64,000 nt of DNA from Bacteroidia bacterium (GTDB taxonomy: Bacteria; Bacteroidota; Bacteroidia; B-17B0; Aurantibacillaceae), in NCBI GenBank assembly GCA_016787445.1, contig JAEUTQ010000038.1:1-64000 (forward strand), read 5' to 3'. How positions within the stretch are numbered: position 1 is the first letter of the stretch; every line of letters begins with the position of its first letter. The position numbers and the translations under genes were made by a program. Below, in pieces: positions 1 to 64,000 of this stretch. Under the pieces are notes generated by a model. That model had not been told where the DNA came from. It worked only from the letters and a program-made list of their open reading frames with translations, and searched no databases.

Positions 1-3
1 TTT

Positions 4-1266
4 TTATAAAAGCGAATTTAAGATTTGTCCGAACCTGAAAATATCCTCGAAAGAATTATATAAAGGCACAGGTGCACAACGTATTACGTTTGGTTCACGC
101 CAATCCGGAATCACACCGTTTTCGATTAATTTATTGTACAAAGGTTTTCCGTATCCATTCGCAACAATTGAAATCTGACATCCTCTGTTTTCTTTTGGTG
201 TAATAATTTCCAAGCAATCATTTTTTTGCTTGTTCACCTCTCCAACAATAAATTCAAGATAAGCAGTTAACCGCTTGCTTCTTTCCACCAACGCGTCCAT
301 GCCTACTTCATCAAAAATATCTAATGAGGCGCGACATGCTGCCATTGCAAAAATTGGCGCATTACTCATTTGCCATCTTTCAGCCGTTTGCATAGGTACA
401 AATGTTTTGTCCATTAAGAAACGAGTTTTCTTATCATGGCCCCACCATCCTGCAAACATTGGTAAATCTGTATTCTTTAAATGCTTTTGGTGTACAAAGG
501 CTCCGGCAACACTGCCCGGACCGCTATTCAAATATTTATAACTGCACCACGCTGCAAAATCAACACCCCAATCGTGCAGTGCTAATTTTAAATTTCCGGC
601 GCCGTGCGCTAAATCAAATCCTACAATGGCGCCTGCTTTATGTCCGGCTTCCGTAATTGCTTTCATATCGAAAACCTGACCCGTAAAATAATTCACGCCG
701 CCAATCATTACCAGTGCTAACGAATCCTTATTTTTTTCGATCGCCTCATAAATATCTTCATGACGAATGGTATACTCACCTTCTCTCGGTGAAATTTCTA
801 TTAAAGCATCTTCGATAGAATAACCGTGGAATTTTATTTGCGATCGTAAAGCATATTGATCGCTAGGAAACGCCTTTGCCTCACAAAGAATTTTATAACG
901 CTGTTTCGTTGGTCGGTAAAAAGAAACCATCAATAAATGAAGATTAACAGTTAATTGATTCATCATAACTGTCTCTTCAGGAAGAGCCCCGACGATCTTT
1001 GCCATTTTATCGGTAAGAAATTCATGATATGGCATCCATGGATGTTTAGCCAGGAAATGACCTTCCACACCCAACTTCGCCCAATCTTCCAACTCTTGTT
1101 GTATATACGATTGGGTTGTTTTAGGTTGCAATCCCAAAGAGTTTCCCGTGAAATACACTACATCTTGTCCGTTATGTTGTGGAAATAAGAAGCGTTGACG
1201 ATAAACACTTAATTTATCGGCTTTATCACTTTGTTGTGCAAATTCCAAACTATTCATAAAATTCAT
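4..1266 (-). CDS. kynU: Kynureninase
   Basis: PLP-dependent hydrolase that cleaves kynurenine (or 3-hydroxykynurenine) to anthranilate (or 3-hydroxyanthranilate) plus alanine in tryptophan catabolism or de novo NAD synthesis. Family features seen: an N-terminal segment with YFTGNSLGLQPK, the PLP-contact stretch GFDLAHGAGN, and the Schiff-base lysine in SYKYLNSGPG. From the ATG at 1266 it is 420 residues, the usual family length. A longer frame to 1353 would run through the promoter and into hemL, so it is not used; a second ATG lies three codons downstream (1257). No other kynurenine-pathway gene is nearby. It diverges from hemL across a shared palindromic promoter. The stop codon is at 4-6, so the gene is complete. 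Confidence 0.93.
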   Translation of the reverse strand: MNFMNSLEFAQQSDKADKLSVYRQRFLFPQHNGQDVVYFTGNSLGLQPKTTQSYIQQELEDWAKLGVEGHFLAKHPWMPYHEFLTDKMAKIVGALPEETVMMNQLTVNLHLLMVSFYRPTKQRYKILCEAKAFPSDQYALRSQIKFHGYSIEDALIEISPREGEYTIRHEDIYEAIEKNKDSLALVMIGGVNYFTGQVFDMKAITEAGHKAGAIVGFDLAHGAGNLKLALHDWGVDFAAWCSYKYLNSGPGSVAGAFVHQKHLKNTDLPMFAGWWGHDKKTRFLMDKTFVPMQTAERWQMSNAPIFAMAACRASLDIFDEVGMDALVERSKRLTAYLEFIVGEVNKQKNDCLEIITPKENRGCQISIVANGYGKPLYNKLIENGVIPDWREPNVIRCAPVPLYNSFEDIFRFGQILNSLL

Positions 1267-1290
1267 AAAATTGGGTATTATGTAACCATC

Positions 1291-1306
1291 CAAAGATATA
1301 TCTTTG
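1291..1306. promoter_or_regulatory. Palindromic divergent promoter of kynU and hemL
   Basis: The 16 bases CAAAGATATATCTTTG are a perfect palindrome. Each half is the Bacteroidota -7 element TAnnTTTG (here TATCTTTG), one facing hemL (1299-1306) and one facing kynU (1291-1298). Predicted transcription starts would lie a few bases outside each end, giving leaders of roughly 20 bases to both start codons. Because the two -7 elements share the centre, RNA polymerase presumably cannot occupy both at once. A TTG that could serve as a -33 element for hemL is at 1271-1273, with longer than usual spacing. Confidence 0.65.
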
Positions 1307-1329
1307 TGCCTGATTTTTATAGTACTCTT

Positions 1330-2610
1330 ATGAAAAATAATACCTCTGCACAATTATTCGAAAAAGCTAAAAATTTCTTCCCAGGTGGCGTAAACTCTCC
1401 GGTACGCGCATTCAGAAGCGTGGGCGGAACACCTTTATTTATTGATAAGGGTAAAGGTTCGCATATTTGGGATGCTGACGGGAATGAATTAGTAGATTAT
1501 TGTTGTAGCTGGGGGCCATTAATTTTAGGGCACGCGAATGAAAAGGTTCTTAATGCCGTGGAAAAAACGATGCGTAACGGAACTTCGTTTGGAGCTCCGA
1601 CGCGCTTAGAAAATGAATTGGCCGAATTAATTTTAAGTAACAATCCGTTTATTGAAAAAATACGCTTTGTAAGTAGCGGAACAGAAGCCGTTATGAGTGC
1701 CATCCGTTTAGCGAGAGGATTTACAGGCAGAAATAAAATTTTAAAATTTGAAGGATGTTACCACGGTCACAGTGATTCTTTGTTGGTAAAAGCGGGTTCA
1801 GGTTTAGTTACTTTTGGTAATACATCTTCTGCAGGCGTACCTGAGAGTTTTGTCAATGAAACTATCGTTGTTTCATTAAATAACAAAAAAGCAGTGGAAG
1901 AAGCGTTTGCGCAATTTCACAATCAGATAGCATGTATAATTATTGAACCGATTCCTGCTAACAATGGATTGTTATTGCAAGACAAAGATTATTTACAATT
2001 CCTCAGAGATATTTGTACAAAAAATGGAACACTCTTATTATTTGATGAAGTGATCAGCGGATTCCGTGTTGGATTCACCGGTGCGGCTGGTTATTACAAT
2101 ATTAAACCTGATATTATTACTTATGGAAAAATCATTGGTGGAGGATTCCCTGTAGGCGCGTATGGCGCGAGTAAAGAAATCATGAGTAAGATTTCTCCGG
2201 AAGGTGGCGTATACCAAGCGGGAACTTTAAGTGGAAATCCAGTTGCCATGAGTGCCGGTATCGCGCAACTCAGTGAATGCTTAAAACCAAACTTCTATAA
2301 AAAACTGGAAAGCAAAACTCAGAAATTACTTAGCGGATTATCGCAATTCAAAACAAAAAACTTTAAAGTGTTTTCAGTTGGAAGTATTTTCTGGATTGCG
2401 TTTACAGATAAAGACAAAATTCAAACTGCTGAAGATATTGATGCGGATTCGATGCAATACTTCCGTACCATGTACCATCATTTATTAGAGCATGGTATTT
2501 ATATGGGACCTTCCGGTTATGAAGTTGGATTTATGAGTGAAGCGCACAGCGATGATGACATCACGAAAACCATTGCAGCTTTTCATAAAGCCTTACAACA
2601 CGTACAATAG
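1330..2610 (+). CDS. hemL: Glutamate-1-semialdehyde 2,1-aminomutase
   Basis: Class III PLP aminomutase that converts glutamate-1-semialdehyde to 5-aminolevulinate, the committed precursor of haem by the C5 pathway. Seen: the N-terminal signature FPGGVNSPVRAF, the cofactor stretch LLFDEVISGFRVG, and the PLP lysine in ITYGKIIGGGFPVGAYG. From the ATG at 1330 it is 426 residues, the normal length; the frame is open further upstream but that part lies over the promoter. The 3' end overlaps the convergent UbiA-like gene by 18 bases. The window also carries hemW, but not next to it. Confidence 0.96.
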   Translation: MKNNTSAQLFEKAKNFFPGGVNSPVRAFRSVGGTPLFIDKGKGSHIWDADGNELVDYCCSWGPLILGHANEKVLNAVEKTMRNGTSFGAPTRLENELAELILSNNPFIEKIRFVSSGTEAVMSAIRLARGFTGRNKILKFEGCYHGHSDSLLVKAGSGLVTFGNTSSAGVPESFVNETIVVSLNNKKAVEEAFAQFHNQIACIIIEPIPANNGLLLQDKDYLQFLRDICTKNGTLLLFDEVISGFRVGFTGAAGYYNIKPDIITYGKIIGGGFPVGAYGASKEIMSKISPEGGVYQAGTLSGNPVAMSAGIAQLSECLKPNFYKKLESKTQKLLSGLSQFKTKNFKVFSVGSIFWIAFTDKDKIQTAEDIDADSMQYFRTMYHHLLEHGIYMGPSGYEVGFMSEAHSDDDITKTIAAFHKALQHVQ

Positions 2611-3447
2611 TAATGTTTGCAGAATAATTATTCCGTCCGTTAAATAAACAAAATAATACGGATGACGTTTTTCATTGGCCTGAGTAATCACGATTACTGT
2701 TACCAGAAAAATTAATCCGCGAATGACAATCAGGCTTCTTACCTCAATGAAAAAAGACAGGATAAAATAAATCAGCATTAATCCTATTGCCACTCGCTTA
2801 CTGTTCTTAATCCCAATAGAAACAGGGAATGATTGAGTTCCCTCCTCTTTGTCTTTCACGTAATCTCTGATATCGAAAGGAATACAGAGCGCGGCAATAA
2901 AACAGAACTGAGATATTACATATAGCCACTCGTCTTTGGTAAAAGCTCTTATGCCCGTAAATTCATTGTTATGAAACATAAAAGGAATGACAATACAAAC
3001 GGTGACCCATACAAATGCAATAGCAAACTGCTTCACAAATTTTACCTTTCGTAAACTGAGAGGGGGAAGAAAATATAACAAACTTAAAAAGGCACAAATG
3101 CTATAAACAAATATACCTTCGCGATAAGTCATAAAAATACTCCATACCACTTCCCAAAATCCGAAAACAAAAAGAATAGCCAATGTAAAAATCCATTTCT
3201 TATTCTTTCTATACCAATGCAAACGATGATCCGTTGTAGGTAAAGTGCTTTGATACACACGCTGTAAATTGTAAAGAAAAAAAGCCGCGGCGAAATTTAA
3301 AATCGCGAATGAAAAAGAAGGTTGTGCAATATTATCAAAAATGAATGCGCCTTGAAACGTTGAACAACATACGGCAATAGCGAGAAATAAATTTGAAAAG
3401 CCAAGGAAATCAAAAAACGAGTTAGATATTTTGCTTTGTTGTGACAA
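2593..3447 (-). CDS. UbiA-like polytopic membrane protein
   Basis: Hydrophobic protein with about seven to nine membrane segments. It resembles the UbiA prenyltransferase superfamily: a cytosolic loop IPFDIRDYVKDKEEGTQSFP matches the second Asp-rich motif (DxxDxxxD followed by G-T-x-P). The first Asp-rich motif expected near the N terminus (NDxxDxxxD) is not visible; the corresponding loop reads LYNLQRVYQS. Catalysis is therefore uncertain. Start chosen: TTG at 3447, immediately after the rlmB stop (3449), which would allow translational coupling. A GTG at 3486 overlapping rlmB is the alternative and adds 13 residues. Substrate unknown. Confidence 0.7.
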   Translation of the reverse strand: MSQQSKISNSFFDFLGFSNLFLAIAVCCSTFQGAFIFDNIAQPSFSFAILNFAAAFFLYNLQRVYQSTLPTTDHRLHWYRKNKKWIFTLAILFVFGFWEVVWSIFMTYREGIFVYSICAFLSLLYFLPPLSLRKVKFVKQFAIAFVWVTVCIVIPFMFHNNEFTGIRAFTKDEWLYVISQFCFIAALCIPFDIRDYVKDKEEGTQSFPVSIGIKNSKRVAIGLMLIYFILSFFIEVRSLIVIRGLIFLVTVIVITQANEKRHPYYFVYLTDGIIILQTLLLYVL

Positions 3448-3448
3448 T

Positions 3449-4183
3449 CTATAAACGTTGATGAACAACTTCAAACAACACCACACCTGTGGCTACAGAT
3501 ACGTTTAAAGATGCAATATTTCCGGTCATCGGGATTTTAACCTGCACATCGCTGCGCTTTAAATACTCCCCGCTAATTCCATTTTCCTCGGAACCCATAA
3601 TAATAGCGGTGGGTTTTTTAAAATCAGCATCATAAATTAATTTATCTGTCTTCTCGTGGCAGGCTACTATTTGCAAACCATATTCCTTTAAATACTCTAT
3701 GGTGTGTTTTAAATTATCTTCTCTGCAAACTTTTAATCGATGTAAAGCTCCTGCACTGGTTTTGATAGCATCACCATTAATTTGCGCTGCTCCTCTGCTG
3801 GGAATAATAATAAAATCAACGCCTGCACATTCAGCGCTTCGGGCAATGGCACCGAAATTGCGCACATCCGTAACGCGATCAAGAATTAAAACTAAAGGTG
3901 TTTTGCCGGCTTCAAAAACTTCTGCCAATAAATCTTCCGTGCTGTAATAATTTACTTCTGCAATGTATGCAATGGCACCTTGGTGATTTTTATCGGTAAG
4001 TCGCTTTAGTTTTTCCGGAGGCACAAACTGAAACGGAATTTCAGAACCACGCAAAGCCTGACGTAACTGATTAAACAATTCATTGGATAATCCTTTTTGT
4101 AATAAAATTTTATCAATGGCTTTACCGGCATTTATCGCTTCAATAATGGCGCGAATTCCGAATATGAGTGTACCTTCATTCAT
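3449..4183 (-). CDS. rlmB: 23S rRNA (guanosine-2'-O)-methyltransferase, RlmB/TrmH type
   Basis: SPOUT-fold SAM-dependent methyltransferase that in E. coli methylates the ribose of G2251 in 23S rRNA. The three SpoU motifs are present in order: NFGAIARSAECAGVD, IIMGSEENGIS, and IPMTGNIASLNVSVATGV. An N-terminal substrate-binding domain (about residues 1-75, with GIRAIIEAI and FQFVPPEKL) precedes them, which fits RlmB rather than the shorter TrmH. The length of 244 residues is typical. The UbiA-like gene follows directly. Confidence 0.93.
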   Translation of the reverse strand: MNEGTLIFGIRAIIEAINAGKAIDKILLQKGLSNELFNQLRQALRGSEIPFQFVPPEKLKRLTDKNHQGAIAYIAEVNYYSTEDLLAEVFEAGKTPLVLILDRVTDVRNFGAIARSAECAGVDFIIIPSRGAAQINGDAIKTSAGALHRLKVCREDNLKHTIEYLKEYGLQIVACHEKTDKLIYDADFKKPTAIIMGSEENGISGEYLKRSDVQVKIPMTGNIASLNVSVATGVVLFEVVHQRL

Positions 4184-4208
4184 GTGCGGTAAAGGTACTT
4201 ATTAAAAT

Positions 4209-5837
4209 TTAATTAATGATGAGTTTTTTAGTGAGAACGAGTTCGTCTTTAGTCATTCGAACTAAGTAGATTCCCTTAGGGTAATTGCTAAAATCTAAAG
4301 CTAAACTAGCCGGTTGGTGATTTAAACTGAAAAGTGATTTTCCTTGCGCATCATAAACTTCTAAATCAAAACCCTCCTCCGGTAATAATCTGAAATTAAC
4401 GATACCCGAACTTGGATTTGGATACATGACAAAATCATCTTCATTTTTAGCAATAACATCCAGTCCGGTGGTATTCAACATTTTTGCCAATAACAAATCA
4501 CCGCTTCCATTACAATTTAAATTAGTAGCACCCAAGCTCACCGACGTACTTGAAAAATAGCCCCCGCAATAAATATTTCCGGCGCCGTCCAAAGCCAAGG
4601 CATTCCAACCATCATCTGTTCCTCCGCCTACGCCGTCCGCCCATAAGGCTGTCCCGGTTGGACTATACGCTACTAAAAAAGCATCGCCCACTCCACCAAA
4701 ACTTAAAGTCTGAGTTCCGAATGAAGCCAGGAAACTGTGATTATGTCCGTTTACATAAATTCGTCCTACCGCATCAACCCCAATACCATAACCGTAATCA
4801 TCGTTATTACCACCCCCACCTTGTGCCCATTGCGAAACACAATTCGAATTGGTTTTAATTACCAACATATCGCGACTACCATAATTACTTAATGTGGATG
4901 TGCCAATCGTTAAACTCGGACTAAAATAATATCCTGTTAGAATAATATTTCCATTGATGTCACGCGTTATTCCGGTTGCTACCTCATCCAGCATGTCTCC
5001 AAACGTTGTTGCAGTTAAAACATTTCCCATGTTATTCAATTTAATCAGAAAAATATCTGCGCTGGCAGGAGACGTGTTGTTAAGCGTAGTGGTACCAACC
5101 GTTAGGCTTGAACTTTTGTACAATCCGGTAACATAAGAATTTCCGGAAGGGTCAACCGTAATCCCATTAGCATTTTCAGCGAGATTATCACCAAAGCTTT
5201 GTGCCCACATTACATTTCCGCTGGCATCCAGTTTAGCAACAAAAGCATCATTGTTTCCGAAAGTGTTTAAAGTAAAAGTTCCCATGGTTAAGGTGGCACT
5301 GTTGTAATAGCCCGTTATCAATACATTACCGCTAGCTTCAACTGCAACTGCATTAGCAACGGTACTTCCGCCATCCCCGAAATTTTTCGCCCACAATATA
5401 TTTCCATTCACATCCATTTTTACAATAAACATGTCACCGAAAGCAGAATTAGTCAAAGTTGTAGTGCCGCAAACCATGCTTGCACTAATGAAACTTCCTA
5501 CAACATACGAATTACCTATAGCATCTATGGCAATAGCATTGGCATTATCATCAAAACCGCCGCCAAAACTTTTTACCCATAATGGATTTCCATTCACATC
5601 AAACTTGGCAACATAAGAATCGTAATTACCATTGTTGGTTAAAGTATATGTGCCGATTGTAAAATTAGAACTGAAATAATAACCACAAGTATAAGATTCG
5701 CCGATGCTATTTACAGCCAGACCTGAAATATTTTCTGAAGCTGTGCTGCCGTGACTTTTTGCCCATTGCCAATTCGGAACTTGTGCATTTGAGAATAAAG
5801 CAATTAAGATTACGATTATGCAGAAGATTTTTCTCAA
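4209..5837 (-). CDS. Secreted SBBP-repeat propeller with T9SS type A sorting domain
   Basis: A signal peptide (MRKIFCIIVILIALFSNAQ) is followed by seven repeats of about 65 residues, each with a W-A-K/Q-S-F-G entry strand and GNSYVTGxY and DAFVAKLDxxGN strands. This is the SBBP beta-propeller repeat, and seven copies suit one closed seven-bladed propeller. The last ~75 residues (from FVMYPNPSSGIVNF to TKKLIIN) form a type A T9SS sorting domain, so the mature protein should be exported by T9SS and released or anchored on the surface. The start is a TTG overlapping the upstream TGA by four bases (TTGA), so translation is probably coupled. Function unknown beyond a surface propeller. Confidence 0.86.
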   Translation of the reverse strand: MRKIFCIIVILIALFSNAQVPNWQWAKSHGSTASENISGLAVNSIGESYTCGYYFSSNFTIGTYTLTNNGNYDSYVAKFDVNGNPLWVKSFGGGFDDNANAIAIDAIGNSYVVGSFISASMVCGTTTLTNSAFGDMFIVKMDVNGNILWAKNFGDGGSTVANAVAVEASGNVLITGYYNSATLTMGTFTLNTFGNNDAFVAKLDASGNVMWAQSFGDNLAENANGITVDPSGNSYVTGLYKSSSLTVGTTTLNNTSPASADIFLIKLNNMGNVLTATTFGDMLDEVATGITRDINGNIILTGYYFSPSLTIGTSTLSNYGSRDMLVIKTNSNCVSQWAQGGGGNNDDYGYGIGVDAVGRIYVNGHNHSFLASFGTQTLSFGGVGDAFLVAYSPTGTALWADGVGGGTDDGWNALALDGAGNIYCGGYFSSTSVSLGATNLNCNGSGDLLLAKMLNTTGLDVIAKNEDDFVMYPNPSSGIVNFRLLPEEGFDLEVYDAQGKSLFSLNHQPASLALDFSNYPKGIYLVRMTKDELVLTKKLIIN

Positions 5838-6292
5838 GCTAAATTAAATTGTTTCAAATGATGTAAAGCATGCTTATGTAACAAATGCAACCATTGCTCG
5901 TAATTAAAATCGCCAAAGAATGGATTCATTACAACAGCATTGGGATTTTTCTTATAGAAATCGACAAAGGATTTGATTTCTCTATCAATTTCTGTAATGG
6001 CCGCCTCTATGCTGAAATTACGTAAGGGCGCAGCCTCTTCTGTCATTAAGGAATTTTTGGTGCCGGGCTTAAACTCCTTATCACTTAAAGCAAAACTTCT
6101 CACTTTCTCCAAAATTGTTTCAGGCGTTTGCAGAGGGTGAGCAACACGTTTCCAGGCTATACCAATAGAATCGGTCATATGTTCTATCATGCCTTGTGGC
6201 GATAAAACACCCCAATTGCCTTTTTCGTTACCGTTTAGTTTTTTAAGAAGAGGGATATATTCCTGAGTGAAGAAGGTTTCTTTATTTGCCAT
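5834..6292 (-). CDS. DinB/DUF1569-like protein
   Basis: Small cytosolic helical protein of 152 residues with no signal peptide. It resembles the DUF1569/DinB four-helix-bundle group: a first His in MIEHMTDSI and a terminal His-rich helix HLLHKHALHHLKQF, which in this superfamily usually bind a divalent metal. Enzymatic activity is unknown; relatives include thiol-dependent transferases. Its stop codon overlaps the TTG start of the SBBP-propeller gene by four bases, so the two are co-transcribed even though their products should lie in different compartments. Confidence 0.7.
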   Translation of the reverse strand: MANKETFFTQEYIPLLKKLNGNEKGNWGVLSPQGMIEHMTDSIGIAWKRVAHPLQTPETILEKVRSFALSDKEFKPGTKNSLMTEEAAPLRNFSIEAAITEIDREIKSFVDFYKKNPNAVVMNPFFGDFNYEQWLHLLHKHALHHLKQFNLA

Positions 6293-6329
6293 AGTTAAAG
6301 CTAAGCAAATAAGTTGAAAAAGTAAAGAC

Positions 6330-6557
6330 CTAAACCTTCATTACCTGAATAATCTTAACCGGACAATTTGCAGCGGCTCTTAAATTATCTTCGTATTCGT
6401 GGTCGTTAACTAAAACCTGATAAAATCCTTTTTTATCAATACCGCCTACCAAAGTACATTTCCCATCCCTTCGCGAAACACGCCAACGATCAAAAGCTGC
6501 TTCTACGCAGGCATTGCAACCAATACATTTATCGCGCTGTTGAATAATGCGTACCAT
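6330..6557 (-). CDS. Small [4Fe-4S] ferredoxin
   Basis: A 75-residue ferredoxin with one clear cluster motif: C11-x2-C14-x2-C17 in KCIGCNACVEA, with the fourth ligand in the C-terminal ANCPVKII. An extra Cys sits mid-sequence (GKCTLVGG). Its ATG overlaps the TGA of the upstream U32 gene by one base (TGATG), so translation is tightly coupled. In E. coli the U32 protein TrhP (YegQ) makes 5-hydroxyuridine in tRNA and, as I recall, also depends on Fe-S functions including the ferredoxin YfhL. This gene is a good candidate for the electron donor of the adjacent U32 enzyme. Confidence 0.88.
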   Translation of the reverse strand: MVRIIQQRDKCIGCNACVEAAFDRWRVSRRDGKCTLVGGIDKKGFYQVLVNDHEYEDNLRAAANCPVKIIQVMKV

Positions 6558-7801
6558 CAGGCATCCACTACTTTGTATAATTTATCGGAAGGACGAACTT
6601 TCTCTGAAACCGGAAAAGTAAAAACATCACCTTTGTTTACCTTCTCCACTGCCTTATCCTCTAATCTTAATTCAGCAACTTTAGTTTCAATATAACCGGT
6701 AGTTGGTCCTGTAATCATGATTTCATCGCCCACGTTTAAATTATGAGATTCCAATTTAAATTCTCCCACACCGGATTTTTCAAAATACTTTAATCCGCGA
6801 CCAATATAAATTTTACGCTTGGTGGCATTGCTTCCATATTCTTTATTCCATTCTCCCATTTTCTTTCCAAGATAATAGCCATCCCAAAATCCGCGGTTGA
6901 ATACTGTTTCTAATCGTTTCTTCCAGTCTTCAATTTTCTCTTGCGTGTAAGTCCCCTCATTATAGGAATCGATGGCTTCACGGTAACATTTGGTAACCGT
7001 GTAAACATAATCGGCAGAACGACCACGGCCTTCAATTTTCAAAACAGAAACGCCGGCATCTAAAATTTGATCGAGAAAATCAATAGTGCATAAATCCTTT
7101 GCCGACATGATGTATTCGTTGTCGACTTCAAATTCTACACCATCTTCTTTGTCGGTAACAATATAACTCTTGCGGCAATTTTGAATGCAGGCACCACGAT
7201 TGGCAGATGCATAATTGGAATGCAGACTCAAATAACACTTTCCTGAAATAGCCATGCATAAGGCGCCGTGCGCGAAGATTTCTACTTCAATTAATCTGCC
7301 TGCCGGACCGGTGATGTTTCTGCGTTTAATTTCACGGGTGATTTCCGCTACTTGCTTTAAACTTAATTCGCGAGCAAGAACAACTACATCCGCAAAATTG
7401 GCATAGAACTCAATCGTATCAATATTGGAAATATTCGCTTGTGTTGAAATATGCACTTCAACGCCTTCTTTCTTCGCGTAATTCAATACAGCATGATCAG
7501 AAGCAATAATAGCAGTGATACCGCTTTCCTTTGCTGCATTCACGATGCTTTTCATTAAGACAATATCATGATCATACAACACCGTATTAAGCGTCAAATA
7601 CGTTTTTACATTATTCTCTTTTCCTATTTGAGCAATTTGCTTTAAATCTTCCAGTGTAAAATTATTGGCGCTGCGTGCACGCATGTTTAATTGTTCAACA
7701 CCAAAGTAAACAGAATTACATCCTGCTTTAATAGCCGCCATTAACGATTCGTATGAACCGGCCGGCGACATTAGCTCTATTTTCTGATTTGAATTGCTCA
7801 T
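6557..7801 (-). CDS. trhP: Peptidase U32 family protein, probable tRNA hydroxylation protein TrhP
   Basis: Member of the U32 family: N-terminal ELMSPAGSYESLMAAIKAG, then NMRARSANNFTLEDL, EIFAHGALCMAISGKCYLS and the family signature region ending RGACIQNCRKSY, with conserved cysteines that in this family are thought to hold a cofactor. The C-terminal domain (from about residue 340, IGRGLKYFEKSGVGEFKLES) matches the extra beta domain of the YegQ/TrhP group. Members make 5-hydroxyuridine at tRNA position 34 using prephenate; assignment here is by family resemblance plus the coupled ferredoxin. The protease activity implied by the old family name is doubtful. Typical length at 414 residues. Confidence 0.82.
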   Translation of the reverse strand: MSNSNQKIELMSPAGSYESLMAAIKAGCNSVYFGVEQLNMRARSANNFTLEDLKQIAQIGKENNVKTYLTLNTVLYDHDIVLMKSIVNAAKESGITAIIASDHAVLNYAKKEGVEVHISTQANISNIDTIEFYANFADVVVLARELSLKQVAEITREIKRRNITGPAGRLIEVEIFAHGALCMAISGKCYLSLHSNYASANRGACIQNCRKSYIVTDKEDGVEFEVDNEYIMSAKDLCTIDFLDQILDAGVSVLKIEGRGRSADYVYTVTKCYREAIDSYNEGTYTQEKIEDWKKRLETVFNRGFWDGYYLGKKMGEWNKEYGSNATKRKIYIGRGLKYFEKSGVGEFKLESHNLNVGDEIMITGPTTGYIETKVAELRLEDKAVEKVNKGDVFTFPVSEKVRPSDKLYKVVDA

Positions 7802-7879
7802 GAAATTTGTCGCGTGAAATTATGACAAACACAGAAGAATGAGAATGACTAAAGTCATTTTTACCAATGTAAAATCAAT

Positions 7880-7912
7880 AAAAAAGCCCCCATATTTCTA
7901 TGGAGGCTTTTT
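7880..7912 (-). terminator. Rho-independent terminator of hppA
   Basis: The stem pairs 7885-7893 with 7900-7908 around a six-base loop, followed on the minus strand by a run of T. One pair is a G-U wobble in minus-strand RNA but would be an A-C mismatch in plus-strand RNA, so the hairpin is built for transcripts coming from hppA. Confidence 0.8.
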
Positions 7913-7928
7913 AAAATGACTCGTTAAA

Positions 7929-10718
7929 TTATTTTGCCGGTTGCATTGCTTCAACAGTAATGTTCAACTTCACGTTTTCACCCACTGTTAAGCCACCACC
8001 AATATTGTATTCGCTACGGCTGATAGCACCGCGTGCTTCGAAACCTGCGATGTTATATTTACCGTGATCACCGTAATCTTGCATTGAAGTTCCCATGTAA
8101 TTAAAATACAATTCGAAATCCTTCGTTACACCTTTTAAAGTTAATTTACCTTTTGCGATATAAGCGTATTCAGCAGCTGCATCTTCATCCTTTACGATTT
8201 CAGAAGCTTCGAATGTTGCTGTTTTATATTTAGCTGTTTCGAATAATTCAGGTTTTTCTTTTAAGTGACCATCACGCATTGAATTTTGAGTATTGATTGA
8301 CTCCATATTCATAACGATAAAGATTTTTGGTCCGTTAGCATTTTGTAAGTTAACATAACCGCTATCGATTTGAATTGTACCTTTCACATCCGTAACAACG
8401 TTACGTACACTGAAAGCAATCGAACTATGAGAAGCATCTACTTCATAAGCACCGTTTAATTCATCGATGCTCTTTTTATTAGCATTCATGATGCTATCGC
8501 ATTGTTCTTTGCTGGTACAAGTATATTCTTGTCCGTTAATGTTACACTTAATTACTTCTTCAGTCACCATTCCCTTTTCGCAGCATTCTCCACCTTCACC
8601 ACCTGTAACAGCGATATAAGGAGCGATAACTAAAGAAACGATACTCATTAATTTAATTAAGATATTCATAGATGGACCTGAAGTATCCTTGAATGGATCA
8701 CCAACTGTATCACCAGTTACAGATGCTTTGTGTGGTTCAGATTTTTTGTAGAACATCTCACCATTAATTAAAACACCTTTTTCGAAAGATTTCTTAGCGT
8801 TATCCCAAGCACCACCGGCATTATTTTGGAAAATACCTAATAACACACCTGATACAGTAACACCTGCTAATAAACCGCCTAATACTTCAGGACCGAAAAT
8901 GAAACCAACGATTACCGGAGTAATTAAAGCGATAGCGCCCGGCATCATCATTTCACGGATAGAAGCTTTTGTAGAAATAGCCACACATTTTTCATACTCA
9001 GGTTTTGCTTTGTATTCCATGATACCAGGAATTTCGCGGAACTGACGACGAACTTCTTGCACCATGTCCATTGCAGCACGACCTACAGCAGCAATTGCTA
9101 AAGCCGAGAAGATAAATGGAATCATTGCACCAACAAATAAACCTGCTAATACATTGGCTTTATAAATATCGATAGCAGAAATTCCTGCTACACCAACGAA
9201 CGCTGCGAATAAAGCTAATGAAGTTAAAGCTGCAGAAGCAATAGCAAAACCTTTACCGGTTGCTGCAGTGGTGTTACCAACTGCATCTAAATTATCTGTA
9301 CGCTCACGAACTTCAGGAGGTAACTGACTCATCTCAGCAATACCACCTGCGTTATCAGCAATCGGACCGAAAGCATCAATTGCTAATTGCATAGCAGCAG
9401 TTGCCATCATACCCGCAGCAGCGATAGCCACACCGTATAAACCTGCGAAATAATAAGAACTCATGATACCTGCAGCTAATACAATTGTAGGAACAACAGT
9501 AGATTCCATACCAACTGATAAACCACCGATAATATTTGTAGCGTGTCCGGTTGCAGATTTTTGAATGATAGAATTTACCGGACGCTTACCCATTGCGGTA
9601 TAGTATTCAGTAATCCAACTCATGATTGCTCCTACGATAGAACCAATTAAAATAGCAATGAAAACACTCATACTGGTGAATTCATAACCACGTAAGCTAA
9701 GAGTTTCAGGCAACATCCATTTTACTAAAGGATAAGATGCAACAACGGTTAATACGATAGAAATGATGTTACCAAGATTTAACGCGTTTTGTACAGAATC
9801 CTTTTCACCCTTCACACGAACAAACATGGTACCGATGATAGAGAAAATAATTCCCAGACCTGCAATTAACATTGGTAATAAAATCGGAGAAAGACCATTG
9901 AATTTATCGCCGGTTGCATCAATTTCCTGACCTAATACCATTGTCGCTAAAATGGTAGCTACATAAGAACCGAATAAATCGGCACCCATACCTGCAACGT
10001 CACCTACGTTATCACCTACGTTATCGGCAATAGTAGCAGGGTTACGAACGTCATCTTCAGGAATACCTGCTTCAACTTTACCTACTAAGTCAGCTCCTAC
10101 GTCAGCAGCCTTTGTATAAATACCACCACCAACACGTGCAAATAACGCGATAGATTCAGCACCTAAAGAAAAACCTGTTAATACTTCGATCGCACGTTGC
10201 ATACCTTCGCCGGTAACGCTATCCACAAACATTCCGTAGAATACGATAAATAAACCACCTAATCCAAACACAGCTAAACCGGCAACACCTAATCCCATTA
10301 CAGTACCACCTGTAAAAGATACTTTTAAAGCTTGTGCTAAAGAAGTACGTGCTGCTTGTGTAGTACGAACGTTAGCTTTTGTAGCCACCTTCATACCAAT
10401 ATATCCTGCAGTTGCAGAAAAAACGGCACCAATAATAAATGCAACAGCAATAATCCAGTGTGAGTGGATTTCGCGGCCATTTACTTCATGAATTGTACCG
10501 CTCCATCCTAAAAGGATAGCTGCTACAACTACGAAATAACCTAAAACTTTCCATTCAGCTTTCAAAAAAGCCATAGCGCCTGAGGCAATATAACCTGCAA
10601 GCTCTTTCATATTGGCATCACCGGCATCTTGTTTACTAACCCAAGCCGATTTTACTGCCATTACTAACAAACCGATAATTCCAAGTACAGGAATCAAATA
10701 AATAACGTTCTCGTTCAT
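7929..10718 (-). CDS. hppA: Membrane-bound pyrophosphatase (HppA) fused to a C-terminal YceI domain
   Basis: Residues 1-~705 form an ion-pumping membrane pyrophosphatase with about 16 membrane segments. The PPi-binding motif [11 protein letters not shown] is at 206-216 and DNVGDNVGD at 232-240; [10 protein letters not shown], with Ala at the diagnostic position, suggests the K+-dependent class. H+ versus Na+ specificity cannot be fixed by eye. The usual protein ends near residue 710-750. Here a cysteine-rich linker (about 706-754, with [16 protein letters not shown] and EQCDS) leads into a complete YceI-like lipocalin domain (755-929: [44 protein letters not shown]). Family topology places the C terminus outside the cytosol, so YceI would be periplasmic, its usual location. 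A -7 element lies 20 bases upstream. Confidence 0.93.
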
Positions 10719-10737
10719 AATTAATAATATAGGGGTG

Positions 10738-10745
10738 CAAAAATA
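10738..10745 (-). promoter_or_regulatory. -7 element for hppA
   Basis: CAAAAATA on the plus strand reads TATTTTTG on the minus strand and fits TAnnTTTG. The predicted transcription start gives a leader of about 15 bases before the hppA ATG at 10718. Confidence 0.55.
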
Positions 10746-10828
10746 GGAAAATTGTTGGAAATATGAAATTATATATTAATTTGTATATCAATTACTTACA
10801 TAAAATAGTGATTTAGGTCCTTTACCTT

Positions 10829-10836
10829 TATATTTG
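10829..10836 (+). promoter_or_regulatory. -7 element for the flavoprotein at 10848
   Basis: TATATTTG ends 11 bases before the ATG. With a start site three to five bases after the element, the 5' leader would be only about 7-9 bases. Confidence 0.6.
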
Positions 10837-10847
10837 CAGCACTTGCT

Positions 10848-12323
10848 ATGCAACACTTCGATTTAATAGTTATTGGCGGCGGTCCGAGCGGATATGCGGG
10901 GGCCATGCGTGCCATAGATTTTGGAAAGAAGGTATTATTAATCGAAAAGAAAAAAATTGGCGGTGCAGGCGTTTACGATGGCGTTCTTACTTCCAAAACT
11001 TTGTGGGAAAGTTCGATGAAAGTTGCTTCCATTCGCGAAACTATTCCGGATTACAAAATAAGTTATTCCGAATTGTCTAAAACAGTGAATGAAGCCGTGT
11101 TTGAACGTAAATCGCAAATGACGATTCACTTGCACTTGCTTCAAAAGTTCAGAAACCATTTATTTTTTTACGAAAAAGGAACGGCGGCATTCGTTGATAA
11201 ACATACCATACTCGTTACAAAAGAAGATGGTTCCAAAAAAGAATTTACGGCTGATCATATTTTAATTGCAACCGGAAGTCGACCTCGTATTCCGAATAAC
11301 ATAACAGTAGACGAACAAACCATCATTACAAGCGATGGAATTAAAAATTTAAAAACAATTCCGAAAAGTATTGTTGTTTTAGGTGCCGGTGTGATTGGTT
11401 GCGAATTTGCTACGATCTTTTCTAACCTCGGACAAACTAAAGTTTATTTAATTGATAAAGCCGAACGCATTTTACCTTTTGAAGACGAAGATGTGGCGAA
11501 AGTAGTCACGGATAATCTAACGTCGAATGGCGCCGTGGTTCATAGCGGTGCCTCATTAAAACGCATGGATATTAAGCCGGAGGGTGTCGAATACGAATTA
11601 TCCTATAAAGATGGAAGGATTGAAGTTTTAAGAGTAGAGAAAGCGCTGGTATCTATCGGACGCGTTCCTAATGTAGAAAATTTAGGTTTGGAAAACGCAG
11701 GTGTGAAATTAAATGAACGTGGTTGTGTTTGGGATGATGACACACAAACCAACATCAGTAATATTTATGTTGCCGGCGATGTAACAACCGAAATGGCATT
11801 AGTAAATGTAGGCGAGCGTGAGGCACGACATGCTGTTGTAAGAATGTTTGGTCCGACTATTAAACCTCTTTCGTATAAAAACATTTCGACCATCATGTTT
11901 TTAAATCCGGAAGTTGCAGCCGTTGGAATGAATGAACAAGAATGCAACGCCAAAGGAATTCCGCATAAAGTAGTAAAGCTCGATTATAGCACCAATGCGC
12001 GCGCCATTGCAATGCGAAAAACAAAAGGGTTTTTTAAGATTATTGTTACCAATGACAGCGGCATGCGCATATTAGGAATGCGTGTAGTTGGTGAACATGC
12101 GAGCAGTGCCATACAAGGTGTGGCTTATTTAATTCATACCAATCAGGGAATACGTGAACTCGCCGACATGATGCATCCGCATCCAAGTATCATTGAAGGT
12201 GTTCAGGAATGCTTACGTATGTTACTCAATAAATCCATTTACAAACCATACATCTTCAACGATCGTTTAAAATGTTACGTTTGTGAAAATGGCGTATGTA
12301 CACCAATCAATAGTTTGGTTTAA
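10848..12323 (+). CDS. FAD/NAD(P) oxidoreductase of the Lpd/SthA family lacking the redox disulfide
   Basis: Flavoprotein with the pyridine nucleotide-disulfide oxidoreductase layout: FAD Rossmann motif VIGGGPSGYAG at the N terminus, LIATGSRPRIP, NAD(P) Rossmann motif VLGAGVIGCEFA followed by an acidic strand end (LIDKAERIL, suggesting NAD), FAD motif NIYVAGDVT, and the C-terminal dimerisation domain with HPHPSIIEGVQE, which keeps the catalytic His-Glu pair. The active-site segment that reads GGTCLNVGCIPSK in dihydrolipoamide dehydrogenases is GGAGVYDGVLTSK here, so both redox cysteines are gone. Soluble transhydrogenase SthA also lacks one of them, so a transhydrogenase or diaphorase role is possible. 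The C terminus carries CYVCENGVC. No lipoyl-dehydrogenase complex genes are nearby. Confidence 0.85.
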   Translation: MQHFDLIVIGGGPSGYAGAMRAIDFGKKVLLIEKKKIGGAGVYDGVLTSKTLWESSMKVASIRETIPDYKISYSELSKTVNEAVFERKSQMTIHLHLLQKFRNHLFFYEKGTAAFVDKHTILVTKEDGSKKEFTADHILIATGSRPRIPNNITVDEQTIITSDGIKNLKTIPKSIVVLGAGVIGCEFATIFSNLGQTKVYLIDKAERILPFEDEDVAKVVTDNLTSNGAVVHSGASLKRMDIKPEGVEYELSYKDGRIEVLRVEKALVSIGRVPNVENLGLENAGVKLNERGCVWDDDTQTNISNIYVAGDVTTEMALVNVGEREARHAVVRMFGPTIKPLSYKNISTIMFLNPEVAAVGMNEQECNAKGIPHKVVKLDYSTNARAIAMRKTKGFFKIIVTNDSGMRILGMRVVGEHASSAIQGVAYLIHTNQGIRELADMMHPHPSIIEGVQECLRMLLNKSIYKPYIFNDRLKCYVCENGVCTPINSLV

Positions 12324-13762
12324 AATTCGAAAGTAAAAGCAGTACCGGATTTAACCTCGGTTCTTAATTTACCATCTAATTGCTCTGTTAAAGCTGTTAT
12401 TAGTTGCAAGCCTAATGTGGAAGGGTTCTTCAAATTTATTTTTCCTTTTATTCCGGAACCGTTATCAGAGACTTTTAATAAATAATGTGTCTTCGCGTTT
12501 TTTCGAGTGGCAAATAAAATATCAACGCGCCCTTTAGTTGTGTTCTTAAACGCATGTTTAAAAGAGTTAGAAAGAAGCTCATTGATGATAATGCCACACG
12601 GAATCGCTTTATCAATCTCAATAAAAGGTTCGCTCACCAAAACTTTCAGGTTTACTTTTATATCCTTATTGACACGGTAAGTAGAAGCAATAAAACTGAC
12701 CAATTCTTGTAAGTACTCCTTAATATTAATTTGCGATAAATTCTTTGATCGGTATAAAAGCTCGTGTATGATCGCCATTGACTTTATTCGGCCAATGCTC
12801 TCTGTATACTTTTCCTTTGCTTCCGAATCGTTGATTTTCTCCGCCTGTAAATTCAGTAAACTGGAAACGATTTGCAAATTGTTCTTGACCCGATGATGAA
12901 TTTCCTTAATCAAAAATTCTTTTTCGTTAAGCGAAGATTTTAATTTTTCTTCGATGTTCTTTCTTTCCAAAAAAGCAGGAATGGAAATTGCATCGCTCTT
13001 TTTTTCTCGTTTTGCCTTCTTGAGATATTCATCGATCTTATGAGGCGGCGCCATAATAAATGTACAATGCTTATCGCCCTTTGCTCTGCAAGAAATCTCA
13101 ACCGCCGTTAATGGAACACCAAAACTTTCCTGACACCAACCGCTGGAATAACCGGAATTCATAATGCAAACTGAAGTTTTTGATTTTTTACCGGCTCTTA
13201 TCCAACTATCGGCCTCAAACGAAAACGGATGATTATACTTAAGGAAATAATTTTCATCCGGACTTGGTTTACTTTCAGGAAGAATATCAACAAATGCCCA
13301 ACCGGAATAAGCAAAGTGAACCGGTCCGGCAGACAACTTACTGATTGGATCTTTCAACTTCATTTTCTTGTGGAAGTTTTTAGCATCTTCCATTCCGATT
13401 AAGTGCGCTAAATCAAATAAAATATTCTTTGCAATTCCAATCGCTTCATCCTCGCCTCTGTTGCTATATAATTGAACAAATGAATTTAAAAACTCATAAG
13501 AAAGCGCCGAAGCCCGCACCAGCACATAACGTTGATCGTTGATTTCAATAGTACCTTCTGAGGGGGAAAATTTTAAATTCTTGAAATATTCTCCTACAAT
13601 TGATTCCGCTTGTTCGAAAACCGGCTTGAAATTCTCTGGGGCACTAACTTTTGGCTTACTATCGGGGACTGTTGAGGATTGCTTTAATTTTAAATTCTCC
13701 TTTCTGAGTTCTCTAATCTCAGCTTCAAGCAATTTTATCTTTTTATTAAGGTTATCAGCCAT
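12320..13762 (-). CDS. Cytosolic sensor histidine kinase with V4R domain
   Basis: A 480-residue kinase with no membrane segment. A short coiled coil (residues 1-30) precedes an XylR-N/V4R ligand-binding module (about 45-240; V4R core GYSSGWCQESFG, then EISCRAKGDKHCTF with conserved cysteines). A coiled linker leads to a HisKA_2-type phosphoacceptor helix, IKEIHHRVKNNLQ (His289/290), and a C-terminal HATPase (N box INELLSNSFKHAF, G box DNGSGI). V4R domains bind small hydrophobic molecules in related regulators; the ligand here is unknown. No response regulator is next to it, so its partner is elsewhere. It overlaps the convergent flavoprotein gene by four bases. Confidence 0.88.
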   Translation of the reverse strand: MADNLNKKIKLLEAEIRELRKENLKLKQSSTVPDSKPKVSAPENFKPVFEQAESIVGEYFKNLKFSPSEGTIEINDQRYVLVRASALSYEFLNSFVQLYSNRGEDEAIGIAKNILFDLAHLIGMEDAKNFHKKMKLKDPISKLSAGPVHFAYSGWAFVDILPESKPSPDENYFLKYNHPFSFEADSWIRAGKKSKTSVCIMNSGYSSGWCQESFGVPLTAVEISCRAKGDKHCTFIMAPPHKIDEYLKKAKREKKSDAISIPAFLERKNIEEKLKSSLNEKEFLIKEIHHRVKNNLQIVSSLLNLQAEKINDSEAKEKYTESIGRIKSMAIIHELLYRSKNLSQINIKEYLQELVSFIASTYRVNKDIKVNLKVLVSEPFIEIDKAIPCGIIINELLSNSFKHAFKNTTKGRVDILFATRKNAKTHYLLKVSDNGSGIKGKINLKNPSTLGLQLITALTEQLDGKLRTEVKSGTAFTFEF

Positions 13763-13834
13763 TTAAATTTATCCCTAAAACAAGAACCTTAGTACTTTAT
13801 AATACTAAAATACTAATTATTTTATAATTAAAGT

Positions 13835-13842
13835 TATTTTTG
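13835..13842 (+). promoter_or_regulatory. -7 element for the CDICGC barrel gene
   Basis: TATTTTTG fits TAnnTTTG and lies 25 bases before the TTG start at 13868, implying a leader of about 20 bases. It supports the TTG as the real start, because no in-frame ATG lies between it and the signal peptide. Confidence 0.5.
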
Positions 13843-13867
13843 CAGGCTTTATCAATCGCTATCCGTA

Positions 13868-14878
13868 TTGTGCCGTAACTTTATATTTACTCTAATTTGG
13901 CTGGTGTTTTTTGCCTACTCTGGTAATGCATGTGATATTTGTGGCTGTTTTATGGGCATAACACCTTACGACAATCAAAGCCAAATCTCTTTTTTACATA
14001 GGTACAGGGTTTTTAACGGCTACCGTGAATATAATCAACACAGCTCTTTATTTCCACAAGGCGCTTATAAAACAACACACGCCGGACATGAATTTAAGCA
14101 GGATAGTTTGCGAACCTATTCATCAAAAGATTTTGAATCTTACAAAAGCTTTGAATTACGTTTTAAATATTTTATCCATAAGCGTATTGAGATTAACTCT
14201 ATTGTGCCATTTAATCATAATAAAAGTAAGGAAGATAACATATCAAACTCCATTTCCGGAATGGGAGATCCTACACTTTTAATTGGCTATCATTTGGTAC
14301 AGAAGGCGGATTTCCAAGTTTTACAGCAACGTTTAATTATTGGTGGCGGAATTAAATTTCCTGTGGGAAATTTTAAACAAACAAATGCTCTCAACAATCG
14401 AATAGACTTACTACAACAAGTTGGAACAGGCAGTTTTGATTACATAACGTATATAAATTATGTATTAGGGTATAAAAAATCAGGGTTTAGTTTCAATTGC
14501 ATGTATAAACTTAATGGGCATAACTCATATAATGAAAAGATTTGCAATAGTGTTTCTTCTTATCTCAATATATTCTATAAATTAAAAACAAAGAATTTAA
14601 TATTTATTCCGGCCATTAATACCTATTACGAATATTGCGAAGGCTTATTAATAAACAACATACTACAATCAGGCACTAGTATGAATTGCTTATTAGCCGG
14701 ACCCGGGATGGATGTTTACTATAAAAATTTCAGTTTAACTTGTTCTTATCAGTTTAATATGTTTGAAAAAACTGAAATGGGAAATTTGAAGAATGCCGGC
14801 CGCCTTATTGCCGGCCTAAGCTATAACTTTAACCAAAGACACTATTTACTGAGCAGGAAAGTTAAGTCACACGAATAG
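13868..14878 (+). CDS. Outer-membrane beta-barrel protein with N-terminal CDICGC motif
   Basis: A 336-residue predicted outer-membrane protein. A signal peptide (residues 1-~21) ends just before CDICGCFMGITPY, so the mature protein would begin with a cysteine cluster. The rest alternates in the way of amphipathic strands, with ISGMGDPTLLIGYHL and RLIIGGGIKFPVG, and ends in aromatic/Gly strands (AGLSYNF). This resembles a family of Bacteroidota transporter-like barrels of unknown substrate; the Cys cluster might bind a metal or accept a modification. Translation starts at TTG. The 3' end overlaps the convergent aldose epimerase gene by 17 bases. Confidence 0.7.
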   Translation: MCRNFIFTLIWLVFFAYSGNACDICGCFMGITPYDNQSQISFLHRYRVFNGYREYNQHSSLFPQGAYKTTHAGHEFKQDSLRTYSSKDFESYKSFELRFKYFIHKRIEINSIVPFNHNKSKEDNISNSISGMGDPTLLIGYHLVQKADFQVLQQRLIIGGGIKFPVGNFKQTNALNNRIDLLQQVGTGSFDYITYINYVLGYKKSGFSFNCMYKLNGHNSYNEKICNSVSSYLNIFYKLKTKNLIFIPAINTYYEYCEGLLINNILQSGTSMNCLLAGPGMDVYYKNFSLTCSYQFNMFEKTEMGNLKNAGRLIAGLSYNFNQRHYLLSRKVKSHE

Positions 14879-15734
14879 TGTAATTAACGTTCTTTGATGA
14901 GATCTTAGGCACAACTATTACGCCTTCCTTTTCCTTTAATTTTCCAGTAGCTTGCAATGAATCTGTAACACCATACCAAGGCTCTAAACAAACAAACTTA
15001 TCACATCCTTTTTTTGTCCATATACCAAAATAAGGCCAATCCTTACAAATCAGCTCGATTACATTCTTCGATTTTTTTGATTTGAGTCTGATGCTGTTAA
15101 TCTGATTGTTTTTGAAAACCAAAGCATCATTATTGAAAAGCTCAACACTTAGAGGCAATACACCCCTATCAAGATCGATATTATAAGTACTGCCGCTGAG
15201 TAAACCGTCTTGCAATCGCTCCGCAGTTAAACGAGTCAGTCCGTCTATTTCTAAATAGTAATCGTGTATATTTTCATCGCTGAATCGCGTAGTTGAAAAT
15301 CCCGGATGCGCGCCGATACTAAATAATAATTCTTTATTATCCGGATTGAATATCTTATAAGACACGTTGAGCGTATTGTCTGTTAAAGTATACGCTATGA
15401 TTAGCGAGAAGTGGAACGGAAATAATTCAAGGGAAGTTTCATCAGCCGTAAGTTCAAATTTCAAACAACTATTAGATTGCTCTATTAAAACAAACTCTTT
15501 GTCGCGAGCGAAACCATGCTGACTTAAAACATAATTATTGCCATTATACTCAGTACAGCCATTTTTTAATCGTCCAACTATAGGAAATAATACCGGAGCG
15601 AATCGTGGCCAAATATCCTTACTGGCTTGCCATAATAATTCATTTCCGTCGGAGGTTAATAACGAATTTAACTCCGCGCCAAATGAATTAACTTTAACTT
15701 CCAGAAAACTATTATTGATAGAATAAACCGCCAT
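14862..15734 (-). CDS. Aldose 1-epimerase family protein
   Basis: A 290-residue galactose mutarotase-fold protein of the LacX/YeaD-like branch. Seen: the N-terminal SFGAELNSL, an LFPIVGRLKNG segment, the conserved His in SQHGFARDKEF, a second His in IGAHPGFS, and a terminal CLEPWYGVTDS with the acidic residue expected near the active site. Likely interconverts sugar anomers; substrate unknown. It is the last gene of a compact minus-strand operon and overlaps the preceding DUF493 gene by one base. Confidence 0.87.
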   Translation of the reverse strand: MAVYSINNSFLEVKVNSFGAELNSLLTSDGNELLWQASKDIWPRFAPVLFPIVGRLKNGCTEYNGNNYVLSQHGFARDKEFVLIEQSNSCLKFELTADETSLELFPFHFSLIIAYTLTDNTLNVSYKIFNPDNKELLFSIGAHPGFSTTRFSDENIHDYYLEIDGLTRLTAERLQDGLLSGSTYNIDLDRGVLPLSVELFNNDALVFKNNQINSIRLKSKKSKNVIELICKDWPYFGIWTKKGCDKFVCLEPWYGVTDSLQATGKLKEKEGVIVVPKISSKNVNYTIRVT

Positions 15735-16006
15735 TATAAAAACATAACACCTTCAATGTCGGACGCCTTACTGTATATGTCTATGATTTCATCCGTACTC
15801 ATTACGACTTCTTTCACAGTAATACTAATGTATTTTCCTTTATCACTCTCTTTTGTATAGATCTCAGCATCGCCGCCAAACAGATTTTCGATGAGTGCGA
15901 TTTTGCGATGTTCGGCACTCATAATAAATTTAAACATATACACAGAGGGATATGTTTGCGTTTCGTTTAACTTCTTTCTTAGTTCTTCGAAATTTACCTT
16001 GCTCAT
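15734..16006 (-). CDS. DUF493 (YbeD-like) family protein
   Basis: A 90-residue protein with the ferredoxin-like alpha/beta pattern of DUF493: FEELRKKLNETQTYPSVYMF, then SDKGKYISITVKEVVMSTDEI and an IDIYSKASDIEGVMFL ending. In E. coli the homologue YbeD lies beside lipB, and the fold resembles small regulatory domains; a molecular role is not established. It overlaps both operon neighbours (four bases with lysE-like, one with the epimerase), so translation is coupled. Confidence 0.85.
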   Translation of the reverse strand: MSKVNFEELRKKLNETQTYPSVYMFKFIMSAEHRKIALIENLFGGDAEIYTKESDKGKYISITVKEVVMSTDEIIDIYSKASDIEGVMFL

Positions 16007-16641
16007 TTATGCCAAAAAAAGTGATTATAAATTAATACGATACCAAATAGAATTAATGCCGCACCTGTTACGTGATTAATTGTCGACATAATTTTATCAG
16101 TAAGAAACTTTTTGATTTTACCAGCTAAAAACACCTTGAATAATTCAACCATCAATACCAACCCTAATACAATCGAAAAATAAATTATCATTTTTATCAT
16201 TGAATAGTCGAATGTTTTCCCAACAGCAGTAACGTTACCTAACCATAAAAACCACACTGCGGGATTAAACAAGTTCATGAAAAATCCCTTTAATATTAAC
16301 GTTAATGGTGAAGGCACTTTTATCTCAATACTCTCCTCTGATTTTGTTACCGGCTTTTTGAAATAAAATGCTCCGAAAACAATTAAGATAATTCCCGCCA
16401 CAATTCCTGCGAAGCGCTGGTTCTTTTCATCCTGCAAAAAATTAACGGCACCAAAGTGCACCATGGCAATAATAATCATGCAAACAAATAAATCAGAAAA
16501 CACAACGCCAGCTGCTAATAACGCTCCAGGTTTGTAACCATGTTTAATACCGGTATTAATTAATGCAAAAAATGCCGGACCAAACGAAAAGGTCAAAAGA
16601 ATAACAATGATGATGGTTTGATATATGAGACTTAAAATCAA
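16003..16641 (-). CDS. LysE family amino-acid exporter
   Basis: A 212-residue membrane protein with about six hydrophobic segments and the LysE/RhtB signature: an N-terminal FGPAFFALINTGIKHG (the family's G-P-x3 motif), a second helix GVVFSDLFVCMIIIAM, and the loop FFMNLFNPAVWFLWLG, which carries the conserved N-P of the fourth helix. It probably exports an amino acid or related metabolite; the substrate is not predictable. It sits one base after the GH3 gene and overlaps DUF493. Confidence 0.88.
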   Translation of the reverse strand: MILSLIYQTIIIVILLTFSFGPAFFALINTGIKHGYKPGALLAAGVVFSDLFVCMIIIAMVHFGAVNFLQDEKNQRFAGIVAGIILIVFGAFYFKKPVTKSEESIEIKVPSPLTLILKGFFMNLFNPAVWFLWLGNVTAVGKTFDYSMIKMIIYFSIVLGLVLMVELFKVFLAGKIKKFLTDKIMSTINHVTGAALILFGIVLIYNHFFWHK

Positions 16642-16642
16642 A

Positions 16643-18175
16643 TTACGCCTGATATTTTTTAATGAATTCCTGCCACTCTTCTAATTGTTTACCCTTCATC
16701 ACACGAGGAAATTTATGAGCCGAACCCAGTTTCCCTTTGCTTGCTAAAAAATCAATAAAGGCATCGTCAGGCAATACTGTAACAATGACTTCTTTCAAAG
16801 CCGAACTGCGTTCAACTCTATAATCATCATTAATCACTTTCAAATGTTCATCAATTTTTTCACGTAACGCATCTGCACTCACTTTTATGTTAGAACCAAT
16901 ATACCAATGGTGTGCAAACAAATTACCATGCGGAATTCCGGCAACAGCAAATTCATTAATCTCAATACCCATTTGCTCAGCTGTAAAACTAATCGCCTTA
17001 CTCATATTCTCAACAGATAAGTGTTCACCGCATAAACTTAAAAAGTGCTTAGTACGACCCGTAATAACAATTTCGCTATGCTCCAAACTTGTGAACTTAA
17101 CAACATCGCCAATTAAATAACGCCAAGCACCGGAACAACTGGACAATAACAAGGCATATTCCTTCCCCTCCTCAACTTCCTTTATGCACAAAGCTTGTGC
17201 TTCCGGTCTAATGTTTCCATCTCCATCGAAATTACTTTCATTAAATGGTACGAATTCATAAAATAATCCCGCATCCAATAACATGCGCATTCCTTGTTCT
17301 ACATTTGGCCTTTCCTGAAAAGCAATTAATCCTTCAGATGCTAAATATGTATCCGAAAAAATTAAAGGGAATCTGGTTAACTTACTAATGCTCTTCATGT
17401 ACGGCGCAATGGACACACCGGCGTGAACATAAATTCGGAGATTTGGCCAGATATCATGAATGGTTTTAACCTTGTAATGTTCTATGATTTTTTCCATCAA
17501 GATTTGAACCCATGCAGGCACACCTACTATAATTCCGATATCCCAATCCTTAGCTGCTTTTACAATTTCTGAAAGTTTGGTATCCCAATCTTTGTATTTA
17601 GAAATTTGCTTACCAGGTTTATAAAAATGCTGGAACCAGGTTGGAATATTAGCGGCCGTAATTCCACTCAAATCACCTTCGTAGTATGTTCCATTAAAAT
17701 CAAGAGCAGTACTTCCTCCTATCGCTAAAAAGCCCTTTTGAAAATGCTCTTTCGGTAAGTCATAATGCGCCATAGCCAACATCTGACGAATACTTCCCTT
17801 CTTAAAATTCTTCAACATATCCTTTGTTACAGGAATGTATTTACTCGAAGCTTCTGAAGTACCTGAACTTAAAGCGAAATATTTTATTTGCTCGGGCCAA
17901 CACACATAAGCTTCACCTTTCAAACTACGGTGCCACCATTCTTTATAAATACTGCTGTAATCGTAAATCTTTACGTTTTTTTGGTAAGCTTTGATAATAT
18001 CATCTTCCAATAAAATTCGGTCGAATTTATAATGCTGTCCAAATGCCGTGTTCTGAGCTTTGGTTAACAATTTACGTAATTGCTTTACCTGAAGTTTGTA
18101 CGGATTTTTCCAGTGCGGAATTTTTCCGCGAATATCAATGGTGCGTTTAATTATAGAACCTAAAATAGCGGCCAT
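16643..18175 (-). CDS. GH3 superfamily acyl-adenylating protein
   Basis: A 510-residue protein resembling the plant GH3 auxin-conjugating enzymes, which adenylate acyl acids and join them to amino acids. Seen: the ATP-binding motif FALSSGTSEASSKYIPVT, the central FSDTYLASEGLIAFQ, and the YLIGDVVKFTS motif with the ATP-contacting acidic residue, then ITGRTKHFLSLCGEHLS at the start of the C-terminal lid. These are the three canonical GH3 motifs. Bacterial GH3 proteins have no agreed substrate. The neighbouring LysE-type exporter may handle a product or an amino acid, but that is inference. Confidence 0.88.
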   Translation of the reverse strand: MAAILGSIIKRTIDIRGKIPHWKNPYKLQVKQLRKLLTKAQNTAFGQHYKFDRILLEDDIIKAYQKNVKIYDYSSIYKEWWHRSLKGEAYVCWPEQIKYFALSSGTSEASSKYIPVTKDMLKNFKKGSIRQMLAMAHYDLPKEHFQKGFLAIGGSTALDFNGTYYEGDLSGITAANIPTWFQHFYKPGKQISKYKDWDTKLSEIVKAAKDWDIGIIVGVPAWVQILMEKIIEHYKVKTIHDIWPNLRIYVHAGVSIAPYMKSISKLTRFPLIFSDTYLASEGLIAFQERPNVEQGMRMLLDAGLFYEFVPFNESNFDGDGNIRPEAQALCIKEVEEGKEYALLLSSCSGAWRYLIGDVVKFTSLEHSEIVITGRTKHFLSLCGEHLSVENMSKAISFTAEQMGIEINEFAVAGIPHGNLFAHHWYIGSNIKVSADALREKIDEHLKVINDDYRVERSSALKEVIVTVLPDDAFIDFLASKGKLGSAHKFPRVMKGKQLEEWQEFIKKYQA

Positions 18176-18182
18176 TTACAAA

Positions 18183-19274
18183 TTATTTAATGTAACGAAA
18201 ATCGTGATTGTTCTTAATTGTTTTTAAAGAGTGATACATTAGTTTAATCACATCTTCTACGTCTTGTTTATGTACACTTTCAACTGTGGTATGCATGTAA
18301 CGCAATGGAAGTGAAATCAACACTGAGGCAATACCATCCGTGCTATATGCAAACGCATCCGTGTCTGTTCCTGTTGCGCGGGAAGCTGCCTGACGTTGAA
18401 ATTCAATTTTATTTTTCTTAGCAGTATCGATGACTAATTTCAATAAATTATTCTGCACAGCCGGCGCGTAACTCAACACAGGACCTTTTCCGCAAGCCTG
18501 ATCGCCACTTGTAATTTTGTTCATCATTGGTGTTTGCGTACAATGACACACATCTGTTACAATAGCCACATTCGGATTAATTTTACGTGCAATCATTTGA
18601 GCACCGTTTAATCCAACCTCTTCCTGAACAGAGTTAACAATATATAATCCAAATGGTAATTTATCCTTTTTCTCCTTAAGCAAACGGGCTACTTCCGCAA
18701 TCATAAAACCACCAATGCGATTATCCAAAGCACGACCTACATAATAACGATCGTTTAACTCCATAAACTCATCTTCGTAAGTTATAACACACCCAACATG
18801 CACGCCTAAAGCCTCTACTTCTTTATCTGACTTACAGCCGATATCTAAAAATATATTCTTTAAAGTTGGTGTTTCTTCTTTTGCTGCATCACGCACGTGA
18901 ATAGCCGGCCAACCAAATATTCCTTTTACAATGCCTTTGTCTGTATGAATATTTACTCGCTTCGAAGGGGCAATTTGATGATCGCTACCACCATTACGAC
19001 GTAAATAAATAAATCCGTCTTTAGTGATATAATGCACAAACCAACTGATTTCATCGGCATGTGCTTCAATTACTACCTTATAAGGCGCTTTCGGATTAAT
19101 GACACCTACAACGGTACCATAGGTATCAACGAAATAATCATCGATATATGGTTTTAAATAATTCAACCAGATTTTTTGTCCACCCGACTCGAAGCCGGTT
19201 GGCGATGGATTATTTAAATATTCACGTAAAAACTTTAAGGATTTATCGTTCAGAATTGATTTTTGCTTAGCCAT
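18183..19274 (-). CDS. M42 family metallopeptidase (glutamyl/deblocking aminopeptidase type)
   Basis: A 363-residue cytosolic co-catalytic zinc aminopeptidase that in this family forms large tetrahedral complexes. Metal and catalytic residues visible: EAHADEISWFV (first His-x-Asp), GRALDNRIGGFM (bridging Asp), NSVQEEVGLNGAQ (catalytic Glu pair), VTDVCHCTQTP (metal Asp), and the terminal PLRYMHTTVESVH (metal His). First gene of the operon; the GH3 gene follows after seven bases. Confidence 0.93.
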   Translation of the reverse strand: MAKQKSILNDKSLKFLREYLNNPSPTGFESGGQKIWLNYLKPYIDDYFVDTYGTVVGVINPKAPYKVVIEAHADEISWFVHYITKDGFIYLRRNGGSDHQIAPSKRVNIHTDKGIVKGIFGWPAIHVRDAAKEETPTLKNIFLDIGCKSDKEVEALGVHVGCVITYEDEFMELNDRYYVGRALDNRIGGFMIAEVARLLKEKKDKLPFGLYIVNSVQEEVGLNGAQMIARKINPNVAIVTDVCHCTQTPMMNKITSGDQACGKGPVLSYAPAVQNNLLKLVIDTAKKNKIEFQRQAASRATGTDTDAFAYSTDGIASVLISLPLRYMHTTVESVHKQDVEDVIKLMYHSLKTIKNNHDFRYIK

Positions 19275-19355
19275 AATTTTAATTAGTTACAACTCCTAAA
19301 TTAAGGCAAATTAATCGGCATTTAAAAGCAAAAAATATTAAAAAATTAAAGCCAT

Positions 19356-22300
19356 TTAGGCCTTACGAATTACATAGGTAATATTGGAAGTAAGCTTGGT
19401 GTTATCAATCACTTCCAGACTCAATTCCGGAAATTTAGCAATGGTATCTTTAATTAATTTTCCACTAACAAAATGTAATCCTTCCTCTTTGGTTTTATTG
19501 AAGCCCGCCACCTTAGTACTTATAAATTCGGTATACCATGTACCTGCCTGTCGAGATTTTAAATCAGCATCTGCATCGCGAATTACCAACACACCATTTT
19601 TATTTAAGCTTCCGGCTAATTTATTTACGACAGACACCTGGTGTTCCGGATTTAAATAATGTAACACATCACTGATGATAATTCCGTCTGCTTTTGGAAA
19701 TTCAAAAACCGTTACATCTGCTGTTTCGAAATTTACCTTTTCGGATCTGTGTACACAATTCGCTGCAACAGCAATTTTATCTTCGTCGTAATCCAATCCC
19801 AAAATTTCGCGGTGCTTACTCTTATACATCAGCATGTATGGCAAAAATCCATAGCCACAACCAACATCAATTATTTTTCCTTGCTTTGGCATTAGGCTCT
19901 CAAACAATTTATAATTTCCTTCCAGGGCAGTTTTAATACGGCAATACCATTCGAGAACCGGACCCTTATAAATATAATTATTAATTAATCGTGAGCGGAA
20001 ATACTCCACCGGCTCACACGTTTCCCGCATCTTATCATATTCAACACGCATATAATTGCAAATACTTTTCGTTCTTTCCTGATAAGTATTGCCGAATGTT
20101 TTATTCTCTGGCGTTATGCGAGGCAGATACTTCACTGTTAAAGCCCCGTCTTTAAAATGAAAATCTTTCTTCGTGACAGCATCACCGGCACCATGTAACA
20201 ACATCGGTAAAATATCTAATTGCAATTTTTCCGCGAGTAAAAATGCGCCTTTGTGAAAACGATGAATTTCCCCATCAACACTTCTTGTTCCTTCAGGGAA
20301 AATTAAAATCGAGTAACCATCCTTTACCATGGCTTCTAACTTCTCCAAACTATTTTCATAGCCAGCGGAAGCCGGATAATAATCTGCCATCTTTACAATC
20401 CATCCGTAAAATGGAGAATTATAAACCCAATCGTTTGTAAAAGCAATAATTTTAGGATACAACTGCAGCGTTAATGCTAAATCAATATGCGATTGATGAT
20501 TGGCAATAATTAACGCCGGCTTAGAAAAATCTTCTTTGTTTTCATTGATAATCTTCTTTTTTACATTAAAGAAAATACCCAGAACGGCTCTGAATGTATA
20601 GGCAATCACATAATGAAATGCGAGCTTGCGCTTCTTCTTTCCGGCCGGATATATGGTGATGATTAATAATCCTAATAAAGTTAATATGGATGAAAAAATA
20701 GTGAACATTACAAAACCAAAAAAGGTAATAAGTAAGTATTTTAATGTGTAAGGCTGTAAACCGCGATAGCGTCGGTTCAACACTAACCAATTAAAAAGAA
20801 AAGGTTGTATAACGAAGGATACCAAAACAACGCAAATCATTCCTAGAATAGTAATGAGCGCAATGGACTGCAAGGCCGGATGTTTCGCGAAAATCATTAC
20901 ACCAATTCCAATCACTGTTGTTAAGGCAGAAAGTAAAATGGAGGTTTTGTAACTGCTTAAGTTTTTCTTTCCGTATTTATATTCGGTGAGCAAACCATCC
21001 ATAATAAAAATGGAATAATCGTCGCCCAAACCAAAAATAAAGGTGGATATAATAATATTGATGACATTGAATTTAATTCCCAAAATCCCCATTAAACCTA
21101 AAATCCACAGCCACGAAATAAACATTGGCATAAAATTGATAATCGCTAATTCTAATCGTCCGTGTGATAAAAGCATGAAGCCAAATACCAAAATGGAAGT
21201 AATCCAAAGTATGGTTGAAAAATCAGAACTGATAACATCTACAAATTGCGAAGTAAGGTGTTGACGATCGAATACAATAATGTTTTCATTATCCTTAAAT
21301 AATTCGTACAACTTTTCTTTTTTCTCAGCATCTACCTTTACGTGCGTCAAAACGGTTGGCTTGCCTTTCACAACGGAAACATATTCTGACAAGAGATTCT
21401 TTTTTATAGAATCCAAATCTTCTTGCGGGATTTCCTTAAAATCAGACTTCATTAAATCGTAAAACGACTGAAATGCCTCGGGTTTAAACTTGTAATTTGC
21501 TCCGTATGTAATAATGTGTTGCTTTAAGCTATCCTTTGTTTCATTGGTAAAAAAAGCATTCCATTTACTTAATCTCTCTTCCTGCGTTTTTTGAGAAGGA
21601 AATATAGAAGCGATTGAACTTACCCGCTTAATCTCATTGTTCTGCTTTAAAGAATCTAACTGCGTGTAAATTTTATCGTTCAAACTTACAGCTTCCTGTA
21701 AGGTATTCCCGCTTGCAAAAATATATACCGAACGAGCAGCAAAATTATTTACTTCATCCAGATGCTTCTCTGCTAATCGCGTTTCCTCATCCATGTAACT
21801 CATCTTGTTCATGTCACTCTCGAAACCAACATTGGAAGCGAAGAAACTGAGTGTTATTGTGATAATGAGCGCGGCCAGTGCAACCAATTTATTTTTATCG
21901 GGACGATAGCTCACTAATTTATCTAACCAGGAATCGTGATGAACCACTTCCTCCTTTTCCTTTTTAAACGATAATTTCAATAAATGAGGTAAAACCAAAA
22001 CCGAAAACAGCAGAGCTCCTATTAAACAAAAGCCTGCGAATTGTCCGAAATCATGTAAAGCTTCACTCTTGGTAAAAACCAAACTAAAAAATGCGCCTAC
22101 TGTTGTTGTACACCCGATGAGCATTGGAACAGTCAAATCAGCAATTACTTCCTTTACATCTCGAACGTGTTTGTAATGTGTAAAGAAGTGTAAGCTGTAA
22201 TTGATGGCAATTCCTAACACCGCTGCACCTGCTGCTACTGCAATGGCTGATACAACGCCTTTAAATAAAAACAACATGGCCAGTGAAAACGCCATGCCAA

Positions 22301-23201
22301 ACCCAACCGGTAAAAAAATAAATACAATTGGAAAAGGATTTTTAAAGTACAAACCTATAAGCAAGGAAATCAAAATAACCGTAATCGTCGTTGTAAGAAT
22401 TGTATCCTTTCTCAATTGCTCGGCATTTCCTAATGAAACCATACAGGCTCCAAATGGCTCTACTTTTATTTCCGCATTGCTATATCTTTTTGCTAAAGAT
22501 TTTACTGTATCTATTAACGGCTTGTTCTTCGCTGTTTCTGTTGCAGCATAAGCCGGTGTTACAAACATTAGTAAATGCTTATGGTCCTTTGTTACGATGG
22601 CGCCATCATGCGTTTCAAAATTTTCATCCAGCTGAATGTTGTTGATTTTTTTTAAAGCGAGCGGAACAATGTTTAAGGGGTCGCGGCGGATGTATTTAGA
22701 AAGGACAATGCCACTGGGACTTAATAAAGCTTCATAATCACGTTTTAGTGTGTAATCAACACTGTCTTTGCTGATTAGTCCGCTTAATCTCTCATAATCG
22801 CTTTCGTTCAAATAAAAAGGCAAGTTGCGATAGAAAATATCATAAACACCCTGCATGGTGTTATCAGAAACCTTATAGGTAATGCCTGCATAAGCAGTAT
22901 CCGGTAATTGATTAAGAATAGAATCGTAAACCGCATCGGCAGATTCAATGATTTTATCAATTTTATCACCTGATTCTGAATAAAAATGCAGAACTAATTT
23001 ATCTTTTGATTTTAAATTACTGAGAATCGAATTGATGTTAGCCGTGTTTTTATCTTTGGGAACGAAGCGCGTGATATCTTCTTCTAACTTAATTTTTGAA
23101 GCATAAAAACCAAGGACGCCACAGACAGCCAAAACCAAAAGCGTAAAAAACAACTTACGTTTGTTGAAAAAAAGATAAACCAGATAGGGCCAATTCTGCA
23201 T
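19356..23201 (-). CDS. Trifunctional MMPL transporter / lysophospholipid acyltransferase / SAM methyltransferase
   Basis: A 1281-residue fusion of three parts. Residues 1-~840 form an MMPL/RND-type exporter: a single N-terminal helix, a periplasmic domain, and two bundles of membrane helices, each following a large loop (FGLGDDYSIF in the second). Residues ~860-1060 are a PlsC-type acyltransferase with NHQSHID at 901 and FPEGTR at 968. Residues ~1080-1281 are a class I methyltransferase with IIDVGCGYGF at about 1110. The same three-part order is known in Bacteroidota, and related separate genes belong to flexirubin/aryl-polyene lipid clusters. It probably builds and exports a modified acyl lipid. 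No polyketide-type genes are within this window. Confidence 0.9.
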   Translation of the reverse strand: MQNWPYLVYLFFNKRKLFFTLLVLAVCGVLGFYASKIKLEEDITRFVPKDKNTANINSILSNLKSKDKLVLHFYSESGDKIDKIIESADAVYDSILNQLPDTAYAGITYKVSDNTMQGVYDIFYRNLPFYLNESDYERLSGLISKDSVDYTLKRDYEALLSPSGIVLSKYIRRDPLNIVPLALKKINNIQLDENFETHDGAIVTKDHKHLLMFVTPAYAATETAKNKPLIDTVKSLAKRYSNAEIKVEPFGACMVSLGNAEQLRKDTILTTTITVILISLLIGLYFKNPFPIVFIFLPVGFGMAFSLAMLFLFKGVVSAIAVAAGAAVLGIAINYSLHFFTHYKHVRDVKEVIADLTVPMLIGCTTTVGAFFSLVFTKSEALHDFGQFAGFCLIGALLFSVLVLPHLLKLSFKKEKEEVVHHDSWLDKLVSYRPDKNKLVALAALIITITLSFFASNVGFESDMNKMSYMDEETRLAEKHLDEVNNFAARSVYIFASGNTLQEAVSLNDKIYTQLDSLKQNNEIKRVSSIASIFPSQKTQEERLSKWNAFFTNETKDSLKQHIITYGANYKFKPEAFQSFYDLMKSDFKEIPQEDLDSIKKNLLSEYVSVVKGKPTVLTHVKVDAEKKEKLYELFKDNENIIVFDRQHLTSQFVDVISSDFSTILWITSILVFGFMLLSHGRLELAIINFMPMFISWLWILGLMGILGIKFNVINIIISTFIFGLGDDYSIFIMDGLLTEYKYGKKNLSSYKTSILLSALTTVIGIGVMIFAKHPALQSIALITILGMICVVLVSFVIQPFLFNWLVLNRRYRGLQPYTLKYLLITFFGFVMFTIFSSILTLLGLLIITIYPAGKKKRKLAFHYVIAYTFRAVLGIFFNVKKKIINENKEDFSKPALIIANHQSHIDLALTLQLYPKIIAFTNDWVYNSPFYGWIVKMADYYPASAGYENSLEKLEAMVKDGYSILIFPEGTRSVDGEIHRFHKGAFLLAEKLQLDILPMLLHGAGDAVTKKDFHFKDGALTVKYLPRITPENKTFGNTYQERTKSICNYMRVEYDKMRETCEPVEYFRSRLINNYIYKGPVLEWYCRIKTALEGNYKLFESLMPKQGKIIDVGCGYGFLPYMLMYKSKHREILGLDYDEDKIAVAANCVHRSEKVNFETADVTVFEFPKADGIIISDVLHYLNPEHQVSVVNKLAGSLNKNGVLVIRDADADLKSRQAGTWYTEFISTKVAGFNKTKEEGLHFVSGKLIKDTIAKFPELSLEVIDNTKLTSNITYVIRKA

Positions 23202-23205
23202 TGTG

Positions 23206-23213
23206 CAAAAATA
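23206..23213 (-). promoter_or_regulatory. -7 element abutting the MMPL fusion start
   Basis: CAAAAATA on the plus strand reads TATTTTTG on the minus strand. Only four bases separate the element from the ATG at 23201, so the mRNA would begin at or within a base or two of the start codon. Confidence 0.5.
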
Positions 23214-23237
23214 ACAATTATGGCCTATTAGAGAAAA

Positions 23238-24311
23238 TTACATACCAACACCAAGACTGATTCCGCCCTTCTGAGCCTCTTCCAAATCAAACAAATCAAT
23301 AGCATGCCGTTTCGGCTTTTTGATATAACGGTTCTGGTCATTGAAATCAGGCTCCTTACCAATAAGCAATACACGATAAAGCTCCTTAATATATGGCTTT
23401 CGTTTTAATACTGAAGGGTACAAAAAGTAATTATGTTCCCGATCTAAAACCCTGCTAAAGTTTAAATAAAGTGCATTTTTAGCATAAGGTTTACGAGGCC
23501 GTTCTCCTAACTGACGTTTAAAGCCAGAAATAATTTTTGCTCCATTTAAGGTACGGTCGCGGTTATTGCGTGTAATATATAAATGTTGCTGTATACTTAT
23601 TTTCTCTACCCATACACGATGCTTCTTTTGTGGCACACAGGAAGAATTCATGATGATGCTATTAAACAAGGTGTCTTTTACGGTAATCTGATTGCCTTTG
23701 ACCGCATGCATCATTAAGAGATTTCCCATACTGTGCATGAGTAAGGACAAGGTCTTAAAAGTTTGCGGCTGATTATTCTTTAAAGTGCTTAATTCACTCA
23801 GAAATTGCGAGAAATAAGGAGCTAACGTTTCACTTTCTTTTAATGTGAGCTTATAATTTTTACCGCTTTTCATGGCAGGACGATAGGTTGGCCAATCGAA
23901 CATAATGATATGATATCCGTACTGCCGGCTAAATAAAGTGGCTCTATCTAAAGCCGTAAGAAAGGTTCTTCCAAATCCCTCTACAAAGGTTACCGCATGC
24001 AAACTATCTTCACCGTTTAAACACTCCTGAAGACTTTTCTTTGGCACAGCTCTCCATTTATCACCGTTAAAATAAATATTGAAATATTTAATATTTACAT
24101 TCTTATCGCAATCATAACCCATGAAAATTTTCTCATCCTCCGAACAGCTTCGTACAGACGCGAAAGTAATGCAGGTATCATCCTTTGTGGGGATATAATC
24201 CTTTTCGAGCTTTACGTTTTCCCAATCGCTTTTAAAGAAGTAGGCATTGTGTTGTGAACACAGTGCTTTCGTTAAGAAAACTAAGAATAAAATTACTTTA
24301 AAAGGTTTCAC
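23238..24311 (-). CDS. Secreted alpha/beta hydrolase-like protein
   Basis: A 357-residue protein with a signal peptide (MKPFKVILFLVFLTKALCSQ) and an alpha/beta-hydrolase core. The nucleophile elbow reads LLMHSMGNLLMM, with Ser in H-S-M-G, preceded by HIIMFDWPTYRP, which resembles DUF900-type hydrolases. A candidate catalytic His lies in DREHNYFLYPS, with RNNRDRTLNGAK before it where the acid may lie. Substrate unknown. The start is GTG. Last gene in the mqnB-mqnD-pth run, 33 bases after pth. Confidence 0.7.
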   Translation of the reverse strand: MKPFKVILFLVFLTKALCSQHNAYFFKSDWENVKLEKDYIPTKDDTCITFASVRSCSEDEKIFMGYDCDKNVNIKYFNIYFNGDKWRAVPKKSLQECLNGEDSLHAVTFVEGFGRTFLTALDRATLFSRQYGYHIIMFDWPTYRPAMKSGKNYKLTLKESETLAPYFSQFLSELSTLKNNQPQTFKTLSLLMHSMGNLLMMHAVKGNQITVKDTLFNSIIMNSSCVPQKKHRVWVEKISIQQHLYITRNNRDRTLNGAKIISGFKRQLGERPRKPYAKNALYLNFSRVLDREHNYFLYPSVLKRKPYIKELYRVLLIGKEPDFNDQNRYIKKPKRHAIDLFDLEEAQKGGISLGVGM

Positions 24312-24344
24312 GAGGGTTTAACAGTTCAAATAAAATTATGTTCA

Positions 24345-24911
24345 CTATTTGGTGTTATAATCATTCATGCAGCGTTGAAGTCCGGCAAATGCAAAGGCTT
24401 TAATTGCATCTGAAGCAATTTTAATTCGCTCGTTCAACGTTTTCTTCTCCTCATCGTTCCACTTTCCCAACACATAATTAACCTGATAACCCTTTCCGAA
24501 TTCGTTACCAATTCCAAATCGTAAACGCGGATAGCTTGAAGTATTTAAAGTTTCCTGAATGTTTTTTAATCCGTTATGGCCTCCGTCACTTCCTTTTGGT
24601 CCGATACGGATTTTACCAAATGGAAGTGCCAGTTCATCCACGATTACCATCATGTTTTCGATCGGAATTTTTTCGGCTTGCAACCAATAATTAACCGCCT
24701 TACCACTTAAATTCATATAGGTAGTTGGTTTAATGAGCACCAAAGTTTTTCCTTTAAATTTCATTTCAGCTACGTAAGCATGGCGATCGTTGACAAATTT
24801 CACGCCCGCTTCATTTGCCATGAACTCTACCACATCAAAACCAATATTATGACGGGTGTGCTCATAATCCTCACCAATATTTCCTAATCCAACTATTAAA
24901 AATTTCGACAT
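24345..24911 (-). CDS. pth: Peptidyl-tRNA hydrolase
   Basis: Releases tRNA from peptidyl-tRNA that drops off the ribosome. The bacterial Pth signatures are present: FLIVGLGNIGEDYEHTRHNIG with the catalytic His, IKPTTYMNLSG with the substrate Asn, and the acidic motif IVDELALPFGKIRI, followed by GSDGGHNGLKNI. The length of 188 residues is standard. It follows mqnD by two bases and is co-transcribed with the menaquinone genes. Confidence 0.96.
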   Translation of the reverse strand: MSKFLIVGLGNIGEDYEHTRHNIGFDVVEFMANEAGVKFVNDRHAYVAEMKFKGKTLVLIKPTTYMNLSGKAVNYWLQAEKIPIENMMVIVDELALPFGKIRIGPKGSDGGHNGLKNIQETLNTSSYPRLRFGIGNEFGKGYQVNYVLGKWNDEEKKTLNERIKIASDAIKAFAFAGLQRCMNDYNTK

Positions 24912-24913
24912 GT

Positions 24914-25786
24914 TTAATCAATCATTATAGGTTCTGTAATTGAAGTAATCAGTTTTTTTTCCTTTGCTTTGTTTATCATTAAGCCAATCGCTTCCGTTCC
25001 TTTGTTCCCCAAATCTATTGAAAATTCGTTAACATATAAATCGATATGCTTTTTCATGACCTCCTCACTCATTTCCTGAGCATGACAGCGCACATAAGGC
25101 ATTACATCTTGTGTGTTGGCAAAGGCATACAAAACACTTTTTTGAATGCAACGGTTTATTTTTTGAAGAAGCTCTTTGTCAAATTTTCTTTTTGCAACAA
25201 TTCCTCCTAAAGGAATCGGGGCATGAATTAATCCATCCCAAAATTCGCCTAAATCCATTATCTTCTGCAAACCTTTTTGCTCATAAGTAAACCGACTTTC
25301 ATGAATAATTAATCCGGCGTCAACTTTTCCATCCAAAACCGCTTGTTCAATATCGCTAAACAATAACTCCACTTTGTTTTTTGCCTGAGGTAAGGCCAAA
25401 GACAATAAAAAATTCGCAGTTGTATTTTTGCCCGGAATCGCGATAGACAATTCTGTATTGGGAGTTGGGAATTCTGTGTTATTGTTAAGCTGATCTCTCA
25501 ATCTACGAACTACCAACTCCGAACTACCAACTAATAATGGTCCGCAATTAAAACCCAAGGCACTGCCGCTACGAAGCAAAATATAATTTTGCATAGCGTA
25601 TAAATAAGCGTGAAAGCTGAGTTTCGTAATATCCAATTCGCCTTTTAACGCACGTTGATTTAAGGCCTCTACATCCTCCAGTACTACCTCAAACTCCAAA
25701 CCTTCCGTATCGATTTTATGATGCACCATGGCATCAAAAATGAAACAATCATTCGGACAGGGAGAAAAACCTAAACTTAATTTCAT
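24914..25786 (-). CDS. mqnD: 1,4-dihydroxy-6-naphthoate synthase with an in-frame insertion
   Basis: Converts cyclic de-hypoxanthine futalosine to 1,4-dihydroxy-6-naphthoate in the futalosine route to menaquinone. Periplasmic-binding-protein-like fold; seen are LSLGFSPCPNDCFIFDA, DITKLSFHAYL, the CGPLLV strand, IAIPGKNTTANFLLSLA, and LIIHESRFTYE. Between CGPLLV and IAIPG there are about 30 residues where I expect roughly 10-12; the extra DNA contains a 14-base tandem repeat. The frame is intact and the insertion falls at a surface turn, so the enzyme is probably active. It starts two bases after the mqnB stop. Confidence 0.92.
   Translation of the reverse strand: MKLSLGFSPCPNDCFIFDAMVHHKIDTEGLEFEVVLEDVEALNQRALKGELDITKLSFHAYLYAMQNYILLRSGSALGFNCGPLLVGSSELVVRRLRDQLNNNTEFPTPNTELSIAIPGKNTTANFLLSLALPQAKNKVELLFSDIEQAVLDGKVDAGLIIHESRFTYEQKGLQKIMDLGEFWDGLIHAPIPLGGIVAKRKFDKELLQKINRCIQKSVLYAFANTQDVMPYVRCHAQEMSEEVMKKHIDLYVNEFSIDLGNKGTEAIGLMINKAKEKKLITSITEPIMID
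25443..25532. repeat. Repeat-derived insertion within mqnD
   Basis: Two tandem 14-base units lie at 25505-25518 and 25519-25532 (acgaactaccaact and ccgaactaccaact, one mismatch). The adjoining DNA (25449-25475) holds ATTCTGTATTGGGAGTTGGGAATTCTGTG-like direct repeats in two copies of ATTCTGT. The translated segment is low in complexity and polar (for example TEFPTPNTELS), unlike the rest of mqnD. This looks like a short intergenic-type repeat that entered the gene in frame. The outer boundaries are approximate. Confidence 0.55.
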
Positions 25787-25787
25787 G

Positions 25788-26441
25788 TTACAAACTTTGA
25801 ATGAATTCTAAGGCCACCGCATTAAGGTTCTTAATCGCTGTAGGAATATCCCATTTACTCTTATCTCTTTTTTCTACGTAATTAGAAATGGCGCGCAATT
25901 GAATGAAATCAGCAGATAAACGGGAGGCTGCCTTCATAAAAGCTGCACCTTCCATGCTCTCTATATCGGGGTTGAATAATTTTATTGTCTTATCAATACT
26001 CTTTTCATTCCCGTGAACCTTATTCACCGTTATGGATTTTACAATTCTTAATCGTGACAAGTGAATATTGTTAAGATTCGATTCATTTACATAAGAATTG
26101 GCACCCCCTAAATTTAAATCCGGATATTTAATAAAATCATCTCCGTCTTCGGCGCCCATTTCAGATAGTGTGTCTGCCGTTACATTTACAACTTCACCCA
26201 GCTTAATAGTTCGGTTAAATGCACCGGCAATTCCCAAATTAATGACATAATCAAAGGCATTATGAGAATATCTTCCCATATAAAATGCAGTATTTACCAT
26301 CCCCACTCCGGTTATTAAAGCTGAAATATCATCTCCGCTCTCAGCCATAAACAAACCCTCGCCTACAACATTTATGTTATAATAGTTTAGGATAGGTTCC
26401 ACCTCTGCTTTGGTAGCGGCAACTATGAGAATTTTTGGCAT
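25788..26441 (-). CDS. mqnB: Futalosine hydrolase
   Basis: A 217-residue nucleosidase of the MTAN/PNP fold that removes hypoxanthine from futalosine. Seen: the glycine-rich TGVGMVNTAFYMG, the INLGIAGAFNR strand, the catalytic-site MGAEDGDDF loop, ESMEGAAFMKAA (the Met-Glu ribose contact), and FIQLRAISNYVEKRDKS with the catalytic acidic region. Adjacency to mqnD distinguishes it from a methylthioadenosine nucleosidase. First gene of the mqnB-mqnD-pth-hydrolase run. A near-consensus -7 element (TAACTTTA, plus-strand 26446-26453) lies four bases upstream of its ATG. Confidence 0.92.
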   Translation of the reverse strand: MPKILIVAATKAEVEPILNYYNINVVGEGLFMAESGDDISALITGVGMVNTAFYMGRYSHNAFDYVINLGIAGAFNRTIKLGEVVNVTADTLSEMGAEDGDDFIKYPDLNLGGANSYVNESNLNNIHLSRLRIVKSITVNKVHGNEKSIDKTIKLFNPDIESMEGAAFMKAASRLSADFIQLRAISNYVEKRDKSKWDIPTAIKNLNAVALEFIQSL

Positions 26442-26464
26442 ACGGTAAAGTTAAGTATAATACG

Positions 26465-26472
26465 TAAATTTG
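26465..26472 (+). promoter_or_regulatory. -7 element abutting queD
   Basis: TAAATTTG is followed by only four bases (cagc) before the ATG at 26477. The transcript would start at, or one or two bases before, the start codon, so the queD-folE mRNA is probably leaderless. Confidence 0.6.
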
Positions 26473-26476
26473 CAGC

Positions 26477-26893
26477 ATGATTTACATTACCCGCAAGGAG
26501 CACTTCAACGCGGCTCATAAACTATACAATTCGAACTGGACCGAAGCTCAGAATTATGAAGTATTTGGTAAATGCGCCAATAAAAACTGGCACGGTCATA
26601 ATTATGAATTAGAAGTCACCATTAAAGGTGAAGTGAACAAAGAGACCGGCTTTGTTGTTAATTTGAAAGATTTGGGTGATTTAATAAAAGTAGATATTAC
26701 GGAATTATTGGATCACAAAAATTTAAATATGGATGTGGAAGGATTGTTAAATACATTACCTTCTACCGAAAATTTGGCTATTTTTATTTGGGATATTTTA
26801 AAACCTAAAATAGCACTAATGGGTGCCGAGTTACATTGTGTAAAATTACGCGAAACAGAAAACAATTACGTAGAATATTTTGGAGGTAAATAA
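26477..26893 (+). CDS. queD: 6-carboxy-5,6,7,8-tetrahydropterin synthase / 6-pyruvoyl-tetrahydropterin synthase
   Basis: A 138-residue T-fold enzyme acting on 7,8-dihydroneopterin triphosphate. Zinc ligands are visible in FNAAHKL (first His) and [10 protein letters not shown] (two His); the catalytic Cys precedes them in [10 protein letters not shown], and the terminal substrate Glu is in [12 protein letters not shown]. The FolE product is the substrate, and folE follows with a one-base overlap, so the pair makes a pterin for queuosine (QueD) or for tetrahydrobiopterin-like cofactors (PTPS). Length and motifs fit either; QueD is the likelier role in bacteria. Confidence 0.93.
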
Positions 26894-27519
26894 TGCTTAA
26901 CGAAGAATTTGAATTAGATGCAACAGGATATAAAAAGGTAGATCAGTATAACGATAAACTGATTGATTCTATTTCCGATATGTACAAAAACATTCTGAGC
27001 GATGTAGGTGAAGATTCTACACGTGAAGGTTTATTAAAAACACCGGTTCGCGCGGCGAAGGCCATGCAATATTTAACCCATGGTTATGATTTAAATCCTG
27101 CAGAGATTTTACGCTCAGCCATGTTTAAAGAAGATTACAGTCAGATGGTGATTGTAAAAGATATTGAAGTGTATAGTTTATGTGAGCATCATTTGTTACC
27201 ATTCTTCGGTAAAGTACATATTGCCTATATACCAAACGGACATATTGTTGGGTTAAGTAAATTACCGCGAGTAGTTGATGCATTTGCACGTCGCTTGCAG
27301 GTACAGGAACGCTTAACTAACGAAATTCGCGATTGCATTCAGGATACTTTAAAACCTTTGGGTGTAGCCGTAGTAATGGAGTGCAGTCACTTGTGCATGC
27401 AAATGCGCGGTGTACAAAAACAAAACAGTGTTACCACCACTTCTGCTTTTACGGGTGAATTTTTAAAGGATACCACGCGTAAAGAATTTATCAGTTTAAT
27501 TGGTTCGGTATTACACTAA
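26893..27519 (+). CDS. folE: GTP cyclohydrolase I
   Basis: Converts GTP to 7,8-dihydroneopterin triphosphate, the entry step for folate, queuosine and biopterin. Seen: [19 protein letters not shown], the zinc motif [39 protein letters not shown], and the second zinc-Cys and catalytic segment [15 protein letters not shown]. The length of 208 residues is typical for type IA. The stop meets the convergent globin gene with no gap. Confidence 0.97.
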
Positions 27520-27885
27520 TCAGATTCTACCCATCTGCTTTAGTTTCATTTCAAAGGTGTAAGCAATGGTTTGTGCGCGTTGTTTGGCTAAATCTGCTTT
27601 CTCGCCTTCAAATAAATCGTCTACCGTTTTCATGAAGTGATGTAGCCAGATGGCGAAATGCTCTTGCTTGATATCGAGATGAAGATGCTTTTCGAACACG
27701 TTGGTTTTATATCCTTCCTCATCCAATAAAACAAAACTCCAAAACGCAATCATATGAGGCATATGCGCTTCAAAATCAGTATGCGCAAATACAGGATTTA
27801 TGGTTTCGTTGGTAAGTAATGATCCGTAAAAAGTCCGCATCATTAACTCAATATCCTCTTTATTTCTAATATCATGCTTGGTCAT
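27520..27885 (-). CDS. Group III truncated haemoglobin
   Basis: A 121-residue haem protein of the truncated globin group III (Cgb/Ctb-like): N-terminal IELMMRTFYGSLLTNE, PVFAHTDFEAHMPHMIAFWSFVL with helix E aromatic residues, and HLHLDIKQEHFAIWLHHFMKTVDD containing the proximal His. It probably binds O2 or NO; physiological role unproven. The 195 bases upstream (to 28080) carry no feature I can support. Confidence 0.87.
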   Translation of the reverse strand: MTKHDIRNKEDIELMMRTFYGSLLTNETINPVFAHTDFEAHMPHMIAFWSFVLLDEEGYKTNVFEKHLHLDIKQEHFAIWLHHFMKTVDDLFEGEKADLAKQRAQTIAYTFEMKLKQMGRI

Positions 27886-28080
27886 ACGACATCAAATTTC
27901 ACTTATTTTTTGCAATCATCAAAAAAGCCTCTACATTTGTTGCATCAAAATGACATTTAACACAAATATTATTCTCATTAATAGCATTACGCCGAATTAT
28001 TCCATTATGGCGTTCTGTGTGTGTTAATCTATTGTCCTTTTTCTTTTAATCATTTTACAAACCCCTAAAAATCCATTCAC

Positions 28081-29241
28081 ATGGTAGCGCTTGACATACA
28101 GGAGCAAATCCTGGATAAATTAAATACTCTCATAGTTGTTTTGAATAACGACGGGAGTGTGGATTATGTAAGTAAATCGGCTCGCCAGCTTTTGGGCTAC
28201 GAACCCGATGATTTATTAGGTAACAATTGGTGGGTTGCCACCCGCTTTTCGAAACCTGAAGGTATTGAAGTGAAAAGAAAACTACAATCTATTTTCAAGA
28301 ATCGTAATAGTGGTGTGCAAACTTTTGAGCACTTACTTAAAACATCGCAAGGCGGACAAAAATGGATTAACTGGAATGTTTCTGTATTAAATGAGGAGCA
28401 GTTAGTTGGTATTGGTTATGATATCACCGAAAAAAAACTGAATGAAAAGCGATTAATAGAAAGCAACAAACGCTTATCGGAACAAAATAAAGATATAACC
28501 GACAGCATACGTTACGCAAAACGCATTCAGGAATCTATACTTCAAAGTAAAGAATCTGTAAAAAGCATTCTTGAAGAATCATTTTTGTTATACAAACCAA
28601 AAGACATCGTGAGCGGTGATTTTTATTGGTTTTATGAAAACGAAAATTATAAATATGTGGCGGCAGTAGACTGCACCGGACATGGTGTGCCCGGCGCGAT
28701 GATGAGCATGGTAGCTAACTCGATATTTAAAGAAGTTTTTCTTAACAGGAAGGAAATGGAAACCGATAAAATTCTTTACGCTTTAGATGAGGAATTAGAA
28801 AAGGCCATCAATAAAAATCAAACCGAATCTTTTAATGATGGTATGGATGTAGCGTTAATCAGAATTGATAAATCAAGAAATGAACTTCAGTTTTCGGGAG
28901 CATTACGCCCACTTTTCATTTCCGACAGTTCAGGTGTCAGCGAAATAAGAGGTAGTCGCTATCCGCTTGGATTTTATCCGGAAGTGAAGAAAAACTTTGA
29001 AAAAGCGATAATTAATTACGACAAAGGTACCTGTATTTACTTGGGCAGTGATGGTTTTGCCGATCAGTTTGGCGGTTTGCGTGGCAAAAAAATGAACAGA
29101 GTTAATTTTAAGGAATTACTAAAGACTGCTTTTGAAATGCCGATAGAAGAACAAGAGGCGTTTTTAGAATATTCGTTCAATAACTGGAAACAGCAAGAAG
29201 AACAAACGGATGATGTGTTGATGATTGGAATAAAATTATGA
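28081..29241 (+). CDS. PAS domain-containing PP2C-type (SpoIIE) serine phosphatase
   Basis: Cytosolic signalling protein. Residues ~1-120 form a PAS domain (VVLNNDGSVDYVSKSARQLL, WINWNVSVLNEEQLVGIGYD), followed by a short coiled coil (NKDITDSIRYAKRIQESIL) and a SpoIIE/PP2C catalytic domain (~155-386). Metal-site residues are SGDFYW, VDCTGHGVPGAMMS and SDGFADQFGG, and the final EQTDDVLMIGIKL carries the last Asp pair. The linker and the phosphatase match the two PP2C genes near 60-64 kb closely, so all three are paralogous outputs. Likely dephosphorylates an anti-sigma antagonist or similar; partner not visible here. Confidence 0.92.
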   Translation: MVALDIQEQILDKLNTLIVVLNNDGSVDYVSKSARQLLGYEPDDLLGNNWWVATRFSKPEGIEVKRKLQSIFKNRNSGVQTFEHLLKTSQGGQKWINWNVSVLNEEQLVGIGYDITEKKLNEKRLIESNKRLSEQNKDITDSIRYAKRIQESILQSKESVKSILEESFLLYKPKDIVSGDFYWFYENENYKYVAAVDCTGHGVPGAMMSMVANSIFKEVFLNRKEMETDKILYALDEELEKAINKNQTESFNDGMDVALIRIDKSRNELQFSGALRPLFISDSSGVSEIRGSRYPLGFYPEVKKNFEKAIINYDKGTCIYLGSDGFADQFGGLRGKKMNRVNFKELLKTAFEMPIEEQEAFLEYSFNNWKQQEEQTDDVLMIGIKL

Positions 29242-29251
29242 TATTTAATAC

Positions 29252-29767
29252 ATGTTGGAATTTAAAACGGGAAACATAAATGATGCAGCTCTAATTACCG
29301 ATATTGGCGCGCGAAGTTTTATTGAATCGCATGGAAAGAGTGCATCCGAAACTGACATACGCAATTATGTACAATCAAAATTTAATATTCCTCAATTAGA
29401 ATCAGAATTGGCAGATGATAATTCCATCTTTCAAATTGCTTATTACAATCAACAACCTGCGGCTTATTCGAAGATTACTTTAAATTGTCCGAATCCGAAT
29501 ATCAAGGAGCAAAAGGTGTGTAAAATGGACAGGTTATACGTGCTGGAAGAATATTTCGATAAAAAAATCGGACAAGTGTTGTTTGATCTAAATGTAGAAA
29601 TTGCGAAGCAACATCAGCAAAAAGGTATTTGGCTCTATGTTTGGACGGGTAATCCGCGAGCTTTACGCTTTTATGAAAAACAAGGGTTTAAAATTGTGGG
29701 TGAAACTTATTTTAAAATCAGCGACACCCACAGTAATCCGAATTATTGGATGTATTTAGAATTTTAA
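29252..29767 (+). CDS. GNAT family N-acetyltransferase
   Basis: A 171-residue acetyl-CoA-dependent acyltransferase. The fold signature is clear: an N-terminal GNINDAALITDIGARSF, central strand CKMDRLYVLEEYFDKKIGQVLFD (acetyl-CoA loop lacking the classic Q/RxxGxG/A but similar), and the C-terminal GNPRALRFYEKQGFKIVGE. Substrate unknown. It begins 10 bases after the PP2C gene and is probably in one transcript with it. Confidence 0.88.
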   Translation: MLEFKTGNINDAALITDIGARSFIESHGKSASETDIRNYVQSKFNIPQLESELADDNSIFQIAYYNQQPAAYSKITLNCPNPNIKEQKVCKMDRLYVLEEYFDKKIGQVLFDLNVEIAKQHQQKGIWLYVWTGNPRALRFYEKQGFKIVGETYFKISDTHSNPNYWMYLEF

Positions 29768-30073
29768 TTACAATCCCGGTAATAATCCCGAAGCTGCCTT
29801 TTTCATTTCTTCTTCATTGATGGTATTGGCTTTTGAAATCGCTTTATTAAGTGTTACCAATAACTGCTCTTCCAATTCAGTTTTATCGCCATGTTGCAAA
29901 GAAGAAGCAATGCTTAATGACTTTATTTCGCGGTTTCCGGTGATTTCAATTTTAATATCGCCACCGGCCCCTTCTGTTGAAATGATTGTATCATCCAGCT
30001 TTCTTTTCATTTCATCGGCTTTTTGCTTCATTTCCTGAAGCTTGCCCATCATGTCTCCAAATTTTCCGAACAT
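29768..30073 (-). CDS. YbaB/EbfC family nucleoid-associated protein
   Basis: A short DNA-binding protein with the EbfC pattern: MGKLQEMKQKADEMKRKLDD (N-terminal helix), then ISTEGAGGDIKIEITGNREIKSLSI (central sheet), and a C-terminal helix with VTLNKAISKANTINEEEMKKAASGLLPGL. The start is the ATG at 30073 (MFGKFGDMM); an upstream in-frame start at 30106 would lie inside nadE and is rejected. From this start it is 101 residues, the family norm. It follows nadE by two bases. Confidence 0.92.
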   Translation of the reverse strand: MFGKFGDMMGKLQEMKQKADEMKRKLDDTIISTEGAGGDIKIEITGNREIKSLSIASSLQHGDKTELEEQLLVTLNKAISKANTINEEEMKKAASGLLPGL

Positions 30074-30075
30074 AA

Positions 30076-30855
30076 TTATTTTTTTAAATCGTGAGGTATT
30101 AAACAAACCGGGATTGGATCCATTTTATGTCGGTTTGCTTTATTACGTGTTGTGTATATTTTCATTACTTCCTTTTGGCGATCGTTAAGCTCATAGTTTT
30201 CCATATTTTCAATGTAAGCCATCGCCCACTCCAATTCAGGATACGTTGCGCCGATTTGATCTTCATCGGTTCTTCCATCCGCAAATAAACCATCGGTTGG
30301 TCTTGCATTCTGAATACTGTCAATTACATTTAATTCCTTAGCCAATTCATACACTTCTGTTTTAGTAAGGTCGGCAATCGGACTTAAATCAACACCACCA
30401 TCTCCGTATTTGGTGAAAAAGCCAATTCCGAAATCTTCTATTTTATTTCCGGTACCTGCCACTAAAAGTTTATGGTGTGAGGCAAATGAATAAAGCGTAA
30501 TCATGCGTAAGCGCGAACGAACATTTGCCATGGTTAAAAAATCCTGGATGCTCGCAGGCAGTGCTTTCTGAATACTTTCGAAAGGAGCAGTAAGTTCAAC
30601 TGTATCCGACTCAACATTCTTGAAATTTTGCTTCAACCAATTAATGTGTTCTGCACTTCTGTCGAATTCCGATTTATGCTGGCGAATTGGCATATTCAGC
30701 GCGATAACTTTCTTACCGGTAAGAGCGCAAAGTGTTGAAGTAACAGCGCTATCAATACCGCCACTTATACCAATCACAAACCCCTCGGTTTTTGATGTTT
30801 CACAATAACCTTTAAGCCATTCTGTAATGTATTTTATAACTTCTTTATTTTTCAT
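30076..30855 (-). CDS. nadE: NH3-dependent NAD+ synthetase
   Basis: Amidates nicotinate adenine dinucleotide to NAD+. The ATP pyrophosphatase loop is GISGGIDSAVTSTL, followed by ALNMPIRQ. GTGNKIEDFGIGFFTKYGDGGVDL carries the second signature, and NARPTDGLFADGRTDEDQIG the substrate loop. At 259 residues it lacks the glutaminase domain of the longer type, so it uses ammonia. In flavobacteria nadE neighbours gldBC; here it is nearby but on the other strand, separated by a terminator and a barrel gene. ybaB follows directly. Confidence 0.94.
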   Translation of the reverse strand: MKNKEVIKYITEWLKGYCETSKTEGFVIGISGGIDSAVTSTLCALTGKKVIALNMPIRQHKSEFDRSAEHINWLKQNFKNVESDTVELTAPFESIQKALPASIQDFLTMANVRSRLRMITLYSFASHHKLLVAGTGNKIEDFGIGFFTKYGDGGVDLSPIADLTKTEVYELAKELNVIDSIQNARPTDGLFADGRTDEDQIGATYPELEWAMAYIENMENYELNDRQKEVMKIYTTRNKANRHKMDPIPVCLIPHDLKK

Positions 30856-30870
30856 AATGGATGGTATAAA

Positions 30871-30901
30871 AATAAAAAATCCCGGAGAATTTCCGGGATT
30901 T
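30871..30901 (-). terminator. Rho-independent terminator of the barrel gene
   Basis: A ten-base stem (30877-30886 with 30892-30901) with a GC core and a five-base loop. On the minus strand it is followed by a T-rich run (30876 down to 30871 and beyond). It separates the barrel gene from nadE. Confidence 0.85.
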
Positions 30902-30918
30902 AAATGAGATGATAATTA

Positions 30919-31785
30919 TTAGAATAAGAAGCCAATGTTAAGCTGAACACCATCACTAAAACCACTTTGTTTAGCTGTTGCAGGTCGAATTGAATTATTT
31001 AAGTTATCCTTTAGTTTCTCAACCATGATATCGGAATTTGATTGATACTGATTAATAAAGCCACGGATATAGTTAACCCCTACAAAAATTGAGGTTGAAC
31101 CGGAAAGATTATATTCAAATCCTAAACCAACATTTAAAGCCACATTAAACGGAATTAAATCTCCTTTCGGACGCATATCTGTAATGGTACTTGTTCCGGC
31201 AGTTTCGAAATGATTGCTGGTAGAGTTATATTGGAGCTCTACAATCTCATCGGTAGCTCTGTACTTAGTTTGAATAGCAATATTCCCGCCAAACATACCA
31301 AAGTACTTAAACCCTCCAATATCCTTAGTCATTAATTTTAATAATACAGGAAGCGTTACATAAGTCATTTTTACATCGCGGCTTTTTATTTCGTAGAATT
31401 TTCTTTCCGTGCCAGCGTCTGTGTTCATATCTAAAGGCGTTCTTTCCCAAATAATCGCTTGATCTGTAGAATTTACGTACGCATTATCTTTAGTTAAAAC
31501 ATATCCTTGTCCATTTTTAAACGTTTGTTTTCCTCCTAAAAAATCGCCACCAATACCGGTTACGAAATGAGCTGTAGAATTAAGACGAAATTCTAATTGT
31601 AAGCCAAAACCAAAACCAAATTTGATGCCGGTACTTTCAACTACCTTTTTGTCCTGGCTTCTTAACCAGGTTGGAGTTGGGGTAACTTTTAAGCCAAATC
31701 GGAATTTTTTATCCGCGTCATCATCTGCTAAGATTACATTTGTAATTAACAATGAGGCTACAGCAAGTGAAAAAATCTTTTTCAT
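30919..31785 (-). CDS. Outer-membrane beta-barrel (porin-like) protein
   Basis: A 288-residue protein with a signal peptide (MKKIFSLAVASLLITNVILA) and a transmembrane-barrel pattern: FGLKVTPTPTWLRSQ, FGFGFGLQLEFRL, VTLPVLLKLMT, FGMFGGNIAIQ, LNVGLGFEYNLSGSTSIFVGVNY, and a terminal LNIGFLF with the aromatic end expected for BAM-dependent insertion. It resembles the OMP_b-brl_2/PorT-like set, and its position beside gldBC is suggestive of a T9SS or gliding link, but this is inference only. Divergently transcribed from gldB. Confidence 0.82.
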   Translation of the reverse strand: MKKIFSLAVASLLITNVILADDDADKKFRFGLKVTPTPTWLRSQDKKVVESTGIKFGFGFGLQLEFRLNSTAHFVTGIGGDFLGGKQTFKNGQGYVLTKDNAYVNSTDQAIIWERTPLDMNTDAGTERKFYEIKSRDVKMTYVTLPVLLKLMTKDIGGFKYFGMFGGNIAIQTKYRATDEIVELQYNSTSNHFETAGTSTITDMRPKGDLIPFNVALNVGLGFEYNLSGSTSIFVGVNYIRGFINQYQSNSDIMVEKLKDNLNNSIRPATAKQSGFSDGVQLNIGFLF

Positions 31786-31803
31786 TTTCTTTATATTTAA
31801 AAA

Positions 31804-31821
31804 TTATCTTTACAAAGATAA
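31804..31821. promoter_or_regulatory. Palindromic divergent promoter of the barrel gene and gldB
   Basis: Arms TTATCTTT (31804-31811) and AAAGATAA (31814-31821) are perfectly complementary around a two-base centre. The minus strand has an exact TAnnTTTG element (TATCTTTG, 31813-31820) for the barrel gene; the plus strand has TATCTTTA, one base off, for gldB, whose ATG is nine bases beyond the palindrome. Same layout as the kynU/hemL promoter. Confidence 0.55.
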
Positions 31822-31830
31822 ACTTTTTTG

Positions 31831-32841
31831 ATGAAGTACCTTATTAAGTTATTAATACCAATTGCCGTTATTACACTTTTATTAAGTTGTAAAAACAATC
31901 GTTTAGAAGCGGATATTTCAGGTATTGAAATAGCGCCTGTTAAATTTGAAAGACTTGACAGGGATTTGTTTTCAATTACACCTCAAAACCATTTAACAAA
32001 AGAGCAAGAACTTATTAAAAAGTATGGCACTTTTTATCGTCAGTTTGTTTATACAATTATAAATGCCAATAAAGCCGACACGAATTATTTATTGCATTTT
32101 GTAACGGATAAAGATATGCGCGGAAGCTATGAGGAAGTTCAAAAAACCATAAAAGATGAGGATATTAATAAACTCGCTGAAGAATTAACACTTTGCGAAA
32201 AAAGATTCAAGTACTTTTTTCCGAAACGCAAACTTCCATTAAAACATGTAGCTTATTTCAGCGGCTATAATTATAACATTGTTTATCCGGATTCTACTTT
32301 AGGCATTAGCTTGGAGATGTATTTAGGTAATAATAACAAGTATTATAAGATGCTGCAGTGGCCACAATATCAGGTGAGGTCGATGACCAAAGAAAATATG
32401 CTTCCAAATTTGGTAAGAGGCTGGTTAATTACCGAGTTCGACAATTCGGAACCCACCAATACCCTATTGCATCACATGATATTTTACGGAAAGCTTTTTT
32501 ATACAATGGATGCGCTTTTACCTGATATGCATGATAGTTTAAAAGTGAATTATTCTACTGCCCAAATGAACTATTGTGAAAAGTATGAGAAGAATGTTTG
32601 GGGATTTTTAGCTCAAGAAAACAGGTTATATGAAAACAATCTTAAAACCATAACTGAGTTTACAAGTGATGGTCCGTTTACAGGCGCAATTAGCAAAGAT
32701 TGCCCTCCAAGGGTTGCTATGTGGATTGGTTGGCAAATTGTAAGGAGTTATATGGATAATAATGAAGCAGTAAGTTTAGAAGATTTATTGAATGAGAAAG
32801 ACGCTCAAAAAATATTAAATAAAAGCAAATACAGGCCTTAA
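31831..32841 (+). CDS. gldB: Gliding motility lipoprotein GldB
   Basis: Lipoprotein with a signal peptide ending in the lipobox TLLLSC (Cys near residue 21). The GldB pattern is recognisable: IEIAPVKFERLDRDLF, YGTFYRQFVYTIINA, MRGSYEEVQKTIKDED, VAYFSGYNYNIVYPDSTLGISLEMYLG, LVRGWLITEFD and CPPRVAMWIGWQIVRSYM. Required for gliding in Flavobacterium johnsoniae, and some Bacteroidota keep it without gliding. A TTG sits just upstream of the ATG, but the ATG at 31831 gives the better signal peptide. gldC follows after ten bases. Confidence 0.92.
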   Translation: MKYLIKLLIPIAVITLLLSCKNNRLEADISGIEIAPVKFERLDRDLFSITPQNHLTKEQELIKKYGTFYRQFVYTIINANKADTNYLLHFVTDKDMRGSYEEVQKTIKDEDINKLAEELTLCEKRFKYFFPKRKLPLKHVAYFSGYNYNIVYPDSTLGISLEMYLGNNNKYYKMLQWPQYQVRSMTKENMLPNLVRGWLITEFDNSEPTNTLLHHMIFYGKLFYTMDALLPDMHDSLKVNYSTAQMNYCEKYEKNVWGFLAQENRLYENNLKTITEFTSDGPFTGAISKDCPPRVAMWIGWQIVRSYMDNNEAVSLEDLLNEKDAQKILNKSKYRP

Positions 32842-32851
32842 TACATAAAAC

Positions 32852-33175
32852 ATGAAAACAAGCGAAATTAATTTTAAAGTGACGGTAGATGAGAATTATT
32901 TACCGATTGATATAAAGTGGGAAGCCAAAGACGCAGGAGAAACCAGCGAATGTAAAAGCGCCATGATTGCATTATGGGACGCTAAAGAAAACAACACGCT
33001 TCGGATTGATTTATGGACCAAAGACATGAGTGTTGATGAAATGAAGAAGTTCTTTATACAAAACATCATGACACTGACTGATACTTATACGAGAGCCACC
33101 AGCGATACGGCTACTGCCGACGAAGTAAAGGCATTAATAAGCGATGTGGGTCGGAAATTAGGCATTATACAATAA
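32852..33175 (+). CDS. gldC: Gliding motility protein GldC
   Basis: A 107-residue cytosolic protein whose sequence matches GldC: SEINFKVTVDENYLPIDIKWEA, NNTLRIDLWTKDMSVDEMKKFF, MTLTDTYTRATSD and a DVGRKLGIIQ end. GldC aids gliding in F. johnsoniae but is not strictly essential; mechanism unknown. Pairs with gldB in one transcript and is followed by a strong hairpin terminator. Confidence 0.92.
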   Translation: MKTSEINFKVTVDENYLPIDIKWEAKDAGETSECKSAMIALWDAKENNTLRIDLWTKDMSVDEMKKFFIQNIMTLTDTYTRATSDTATADEVKALISDVGRKLGIIQ

Positions 33176-33205
33176 AAAAAGCCGCAGTAAACTGCGGCTT
33201 TTTTG
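33174..33205. terminator. Bidirectional terminator between gldC and a lipoprotein gene
   Basis: A perfect stem GCCGCAGT/ACTGCGGC (33181-33198) is flanked by seven A on the left and six T on the right. It should stop gldC transcripts on the plus strand and the lipoprotein transcript on the minus strand. Confidence 0.88.
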
Positions 33206-33221
33206 TTATTTAATATTTCGA

Positions 33222-33755
33222 TTAAGCTTCCGGTGCTTTTTTAACTACCTCTTTCATGCTTTTTGCAGCGTCAACCATCTTTTGAACTGCTTCTTTCGAT
33301 AATGGCTCACCTTCTGTGCTCTTAATATCTTCGTACACATAGGTTGAATTACCTAATTTCTGAATTGAATAAAAATGGAATTCAGGCTTCGTGATTTCGC
33401 TTTCCCACATAATTGTGGTTGGCTCATCCACAACGAATGATTTGAACTTATTCACCTCATCACCTTGGATATCTGTTTTACGTAATTCCATATCACCCGG
33501 ATCTTCTGTAATCGATAACTGAAAATCTTTACCGATTTTAATTTCAAGTGCCCCCCAAGTTTGTTCCATAATCTCCATTTTAGAGTTAGTTGTATCCGGA
33601 ACAAAAATAGTAAACGGCTTACCGTACTTACTTAAATCAAGAGTAATCATACCTGCAGGAGCCACTACAGCGGCAGGTTCTTCTTTTTTATCGCCGCAGC
33701 TTTGAACCGAAGCAATGATCGCGATAGCAGAAATAATTGATAATAGCTTTTTCAT
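33222..33755 (-). CDS. Predicted lipoprotein, function unknown
   Basis: A 177-residue protein with a signal peptide ending in a lipobox (SVQSC, Cys 20), so it should be lipid-anchored. The mature part has no recognised domain: a beta-rich stretch (LDLSKYGKPFTIFVP, GALEIKIGKDFQLSI) and a helical, lysine-rich C terminus (AVQKMVDAAKSMKEVVKKAPEA). A near-consensus -7 element (TATCTTTA, plus-strand 33780-33787) lies upstream. Similar orphan lipoproteins are frequent in Bacteroidota; role unknown. Confidence 0.8.
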   Translation of the reverse strand: MKKLLSIISAIAIIASVQSCGDKKEEPAAVVAPAGMITLDLSKYGKPFTIFVPDTTNSKMEIMEQTWGALEIKIGKDFQLSITEDPGDMELRKTDIQGDEVNKFKSFVVDEPTTIMWESEITKPEFHFYSIQKLGNSTYVYEDIKSTEGEPLSKEAVQKMVDAAKSMKEVVKKAPEA

Positions 33756-33837
33756 TGATGTGTTTGTTTTTAATTTGTGTAAAGATAAATTAATTCAGGA
33801 ATTAATTGCAACAATAGGGCAAATAGAAAAGTATGGA

Positions 33838-33868
33838 CATAAAAAAACCCCGCTGAGCGGGGCTTTTT
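33838..33868 (-). terminator. Terminator of the lysine-rich peptide gene
   Basis: Stem CCCCGC/GCGGGG (33848-33853 with 33857-33862), flanked by A and T runs. It begins a few bases beyond the stop codon of the small gene at 33870 on the minus strand. Confidence 0.8.
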
Positions 33869-33869
33869 A

Positions 33870-33980
33870 TTACTTCTTCTTAGAAGCTTTTTTCTTAGCT
33901 GCTTTTTTCTTTGGAGCGGCTTTTTTCTTAGCTACTTTTTTCTTTGGAGCAGCTTTTTTCTTTGTTGCTTTTTTTGCCAT
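33870..33980 (-). CDS. 36-residue lysine/alanine-rich histone H1-like peptide
   Basis: Too short for most gene finders. The ATG at 33980 opens a frame of 36 residues, beginning MAKKATKKKAAPKKKVAK and ending KKASKKK, followed at once by a TAA and a strong terminator. About 60 per cent of residues are lysine; the rest are mainly Ala with two Pro, arranged as AAPKKK-type repeats. The composition matches the basic tails of histone H1 and of bacterial H1-like nucleoid proteins, so binding to DNA or RNA is likely. The low-complexity frame could be spurious, but a clean start, stop and dedicated terminator argue for a real gene. Confidence 0.72.
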   Translation of the reverse strand: MAKKATKKKAAPKKKVAKKKAAPKKKAAKKKASKKK

Positions 33981-34060
33981 GGTTTCTTGTTTTTGAGTTT
34001 TTGTTAATACGAAGTAATAAAATAAATCGTTCTCTACTAAATATTAACCCATTATTTTTT

Positions 34061-34076
34061 CAACATCAAAATGTTG
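34061..34076. repeat. Small inverted repeat in an AT-rich gap
   Basis: CAACAT and ATGTTG flank a four-base loop. It lies in the AT-rich stretch 33981-34238 that has no gene. It may be an operator or part of the 5' region of the lysine-rich gene; no further evidence. Confidence 0.3.
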
Positions 34077-34238
34077 ATATTGTTAATTACGTAAATCGTG
34101 TGTTCTGCTAAAATATTTTCTCCAATGAAGAAATAAAAAATATTTTTTTGTTGATCCTCTGCAAGCATTGATTTTACTGGTGTTTCAGAGGATGTCATAT
34201 TTTTTTCTGCGTAAATAATTTTCAGTTTTGTAAGCTTT

Positions 34239-35897
34239 TTATTTCACTTTCCACTCCGATTCCGAATCCCAATTTGCTAATAATTTTATTGGAATGGCGT
34301 TTAAATAAACTGTTTCAGGTTGTGTTTTTTGTAATAAATGACCTGTATCCCACATTTTATTTTTGTTTTCATCACGTATTAACTTCACATAATAATTACC
34401 CGGCAACAAATTTTTAAACGAAAATGTTTGTTCTGCGCTTGAAGAAATACTTTGTTCACAGTACAATTCTCGAGCTATTTCCTGTTTATCATTCATTAAT
34501 TGAATAATGTAATCACTCTTATCAGGAAATAACAATTTAAGTTGTAATGAAGCATAATCATCCGGTAAACTAGTTCTAAAGCTAATTTTCACCGAATCGT
34601 TTGGTAAACCAAATTTAGTTTTAATGGCGCCTGACTTTATTACCAGATCATACACTGCATCTTCCGATAATTTTTCTAATAGTAATAATCTATCACAACC
34701 CTCTGCCTTAAATTGAGGAGACAATTTAGTAAGGATGGTATCTTGTTTTCTGGTTAAATTAACCTTGGCCATGTCGATACTGGTAAAATCCATAGCCGCA
34801 TTAAATTTTAGTGCAGCGGTTTCGTAATAAGGCATTACACCATTTACCAATGGCTTTAGCTCAATATCCAATAAAAGTTTTCGCTCTTGCTTTAATCTCT
34901 CAAATTTCTCGTTTGAAAGAAGATTGATAGAAATTGTATCAATTAAGGATTTATTGGCATGTTTAACCACAAGCTTTAACGTATCAAATATATCATGATA
35001 ATATACTGAACACGTATCATTAGTGCCGCCTTCTGTGCATAATAATTTATCTTGCGATTCTTGGAAGGCTTTAACATTATTATCCTGCTCCGCATTATAA
35101 ATCACTTTGGCCATTCCATAATAAGGAGAAAAAGCCTTTTTCACGAAGAACTTAATTGGTTTTTCTTTAAATAAAGTAAAGATCAGATTTGAATCCACAT
35201 TTGAGTTAATCGTATTGTTTAAAAAACCTATCATCTCTTCTCCGCCATCAAACTTAAGGTTCTTATTCTTGTCGGAGAACGCAAAGGCTTTAAAATCGCC
35301 GGGAGGCAAATAATTTATACTGAAAACACCGTTTGAGTTGGTCTTTGTAAAGTAAAGTGGATTTTGTTTCCACACAACGCTGTCACTTTCGCTACTATTA
35401 TATAATCCAACAGTGATATCTGATTCTGCTTTTAAATTAAACGCATTATTAACCTTTCCCTCGATAACAAGGGAGTCGATTTTATTTCCTGTTGAAAACA
35501 CATACTCAAAATTGGAAAGCGTGTTTCCTTCATGCATGTCCTGAATTGAATTTCCAAAAAAGAAGCGGTAAGTTGTATTGGGCAATAACTCTGTATAACT
35601 TAAGTTTATTATTACTTTCTTTCCCTTCGCTTCTACTTCCGGCTGATTTTTTAATTGCGGGGTAATAACTAATTGATTGGCGATATCCTTTACTTGAATA
35701 TATTCATCAAAGGTTAACTCAATAAACTTCGCCTTAAAGTTTAAACTGATGTTTTGAGGAATGGTGTTAAGCAGTTTTGGTGCTTGGCTATCTCGCTGAC
35801 CTCCTGTTAGCGGTGCTACTTGAGCGCAACGCCACATTAAAAGGGCCAGAAATAATACAATTATGTGCTTAAACTTTACCAGACAATAAACTCGCAT
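34239..35897 (-). CDS. Ig-like (Big_5) domain lipoprotein
   Basis: A 552-residue surface or periplasmic protein. The N-terminal hydrophobic segment (KHIIVLFLALLMWRC) ends in a Cys followed by AQVAPLTGGQRDSQAPKLL, the start typical of a widespread Bacteroidota lipoprotein family with a Big_5 Ig-like domain (to about residue 130, PNTTYRFFFGNSIQD). A beta-sandwich region with LPPGDFKAFAFSDKNKN and LLPGNYYVKLIRDENKNKMWD follows, reminiscent of carboxypeptidase-regulatory-like domains. The ATG at 35897 is preferred to an upstream TTG. It is 54 bases downstream of porP/sprF, in the same direction, and may belong to that transcript. Confidence 0.8.
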   Translation of the reverse strand: MRVYCLVKFKHIIVLFLALLMWRCAQVAPLTGGQRDSQAPKLLNTIPQNISLNFKAKFIELTFDEYIQVKDIANQLVITPQLKNQPEVEAKGKKVIINLSYTELLPNTTYRFFFGNSIQDMHEGNTLSNFEYVFSTGNKIDSLVIEGKVNNAFNLKAESDITVGLYNSSESDSVVWKQNPLYFTKTNSNGVFSINYLPPGDFKAFAFSDKNKNLKFDGGEEMIGFLNNTINSNVDSNLIFTLFKEKPIKFFVKKAFSPYYGMAKVIYNAEQDNNVKAFQESQDKLLCTEGGTNDTCSVYYHDIFDTLKLVVKHANKSLIDTISINLLSNEKFERLKQERKLLLDIELKPLVNGVMPYYETAALKFNAAMDFTSIDMAKVNLTRKQDTILTKLSPQFKAEGCDRLLLLEKLSEDAVYDLVIKSGAIKTKFGLPNDSVKISFRTSLPDDYASLQLKLLFPDKSDYIIQLMNDKQEIARELYCEQSISSSAEQTFSFKNLLPGNYYVKLIRDENKNKMWDTGHLLQKTQPETVYLNAIPIKLLANWDSESEWKVK

Positions 35898-35950
35898 AAA
35901 ATTAATCAATCCTGCGAATTACAATTATTAAAAAAACAAAAGAAGCTCAA

Positions 35951-36865
35951 TTATTTATCGGCAACCCAGGCACGATTGTGCTGACGCGAGAATCTCAATC
36001 CAAGCATTACTTCATGTGTACCTGAACTGTAACGACGGATATTTGTAGTTGAAAAATCGTAAGAATAACCAATCATTAAGTAGTTCTTGTATAAATAGCC
36101 GACAAGTGCAGTAACAGCATCATTATGTCGGTATGCTGCTCCTAACCAAACTTGCTCTCTGTAAATACCGCGCACTCCAACATCCAGTTTCATTGGCGCC
36201 GGTGTAGCATATTTTAAAATAAAGGATGGTTCCAACTTAAAATCTTCTCCCAAGTCAAACTTATAGGCACCATTTACATTAAAATGAGTCACCAATTTTG
36301 ATTTGCTTTCTACACCGGGATATAAATTAATTTTACTTTGATACATCTGTGGAACAGCGATTCCGATATAATACTTTTTTGAATACACTAAAACGCCGGC
36401 ACCAAAATCAGGCACATAAGTAGTTTGATATTGGGTTAATAAATTCTCATCGCCTGCATCATGTAATTGCAATTTATGCCCGTCGATTCCCCACTGCAAA
36501 ACTCCGGCGCTTAATCCTAAAGATACTTTTGTTTCCTCATTCAGTTTAATATGGTAAGCGTAAGAAAAATTTAAACCCACGCGACGGGTAGGACCAACGA
36601 TATCTGTAAATAAATTCATTCCCAATCCCATGTTCTTTAATTTCATCGGACCATGAACAGTTAACATGTAGGTGCGTGGCGCATCGGTTATACCTACCCA
36701 CTGGTAACGGTTATTTGAGCGAACATCTGCAAATTCTTCTTTCCCGGCTACTGCAGGATTAATCGCAAATTCATTTAACATGTATTGCGTGTATTGCGGT
36801 AACTGCTGCGCATTGGCGCTTGCCAATAACAGTATTCCGAATAGTATGTAAATAAATCTTTTCAT
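35951..36865 (-). CDS. PorP/SprF family type IX secretion outer-membrane protein
   Basis: A 304-residue outer-membrane barrel protein with a signal peptide (MKRFIYILFGILLLASANAQ). The PorP/SprF signature opens the mature part: LPQYTQYMLNEFAINPAVAGKEE in two conserved blocks, then RNNRYQWVGITDAPRT. Repeated strand patterns follow up to the LGLRFSRQ end. Members partner with an adjacent large type B T9SS cargo and are needed for its secretion or surface attachment. Here the gene begins one base after the giant SprB-like gene, which supports exactly that role. Confidence 0.93.
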   Translation of the reverse strand: MKRFIYILFGILLLASANAQQLPQYTQYMLNEFAINPAVAGKEEFADVRSNNRYQWVGITDAPRTYMLTVHGPMKLKNMGLGMNLFTDIVGPTRRVGLNFSYAYHIKLNEETKVSLGLSAGVLQWGIDGHKLQLHDAGDENLLTQYQTTYVPDFGAGVLVYSKKYYIGIAVPQMYQSKINLYPGVESKSKLVTHFNVNGAYKFDLGEDFKLEPSFILKYATPAPMKLDVGVRGIYREQVWLGAAYRHNDAVTALVGYLYKNYLMIGYSYDFSTTNIRRYSSGTHEVMLGLRFSRQHNRAWVADK

Positions 36866-36866
36866 G

Positions 36867-39800
36867 TTATCTGAATATAGTTAAAGGTCCGGTATATGCT
36901 TTAGGGAAATTTTTATGATTTAAATTGATGATGTAATAATAAGTTCCCACAGGCAAGTCTTTTCCTTTGAATCGACCATCCCATGGTACACCATAACCTT
37001 TAGAGTAGAATAATTGCTCACCCCATCTGTTATACACTTCCACTTCACAATCCGGGAACTGAATAATATTATCAATTACCCATGTATCGTTTTTACCATC
37101 TGAATTCGGACTAAATCCGTTCGGAATTACAATTTCAGGGAAGATATGTACATGCATTGTATCAGAAGCAACACACCCATTCGCATCTGTTACAATAACA
37201 GTGTAAGTAGTATTAACTGTATTAGACGCAACTGGATTTGATGAAGTTGGATTGTCTAATGTTGAAGAAGGAATCCAGGTAAATGTACCTCCGGCAGGAC
37301 CCGTTGGTGAACCACCAATAATGGTTGAGGTCAATACAGTAATGGTATAGTTAGGTCCAGCATCAACAATTGGTAAAGGATTTGAAGTAATGGAAATTGT
37401 ATCACGATGTATACATGTTCCATTTATTGCTTCTAAAACAAATGTTGTTGTTCCGACAGGAGGATTAACTGTTGTCGTAACTACTGTTGCGATTGGTGAA
37501 GCTGATGGAACTTGATACCAATTAAAGGTTGTTCCATTAATTGAGTTACTACCGTTGAGTGTAAATGTTGATGTTTGACAGAATGTGGAATCATTACCTG
37601 CTACTGCCAATACTGTAAGCGTAGAAGTTACTAATATGCTTGTATCTTTTCTACAACCTGCCGCATCAATCAATGTTAATGAATAGGTACCTGGTAAAAT
37701 ATTTGTTACACTACTATTAGTATTTGTAAATGCCGAAGGACCTGTCCAAGTATACGTGTAAACAGGAACACCACCGGTAACAGTAGTTGTAATGGCACCA
37801 TCGTTTGCAGTGTTACATGATGCGTCAACCACGGAAGTTGTTAGTGTTAATACAGGAGGATCTACGAGTGTAAATGTGGAAGAAATATTACATCCATTAG
37901 CATCCGTTATTGTTGCCGAATAAGTTCCGGAACACAATCCTGTTAAAGGATTTGTACTACCGGAAGGACTCCATGTATACGTATAAGGCAATGTTCCGCC
38001 ACTTGGCACTAGATTAATACTACCATTGCAATCTCCATTACACTGAGGTGCGCTTGTTATTGGCAAGCCTGCTACAATAGGTGTTGGCTGCGAAATATTT
38101 AAATTCTGTAACGAAACGCAACCATTCGCGGCGGTTACAGTTACATTCACAACACCACTGCATAATCCACTTGATGTACTGATGGTGCCAGAATTTACAA
38201 CTGTTCCACTACTCCAATTATACGTGAATGGTGATGTGCCTGAAGTTACGCTAACGGTTGCCACTGCATTACATGTTCCGCTACATGTTGCACTGGTTGT
38301 ATTTGCTACTAATGTTGGTCCATTCTGATTATTGATTGGGAACGTTAATGTTTTTGAACATCCTGAATTATCAGTTACTGTTACTGTATAATTACCCGGA
38401 CCAATATTACTTAACGTAGCAGTACTACCTGCAGGTAACCATGCGAAGGTATAAGTTGGAGTTCCTCCTGTTACCGCAACTACTATTGAACCATTATTTA
38501 CCGTACAACTTGGCTGAGTTACAGTTGGAGTTAAAGTTAAATCGGTTGCGGAATTTATGGTGACGGATGCATTTCTAATACAACCTTGCGCGTCTGTCAT
38601 TTGCACAAAATATGTTCCGCCGCATAAACCGGTGAGGGTATTTGATGTAGAAGCCGGCGTTAACCAATTATACGTTATTGGCGCAGTACCTCCAACAGCT
38701 GTAACAGTTGCAGCACCATTACACTGATTGAAACATGCCTCATTCGTTATATTAATTGTTTCACCTGTAATTCCGCTTGAGTTATTAATTGGTAAACTAA
38801 CATTCTGATTACAACCATTGTTATCTGTTATGGTAATCATGTAAACACCTGCACACAAACTATTACTAGATACACCCGTTGCACCATTACTCCATGAATA
38901 AGTGAATGGCGCTGTTCCACCAATAGCTGTTACTGTTGAAGAGCCATTACATAAACCACACGATGGTTGTGTAATTGCTGAAGTCATTGTAATTGCTGCC
39001 GGTGATGTGATACTTCCCGGGAAGACATTAAAGCATCCTTGCGTATCCGTGATAGTTACTGAGTAAGTACCATCACATAATCCGATAGCTTGTTGTGTAT
39101 TCTGACCTAATGGATCGCTCCAACTAAATGTATATGGACCAATACCTCCTGAAACAGCAGATGCCAAAATACTACCATTACATGTTCCATTACAAAGATT
39201 ATTAGTTACAATAGTTGTGGATGTAATACTAACTAATCCTGGTAAATTAAACGTTTGAGTAATTGCACAACTTAAAGCATCCGTTACAGTTAATGTGTAA
39301 TTACCCGGACAGATATTCGTGATTGAAGATGTTGTTGCACCGGTACTCCAGCTATAAGCATATGCCGGTGAACCACCGGAAGCATTTGCCGTAATTGTTC
39401 CGTTACAATTTCCTGCACATAAAGGTTGATTAACTGTAGTATTTGCATTAATCAATGGCGGTTCTGTAATAGTAACAGACTGGAATAATACACAGGAATT
39501 TGCATCAGTTATCTGTGCTGTGTATGTACCCGCACATAAACCTGTTGCAGGATTGACAGTTGAAGTAACAGGAGGTACCCACGCGATAACATAAGGCGCT
39601 GTACCACCCACAGGATTTGTTACCGAGGCTGCACCAGTACATTGTCCGTTACAATTTACATTAGTAGAAGTAACCACCGCGCTACTTGGGCCATTTGAAT
39701 TACTTAATGGAATTTGGAAAGTAGTTGAGCAATTATTGGCATCACGCACAATTACTGTATAGATACCGGCACAGATATTTGAAGCGACAGATCCTGTAGA

Positions 39801-42800
39801 TACTGAAGGCGTCCACGTAAATGTATAAGCAGGTGTACCGCCGGAAGGAGCAACGTTAATTGACCCATTACATAACGTACCACAGGTAGCGGCACTTGTA
39901 GATGGATTAATTGTTAATGTTGGAGGAGATATTAAAACTACTTGCTGTGTATCCAAACATCCATTGAAGTCAGATACAAACACACTGTACGTGCCTGCGC
40001 ATAATGCGGTTGCCGATTGTGTATTTTGGTTTGGAACTGAAGTCCAGGTATAGTTAAACGGTGCTGTACCATTAGAAGGATTACTAATAGCAACACCATT
40101 ACAATTGCTATTACAACTAGGATTGGTAAAGGTAGCATTCGCTTGCAGCGGCAAAGGATTCACAAGGTTTGTTACATTTTGCCCTAAACAATTATTTATA
40201 TCTCTTACAAAGACTGTATATGAACCCGGACACAAACCTGTTGGATTCGCTCCGGTTCCGGTTGGAATCCATGTATAAGAATAAGCACCGGTTCCACCAG
40301 TTACATTAGTTGTTATACTACCGTTACATGCGCTGTTACAAAGTGGACTAGTTGGCGTAGCTGTTACTGATATTGGAGAAGGTTGCGTAATTGCAAATGT
40401 TGTTGTTACTGAACATCCGTTAAGATCGGTAACAATACTGGAATAAGTTCCGGCACATAAATTGGAAGCTACACTGGTTGTTGATGCAGAACCTGACCAA
40501 CTGAAAGTATAAGTTGGTGTTCCTCCACCAATTGTTACGGATGCCGAGCCATTACACTGTGAATTACAAATAGCGTTTGTTACATTAACAGTTCCTGTTA
40601 AAGCACTAGGCTCTGTAATCTGAACAGTTGCTGTTGTCTGACAAAGATTGGCATCAATAACTGTTACACTATATACACCCGGACATAATCCGTTTACTGT
40701 TGGGAAAGACGATCCTGCGAAAGGTGGTAAAGGCGTCCAGGTAAATGTGTATGGAGCAGTTCCTCCGGAAGGCGTTACAGATGCTGATCCGTTACATGCG
40801 GCATTACATAAAACATTCGTTCCTGTAACTGAAGCCGCTACTGATGTTGGCTGAGTAATTGTAAATGTTTGCGCGTAGGCACAACCGTTCGCATCGGTTA
40901 CGTTAGCAGAATACGTTCCTGCACAAAGATTAGTTAAGGTTTGAGTAGTTACAGAACCCGGTAACCATGTTACAGTATATCCCGGCGTACCACCGGCAGG
41001 CGACGTAGTAATACTTCCGTTACAGGATGAATTACATCCGGCATTAAATGACGTTGCATTTAAACTAAACGTTGGAGGCTGCGCAATTGCAAATGTTTGA
41101 CTAACGGTACAATTTGTAGCATCAGAAACATTTACTGCAAATGTTCCCTGACATAATCCGCTAATATTTGGAGTGGTAGCACCGGTTGACCAACTAAAGG
41201 TAATTGGAGCTGTACCAACCGCACTTACAGATGCTGTACCATTACATAATGAAGGACATGTAATAGAAGAAGAAGTAACGGTTATAGTTGGACCAGTTGG
41301 ATCACTTAATGTTGTTACTAAAGTTTGGGTACAACCTGCATTATCACGAATGGTTAGAGTGTAAGTTCCGGCACCAACATTTGTTAAGGTTGCTGTTGTA
41401 TTTCCTCCTGGAGTCCAGGTAAATTGATAAGCCGGCGTACCTCCGCCAACTGTAGCAGTAATCGAACCGTTAGTTCCTGAACATGTTGTAGGATTAACCG
41501 AAGTAAACGTTGACGTTATTGCGCTTGGCTCTGTAACAGTAAACGTGCGTGTTTGAATACAATTATTCGCATCCCGAATATCAACCGTATAATTGCCCGC
41601 ACATAAATTAGTGACGTTTGGTGTTCCTTGTCCGGTTGGATTACCCGGCGACCATGTATAGGAAAGTGCACCTGTTCCGCCGCTCGCAGTAACACTAATT
41701 GCACCATTACATACAGAATTACATGTTGCAGCAGTAACGGTTGAAGTTACATTTATCGCCGGTGGATTAACGAAATTAATTGTTCCTGTGTTTGAACATC
41801 CTAATTGATCAGCAACAGTAACGGTATATGAGCCCGCACATAATCCTGTTGCAACTTGAGTTGATTGTGTCGGAACAGAAGTCCAGGTATAAGTATATGG
41901 TAAAGTTCCACCACTTGCATTCGCGCTGGCTGCACCTGTACAACCATTATTACAAGTTAGAACAGTACCGGTTGTTGTGATATTTACACTAACTGTTTGT
42001 ACGATGTTTACTGTTCTAGTAACTGAACAACCACGACTATCAGTTATAATTACAGTTTGTTGACCAACACATAAATTGGTGGCCACCGAATTTGTTTGTG
42101 AAGATGGAATCCACGAATAAGTGAATGCCGGTGTTCCGCCGCCAGCTGTAATTGTAGCTGCACCTGTACATGCATTACAGCTTGGTTGTACTCCGGTAAT
42201 TGCCGCTGTTAAAGTTGGTGGCGATGTAATATTAACGTTTGCAGAGTTCGTACAGCCTTGGGAATCTGTTACGGTTACAACATAGTTTCCGCTACACAAA
42301 TTAGATGCAACAGTTCCGGTTTGAACTGGAACAGTACTCCAACTATAATTATATCCCGGCGTGCCACCTGAAGCATTCGCTAAACCTTGACCGTCGCATG
42401 TACCGGCACAATTAGTAGGTACAGCAGTTGTAGTAATCGTAATTGGTAATGGATTTGAAATGTTTGTGGTTGTAGTTTTTGTACATCCTCTGCTATCAGT
42501 AACAACTAATGTATAATTACCGGAACATAAAGAACCAACTGTTGTGAGAGTGCTTCCGGTTGACCAATTATATGTATAAGCTGGAGTACCGCCGGAAACC
42601 GTAGAAGTAATTGAACCATTACAACCATTATTACAACTTGGCGGATTAGGTGTTAAAGCTACAGTCACATCAGTAGGTTGAGTAATAGTAACGGCAGTGT
42701 TTGTTGTACATCCGTTTGCATCAGTTACAGTTAAAGTAAAATTTCCTGCGCATTGTCCGTTAATGACTGCACCATTAATAGTTGAGGTAGGAGTTGTCCA

Positions 42801-45398
42801 AACAAATGTATAAGTTGGTGTTCCTCCACCCGCACTTCCTGATAAAGAAGCGTTACAATTTCCGAAGCAAGAAATTGAAGTTGTATTTGCTGAAACAGTT
42901 AACGCATTAGGTTGAGCAATATTATAAGTTTGTGTTCTTACACAACCTCCGGCATCACGTACAAATAATGTGTAAACTCCTGCGCACAATCCATTATAAG
43001 GCGGATTAGTAGTTACGGTTGAACTTGCAGACGCTAATGTAAATGTATAAGGTGCTCCACTTCCTCCGCTCGGGGTAGAGTTAATCACACCGGTACATAC
43101 ATTATTACACGTTAAACTTGTTGTAGTAACGTTCTGATTAATCTGAATAGGTTGAGTAATTGTGAAAGTCGTGTTAGCCGCACATAAACTTGCATCTCTT
43201 ACTGCAATCGTGTAGTTACCTGCGCATAAATTGGTAACTGTAGCTGTGCCTTGTCCGGTTGGGTTACCCGGCGACCATGTATAAGTAAAACCACCATTTC
43301 CACCGGAAGCATTAGCGACTGCAGAGCCCGTACAAACACCAAAACAAGTAATGCTTGCAGAGTTAACTGTTAGAGTTATTGGTGGCGGCTGAGTGATTGT
43401 AATAACAGTAGGTGTAGTTACACATAAAGATGCGTCTGTAACTGTTAAAGTATAATTACCTGCGCATAAATTAGTAATGTTTGCTGATGTTGAAGAAAAT
43501 CCGGAAGGACCCGACCAGCTTATAACGTACGGCGGCACTCCTCCACTTGGATTAGCATTAGCAGAACCATTACAGGTTCCGTTACAGGTTGCATTAGTAA
43601 ATGTAGGATTTGCTGTGAGTGTTGGAGGAGCAGTAATTGAAAACGTTCTTGTTATAGTACATCCTTTTGAGTCAGCGATGGAAACCGTATAGTTAGCAGG
43701 AGCCGGTGTTAAGGAACCACATAAACCTGTTGCCAGTGATGTTCCTTGTCCGCCACCCGGTGCAGGCGACCATGTATAGGTATAACCCGGAGAACCACCG
43801 CTTGCAGTTACAGACGCGCTTGCATTACATAATCCACCACAAGTCACATTAGTTTGTGATTGTGTTGCGGTTACTGATGTTGCAGGTTGAGAAATTGTAA
43901 AAGTAGTGCTTACGCTACACGTATTAATATCACGAATTATAACCGTATTATTTCCTACACATAGGCCATTTAATCCGGCCGTATTGCCAGAAGGTATGGA
44001 AACCGTTGTTCCTGAAGGAAGCCATGTTGCTGTATATGTACCAAGATTACCACCTGTAGGAGAAACGGAAGCTGAACCCGTACATTGACCAAAACATGAA
44101 ATACTTTGAGTAACAAGATTTGGTAAAATCGGATTTGGTTGCGTCATGGTGACAGTTTCACTGTAAGTACAGCCCTTACTATCTGTAATATTTAAAGTAT
44201 AATTACCCGCACACAAATTAGTTAAGTTAGCTCCAATGGCAGTTGTAAATGTTTGTCCACCCGGAGTTACGGTACCGGAATAATTTGGTGTACCACCTGA
44301 AATAAACCCGCTGATAAAACCATTACAAGCTCCGTTACAACTTGGCTGTGTTACTGCTAATGGAGTAAAATCCAAATCCGCCATTACCATGGCTATCTGA
44401 AAAAATCCAACCACGCCAAGAGTTGCATCCGTGACTGCAATTTGATATAAGGAACCGCATTTACAAAGATTATTTAAAGAAAAAGTTGTTGGTGCGTTTA
44501 TTGAAGTTGCAGTTGGCGCAGCTGTACAACCTGCAGGCCATCCGGGATAGGAAATAAAATAAGGATTAGAAACGCAACCGGCATCAAAAGTAAAAGAGAT
44601 TACACCGTTACAAATATTAGGACAAGTAGGAAGTGTTACAGCAGTTGTAATTCCACAAGCTAATATTTTCTGTTCACCCGATTTTACTTTTGAAGGATCA
44701 TTAAATACCGGAGGAACTTTGTAAAGTTGTGGATCCGACTTTTTCGCTAATAAAAAATAATCCTTGGCATTAACAGTTGCCAAATTGGAAATACTGATTT
44801 TATTTGAAATTGTAGTTCCAGAATTAATGAATGAAACGTTTGAATTATCAGAGGCGATGAAATCGTTGCATTTTAAGTACCCGTTTAATAACTCAAATTT
44901 TCCGCCATTAACATAAATGTTCTTTTTCGTTTGTAGTTGAGAAATTTCCCAATTACCGTTTTCAAAAACAATATCACTATTCAACTCGCCAAAAGCAGCG
45001 TAGATTGTGTTTTTCTGACTTGAATTACTCTTAAAAACTAATTTAGTTTGAGCATCGAAGCGTGTGGCATTACTTAATTTAAAATTTCCTGCAATCACAA
45101 GTTCAGTACTTGCATCACCGACAACATAAATCTTTGTTTTATTATTAAAGTAAATTGAACGCACTTCATTCTTACCCACCAATTCAATAACATTGTCTGC
45201 TGAGTAATTATCGAAAACTACATCTGAATTAATATCCGGCGCTTTAAAAATCGGATTACCTCCGCTTGTTAATGACCAATGTTTCGGATCATTCCATTTA
45301 CCTGAACCACCCACCCAATAATACGTTTGAGCAAAAGAAGCTGTAAGGGAAAAAAATAAAATAAGTGAGTATAAATGTCTTTTCACGCGAAGTGTCAT
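36867..45398 (-). CDS. Giant SprB-repeat surface protein with T9SS type B (CHU_C) domain
   Basis: A 2843-residue secreted adhesin. Layout: signal peptide (1-~23); an N-terminal module with YYWVGGSGKWNDPKHWS (about 25-245) of beta-helix-like strands; a degenerate SprB repeat (250-345); 29 SprB repeats (~345-2591, mean 77 residues); two Ig/PKD-like modules (~2592-2750); and a gliding motility-associated type B C-terminal domain (~2754-2843, IPNGFSPNSDGKNDTW and VYNRWGEQLFYS). SprB of F. johnsoniae is the mobile gliding adhesin; this one is shorter and its repeats carry four rather than two cysteines. The type B domain and adjacent PorP/SprF imply export through T9SS. Gliding itself is not proven. 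Confidence 0.94.
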   Translation of the reverse strand: MTLRVKRHLYSLILFFSLTASFAQTYYWVGGSGKWNDPKHWSLTSGGNPIFKAPDINSDVVFDNYSADNVIELVGKNEVRSIYFNNKTKIYVVGDASTELVIAGNFKLSNATRFDAQTKLVFKSNSSQKNTIYAAFGELNSDIVFENGNWEISQLQTKKNIYVNGGKFELLNGYLKCNDFIASDNSNVSFINSGTTISNKISISNLATVNAKDYFLLAKKSDPQLYKVPPVFNDPSKVKSGEQKILACGITTAVTLPTCPNICNGVISFTFDAGCVSNPYFISYPGWPAGCTAAPTATSINAPTTFSLNNLCKCGSLYQIAVTDATLGVVGFFQIAMVMADLDFTPLAVTQPSCNGACNGFISGFISGGTPNYSGTVTPGGQTFTTAIGANLTNLCAGNYTLNITDSKGCTYSETVTMTQPNPILPNLVTQSISCFGQCTGSASVSPTGGNLGTYTATWLPSGTTVSIPSGNTAGLNGLCVGNNTVIIRDINTCSVSTTFTISQPATSVTATQSQTNVTCGGLCNASASVTASGGSPGYTYTWSPAPGGGQGTSLATGLCGSLTPAPANYTVSIADSKGCTITRTFSITAPPTLTANPTFTNATCNGTCNGSANANPSGGVPPYVISWSGPSGFSSTSANITNLCAGNYTLTVTDASLCVTTPTVITITQPPPITLTVNSASITCFGVCTGSAVANASGGNGGFTYTWSPGNPTGQGTATVTNLCAGNYTIAVRDASLCAANTTFTITQPIQINQNVTTTSLTCNNVCTGVINSTPSGGSGAPYTFTLASASSTVTTNPPYNGLCAGVYTLFVRDAGGCVRTQTYNIAQPNALTVSANTTSISCFGNCNASLSGSAGGGTPTYTFVWTTPTSTINGAVINGQCAGNFTLTVTDANGCTTNTAVTITQPTDVTVALTPNPPSCNNGCNGSITSTVSGGTPAYTYNWSTGSTLTTVGSLCSGNYTLVVTDSRGCTKTTTTNISNPLPITITTTAVPTNCAGTCDGQGLANASGGTPGYNYSWSTVPVQTGTVASNLCSGNYVVTVTDSQGCTNSANVNITSPPTLTAAITGVQPSCNACTGAATITAGGGTPAFTYSWIPSSQTNSVATNLCVGQQTVIITDSRGCSVTRTVNIVQTVSVNITTTGTVLTCNNGCTGAASANASGGTLPYTYTWTSVPTQSTQVATGLCAGSYTVTVADQLGCSNTGTINFVNPPAINVTSTVTAATCNSVCNGAISVTASGGTGALSYTWSPGNPTGQGTPNVTNLCAGNYTVDIRDANNCIQTRTFTVTEPSAITSTFTSVNPTTCSGTNGSITATVGGGTPAYQFTWTPGGNTTATLTNVGAGTYTLTIRDNAGCTQTLVTTLSDPTGPTITVTSSSITCPSLCNGTASVSAVGTAPITFSWSTGATTPNISGLCQGTFAVNVSDATNCTVSQTFAIAQPPTFSLNATSFNAGCNSSCNGSITTSPAGGTPGYTVTWLPGSVTTQTLTNLCAGTYSANVTDANGCAYAQTFTITQPTSVAASVTGTNVLCNAACNGSASVTPSGGTAPYTFTWTPLPPFAGSSFPTVNGLCPGVYSVTVIDANLCQTTATVQITEPSALTGTVNVTNAICNSQCNGSASVTIGGGTPTYTFSWSGSASTTSVASNLCAGTYSSIVTDLNGCSVTTTFAITQPSPISVTATPTSPLCNSACNGSITTNVTGGTGAYSYTWIPTGTGANPTGLCPGSYTVFVRDINNCLGQNVTNLVNPLPLQANATFTNPSCNSNCNGVAISNPSNGTAPFNYTWTSVPNQNTQSATALCAGTYSVFVSDFNGCLDTQQVVLISPPTLTINPSTSAATCGTLCNGSINVAPSGGTPAYTFTWTPSVSTGSVASNICAGIYTVIVRDANNCSTTFQIPLSNSNGPSSAVVTSTNVNCNGQCTGAASVTNPVGGTAPYVIAWVPPVTSTVNPATGLCAGTYTAQITDANSCVLFQSVTITEPPLINANTTVNQPLCAGNCNGTITANASGGSPAYAYSWSTGATTSSITNICPGNYTLTVTDALSCAITQTFNLPGLVSITSTTIVTNNLCNGTCNGSILASAVSGGIGPYTFSWSDPLGQNTQQAIGLCDGTYSVTITDTQGCFNVFPGSITSPAAITMTSAITQPSCGLCNGSSTVTAIGGTAPFTYSWSNGATGVSSNSLCAGVYMITITDNNGCNQNVSLPINNSSGITGETINITNEACFNQCNGAATVTAVGGTAPITYNWLTPASTSNTLTGLCGGTYFVQMTDAQGCIRNASVTINSATDLTLTPTVTQPSCTVNNGSIVVAVTGGTPTYTFAWLPAGSTATLSNIGPGNYTVTVTDNSGCSKTLTFPINNQNGPTLVANTTSATCSGTCNAVATVSVTSGTSPFTYNWSSGTVVNSGTISTSSGLCSGVVNVTVTAANGCVSLQNLNISQPTPIVAGLPITSAPQCNGDCNGSINLVPSGGTLPYTYTWSPSGSTNPLTGLCSGTYSATITDANGCNISSTFTLVDPPVLTLTTSVVDASCNTANDGAITTTVTGGVPVYTYTWTGPSAFTNTNSSVTNILPGTYSLTLIDAAGCRKDTSILVTSTLTVLAVAGNDSTFCQTSTFTLNGSNSINGTTFNWYQVPSASPIATVVTTTVNPPVGTTTFVLEAINGTCIHRDTISITSNPLPIVDAGPNYTITVLTSTIIGGSPTGPAGGTFTWIPSSTLDNPTSSNPVASNTVNTTYTVIVTDANGCVASDTMHVHIFPEIVIPNGFSPNSDGKNDTWVIDNIIQFPDCEVEVYNRWGEQLFYSKGYGVPWDGRFKGKDLPVGTYYYIINLNHKNFPKAYTGPLTIFR
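37626..44366 (-). repeat. Array of 29 SprB repeats (protein-coding)
   Basis: About 29 units of roughly 232 bases. Each encodes C-n-x-x-C-N-G-S near the start, GGTPxYTYxWS, and a terminal N-L-C-A-G-N-Y-T-x-T-V-T-D-A-N-G-C followed by ITQP. The units are diverged at DNA level, so this is an old array rather than a recent expansion. Repeats 13 (about 41280-41520), 26 (about 38340-38540) and 29 (about 37620-37840) lack one matched pair of cysteines. Confidence 0.9.
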
Positions 45399-45543
45399 AA
45401 ACTTTGAAAGTTGTACGAATTTAAGTGTTAAAAGTTACTAAAAATTAATGCAATAAACAGGTAATTAACAATTTGCTTGTTGGAAATCTATTTATTACTT
45501 AGCGAACGGAATTATACAATTAGTTAAACCTTTCAATTACGCA

Positions 45544-46095
45544 ATGGAACACAACCCCTGGATAACAAAAAAATCAGAAGATGTTTACGAATCTCCTTGG
45601 ATTAAAGTCGTGAAACACGATGTTTTAAACCCAGCCGGAAAACCGGCTACTTATAGCGTCGTTAATTTTAAAAACCTCGCTATTGGAATTTTACCCATTG
45701 ATAATGAGGGATTTACATGGCTCGTTGGACAATGGCGCTATCCCCTGGAGGAGTATTGTTGGGAAATTCCGGAAGGTGGAGGGCCTCTTGGAATTGATCC
45801 TTTAGATTCTGCCAAACGCGAATTAAAAGAAGAAACCGGGATTGTTGCTAAAGACTTCCAAGAAATTATGCGTTTGCATTTAAGCAACTCGGCCACTAAC
45901 GAATTAGCCATTGTTTATTTAGCTAAAAATTTAGATTTTGAATCGGCCGAACCTGAAGAGAGCGAGGTTCTTCAAGTAAAACGAATTCATCTGAATGAAG
46001 CCTACAATTGGGTAATGTCAGGCAAAATTACAGATGCCATCTCTGTTGCTGCTATATTAAAAACAAAAATTATGATGGAGCAAGGACTCATTTGA
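45544..46095 (+). CDS. Nudix hydrolase (ADP-ribose pyrophosphatase-like)
   Basis: A 183-residue Nudix enzyme, most like ADP-sugar pyrophosphatases: WLVGQWRYPLEEYCWEIPEGG, then the Nudix box with the catalytic RELKEETGI. The first Glu of the canonical box (G-x5-E) appears to be replaced: GGGPLGIDPLDSAKREL has Ile at the aligned position, though the metal-binding E-E of the box is intact. It likely hydrolyses a nucleoside diphosphate linked to a sugar. The phosphosugar isomerase gene follows after 36 bases. Confidence 0.88.
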   Translation: MEHNPWITKKSEDVYESPWIKVVKHDVLNPAGKPATYSVVNFKNLAIGILPIDNEGFTWLVGQWRYPLEEYCWEIPEGGGPLGIDPLDSAKRELKEETGIVAKDFQEIMRLHLSNSATNELAIVYLAKNLDFESAEPEESEVLQVKRIHLNEAYNWVMSGKITDAISVAAILKTKIMMEQGLI

Positions 46096-46131
46096 TGTCC
46101 GATATTATTCTTACCTTTAGCTTCCCTTTTT

Positions 46132-47112
46132 ATGAAAAAGCTAGTTGAAAATTTTCCAAACCAATTACGTGAAGCATTTGATATTGCGAACGGAGCTAAA
46201 TTAACTCCTAAAAACAATATTCAAAATGTTATCATTACCGGACTTGGCGGCTCAGGCATTGGAGGTACTATTGTCAGCGAACTTGTTTCAGATAATTGTC
46301 CTGTACCTGTTACCATTAACAAAGATTATTTTTTACCGGCATTTACCGGCCCTAATACTTTAGTGATTGTTTCTTCGTACTCCGGAAATACAGAAGAAAC
46401 ACTACAAGCCATGGAGCAAGCCATTGCAAAAAAAGCGCAAGTAGTTTGTATTACCAGCGGCGGTAAAGTGGCTGAATTAGCTTCAAAAAATAATTTTGAT
46501 GTAATTACAATTCCCGGAGGAAATCCACCACGTTCTTGTATCGGTTATTCTTTAGTTCAACTAATAAAAATATTTACTTTCTATAAACTTGCTCCTGAAT
46601 CATTATTAAATGAAGTTAAAGGTTGTATTACTTTATTAGAAAGAGAAAATCAACATATCACTCAGGAAGCTCTTCATATTGCCAAAGAATTAAATAACAA
46701 ATTGCCGATTATTTATTCCTTAGGAGGAAGTGAAGGTGTGTGTGTTCGTTTCAGACAACAAATTAATGAAAACAGTAAAATGCTATGCTGGCATCATGTA
46801 TTTCCTGAAATGAATCACAATGAATTGGTAGGCTGGACTTCAAAAAATGATGCTCTAAAAGTGATCACTTTCCATACTTCTTTTGACTATGCGCGTACAA
46901 AAAAGCGTTATGAAGTGTGTAAGCCTGTATTTGAAAAATACTCTTCCGGTGTTATTGATTTAATGGCAAAAGGCCAAAATAAACTGGAGCAATTTATTTA
47001 TCTGATTAACATCGGAGATTGGATTAGTGTTTACATCGCCGAAATTAAAAATATCGATGCGGTTGAAGTAAACATTATCAATCATCTTAAAAACGAACTC
47101 TCAAAATTTTAA
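46132..47112 (+). CDS. Bifunctional phosphoglucose/phosphomannose isomerase
   Basis: A 326-residue protein with two SIS domains. Seen: VIITGLGGSGIGGTIVSELV, then IVSSYSGNTEETLQAM (sugar-phosphate binding), PPRSCIGYSLVQ, and the second SIS domain with IIYSLGGSEGVCVRFRQQINENSKM and FPEMNHNELVGW containing the catalytic His-Asn-Glu block. Interconverts glucose-6-P, fructose-6-P and mannose-6-P. lipB begins on the next base after its stop. Confidence 0.93.
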   Translation: MKKLVENFPNQLREAFDIANGAKLTPKNNIQNVIITGLGGSGIGGTIVSELVSDNCPVPVTINKDYFLPAFTGPNTLVIVSSYSGNTEETLQAMEQAIAKKAQVVCITSGGKVAELASKNNFDVITIPGGNPPRSCIGYSLVQLIKIFTFYKLAPESLLNEVKGCITLLERENQHITQEALHIAKELNNKLPIIYSLGGSEGVCVRFRQQINENSKMLCWHHVFPEMNHNELVGWTSKNDALKVITFHTSFDYARTKKRYEVCKPVFEKYSSGVIDLMAKGQNKLEQFIYLINIGDWISVYIAEIKNIDAVEVNIINHLKNELSKF

Positions 47113-47841
47113 ATGTCCAAAAACAAAGAGGTTATATTCAGCGACCTTGGTTTAATGGATTACAAAGCCTGCTGGGAGTACCAGGAGAGTTTGTTTAATA
47201 CAACGATTGAACAAAAAATCTACAATCGTAACAATAACACCTCAATCCCTACTAAAAATTATTTATTATTTGTTGAGCACCCGCATGTTTATACTTTAGG
47301 TAAAAGCGGTGATGCCGCCCATCTTTTAATTAACGATGAGGCTCTGAAACAAAAGGAAGCAACTTATTATAAAATTAACCGCGGTGGCGATATAACGTAC
47401 CACGGACCAGGGCAATTAGTTGGTTACCCTATTTTGGATCTCGACAATTTTTTCACCGACATTCATCAATTTCTCCGCTTATTGGAAGAAACAATTATTT
47501 TAACAATTGCGGAATATGGTATTAAAGGTGAGAGAAGCAAAGGGGAAACAGGCGTTTGGATTGATGTGAACGATCCTCTAAAAGCTCGTAAAATTTGTGC
47601 GTTTGGTGTTAGATGCAGTCGTTGGGTAACTATGCACGGATGGGGCTTCAACGTAAATGCAAATCTTGATTATTTTAATAATATCATTCCGTGCGGCATA
47701 CAGAACAAAGCTGTAACCAGTTTACATAAAGAGTTGGGCGTTGAAAAAGTAAATCTTGATGAAGTAAAACAAAAGTTAAAAAAACACTTCACGGCATTGT
47801 TCGAATGCAATATAGTGGAGGAACCTGTCGTTTTACCATAA
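47113..47841 (+). CDS. lipB: Octanoyl-[acyl-carrier-protein]:protein N-octanoyltransferase
   Basis: Transfers octanoate from acyl carrier protein to lipoyl domains, the first step of lipoate assembly. Signature seen: FVEHPHVYTLGKSG, NRGGDITYHGPGQLVGYPILDL, then KICAFGVRCSRWVTMHGWGFNVN and the acyl-Cys/Lys motif IIPCGIQNKAVTSL. The length of 242 residues is typical. Immediately downstream of the phosphosugar isomerase and upstream of a serine hydrolase, with gaps of zero and three bases. Confidence 0.96.
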   Translation: MSKNKEVIFSDLGLMDYKACWEYQESLFNTTIEQKIYNRNNNTSIPTKNYLLFVEHPHVYTLGKSGDAAHLLINDEALKQKEATYYKINRGGDITYHGPGQLVGYPILDLDNFFTDIHQFLRLLEETIILTIAEYGIKGERSKGETGVWIDVNDPLKARKICAFGVRCSRWVTMHGWGFNVNANLDYFNNIIPCGIQNKAVTSLHKELGVEKVNLDEVKQKLKKHFTALFECNIVEEPVVLP

Positions 47842-47844
47842 ATT

Positions 47845-49026
47845 ATGCTCAAAAAAACATTTAAGTTTTTAGTTTACTTTATAATTGGAGCCTTCCTCCT
47901 ATTCAATATCGCTATTTTAGTCAGCGGTAAGTTGTATTTATATAAAGGTATGTGGAATACCTACTTCAAAGGCAGAACGGGACCTTCCGCTACTGAATTT
48001 CAAATTTTTGAGAATAGAAAAATACATGCGCTTTCGCCTACTCCACTACATCTTTCCAAACACTATAATAGTGTTCCTCTTCCTGAAGAAACGAAAAACA
48101 TATTAGTGAATTATGCTACCCATGCCTTAGTGATGATACATAATGATAGTTTATTACACGAACAATACTGGGATGGTTATTCTGACACTTCACATACAAA
48201 TTCATTCAGCGTTTCGAAAAGTTATATGAGTGCATTATTAGGTTGTGCCTTAACGGATGGTTATATAAAAAGTATTGACGCGCCTGTTTCAACATTTATT
48301 CCCGAATTTAAAGAGAAGGGTCGCGAACATGTTACATTAAAACATTTAGTTAGCATGACCTCAGGTGTTGATTTTGATGAGAATTATGTAAATCCCTTCG
48401 CTTATCCCGCTGAAGGTTATTACGGCGAAAATTTATTAGAAGCTTCTACCAAATATCCATTGGGTGAAGAACCCGGGAAAACATTTCGCTATATGAGCGG
48501 GAACACAGCCCTTCTCGGCGTTTGCATCTCTAAAGCGGTTGGTAAACCATTGTCGGATTACTTAAGTGAACGTTTATGGAAGGAATTAGGTTGCGAACAA
48601 CCTGCCTGGTGGAGTTTGGATAAGAAAGATGGTTATGAAAAAGGATTTTGTTGCTTAAACAGCAATGCTAAAGATTTCGCACGATTAGGCATGTTGTATT
48701 TAAATTTTGGGAAATGGAACGGTAAACAAATTATTGATTCCGTTTATATCCATCAAAGTATTTTACCATATGATTGCAATGAAGAGGATGGTTGCAAAAA
48801 CAGAACGTATGGCTACAGCTGGTGGCTTACATCTTATAACAGTCTGGAAGTATTTTACGCAAGAGGAATTTTAGGACAATACATTATGTGCATTCCTAAA
48901 TATAAATTAGTGATAGTGAAATTGGGAAGAGAACGCCGTCCAAAATTAAATGATAATCATTGTCCGGATGACGTGGCAATGTGTATTGAAGCCTTTGAGA
49001 AAATGTATACTTCAAAAATTAACTAA
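47845..49026 (+). CDS. Serine hydrolase of the class C beta-lactamase/AmpH-like family
   Basis: A 393-residue envelope protein with one N-terminal hydrophobic segment (signal anchor: FKFLVYFIIGAFLLFNIAIL). The penicillin-binding fold is recognised by S-x-x-K in SFSVSKSYMSALLG, the Tyr motif in FRYMSGNTALLG (Y-x-S/N), and a late YGYSWWLT and ARGILGQYIMCIP region in place of the K-T-G box. Such proteins may act on peptidoglycan peptides or esters; beta-lactamase activity is not implied. Overlaps the convergent ferredoxin gene by eight bases. Confidence 0.86.
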   Translation: MLKKTFKFLVYFIIGAFLLFNIAILVSGKLYLYKGMWNTYFKGRTGPSATEFQIFENRKIHALSPTPLHLSKHYNSVPLPEETKNILVNYATHALVMIHNDSLLHEQYWDGYSDTSHTNSFSVSKSYMSALLGCALTDGYIKSIDAPVSTFIPEFKEKGREHVTLKHLVSMTSGVDFDENYVNPFAYPAEGYYGENLLEASTKYPLGEEPGKTFRYMSGNTALLGVCISKAVGKPLSDYLSERLWKELGCEQPAWWSLDKKDGYEKGFCCLNSNAKDFARLGMLYLNFGKWNGKQIIDSVYIHQSILPYDCNEEDGCKNRTYGYSWWLTSYNSLEVFYARGILGQYIMCIPKYKLVIVKLGRERRPKLNDNHCPDDVAMCIEAFEKMYTSKIN

Positions 49027-49348
49027 GGCCATCGCCCATAATCTTTACGGTAATTCCATCCATACTATCATTTAACTTCAACTGACAAGAAAGACGTGAA
49101 GTGTTTGTGATGTTAGGTAAAGTATCGAGCATTGCTCCTTCATCATTACTTATTTCATGTAAATTATCGTAACCTGTTATTACCTCAACATGACATGTCG
49201 CACATAAAGCCATGCCTCCGCATGTAGCAAGAATGTCGTACTCGTTACCTTTTAAAAACTCCATTAAACTTAATCCCATGTCTGTTGGAGCAACCAAAGA
49301 AGTAATTGTGTTATCAGGATTTTGAATGTTTATTGTAATATCTGCCAT
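49019..49348 (-). CDS. [2Fe-2S] ferredoxin, adrenodoxin type
   Basis: A 109-residue plant/adrenodoxin-fold ferredoxin. Cluster cysteines are in ATCGGMALCATCHVEV (C-x5-C-x2-C) and the fourth in RLSCQLKLNDSMDG. The spacing and DMGLSLMEFLKGNEYDILATCGG are typical of the adrenodoxin branch linked to Fe-S assembly or P450 systems. Electron partner unknown. A terminator separates it from the upstream PpiD-like gene, so it must have its own promoter, which I could not identify. Confidence 0.92.
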   Translation of the reverse strand: MADITINIQNPDNTITSLVAPTDMGLSLMEFLKGNEYDILATCGGMALCATCHVEVITGYDNLHEISNDEGAMLDTLPNITNTSRLSCQLKLNDSMDGITVKIMGDGLS

Positions 49349-49357
49349 GTTGGTATT

Positions 49358-49390
49358 TAAAAAAAAGCCCCGTCGTGTGGCGACAGGGCT
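49358..49390 (-). terminator. Rho-independent terminator of the PpiD-like gene
   Basis: Arms 49366-49375 and 49381-49390 form a ten-pair stem with one G-U wobble on the minus strand and a five-base loop. An eight-base T run follows on the minus strand (49365 to 49358). Confidence 0.85.
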
Positions 49391-49407
49391 TAAGTACTTA
49401 ATTAATA

Positions 49408-51567
49408 TTATTCGAATTTAGCACGGTGATCTTCAATGTTAGCTACATCGCGCATTGCGTTGTAAACTTCATAATCAGAACGACCAACTAATGTTTGTTC
49501 AGCTTGATTTTTTGCGTCAGCCACTGTAGTTGGAACTTTTGCTTCGTTTACCGCAGAAACTGCAACAATAAACACACCATTTTCACCAATCACAGGCTTT
49601 GAAATAGCTCCTGCTTTTAATCCGCTTGCTGTTCCGATTAATGCGTCTTCGCGACCAACATTTACCACATTAAATGAAGTGAATGTTAAGTTTTCCATAT
49701 TCTCAACGCCTAAACCTAACTTAGAAGAAATCTCATCAATAGATTTTGAACCACCTGCTTTAGCAGTAAATTCTTTCATCATTTCCTGAGCCTTCTTATC
49801 GCGACGTGCTTTAACGATAACTTCTTCACGAACTTCATCCAAAGGTAAAGTACCTTTATTTCTAATTCCTGTTAAGTGCGCAACAACAAATTTATCTTTG
49901 AACTCAAACACTTGAGAAGAAACATCTCCTTTATTAGCAGCATACATCCACTTAACTAATTCCTTCGCGTTATCAAGTCCTGGTAAAGTTTTGTCGTTTT
50001 CCTTAATGTTATCAGCAATACGCTTATTTAACTTTTGTTTTTCGATAGCTTTTTCAAACAAATCAGAAGTGTTGTTTTGTCCACCGAAATCAGTAGCAAG
50101 CTTATAATATTCTTTGGTTGTTTCAGGACTAGGACCAATTAATTTGAAAATCTGAGCTACACGATAAGCAGTGTGTGAAGTTTTAGAAACATCTAACACT
50201 TCGATAATATGGTAACCAAATTGTGTTTCTACAACGCTGATGTTTCCTTTAGTTCCTTCTAAACCTGCCTTTTTAAATGGCTCAACAAATCCTTTGTTCT
50301 CATCAAACCAACCGTAATCTCCACCGTTTCCAAAAGAACCCGGATCATCACTCACTGCTTTTACATAATTAGAATCAAATACAACTTGTTTGTTTTTTAA
50401 TAAAGTTAAAATACTATCAGCCATACGTTTTGCAACAGGAGCAGTACGCGGTTGATTAGTACGGGTATCAGTTAATCCAATTAAGATGTGACGTACGCGA
50501 GCTGAATCAGCTACTTGTTTTACACCGGATAGTTTGTAAACTTTAAAGTAAGCGCCTTCGTTGTAAGGACCATAAACTGTTCCAACAGGATCTGTATAAA
50601 CTGATGAATCACGAATGATCATTGTCTTCTTTGTTAAATCACTGATGGTTACTTGTCCTTCTTCACTTTCCTGAGCTATGTAAGATGAATCTTCTTTTGC
50701 AGTTTTGGTTTTGAATTCTTCTGCAATACGCTTCATATCATTCTCAAGATTTACCATGTCTTGTTCGCTTGGAACAACATCAAAACTTACGTACTCAATT
50801 TTACGGGTAGTTTCATAACTGTTGAACTCGTATAAATGATCCTTATAATATTTATTAATATCATCTTCGTTAATCTTAACTGCTGAATCAGAAACTGCAG
50901 TGTAACGCTTCATTACAAATCCAATATTCATTTGTTTGGTTTGTTGCGCTAAAATTTCTTTTGCTTCAGCATTAGTAACATATAAACCTTTTTTTACAAG
51001 GGCTGCATACTTCTCAGCTTCACGAGATTCTGCAATACCTTGTTCTAAATTCATCCAGAAACGCTCAGCATCCGGTGTCATATTGTTCACCCACTGATTT
51101 AATTTCATTAAATCCAATGAACCATCAGGACCGGCTACTACGTCATATACACGGCCGGTATTTTTATCGGTTAATTGTTGTACAACCATTTGATGCGGGT
51201 GCACTAACATCATATCGTATAATTCATCTTCACCAACACTGATACCTACTTTTCTGTATTCAGGTTTTACAACGATTTCTGAAATAAAGGTATTCCAAAC
51301 CACTTCACCAATTTGAGAACGCATTTGCTCATCAATATTAGCGTTAGGATTGTTCTGCATAATCATTGCAGCCTGTTCGTTAACCTTATTGTTATAACGG
51401 GTATAATCGATGGTTTCTCCACCAATCACACCTACTGTTGTATTGGCTGAGCCGAATAAAGACTGGCCTGAACCCAATAAACTTTCCAAAATAAAAATTA
51501 CCAATGCTAAACCAACTAAACCAACTAATAATCCGGTTCTGCTACGAATTTGTTCGAGAATACTCAT
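49408..51567 (-). CDS. PpiD/SurA-like periplasmic peptidyl-prolyl isomerase
   Basis: A 719-residue membrane-anchored folding factor for exported proteins. The N-terminal anchor (SRTGLLVGLVGLALVIFILES) is followed by a SurA_N-like chaperone domain (YTRYNNKVNEQAAM) and a parvulin domain at mid-protein (RVRHILIG to DPGSFGNGGDYGWF and VETQFGYHIIEVLD), then a long C-terminal region with KGDVSSQVFEFKDKFVVAHL. The start is the ATG at 51567; a frame to 51591 includes eight more codons but would begin at or before the predicted transcription start. Overall layout as in PpiD. Confidence 0.93.
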   Translation of the reverse strand: MSILEQIRSRTGLLVGLVGLALVIFILESLLGSGQSLFGSANTTVGVIGGETIDYTRYNNKVNEQAAMIMQNNPNANIDEQMRSQIGEVVWNTFISEIVVKPEYRKVGISVGEDELYDMMLVHPHQMVVQQLTDKNTGRVYDVVAGPDGSLDLMKLNQWVNNMTPDAERFWMNLEQGIAESREAEKYAALVKKGLYVTNAEAKEILAQQTKQMNIGFVMKRYTAVSDSAVKINEDDINKYYKDHLYEFNSYETTRKIEYVSFDVVPSEQDMVNLENDMKRIAEEFKTKTAKEDSSYIAQESEEGQVTISDLTKKTMIIRDSSVYTDPVGTVYGPYNEGAYFKVYKLSGVKQVADSARVRHILIGLTDTRTNQPRTAPVAKRMADSILTLLKNKQVVFDSNYVKAVSDDPGSFGNGGDYGWFDENKGFVEPFKKAGLEGTKGNISVVETQFGYHIIEVLDVSKTSHTAYRVAQIFKLIGPSPETTKEYYKLATDFGGQNNTSDLFEKAIEKQKLNKRIADNIKENDKTLPGLDNAKELVKWMYAANKGDVSSQVFEFKDKFVVAHLTGIRNKGTLPLDEVREEVIVKARRDKKAQEMMKEFTAKAGGSKSIDEISSKLGLGVENMENLTFTSFNVVNVGREDALIGTASGLKAGAISKPVIGENGVFIVAVSAVNEAKVPTTVADAKNQAEQTLVGRSDYEVYNAMRDVANIEDHRAKFE

Positions 51568-51588
51568 GTTCTGTTTTTTTAAGAAGTG

Positions 51589-51596
51589 CAAAGATA
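51589..51596 (-). promoter_or_regulatory. -7 element for the PpiD-like gene
   Basis: CAAAGATA on the plus strand reads TATCTTTG on the minus strand. The predicted start near 51583-51585 leaves a leader of about 16-18 bases before the ATG at 51567, which decides between the two possible start codons. Confidence 0.6.
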
Positions 51597-51637
51597 AAAT
51601 AATTACCGAAAAACGGGCTTTTTTTGCCTAAAAAGCG

Positions 51638-52657
51638 CTAAAAATTTTCGCGAAAAGCATTGTCTTCGGCGGTAAGCGGAATCGCTCCAAAAGGCTTTTC
51701 TTCTTGTAGATAAAGAATCTCCCCTGGTTTTGGTATATAGTTGGTTTTTAAATGGTTATTTTTACAAAGCACGGATAGCTTAAGTCCATGGGTTTGTGAT
51801 ATTTGCCTTAAAGTTTCGCCCTTTTTAACCAAATGGTAAGGTTCTTTAGCCTTTTCTTTCTTAGGTTCGAGGTAAATTTTTTGACCGATCTCGATTTTAT
51901 CTCCTTTTTTGAAATCGTTATATGCCATTAATTTTTCAAGCTCTATGTCAAATTCTGTGGCTATTTTAAAAAACGAATCTCCTTCTTTGGTAAGAATAAA
52001 CCGTCCGCTATTATACTGATAAACTGTACGTAAATCCAATTCCGGATTCTTGATTTCCAGTCCCGGGAAAACCGGCTTTTCAATTAACTGATGCTTATCA
52101 AATTCGTAAAGTTTATACTTTTCGATGATATTGATGAGTCGCTTCGCGTAATTCGGATCGGTTGCATAGCCGGCTTCCTTTAGTCCATAGCACCAGGATT
52201 TATAATCGGTGAGCGGAATATCAAACAAAAACGCGTAACGAGGGCGAGTTTTCAGAAATATGGAGTGGTCGGTATAGGAAGCCAAAACTGATGTATACTT
52301 TCTAAAACATTCATTTTTTTCTTCATCATCTTTTGAATAAGAATCACCGCACCAATCCAATTTACACTTAATGCCAAAATGATTTTTCGCGTTGCGCGCT
52401 AATTCACTGTTCCCGTTATCACTTTCAAACATGGCCTGCGCTAAAACTATACTGGCCGGAATTTTATTCAGATACATTTCCTTTATCGCGTCTTCCTTAA
52501 AATGCTCAATATACTCCCTTGCGCTAAATGGTTTTGCTATCTCTTCGCTTGAACCGGCTATAAAATCTTCATCCGAAAATTTTTGTGCACGGGCACTCAA
52601 TCCGAAATTAATCAGAGAAAAGAAAATCAAATACTTTATGCTTGTGTTAAAAAACAT
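51638..52657 (-). CDS. Glucosaminidase with LysM repeats
   Basis: Secreted peptidoglycan hydrolase of 339 residues. Signal peptide MFFNTSIKYLIFFSLINFGLSARA; then a FlgJ/LytF-type glucosaminidase domain (about 45-195: PASIVLAQAMFESDNGNSEL with the catalytic Glu, NAKNHFGIKCKLDWCGDSY, FRKYTSVLASYTDHS, YATDPNYAKRLINIIEKY), and two LysM modules (~230-275, ~285-330: YHLVKKGETLRQISQTHGL). A longer frame reaching 52834 adds 59 residues without a signal and is rejected. Divergent from the S9 peptidase gene. Confidence 0.9.
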   Translation of the reverse strand: MFFNTSIKYLIFFSLINFGLSARAQKFSDEDFIAGSSEEIAKPFSAREYIEHFKEDAIKEMYLNKIPASIVLAQAMFESDNGNSELARNAKNHFGIKCKLDWCGDSYSKDDEEKNECFRKYTSVLASYTDHSIFLKTRPRYAFLFDIPLTDYKSWCYGLKEAGYATDPNYAKRLINIIEKYKLYEFDKHQLIEKPVFPGLEIKNPELDLRTVYQYNSGRFILTKEGDSFFKIATEFDIELEKLMAYNDFKKGDKIEIGQKIYLEPKKEKAKEPYHLVKKGETLRQISQTHGLKLSVLCKNNHLKTNYIPKPGEILYLQEEKPFGAIPLTAEDNAFRENF

Positions 52658-52846
52658 CAGAAGCAATATTGTATTTATTTCGGAATTAGGAATAAATGAA
52701 AGTCCACAATTTCTTTTTGTTTTATTGACATTTATAAATCCATTGTTAATGAATTGTTGACTACAATGTTTTGCTCTCCAAGAATTCCTAAATCTTAACC
52801 GTTCCCAATACCTATATTTAGTATCTTCAAACATATTTTAAATACG

Positions 52847-54946
52847 ATGCGATATCTTATTACACTCTTCACCATTACCTGCTTAGCAGCAAGTGCGCAA
52901 ACTTCGTTCAATTATCCTAAGACTAAAAAGGAGACTGTAACCGACGATTATTTCGGTACAAAAATCGCCGATCCGTATCGTTGGTTGGAAGATGATAACA
53001 GCACTGAAACTAAAGCGTGGGTGGAAGAACAAAATAAACTTACCTATTCCTATCTGGATAAAATTCCCTATCGCGCAAAAATAAAACAACGCCTTACACA
53101 AATCTGGAATTACCAGAAAGCAAGCCCTCCCTTTAAAAAGGGAGACCGCTTTTTTTGGTACAAAAATGACGGGTTACAAAACCAAAGTGTTCTCTACTCT
53201 CAAAAAGATACTTGTTGCGGTAACGGTGAAGTTTTATTGGATCCTAATACGCTATCAACGGATGGAACAATATCGCTCGCCAGCATTTCCATTTCTAAAA
53301 ACGGACAATATTTAGCCTACGGTATTTCAAAGGCGGGAAGCGATTGGGTAGAAATTCACGTGAAAGATATTTCAACCAAACAAGATTTGGTAGATGAAAT
53401 AAAATGGGTGAAGTTTTCCGGAATGTCATGGAAAGGAAACGGGTTTTATTACAGTCGTTATGATGAGCCTGTAAAAGGACAAACCTACACGGGTAAAAAC
53501 CAGTTTCACAAAGTGTATTACCACAAAGTAGGAACCACGCAAGATAAAGATGAATTAATTTATGAAGACAAAATACATCCGAATTATAACTTTGGCACGC
53601 AGGTTACCCATGATGAGCGCTTTTTAGTTTTGTATGTAAGCGAAAGCACCAGTGGTGAAATGCTAATGGTGAAAGATTTATCGATTGCGAATAGTCCGTT
53701 TACCATCATCAACGGAACTTTTGATTATGAATACGGTGTTGTGGATAATATTGGCTCTAATTTATTTGTAAGAACAAATCATGGTGCGCCAAAATATAAA
53801 TTGGTAAAAATAGATGTGAAAAAACCGCAAGGAGAAAACTGGAAAGATGTAGTTGGCGAAAAAGCAGATTTACTGGAAAGTGTGGCTTTTTGTAATGGTA
53901 AAATTTTGGGTTCTTATCTTAAAGATGTTTCGTCGCACCTTTATATGTTTGCGATGGATGGTACTTTTGAAAAAGAAATTCCATTACCGGAATTTTGCAA
54001 ACTGAACGAATTACACGCTGAACGCGCCTATAAATTCTTCACCTACTCTGTGGTTCAATTCACTTCTCCATCCAAAAATTATTATTACGACATGGCAACT
54101 AGTCAAAGTATTGAAATTTTTAAACCGCAAATAGATTTCAAATCGGAAGACTATGTGACCAAACAAGTGTTTTTTGAAAGTAAAGACGGAACTAAAATCC
54201 CAATGTTTATTACCCATAAAAAAGATTTAGTTCTAAACGGTAACAATCCTTGTTTTCTATACGGATATGGTGGATTTAACATTTCCATCACGCCTGAATT
54301 CAGAATTGATCGTGCTGTGTTTTTAGAAGCGGGCGGAATTTACTGTGTGGCCAACATGCGCGGAGGCGGAGAATACGGGGAAGAATGGCATAAGGAAGGA
54401 ACCAAATGCAAAAAACAAAATGTATTTGACGACTTCATTGCAGCTGCAAATTATCTCGTACAAAATAAATACACATCGCATCAAAAATTAGCGATACACG
54501 GCCGAAGTAATGGAGGTTTACTAATTGGCGCCGTTATGACTCAACGTCCGGATATTTGTAAAGTAGCACTTCCTACAGTAGGTGTATTAGACATGTTACG
54601 CTTTCATAAATTCACAATTGGCCGTGCCTGGAGTGTAGATTACGGTAACAGCGAAAACAAAGAAGAGTTTAATTGCTTAATTAAATATTCGCCCTTACAT
54701 AATGTGAAGAAAACCAATTATCCGGCAACGATGGTACTAACCGGGGATCACGACGACCGTGTAGTGCCTGCCCACTCCTTTAAATTTGCAGCCACATTAC
54801 AGGAAAATGCTCAAGGAGAAAATCCGGCGCTCATTCGTGTGGATATTAAAGCCGGCCATGGAGCAGGAAAACCAACATCTAAACAAATTGATGAATTTGG
54901 CGATATGTGGAGCTTTGTATTTTACAATTTAGGCATTAACTATTAG
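52847..54946 (+). CDS. Prolyl oligopeptidase (S9A) family serine peptidase
   Basis: A 699-residue exported peptidase with a signal peptide (MRYLITLFTITCLAASAQ). N-terminal beta-propeller (about 70-410, beginning DPYRWLEDDNSTETKAW) gates the C-terminal alpha/beta-hydrolase. The catalytic triad is visible: Ser in HGRSNGGLLIGAVM, Asp in TGDHDDRVVPAHSFKF, and His in IKAGHGAGKP; the oxyanion and substrate region FLYGYGGFNISITP and ANMRGGGEYGEEWHKEG precede it. Cleaves after proline in short peptides. It should be periplasmic. Confidence 0.95.
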   Translation: MRYLITLFTITCLAASAQTSFNYPKTKKETVTDDYFGTKIADPYRWLEDDNSTETKAWVEEQNKLTYSYLDKIPYRAKIKQRLTQIWNYQKASPPFKKGDRFFWYKNDGLQNQSVLYSQKDTCCGNGEVLLDPNTLSTDGTISLASISISKNGQYLAYGISKAGSDWVEIHVKDISTKQDLVDEIKWVKFSGMSWKGNGFYYSRYDEPVKGQTYTGKNQFHKVYYHKVGTTQDKDELIYEDKIHPNYNFGTQVTHDERFLVLYVSESTSGEMLMVKDLSIANSPFTIINGTFDYEYGVVDNIGSNLFVRTNHGAPKYKLVKIDVKKPQGENWKDVVGEKADLLESVAFCNGKILGSYLKDVSSHLYMFAMDGTFEKEIPLPEFCKLNELHAERAYKFFTYSVVQFTSPSKNYYYDMATSQSIEIFKPQIDFKSEDYVTKQVFFESKDGTKIPMFITHKKDLVLNGNNPCFLYGYGGFNISITPEFRIDRAVFLEAGGIYCVANMRGGGEYGEEWHKEGTKCKKQNVFDDFIAAANYLVQNKYTSHQKLAIHGRSNGGLLIGAVMTQRPDICKVALPTVGVLDMLRFHKFTIGRAWSVDYGNSENKEEFNCLIKYSPLHNVKKTNYPATMVLTGDHDDRVVPAHSFKFAATLQENAQGENPALIRVDIKAGHGAGKPTSKQIDEFGDMWSFVFYNLGINY

Positions 54947-55004
54947 GGCTGCCCCCTTGCAATTGCAGACTTATTGATGTACCTTACATTAATAATTCTG
55001 CACT

Positions 55005-57353
55005 ATGAAAAAACTTACGTTTACATTTTTATTGATTGCCGCTTGCAATCTCCTTTTTTCTCAGGTTGAAAAATACCATAAAGTAGAAATTACAGGCGCA
55101 GTAGGTATTGCCAAACAGTTATTAGATCTTGGCATCACTATCGACCATTCTGAAGTGAAGGGCGAGCAAATCACTACAGAGATTTCTGAAAGTGAAGTGG
55201 CAATATTGAAACAAAATAATATTCCGCACAAAATAATTATCAGCGATTTAGCTTCTTATTATGAAGAACGCATCAAGCAAGATTACCTCAATAAAACATT
55301 AGCGCCTGTTGACTGTAATGCGCCAACCGTTATAAAACCAAGTCGCTTTCATCTAGGAAGCATGGGGGGTTATTTCACTTTAGCAGAAATGCAAAACATT
55401 TTAGATAGCATGACCTTACTCTATCCTAATTTAATTACTGCTAAACAAGCTTTAAGTCCGCAAAGTATCGAAGGTCGTAATATTTGGTATTTAAAAATAT
55501 CAGATAATCCGGGTGTAGATGAAAATGAACCGGAAGTATTATACGACGCATTGCATCATGCCCGCGAAGCCGCATCCCTTTCACAACTTATTTTTTACAT
55601 GTGGTATTTGCTGGAGAATTATAATACCAATCCGGATATTAAATTTTTAGTAGACAACACAGAAATGTACTTCGTTCCTTGCGTTAATCCTGATGGTTAT
55701 GAATACAACCGTTCAACCAATCCGAATGGTGGTGGCATGTGGCGCAAAAACAGAAGAAATAACGGGACTACTTTTGGTGTTGACTTAAACAGAAACTATG
55801 GAGGTCATTGGGGTTATGATAATACAGGTTCCTCACCTACTCCAAGTTCGGATACGTACAGAGGCACAGCTGCATTCTCTGAACCTGAAACACAAGCCAT
55901 GCGCAATTTTTGTAATGCCCGTCAATTTAAAACAGCATTAAATGCACATACATACAGTAATCTCTTAATTTACCCGTGGGGATACATTCCTAGTTTTTAC
56001 ACCCCTGATTCAGCAACATATGTAAATTGGAGTATTTACATGTGTGAAACAAGTCGCTTTTTATATGGTACCGGCGACCAAACTGTCAATTACGTTACGA
56101 ATGGCGACAGTGATGACTGGATGTATGGAGAACAAACCAGCAAACCAAAAATTTTATCAATGACGCCGGAAGCGGGAGCTGCATCCGATGGTTTTTGGCC
56201 GGCCAGTTCGCGTATCCTTAATATTTGTAAAACAACATTCAATCAAAATTTAAATCTAGCCAAACTTGTTACCAATTTTGCGTTGGTAAAAGATGCACAA
56301 GATCATTTTTTATTTAATAACGGTTATATTAAATATGATTTACAACGCTTAGGATTAGAAAACGGAAGCTTTACTGTCTCTATCGTACCGGTAGGAACCG
56401 GAATTGCTTCCACCGGTAGCGCAAAAGTTTATCCTGCATTAACTTTAAATCAAAGTTTGACGGATTCTATTTCTTTCAACTTAAGCGGAAGTTTAACTTC
56501 AGGGCAAAACATTAAATATTTACTGGCAGTGAACAATGGTATTTATACACATTACGATACCATTACTAAAGTGTATGGTAATGCGGTAACTGTACTAAAT
56601 GATCCATGCAACACCACTACCAATTGGAATGCCGGTGGTTGGGGTGTATCAACTTCCAAATTTAAAATTGGTCCCGGCAGTATTGCTGATAGTCCGAGCG
56701 GAAATTACAGTGCCAGTCAGAACAAAAGCATTAGCTTAATTACACCTCTTAATTTAACCAATGCAACGTATGCGCACTTACAATACTTCACTAAATTTCA
56801 GTTAGAAAAAAATTACGACAAGGTGCAAATTTTCGGAAGCATAAATGGCGGCAGTACCTGGCAACCACTATGCGGAAAGTATGAAACCGCGCCGGCTTCT
56901 TTTGGCGGAACTACGCCTATGTATGACGGATTACAAGAATTATTCGTAAAAGAAGAGATGAACCTAAGCGATTATTTAGGGCAAAATTTATTAATTCGCT
57001 TCACCTTAACTTCCGATAATTTCGAAAATCAGGATGGTTTTTATTTTGACGAGTTTCTAGTACGTAAATTAATTGCTACAATAAGTGATGTAAAAGATTT
57101 AGCACTAAATGATGACATTCGCATGTTCCCTAATCCAAGTAACGGACAGATAACATTAAGCAATAAAGGAAACGAAAAATGGAGCATTGTAATTTATAAT
57201 GAGCTTGGTCAGGAAGTTTTAAATAATGTGAGTTTAGCAGAAAATGAAAGCAATCTAAAATTAGATTTAAGTGCTTTACAAAGCGGACTCTACTTTATTG
57301 AATTGAGTAACGGACAGCAAAAAACAGTTAAAAAACTGGCTTTAAACCGTTAA
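55005..57353 (+). CDS. Secreted M14 zinc carboxypeptidase with T9SS type A sorting domain
   Basis: A 782-residue extracellular metallopeptidase. Signal peptide MKKLTFTFLLIAACNLLFS; then the M14 domain (about 115-425): zinc ligands His and Glu in DALHHAREAASLSQ, DLNRNYGGHWG (substrate Arg/Asn), the third zinc His in LNAHTYSNLLIYPWG, and catalytic Glu in MTPEAGAASDGFWP. A jelly-roll-like middle region (KISLITPLNLTNA-type, from about 535) is followed by a type A T9SS sorting domain (from about 705: MFPNPSNGQITLSN to KTVKKLALNR). It should be delivered to the surface or medium by T9SS. Confidence 0.93.
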   Translation: MKKLTFTFLLIAACNLLFSQVEKYHKVEITGAVGIAKQLLDLGITIDHSEVKGEQITTEISESEVAILKQNNIPHKIIISDLASYYEERIKQDYLNKTLAPVDCNAPTVIKPSRFHLGSMGGYFTLAEMQNILDSMTLLYPNLITAKQALSPQSIEGRNIWYLKISDNPGVDENEPEVLYDALHHAREAASLSQLIFYMWYLLENYNTNPDIKFLVDNTEMYFVPCVNPDGYEYNRSTNPNGGGMWRKNRRNNGTTFGVDLNRNYGGHWGYDNTGSSPTPSSDTYRGTAAFSEPETQAMRNFCNARQFKTALNAHTYSNLLIYPWGYIPSFYTPDSATYVNWSIYMCETSRFLYGTGDQTVNYVTNGDSDDWMYGEQTSKPKILSMTPEAGAASDGFWPASSRILNICKTTFNQNLNLAKLVTNFALVKDAQDHFLFNNGYIKYDLQRLGLENGSFTVSIVPVGTGIASTGSAKVYPALTLNQSLTDSISFNLSGSLTSGQNIKYLLAVNNGIYTHYDTITKVYGNAVTVLNDPCNTTTNWNAGGWGVSTSKFKIGPGSIADSPSGNYSASQNKSISLITPLNLTNATYAHLQYFTKFQLEKNYDKVQIFGSINGGSTWQPLCGKYETAPASFGGTTPMYDGLQELFVKEEMNLSDYLGQNLLIRFTLTSDNFENQDGFYFDEFLVRKLIATISDVKDLALNDDIRMFPNPSNGQITLSNKGNEKWSIVIYNELGQEVLNNVSLAENESNLKLDLSALQSGLYFIELSNGQQKTVKKLALNR

Positions 57354-57392
57354 AAAGTAGCTTTACTAATTTTAGCTTGGTGTTCAATCATT

Positions 57393-57430
57393 AAAAAAAG
57401 GTTAAATGTTGCAAAACCAGCCTTTTTTTT
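57393..57430 (+). terminator. Possible A/T-stem terminator after the M14 gene
   Basis: AAAAAAAGG (57393-57401) can pair with CCTTTTTTT (57421-57429) around a 19-base loop. The stem is mostly A-T, so this is a weak prediction. Confidence 0.35.
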
Positions 57431-57481
57431 TAAACTTAGCTTAATATTTGTAGTCAAATAGAAAACCATAAAAATAAACAC

Positions 57482-57883
57482 ATGAAAAAAATACTTTTAA
57501 CATTAGCTGCATTTAGTGCTTTAACTTTTACAGCTGTTGCACAAAACGATGCTAAAAAAGCTGCTCAGGAAAATATGACCCCTGAACAAAGAGCTGATAA
57601 AGAAACCAAACATGCTACCGAAAAATTAGGTTTAAGTACCGATCAGGCTGCAAAGTTTAAAGTATACTCTTTAGAGAGAGCAAGAAGCAACAAAGCTTTA
57701 CGCGAACAGGCTAAAACAACCAGTAAAGAAGAAAGACCAAAATTAAAAGAACAACGCAAAGCGAATAACGATAAATTCTTCGCTAACGTTAACAGTATTT
57801 TAAACGCAGAACAACAAGTTAAGTGGGCTGAGCATAAGAAAAAAATGCAAGAGAAACAGGCAAAAAACGAAGCGCACGACTAA
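57482..57883 (+). CDS. Spy/CpxP-like (DUF4890-type) periplasmic protein
   Basis: A 133-residue protein with a signal peptide (MKKILLTLAAFSALTFTAVAQ). The mature part is entirely helical and charged, with MTPEQRADKETKHATEKLGLS, TTSKEERPKLKEQRKANND and ILNAEQQVKWAEHKKKMQEK; these resemble the LTxxQ repeats of Spy/CpxP periplasmic chaperones and the DUF4890 set. A holdase or metal-stress role is a guess from that likeness. A terminator follows immediately. Confidence 0.75.
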   Translation: MKKILLTLAAFSALTFTAVAQNDAKKAAQENMTPEQRADKETKHATEKLGLSTDQAAKFKVYSLERARSNKALREQAKTTSKEERPKLKEQRKANNDKFFANVNSILNAEQQVKWAEHKKKMQEKQAKNEAHD

Positions 57884-57901
57884 TAATTAGTTTTAATTTT
57901 G

Positions 57902-57930
57902 AAACCGCGGCTAAACACCGCGGTTTTTTA
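57902..57930 (+). terminator. Rho-independent terminator of the Spy-like gene
   Basis: Stem AAACCGCGG/CCGCGGTTT (57902-57910 with 57918-57926), seven-base loop, T run to 57929. It lies upstream of the hemW ATG, so hemW must be transcribed by read-through or from its own promoter. Confidence 0.88.
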
Positions 57931-57934
57931 TTTT

Positions 57935-59056
57935 ATGGCAGGCATTTATTTACATATTCCATTTTGCAAGCAAGCCTGTACCTATTGTGATTTTCATTTC
58001 TCCACACTTCTGAAAAACAAACCTGAATTTATAAAGGCACTTTGTAAGGAGATTGAAGTACGTAAAGACTATTTAGAAACGAATTCTATCCATAGTATTT
58101 ATTTTGGCGGAGGAACACCGAGTATATTAAGTCAGGAAGAATTACAAAGCATATTCGACACACTAAAAAAGTACTTTACCTGGGACAAACAAATTGAGAT
58201 AACCTTAGAATGCAATCCGGATGATTTAAGTAAAGAAAAATTAAAGGAATTGAAAGAGGCCGGTGTTAATCGGTTAAGTGTGGGTTTACAAAGTTTTTAT
58301 GATGACGAACTAAAATGGATGAATCGCGCGCATACCGCAAAAGAATCTGAAACCTGTATTAAAGCAGCTCAAGAAGCAGGCTTTAACAACATCACCATCG
58401 ATTTAATTTACGGTTCCAAATTTCAAACAATTGAAAGCTGGAAACAGACTTTACAAAAAGCCATTGATTTAAATGTGCAGCATATTTCTTCTTATAATTT
58501 AACCGTTGAGAAAAAAACCAAACTAGGAATTGACGTGTTGAAAGGAAAAGAAAAAGAAGTGGATGATGAGAAAAGTGCCGAGCAGTTTTTAATGATGATT
58601 GAGGTGTTAGAAAAAAACGGGTTCATTCATTATGAAATCAGCAATTTCGCCAAGCCGGGATATATCGCTGTTCACAATAGTAATTATTGGAAAGGGGAAA
58701 CGTATTTAGGATTAGGTCCATCTGCACATTCCTTTAATGGAAAAAAGCGGCAATGGAATGTAGCCAATAACAACACTTATATTAAAGCACTGAGTGAAGG
58801 TGAAACTTATTTTGAATTAGAGAATCTTAGTCCACAGAACCGATACAACGAATATGTTTTAACAGGATTACGTACAATATGGGGATGCGACATAGCTTAC
58901 ATTCAAAATAATTTAGGTGCCGAATATGTAAAGCATTTTGTTGATGAAATAGAAAAACAGAATACCTCTCTATACGAAAAAGAAAATACCGTTTATCGTC
59001 TCACTAAAAAAGGGCGATTACTCGCCGATAAAATTGCAATGGATTTGTTTGCTTAG
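57935..59056 (+). CDS. hemW: Radical SAM family haem chaperone HemW
   Basis: A 373-residue HemN-like radical SAM protein now regarded as a haem chaperone rather than a coproporphyrinogen oxidase. Seen: [20 protein letters not shown] with the C-x3-C-x2-C cluster motif, [46 protein letters not shown], and a HemW-like C-terminal domain ([20 protein letters not shown]). The shorter start at the ATG 57935 is used; the in-frame TTG at 57899 lies inside the terminator hairpin region. Convergent with der, overlapping by four bases. Confidence 0.93.
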
Positions 59057-60363
59057 TTTTTCTTTCTGAACGAAAGCACTAAAGGCACGCCGCTGAAATC
59101 AAATTCTTCGCGCAATTTATTTTCCAAAAATCGTTTATAGGATTCGGTAATATATTGCGGTAAGTTACAATACAAAATAATGGTTGGCTGATGCTTTAAT
59201 TGCGTAACATATTTCACCTTTACATATTTCCCTTTAATAGCCGGTGGTGCGAAGTTTTCCATTAATGGCAACATAAAGTCATTCAATTTACGCGTCGGGA
59301 TATGACGCTTCATGACTTCGTATACGTGCATCGCTGTTTCCACGACTTTCATTAAACGTTGCTTCTCTAAAACAGAAACAAATAAAATAGGTACATCTCT
59401 GAATGGTGCAATACGCTCTTTAATTTTTTCTTCAAAATCGCGCGCGCTGTTGGTTTCCTTCTCTACTAAATCCCATTTGTTTACCAGTATCACTAAACCT
59501 TTGCGGTTTTTTTCGACTAAACTTAAAATGGCCAAGTCCTGCGCTTCAATTCCTTGCGTCGCATCAATCATCAAACAACACACATCACAATTCTCAATCG
59601 CGTTGATAGTACGCATCACACTATAAAATTCAAGGTCTTCATGCACCTTTGCTTTTTTTCGCATTCCTGCTGTATCAATCAACCAGAAGTCGTAACCGTA
59701 TTTTGTATAGCGAGAATTAATTGTATCGCGTGTAGTTCCGGCAATAGGCGTTACGATATTTCTTTCTTCACCCAATAAAGCATTGGTTAAAGAAGATTTT
59801 CCAACATTTGGGCGCCCTACAATAGCAATGCGTGGTAACTCAATATCATTTAATGCCTTTTCTTCAGGCGGTAAAATTTTTACCAAAGCATCCAATAAAT
59901 CACCGGTACCGCTTCCGTTGATGGCAGAAACAGTATACACCTCTCCTAATCCTAACTGATAAAAATCGGCGGCATAAGCAGCGCGTTCGTGATTATCTAC
60001 CTTATTCGCCACCAACAAAACTTTCTTGCCTTTACTCTTGCGAATAATCTTAGCTACTTCTTTGTCGTAATCCGTTACGCCTTCATTTACATCCACCACA
60101 AATAACAAAGCGCTACTTTCATCAATAGCAATTTGTACCTGACGGCGGATTTCCCCTTCAAAAACATCATCACTTCCTTGAATATAACCACCGGTGTCAA
60201 TTAAAGAAAATTCAACGCCATTCCAGGTACCCTTTCCATAATGGCGGTCGCGCGTAACACCGGCAACTTCGTCAACAATAGCCTGACGGGTTTCAGTGAT
60301 ACGATTAAAGAGGGTTGATTTCCCTACGTTTGGGCGGCCTACTATGGCAACAATGTTTGGCAT
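59053..60363 (-). CDS. der: Ribosome biogenesis GTPase Der
   Basis: A 436-residue GTPase with two tandem G domains needed for 50S subunit maturation. G1 motifs occur twice ([14 protein letters not shown] at the N terminus; [14 protein letters not shown] near residue 180), with VDTGGYI/LIDTAGM-type G3 boxes, VANKVDN and VNKWDLV (G4). The C-terminal KH-like domain starts near residue 350 ([17 protein letters not shown]). The second intermotif stretch [11 protein letters not shown] is also typical. Its -7 element lies seven bases upstream of the ATG. Confidence 0.97.
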
Positions 60364-60370
60364 AACGCCG

Positions 60371-60378
60371 CAAAAGTA
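60371..60378 (-). promoter_or_regulatory. -7 element close to the der start codon
   Basis: CAAAAGTA on the plus strand reads TACTTTTG on the minus strand; seven bases separate it from the ATG at 60363, so the leader would be only a few bases. Confidence 0.5.
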
Positions 60379-60392
60379 CTAATAATTTATGA

Positions 60393-63300
60393 TTATACCC
60401 GAATGCCGATAACGCATACGTCATCTACTTGCTCTAAATTGCCCTTCCAGCCATTAAATTCCCTATGCAATTCTTCCCTTTGATTGGATAATTCGAAATT
60501 ATGAAGGCTTAGTAAAAGTTCGTTAAGTTGTTTGTATTTAAACTTTTTGCCCTTTGGTCCGCCAAACTGATCGGCAAACCCGTCTGTATACAAATAGAGT
60601 GTATCGCCCTTTTGCAATTCAACTTTTTGTGTTTTAAAAGACTCTTGACGTTCACCTTGTCCCACCGGCATCTTATCCGCACTTAACTCAGCCAATTTTC
60701 CATCACGAATTAAAATCGGTTTGTTATGCGCCGATGCATAGGTGAAATAATTTTGATTCTTATTGTAGCAAATTAAAATTCCATCCATACCGTCACGTCC
60801 GCCATCCTGAGAAACATTTTCAATTAATCGCGAACGTACATAATTGAATACATCGCCCGGTTCTGTGATTTTCTTTTCGTTAATGGCTTCATTCAAAAAA
60901 CTAATATTTAATAAACTCATGAATGCGCCCGGCACACCATGACCCGTACTATCACAAACAGCAAGATAGAAATTACCATTATCCGCAGAAGATTTAGCAT
61001 ACGTCGCCCAATAAAAATCGCCACTCACAATATCTTTTGGCTTAAAGAAAACAAAGTTGTCTGAAATATGCTCGCTGATGAATTCGGCATGCGCTAAAAG
61101 AGTTGACTGAATTCTTTTTGCATACTGAATGCTATCTGTAATCTCCTTATTCTTTTCTTCAACTAAATTTTTCTGCTGTACAATTTCGGAGGTTCTTTCC
61201 TTTACAACTTGCTCTAACTTTTCTTTTTCCTGCTTCAATCGCTTCGTTCGCCATTGAACTGTCCCGAAATAAATAACCGCGCCAACCAATAGATATGACA
61301 AATAGGCCCACCAGGTTTTATACCAAGGAGGCAAAATTTCGAATGCGAACTTCACTTCCTCCTTATTCCAAACACCATCGTTATTACAAGCTATTACTTT
61401 AAAAACATATTTACCCGGCTGTAATCCTGAATAGGTGGCTTCTGTTTTATTTGTTACCGGCGACCAATCCTTATCTGCGCCTTCCAACCAAAATCTATAT
61501 CTAACTTTTTCGGGCGCGGCATAACTTATTCCCACAAAATTAAAAGTAAGATGATTATTAAAATAAGGTAATTGCAAATTAACTGGCAAGGAAGTAGCCG
61601 GATGAATGCTATCGCAAAAAGGTTTAAAGTTAGCAGGCTCGAAAAATAATTTGATATCTGTTATTTGGGTGAGTGGTTCCTTTGTATTGACAAAATCTTC
61701 TTCAGCGTTGTAACAGCTTAAACCGGATTTAGTGCCGAACCAAAGTTTACCGTCGGAAGTTTTATAAAGCGCGTTACGCAAACATTCAAGAGCCGGAAAT
61801 CCCTCTTCTGCCCCATAGTGTCGTACATTTATTTTTCCGGATTTATTAAAGAGATCGATATCGATTTTATCTAAACCTTTTGCAGTGGCTACCCATAAGT
61901 TATTTTGATTGTCGAATAAAATTCCGTTACATGCATCATCACTCAATCCATTTCCCGTTGAAATGGTATGAAATTTCTTACCATCAAATTTAGCAACGCC
62001 TCCGCCATAAGTTCCTACCCATAAATTACCTTGTTTATCCTCACGTGCCGCCATCACGTTATTGTTTGGCAATCCATTTGAAGTTTTAAAATAGCTGAAT
62101 TCATTGCCGCTTAGTTTACACAATCCGCCATCCCAAGTACATACCCAAAGATTGTTTTTAGAATCAGGATAAAATGAATAGATATACAAACTACTTAATC
62201 CGTCGTTCACTGTATAGTTTAAAAATGTTTTTCCATCAAACTTTGTGACACCACCCGACCAGGAACCCATCCACACATTGCCCGTATTATCGATTGCCAT
62301 GGCTGTGGCGGGAAACGCTTTTATTCCGTCTTTTTCATTGTACTTTTTCAACTTCCCATCCTTGTAATAATAAATTGCTTTGCTTGTTGAGAACCAAATT
62401 CCATTCTGCTTATCCTTCACGATAGAGAAAACAGTTTCATTTGCAATTTCTCTAATTGGTGCCGTTATCTCTCCTTTGTGCAAAATATTTAAACCATTGC
62501 CGCTTCCTATCCAAAGTTTACCGTGATTATCTTGCACCATACATTGCGCAGAGTTGTGGAGTAATCCGTCAGCCGTTGTATAATGAATAAATCGATTTCC
62601 CGAAAACTTCGTAAGACCATAACCCCAACAACTTAACCATAAACTACTTTCATGATCTTTGAAAATATTGTAAATAATATTTCCGGGCAATCCGTTTTTT
62701 ACAGACATGCGAGAAGTCGTTTGCGTTTTATAATTGTAACACACTACACCGGTACCGCTGGTTGCAAAATAAAGTGTTGATTTACCATCGTCGACTGCTT
62801 TAAAAACAAGCGTGCTATCCAAGAGAGGATTTGAAAATTTAGTGATGCTTGGTTCGCCGGCTTTATAATTGAATTTAGAAACTCCTTTGAATGTATTTAT
62901 CCAAACACTACCGTTTTCATCTTCACTAAAACCCATTGCCGTGTGATAGGAAAGTCCGTCTTGCATGGAATAAGCCTTAAACGATTTTCCATTGTAAAAA
63001 TATACACCACTTTCCCAAGGTGCAATCCAAATATTCTTCTTTGAATCTTGAAACACATGCATCACCGGAACTTGAGGCGGGTCATTTGCTCCGTTTAAAT
63101 GTTTCACTTTTTTACCATCGTAAATAAATATTCCTTGTTCTGTACCCAACCAAATATTGAATTTATCATCTTCCAGAATACTATAAATTTTGTCGGGTAC
63201 AGAATCGCCGGGTGCTGAGAATGGTTTTGAAATTTTACCATCGTAAATACATAATTTTCCGCCTAGAGCTCCAATCCAATATTTACCCGTGTGGTCTTTA

Positions 63301-63551
63301 ATTATTGGACGGGTTAAGTTACTGCATAAACCATTTTTCTCACCATAATTAATAAAGTCCTTGCCATTGAATTGTGAAATACCTCCACCAAATAATGTCA
63401 TCCAGATATATCCCTTTTCGTCTTGAATGATTTGCGACACTTGAGAATGGCCGAGTCCTTCACGAACATTATAAGTTCGGAAATTATATTGTTGTGCATG
63501 GCTGAGATAAGCTATGCAAAAAATAAAAACGTATATAAAAATTGAGCGCAC
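60393..63551 (-). CDS. Double Reg_prop propeller sensor with Y_Y_Y domain and PP2C (SpoIIE) output
   Basis: A membrane sensor of 1052 residues. Signal peptide (ending SHAQ) is followed by 14 Reg_prop-type repeats (consensus W-I-G-x-x-G-G-G-x-x-x-F-D-G-K-x-F), enough for two seven-bladed propellers, then a Y_Y_Y domain (GISYAAPEKVRYRFWLEGADKDW in two blocks), one transmembrane helix, a coiled coil, and a SpoIIE PP2C domain (last ~210 residues; SGDFYW, CDSTGHGVPGAFMS, YTDGFADQFGG). This is the hybrid two-component sensor layout with a phosphatase replacing the kinase. The GTG at 63551 is chosen as start: it overlaps the upstream TAG by one base (TAGTG) and leaves the signal peptide at the N terminus; a TTG at 63575 is the alternative. 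Confidence 0.88.
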   Translation of the reverse strand: MRSIFIYVFIFCIAYLSHAQQYNFRTYNVREGLGHSQVSQIIQDEKGYIWMTLFGGGISQFNGKDFINYGEKNGLCSNLTRPIIKDHTGKYWIGALGGKLCIYDGKISKPFSAPGDSVPDKIYSILEDDKFNIWLGTEQGIFIYDGKKVKHLNGANDPPQVPVMHVFQDSKKNIWIAPWESGVYFYNGKSFKAYSMQDGLSYHTAMGFSEDENGSVWINTFKGVSKFNYKAGEPSITKFSNPLLDSTLVFKAVDDGKSTLYFATSGTGVVCYNYKTQTTSRMSVKNGLPGNIIYNIFKDHESSLWLSCWGYGLTKFSGNRFIHYTTADGLLHNSAQCMVQDNHGKLWIGSGNGLNILHKGEITAPIREIANETVFSIVKDKQNGIWFSTSKAIYYYKDGKLKKYNEKDGIKAFPATAMAIDNTGNVWMGSWSGGVTKFDGKTFLNYTVNDGLSSLYIYSFYPDSKNNLWVCTWDGGLCKLSGNEFSYFKTSNGLPNNNVMAAREDKQGNLWVGTYGGGVAKFDGKKFHTISTGNGLSDDACNGILFDNQNNLWVATAKGLDKIDIDLFNKSGKINVRHYGAEEGFPALECLRNALYKTSDGKLWFGTKSGLSCYNAEEDFVNTKEPLTQITDIKLFFEPANFKPFCDSIHPATSLPVNLQLPYFNNHLTFNFVGISYAAPEKVRYRFWLEGADKDWSPVTNKTEATYSGLQPGKYVFKVIACNNDGVWNKEEVKFAFEILPPWYKTWWAYLSYLLVGAVIYFGTVQWRTKRLKQEKEKLEQVVKERTSEIVQQKNLVEEKNKEITDSIQYAKRIQSTLLAHAEFISEHISDNFVFFKPKDIVSGDFYWATYAKSSADNGNFYLAVCDSTGHGVPGAFMSLLNISFLNEAINEKKITEPGDVFNYVRSRLIENVSQDGGRDGMDGILICYNKNQNYFTYASAHNKPILIRDGKLAELSADKMPVGQGERQESFKTQKVELQKGDTLYLYTDGFADQFGGPKGKKFKYKQLNELLLSLHNFELSNQREELHREFNGWKGNLEQVDDVCVIGIRV

Positions 63552-64000
63552 TATATTCTGATACCAATTATGCAAACATCATCAATTTGATCCAATGTAC
63601 CCTTCCAATTTTCGAATGTATCGGCTAAGGCTGCTTGTTGTTTACTTACAGGCAAGTGATGTAGAGATACAAATAATTCATTGAGTCGGTGATACATGAA
63701 TTTTTTACTTTTTGGTCCGCCAAATTGATCGGCATATCCATCCGTAAATAAGTACAACATATCATCCTTTTGTAATTGAAAAGAGTAATTATTGAATTGA
63801 CTTTCGGATTCGCTTTGTCCGACCGGCAATTTATCATAAGGTAATTCTATAACCTCTTTGTTACGAACTACAACCGGCGGATTGTTTGCAGCGGCGTAAT
63901 TAATACTTAGATCCTTCTTATTAAACTGCACTAAGATTGCATCCATTCCCTCCTGTCCTCCATCTTGTGAAATACTTTCTATTAATCGTTTACGAACATG
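63551..64000 (-). CDS. SpoIIE-type PP2C phosphatase, 5' end outside the window
   Basis: The visible 149 C-terminal residues form most of a SpoIIE PP2C domain, in frame to the window edge with no start. It matches the last part of the neighbouring sensor closely: LIESISQDGGQEGMDAILVQ, PVGQSESESQFN, YLFTDGYADQFGGPKSKKF and IDDVCIIGIRI. The metal-binding Asp residues of TDGYADQ and DDV are present. The sensor part, if any, lies beyond 64000. Its stop overlaps the GTG start of the next gene, so the two paralogues are translationally coupled. Confidence 0.9.
   Translation of the reverse strand, partial: HVRKRLIESISQDGGQEGMDAILVQFNKKDLSINYAAANNPPVVVRNKEVIELPYDKLPVGQSESESQFNNYSFQLQKDDMLYLFTDGYADQFGGPKSKKFMYHRLNELFVSLHHLPVSKQQAALADTFENWKGTLDQIDDVCIIGIRI

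Follow-up and report, generated by a model that had tools for sequence, protein, structure and literature searches.

We propose that a 16-bp block between the divergent genes kynU and hemL is a deeply conserved core promoter of Bacteroidota type that would work in both directions and serve both genes, a reading to which comparative sequence analysis leads us to assign a probability of roughly 0.7. According to this model, the TAnnTTTG elements of kynU and hemL, of the kind used by the Bacteroidota primary sigma factor, would stand tail to tail with zero bases between them, and a single short block would give rise to both mRNAs, from starts separated by about 25 bp. RNA polymerase would sit on the block in a single orientation at any moment, and at ordinary activity this exclusivity need not make kynU and hemL antagonistic. 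Both elements would be used, from starts near the predicted positions, and no dedicated regulator would be needed.

Table 1. Features of the kynU-hemL region; positions refer to the window, meaning the whole 64,000-nucleotide stretch that was analysed.
Feature	Position	Strand	Remarks
kynU, kynureninase, 420 aa	4..1266	-	TIGR01814 equivalog, 455.8 bits (cut-off 246.4); stop codon at low end
Predicted transcription start, kynU	1286	-	-7 element + 4 nt, as in F. johnsoniae (available text of PMC6847099)
Two abutting, opposed -7 elements, 16-bp block	1291..1306		perfect palindrome in this genome
Predicted kynU -7 element, TATCTTTG	1291..1298	-	fits TAnnTTTG; 32 bp from kynU ATG
Predicted hemL -7 element, TATCTTTG	1299..1306	+	fits TAnnTTTG; 31 bp from hemL ATG
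Predicted transcription start, hemL	1311	+	-7 element + 4 nt, as in F. johnsoniae (available text of PMC6847099)
hemL, glutamate-1-semialdehyde 2,1-aminomutase, 426 aa	1330..2610	+	TIGR00713 equivalog, 565.4 bits (cut-off 527.3)

The block, CAAAGATATATCTTTG, is its own reverse complement over 16 bp (1291-1306) and both of its halves, read outward from the centre, spell TATCTTTG. It lies in an intergenic region of 63 bp (1267-1329), bounded by the kynU ATG at 1266 on the minus strand and the hemL ATG at 1330 on the plus strand, and the original prediction of a perfect palindrome between these two genes, whose names are supported by NCBIfam equivalog models that both score above cut-off, is thereby borne out. 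A single exact copy of CAAAGATATATCTTTG exists in the whole genome (3,771,250 bases scanned), and the window holds no other match at up to three mismatches, for which shuffling gives an expectation of 0.74. Perfect 16-bp palindromes of any sequence occur twice in the window and 16 times in 346,630 further bases of the genome; such a palindrome alone is ordinary, and it is the conservation of this one that is remarkable. The second exact palindrome of the window is TTAATACCGGTATTAA at 16544-16559, and there is no third.

In this genome, TAnnTTTG is concentrated 10-49 bp upstream of genes, and both halves of the block (31 and 32 bp) fall inside this zone. A spacing of 4 nt between the -7 element and the transcription start is reported for F. 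johnsoniae in the accessible part of PMC6847099; with this value the divergent starts are predicted to lie 25 bp apart, and with a 5-nt spacing 27 bp apart. The similar short leaders that had been expected for the two genes hold as a prediction, at about 19 nt for hemL and 20 nt for kynU. At the low end of the window, the first 135 bases of contig C21 from the same genome encode kynU residues 376-420 with 100 % identity (window 1-135), and the start of the window's contig is therefore probably an assembly break with overlap.

Across the class, the pattern CAAAGATATATMTTTG is present in 30 of 395 genomes, compared with two for the reversed control, and 22 of these 30 genomes have it in the kynU-hemL intergenic region. 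The other eight loci comprise one with kynU and a contig end, one in which hemL faces panC, and six elsewhere. The identical 16-bp palindrome was also seen away from kynU and hemL at L143 (G409), near 1501, just before what by eye is a tRNA-like gene. Because a search with CAAAGATATATMTTTG favours carriers of the motif, we made a second collection of hemL upstream regions by hemL similarity alone, which covers 182 genomes from 34 families. It draws on two partly shared sets, 70 relatives out of 100 and all but one (143) of the 144 class genomes whose hemL match reaches E <= 1e-180; the exception is G421, in which a contig end coincides with the start of hemL. The 30 relatives not used had no close or complete hemL or were not retrieved. 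Start codons of hemL and kynU were set by homology, and in some genomes, such as G118, they are misplaced by a few codons. In this collection, kynU is divergent from hemL in 64 of the 182 genomes, representing 21 families, with a gap of at most 150 bp in 56 of the 64.

Back-to-back TAnnTTTG elements that abut exactly (offset 0) are found in 22 of these 64 pairs and in 8 families, a count that ignores relatedness and is unevenly sampled (family f21 gives nine sites and f16 five). The proposal of two opposed -7 elements is thus upheld, in that both halves match TAnnTTTG and the abutting pair is conserved across families. An offset of 10 bp accounts for a further seven pairs in three families, the remaining offsets being 11 bp (two pairs), 12 bp (one), 15 bp (two) and 41 bp (one); in 300 shuffles no offset was seen in more than one pair. 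Allowing degenerate ends adds five near-matches at offset 0 and one at offset 10, with neither arrangement in 29 of the 64 pairs. The three offset-10 families group together in a rough tree built from short protein stretches; offset 10 may have arisen once, and the second offset therefore proves less. In the kynU-hemL pair with the 41-bp separation (L256, G136), the elements CAAAGATA and TATCTTTG stand at either end of an inverted repeat, CAAAGATACATATC / GATATGTATCTTTG, an arrangement that resembles an inverted duplication of the promoter.

At the 22 offset-0 sites, conservation is confined to the 16 bp and stops sharply at the ends of both -7 elements. The inner bases vary (GA..TA in 15 sites, GA..TC in five, TA..AC in one and TA..TC in one), so that the commonest form, CAAAGATATATATTTG, whose inner bases are those of 15 of the 22 sites, is an imperfect palindrome. 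Because of this variation, the conserved feature is, judging from the aligned sites, the abutting pair and not perfect symmetry. For 19 of the 22 sites the hemL element is 17-31 bp away from its gene (50, 58 and 101 bp in the others), and the distance from the block to kynU is 23-33 bp in seven, 50-62 bp in four and 76-1236 bp in 11, so that kynU would need a long leader in these last 11. No strict TAnnTTTG lies closer to kynU in the 12 sites that are more than 60 bp away from it. Short repeat-like insertions resembling gcgtctctgcgagaaa separate the block from kynU in L033, L139, L140 and others; on the hemL side of the block such insertions are hardly ever seen.

The comparison of hemL promoters with and without a divergent gene gives what we consider the strongest evidence for use of the second element. 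A recognisable -7 element is present in 56 of the 118 hemL regions without a divergent kynU, and 14 of the 56 keep CAAA in register. TA is also kept in four of these 14, all of which face another divergent gene: a pantoate ligase (panC, named by Pfam) in G127, a DinB/DUF1569-like protein in G087 (by resemblance) and in G162 (Pfam checked), and in G185 a dehydrogenase subunit, judged from its sequence, 243 bp away. Among the ten without TA, seven have a co-directional upstream gene, two face aroA (one Pfam checked) and one has a divergent gene about 390 bp off. By comparison, the opposing TA is present in all 21 kynU pairs in which CAAA stands in register no more than 60 bp from hemL, a limit that misses G220 and accounts for 21 pairs here as against 22 above. 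Given CAAA, TA is therefore kept in 25 of 28 regions with a divergent gene and in none of seven without (Fisher p 1.8e-5, an optimistic value because all seven non-divergent cases come from one genus). In the family of the present genome, 29 hemL promoters have a -7 element without facing a divergent kynU, and CAAA without TA persists in 10 of them; in genus g7, for example, CAAA stands 8 bp before TATCTTTG and the four intervening bases vary (L041, L044, L053). This persistence suggests that the block matters to hemL itself too, and the argument from divergent genes alone leaves the retention of CAAA in g7 unexplained. The window itself encodes a DinB-like protein at 5837-6292 on the minus strand (PF12867, just under cut-off), and family f28 has a gene for a similar protein divergent from hemL.

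Among relatives of the same genus, kynU is divergent from hemL in five of seven (G001, G002, G005, G006 and G007), and the other two (G003 and G004) are without a close hemL or kynU match. The original prediction had made its case depend on finding the palindrome in close relatives with the same gene order, and on this point the picture is mixed. Both elements are strict in G007, where the gap is 563 bp, and near matches to the block occur in G002, G005 and G006, but the palindrome of G007, CAAATATATAACTTTG, is imperfect and G001 has lost the kynU-side element.

We also searched for the arrangement, and for its parts, as general features of promoters. The G000 and G007 stretches contain 74 divergent pairs, and the only offset-0 pair among them is the kynU-hemL site. 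A general class of back-to-back -7 promoters was considered and set aside: in 20 genomes the relaxed offset-0 pattern occurs at 36 sites compared with 20 for the control, falling to 26 versus 20 without kynU-hemL, and the offset-10 pattern gives 30 versus 38. Likewise, CAAA in register is not a general feature of promoters in the genus, as it was found in 2 of 90 promoters (G000 and G007), both at the kynU-hemL site, and in 0 of 85 once that site is removed. A regulon in g7 did not emerge clearly either; CAAANNNNTATCTTTG was found 38 times across 10 genomes (14 times for its reversed control), and the recurrent place away from hemL that we examined is uninformative because its flanks are conserved too. 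This second site, CAAAGCCTTATCTTTG, recurs with its conserved flanks before a MiaB-like gene, presumably miaB from its translated sequence, in L333, L344, L349, L360, L361 and L341.

Regarding the wider promoter context, the offset-0 sites have no conserved -33 element (TTTG or TTG) outside the 16 bp; in the present genome, the first TTG met upstream of the hemL element begins at a distance of 28 bp, whereas other promoters show a weak TTG peak at 22-23 bp. Since promoters of F. johnsoniae are likewise described as having no evident -33 element in the available text of PMC6847099, a missing -33 excludes little. In the 85 other promoters of the genus, the DNA is AT-rich one helical turn and two turns upstream of the -7 element, where 4-base windows that start 8 and 18 bases before its first T have a mean GC of 0.16 and 0.23 (values reached by 0 and 9 of 2000 rotations, respectively), and a further GC minimum lies near -30. 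For F. johnsoniae, the accessible part of PMC6847099 reports AT-rich motifs at -18 and -28, in agreement with these windows. The partner's CAAA falls in the first AT-rich window when the offset is 0 and in the second when it is 10, a fit that we noticed post hoc. Because of this coincidence, we tentatively consider a possible, if doubtful, extension of our model in which each CAAA/TTTG core would also be the AT-rich tract of the opposing promoter. The two promoters would then support each other, only offset 0 (-18, one turn) and offset 10 (-28, two turns) would be favoured, and hemL would have kept a two-way core while its partner changed (kynU, panC, DinB-like).

Three other explanations of the block have to be weighed. 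The symmetry had originally been read as a possible operator, and a dimeric regulator that bound CAAA-N8-TTTG as an inverted repeat overlapping the hemL promoter could co-regulate kynU. The block is indeed nearly perfectly symmetric, its inner bases are more uniform than TAnnTTTG requires (GA on the kynU side in 20 of 22 sites), and CAAA is kept in the 10 own-family hemL promoters that do not face kynU. Set against this, the commonest form CAAAGATATATATTTG is asymmetric, so that symmetry is not kept in relatives, the halves stand 10 bp further apart in one group of families, and no clear regulon is seen in the 20 genomes (26 versus 20, as above). The operator is thus weakened by both the imperfect palindrome and the offset-10 families, and we regard it as unlikely.

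It is quite unlikely, in our view, that hemL alone uses the block, with the CAAA half serving as an upstream A-tract and kynU starting elsewhere. Such a scheme would be in line with a nearly constant distance to hemL and a distance to kynU that ranges from 23 to 1236 bp, as well as with the persistence of CAAA in seven hemL promoters without a divergent gene. It fits poorly with the opposing TA, which is present in every one of the 21 kynU pairs with CAAA and in none of those seven promoters, and with the lack of any strict TAnnTTTG nearer to kynU in the 12 sites whose distance to that gene exceeds 60 bp. That a common AT-rich sequence was simply inherited without function, through chance and shared ancestry, appears very improbable; the repeated sampling of families (9 of 22 from f21 and 5 of 22 from f16) and the clustering of the offset-10 families in one part of the rough tree speak for it, but the flanks have diverged while the 16 bp were kept in 8 families, and this one place accounts for 22 of the 30 occurrences of the 16-mer among 395 genomes. 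We therefore return to the bidirectional core promoter as the reading that we prefer.

Family matches to tryptophan 2,3-dioxygenase (PF03301) were found in 11 of 13 genomes checked and to 3-hydroxyanthranilate dioxygenase (PF06052) in 12 of 13, the present genome included in both cases, and it is therefore probable that KynU works in the tryptophan-to-NAD route, whose opening step is catalysed by tryptophan 2,3-dioxygenase, a haem enzyme. Since the route's first enzyme needs haem, we would favour joint rather than opposed expression of kynU and hemL, co-expression being just as sensible as opposition, and haem synthesis would be linked with the tryptophan-to-NAD route through the shared block. 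If the block does work in both directions, a paired core that is the sole conserved intergenic DNA across many families would point to selection for two-way initiation in Bacteroidota. Moreover, offset 0, offset 10, swapped partners and a lost partner together form a natural variant set for promoter sharing.

Finally, the block can be compared with promoters of known types. Bidirectional promoters in sigma-70 systems have been described as a by-product of -10 symmetry. At the level of search results, no report on kynU-hemL or on bidirectional promoters in Bacteroidota was found. Promoters of the Bacteroidota primary sigma factor, sigma-ABfr, carry TAnnTTTG at -7, and the block resembles them in that both halves fit TAnnTTTG as well as the revised TAHHTTTG, the predicted leaders are short and the -33 element is weak or absent; in the available text of these reports, sigma-ABfr promoters are described as one-way and back-to-back pairs go unmentioned (PMC7366714, PMC6847099). 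The original prediction had further reasoned that competition between polymerases would lead to reciprocal expression of kynU and hemL. We find no support for this step, as all five bidirectional promoters tested in E. coli were without polymerase competition at basal activity and the partner was repressed only when one direction was strongly activated, according to the accessible part of PMC12825309; by analogy, reciprocal expression may be possible only if one direction becomes strong. As far as the available parts of the work by Warman, Grainger and colleagues go (PMC12825309, PMC10268837), the kynU-hemL block shares with the sigma-70 bidirectional promoters of E. coli and Salmonella a pseudo-symmetric core, perfect here and near-perfect in relatives, divergent starts that are predicted here to lie a short way apart, and a frequent position between divergent genes. 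In Salmonella and E. coli, such promoters are defined by starts 7-25 bp apart, mostly 18 bp, and the 25 bp predicted for kynU-hemL would be at the edge of this definition (PMC10268837, available text). The sigma-70 promoters, as described there, have one shared -10 element, whereas kynU-hemL has two complete abutting 8-bp -7 elements for another type of sigma factor, and, unlike those sigma-70 cases, the kynU-hemL pair is kept at a single locus across families.

Follow-up and report, generated by a model that had tools for sequence, protein, structure and literature searches.

SprB-repeat proteins are surface fibres of the T9SS that occur widely, and there is little explanation so far for the way in which chains of such length bear load or withstand proteases. 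The repeat family (Pfam PF13573) and the T9SS route are already known; on the cysteines of SprB repeats, a search of openly accessible literature found no paper. In Flavobacterium johnsoniae, SprB is SprB-repeat, type B CTD cargo beside its PorP/SprF-family partner SprF, and a disulfide links SprF to GldK via a twin-cysteine motif in the SprF C-tail (PMC12635249). Among solved folds, the best match to our AlphaFold2 model of three repeats is the Aureispira grappling-hook protein GhpA (entries including PDB 9flw), which aligns over 216 residues with a Z of 11.5. The sequence similarity of GhpA to the repeats studied here is distant only (E 0.01), and the literature search found no published report of grappling-hook disulfides. 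Tandem Ig rods, such as the titin I-band and NCAM, are likewise chains of Ig-like domains and match the same model with a Z of about 10. To our knowledge, rods of this type carry their bonds within the domain, where bonds are present, and have no staples between next neighbours. One domain of RemZ (8gl8) also matches, in a structure of which the CTD alone is well resolved (PMC10994853), and phage Ig-like proteins match the repeats weakly. Among solved structures, the search yielded no SprB repeat that has C1 and C4, the two usual cysteines of the family.

Here, we analyse a window of 64,000 nucleotides from a Bacteroidia bacterium (contig JAEUTQ010000038.1) and propose that in its SprB-repeat adhesin Ig-like beta-sandwich domains would be joined into a rod by disulfides of two types. 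The gene lies at 36867..45398 on the minus strand, as do all features described below, and encodes 2,843 residues, 122 of them cysteines, as established from the open reading frame together with Pfam and NCBIfam matches. The protein opens with a signal peptide, identified by eye, and an N-terminal region, which are followed by a degenerate first domain or "30th" repeat recognised by sequence and named rep0 (44364..44681, limits approximate; residues ~248–345), 29 tandem SprB repeats of 74–87 residues each (37593..44375), an Ig-like domain d30 after the array (37383..37592, limits approximate), a last Ig-like domain d31 (37143..37382, limits approximate) and a type B T9SS C-terminal sorting domain (36867..37130). 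The PF13573 model scores 521 bits over 22 stretches, above its curated cut-off of 28, and the C-terminus is matched by CHU_C (Pfam, 84.8 bits) and TIGR04131 (NCBIfam, 63.4 bits). The next gene (35951..36865) encodes an outer-membrane partner of the PorP/SprF family (PF11751, 276.7 bits; TIGR03519, 290 bits). By its C-terminal domain and this adjacent partner, the adhesin is identified as a type B T9SS cargo, for which export is predicted. In contrast to the SprF–GldK bond (PMC12635249), the bonds proposed here lie within the adhesin, and the C-tail of the SprF-like partner contains no cysteine in its sequence, so that the twin-cysteine motif for a GldK bond is absent.

Two cysteines, C1 and C4, are usual in the surveyed repeats of the PF13573 family, to which the repeats of the window adhesin belong; most of the latter differ from this norm in having a second pair, C2 and C3. 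With repeat boundaries set by cutting the protein at C1, an exact recount finds C1 and C4 in 29 of 29 repeats and C2 together with C3 in 26 (repeats 10 and 24 have a C1–C2 spacing of 3 where 4 is the rule), while a single C2 or C3 occurs in none. Repeats 13 (41295..41519), 26 (38322..38543) and 29 (37593..37853) carry C1 and C4 only, just as the original prediction, made from this one protein, had listed them. If the three losses of C2 and the three of C3 were independent, their full coincidence would have a probability of 1/3654, which is notable, though it is based on three repeats of one protein. At the ends of the array the pattern is incomplete: rep0 has C1, C2 and C3 (residues 259, 263 and 312) and lacks C4, d30 has a C1-like cysteine at 2607 and a C4-like cysteine at 2662, and d31 has a C4-like cysteine at 2742 without C1. 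Besides C1–C3, rep0 also holds cysteines at 248, 275, 291 and 314.

Does the joint presence of C2 and C3 extend beyond this protein? SprB repeats occur in all 61 genomes searched of the bacterial family to which the window genome belongs. Repeats were collected with an iterated profile in six frames from regions of these genomes and from 49 loci of a wider collection, the latter found with the whole protein as query; a degenerate DNA pattern for C-x3-C gave too much noise for use by itself. Of the 2,453 distinct repeats whose C1 and C4 are in place, 992 contain C2 as well as C3, both are absent from 1,448, and 13 score as having just one of the two; in an earlier, family-only set the corresponding counts were about 980, 914–930 and 30. 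Inspection of the 13 discordant repeats identified five as rep0-type, with C3 shifted in the alignment, and most of the others as different Ig-like domains, leaving two or three real SprB repeats at most (L161 and L173 may be real). A frequent lone C2 or C3 in other genomes, the outcome that would have spoken against the pairing originally predicted, was thus absent. In the wide set outside the bacterial family, 621 repeats are of the two-cysteine form with C1 and C4 only and 21 have four cysteines; with the two-cysteine form prevailing there, the second pair would be mainly an elaboration of this lineage, sporadic elsewhere.

Apart from the four numbered positions, about 3.6% of repeats, including some in L092, L107 and L122, have a lone cysteine in strand F (profile column 57) in a Y-x-C context like the Ig signature, partnerless within the repeat. 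Unpaired cysteines are thus not always excluded from these domains, and the strict pairing is specific to C2 and C3. SprB-like repeats without C1 or C4 were also seen in L174, L176, L179 and L180, on contigs labelled Thermoplasmata archaea.

The history of the pair can be followed in 26 full-length collinear orthologs, a set that includes the window protein and whose other members are 44–98% identical to it. All can be aligned over their full length, with 29 repeats each and in the same register; a tandem array that keeps both repeat number and register among orthologs of ~45–58% identity is unusual. Every one of the 26 has only C1 and C4 in repeats 26 and 29, and none has C2 or C3 in repeat 13. 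On the ortholog tree, parsimony places ~30 changes of C2 and of C3, every one of them coincident and none separate. In one ortholog, L121, 14 of the 26 C2–C3 pairs are missing with no single cysteine left over, and in rep0 the two were lost together in three lineages (L113, L118 and L121). When cysteines were masked, 25 of 26 changed repeats had their best match at the corresponding array position of another species, in most cases a four-cysteine repeat, which indicates that the pairs were lost by substitution in place and not by swapping of repeats. A different pair, C5/C6, is found in repeat 13 of one clade (L097, L098, L083, L103, L105, L109, L110, L113, L116 and L118), further along the ladder that joins strands B and E, and 12 other repeats have a cysteine pair near these sites; C5 and C6 were likewise gained together.

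Coupling between alignment columns and the predicted fold agree with this evolutionary pairing. In a mean-field analysis of 2,591 repeats, C2–C3 is the top coupled pair (z = 31.7, the next pair reaching 10.3), and the other cysteine–cysteine pairings that involve C2 or C3 stay below 0.9. The same two positions are still coupled, at rank 9 (z = 5.4), in the 1,561 repeats that lack both cysteines, and the couplings 18–50, 19–49 and 22–46 lie in the same antiparallel register as the C2–C3 positions (sum 68). From these couplings, C2–C3 is predicted to be the end rung of a cross-strand B–E ladder on which C5/C6 would be another rung. AlphaFold2 models repeats 12–14 as a chain of Ig-like domains (pLDDT 96.7, pTM 0.79), with C2 immediately ahead of strand B and with the E–F turn holding C3, and the strand order A-B-C-E-F-G of an Ig fold is found alike in the AlphaFold2 strands, in the Ig-like PDB matches and in the coupling ladders. 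A C2–C3 disulfide within the same domain, as originally predicted, is therefore very well supported by the survey, by the coincident changes and by the coupling, and we predict it with high confidence.

The partners of C1 and C4 appear to be a different matter. The couplings define a B–E antiparallel pair, a C–F antiparallel pair (32–59, 34–57, 36–55), an F–G hairpin (58–66) and a parallel A–G pair (4–67, 8–71, 11–73), and bring loops B–C and F–G together (28–61, 29–63), a layout that agrees with the AlphaFold2 strand order. These strand directions set C1, C2 and C3 at one pole of the domain and C4 at the opposite one. Within a domain, C1 and C4 would thus be separated by roughly a whole sandwich, and the lower pole of a domain is probably turned towards the upper pole of the domain that follows. 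When 2,304 neighbouring pairs of repeats were analysed, C1 of repeat i coupled with C4 of repeat i+1 at z = 4.3, versus 1.9 for C1 and C4 of repeat i itself; the second repeat of the pair, however, gave a same-repeat C1–C4 coupling of z = 4.0, which counts against a bond between neighbours. A further inter-repeat analysis used only repeats in which C1 and C4 are invariant and removed those two columns. Its strongest inter-repeat coupling was 12(i)–63(i+1), which links the position directly preceding C1 to the one two places ahead of C4 in the next repeat, and same-repeat couplings from pole to pole were all at z ≤ 2; a block test of pole-to-pole couplings gave a modest p = 0.015. Counts of C1 and C4 losses give phi values of 0.13–0.30 for all combinations, the losses being too few to tell bonds between domains from bonds within them.

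The ends of the array point in the same direction as the inter-repeat couplings. In 26 of 26 orthologs rep0 has C1 without C4, d31 has C4 without C1 and d30 has both, which is the layout that a staple to the next neighbour requires. In four mid-array repeats, two of L012 and two of L159, C1 has been lost, and the linker that joins each of them to the following repeat contains a new cysteine that could serve C4 of that following repeat. Taking topology, couplings and array ends together, we consider it likely that C1 of repeat i is bonded to C4 of repeat i+1, as an inter-domain staple. A further case, in L077, seemed informative at first look and fits neither a bond between domains nor one within the domain better.

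How do other arrangements of the same cysteines fare? The original prediction had placed a C1–C4 bond, next to the C2–C3 bond, inside each domain. Such a scheme shares all of the C2–C3 evidence, and it can draw on the near-invariance of C1 and C4 together and on their single-repeat coupling (13–65, z = 4.0), in which a contact in the same domain is indistinguishable from one with a neighbour. The strand topology, however, sets the two cysteines at opposite poles, the contacts beside them run between neighbours with none in the same repeat from pole to pole above z = 2 once the C1 and C4 columns are removed, the relocated cysteines sit at the domain junction, and the first domain of every ortholog lacks C4 as the last lacks C1. 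The intradomain C1–C4 bond is thus probably wrong, and we regard this scheme as unlikely. The proposed topology also gathers C1(i), C2(i), C3(i) and C4(i+1) near one pole, as would suit a metal held at the domain junction by these four residues with no disulfides at all; this seems very improbable to us, given that repeats of the wide set mostly have C1 and C4 alone (621 against 21), that the protein is extracellular and that C5/C6, elsewhere on the B–E ladder, can replace the extra pair, a move open to a disulfide and not to a metal site.

Joint loss of C2 and C3 would also follow if four-cysteine repeats had C1–C2 and C3–C4 bonds and the loss let C1 and C4 pair instead, and C1 and C2 are indeed near each other in sequence. 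Against this scheme stand the couplings (C1–C2 z = 0.4 and C3–C4 z = 0.1, compared with 31.7 for C2–C3), the AlphaFold2 model, in which the length of strand F separates C3 from C4, and rep0, where C2 and C3 are lost together with no C4 present; we give it hardly any credence. Equally remote, in our judgement, is the idea that the co-occurrence reflects ancestry, or the swapping of whole two-cysteine and four-cysteine repeats. Tandem repeats are open to homogenisation and the four-cysteine repeats are concentrated in one family, but C2 and C3 changed together ~30 times while the array positions stayed fixed, which is difficult to reconcile with it, and swapping of whole repeats as the cause of co-loss was rejected by the cysteine-masked position matching, in which 25 of 26 changed repeats are nearest to their own position elsewhere.

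We therefore return to the combination of an internal C2–C3 lock with a C1–C4 staple to the next domain, which as a whole we hold to be probable, its bonds being deduced from sequence patterns and models. C2, in loop A–B at the start of strand B, would bond C3 in turn E–F of the same domain as a rung of the antiparallel B–E ladder, an extra lock specific to the lineage that would be gained and lost as a unit. C1, in loop A–B at the lower pole of domain i, would bond C4, in loop F–G at the upper pole of domain i+1, from rep0 through d31, and C2–C3 would clamp the loop that carries the staple. The resulting number, ~58 disulfides per molecule, is close to the roughly 55 first proposed, on a different basis: 31 staples and 27 internal bonds. 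Every peptide bond between residues 259 and 2742 would then lie within at least one disulfide loop, and because these loops would overlap, one backbone cut between the two residues should leave the rod unsevered. Tension could bypass the inter-domain linkers. Load bearing and protease resistance would be expected of such a rod, and the stiffness and protease resistance suggested earlier read more strongly for the staple than for bonds confined to single domains. Whether the same holds more widely is, in our estimate, an even question: SprB-type adhesins across Bacteroidota may be continuous covalent chains through C1–C4(next) bonds, safe from severing by any one backbone cut, with a second lock in one family and with oxidation that dispenses with both DsbB and VKOR. 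The next-neighbour staple and the all-or-none second lock in any case make a concrete and cheaply testable architecture.

Such an architecture raises the question of what makes some 58 disulfides per molecule where neither standard re-oxidase is found. A demand for periplasmic disulfide formation before T9SS export, as suggested earlier, is plausible. The paired cysteines suggest many exported disulfides, yet searches of the window genome and its close relatives turned up no DsbB and no VKOR; a class-wide sample of 119 genomes contained DsbB in none and VKOR in six. It is possible that a divergent re-oxidase was overlooked. Disulfide formation in the envelope has been shown for F. johnsoniae (PMC12635249), and the passages found there name no oxidant. 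The window genome does encode two DSBA-family matches, both with a CxxC motif and with N-terminal export signals as read by eye.
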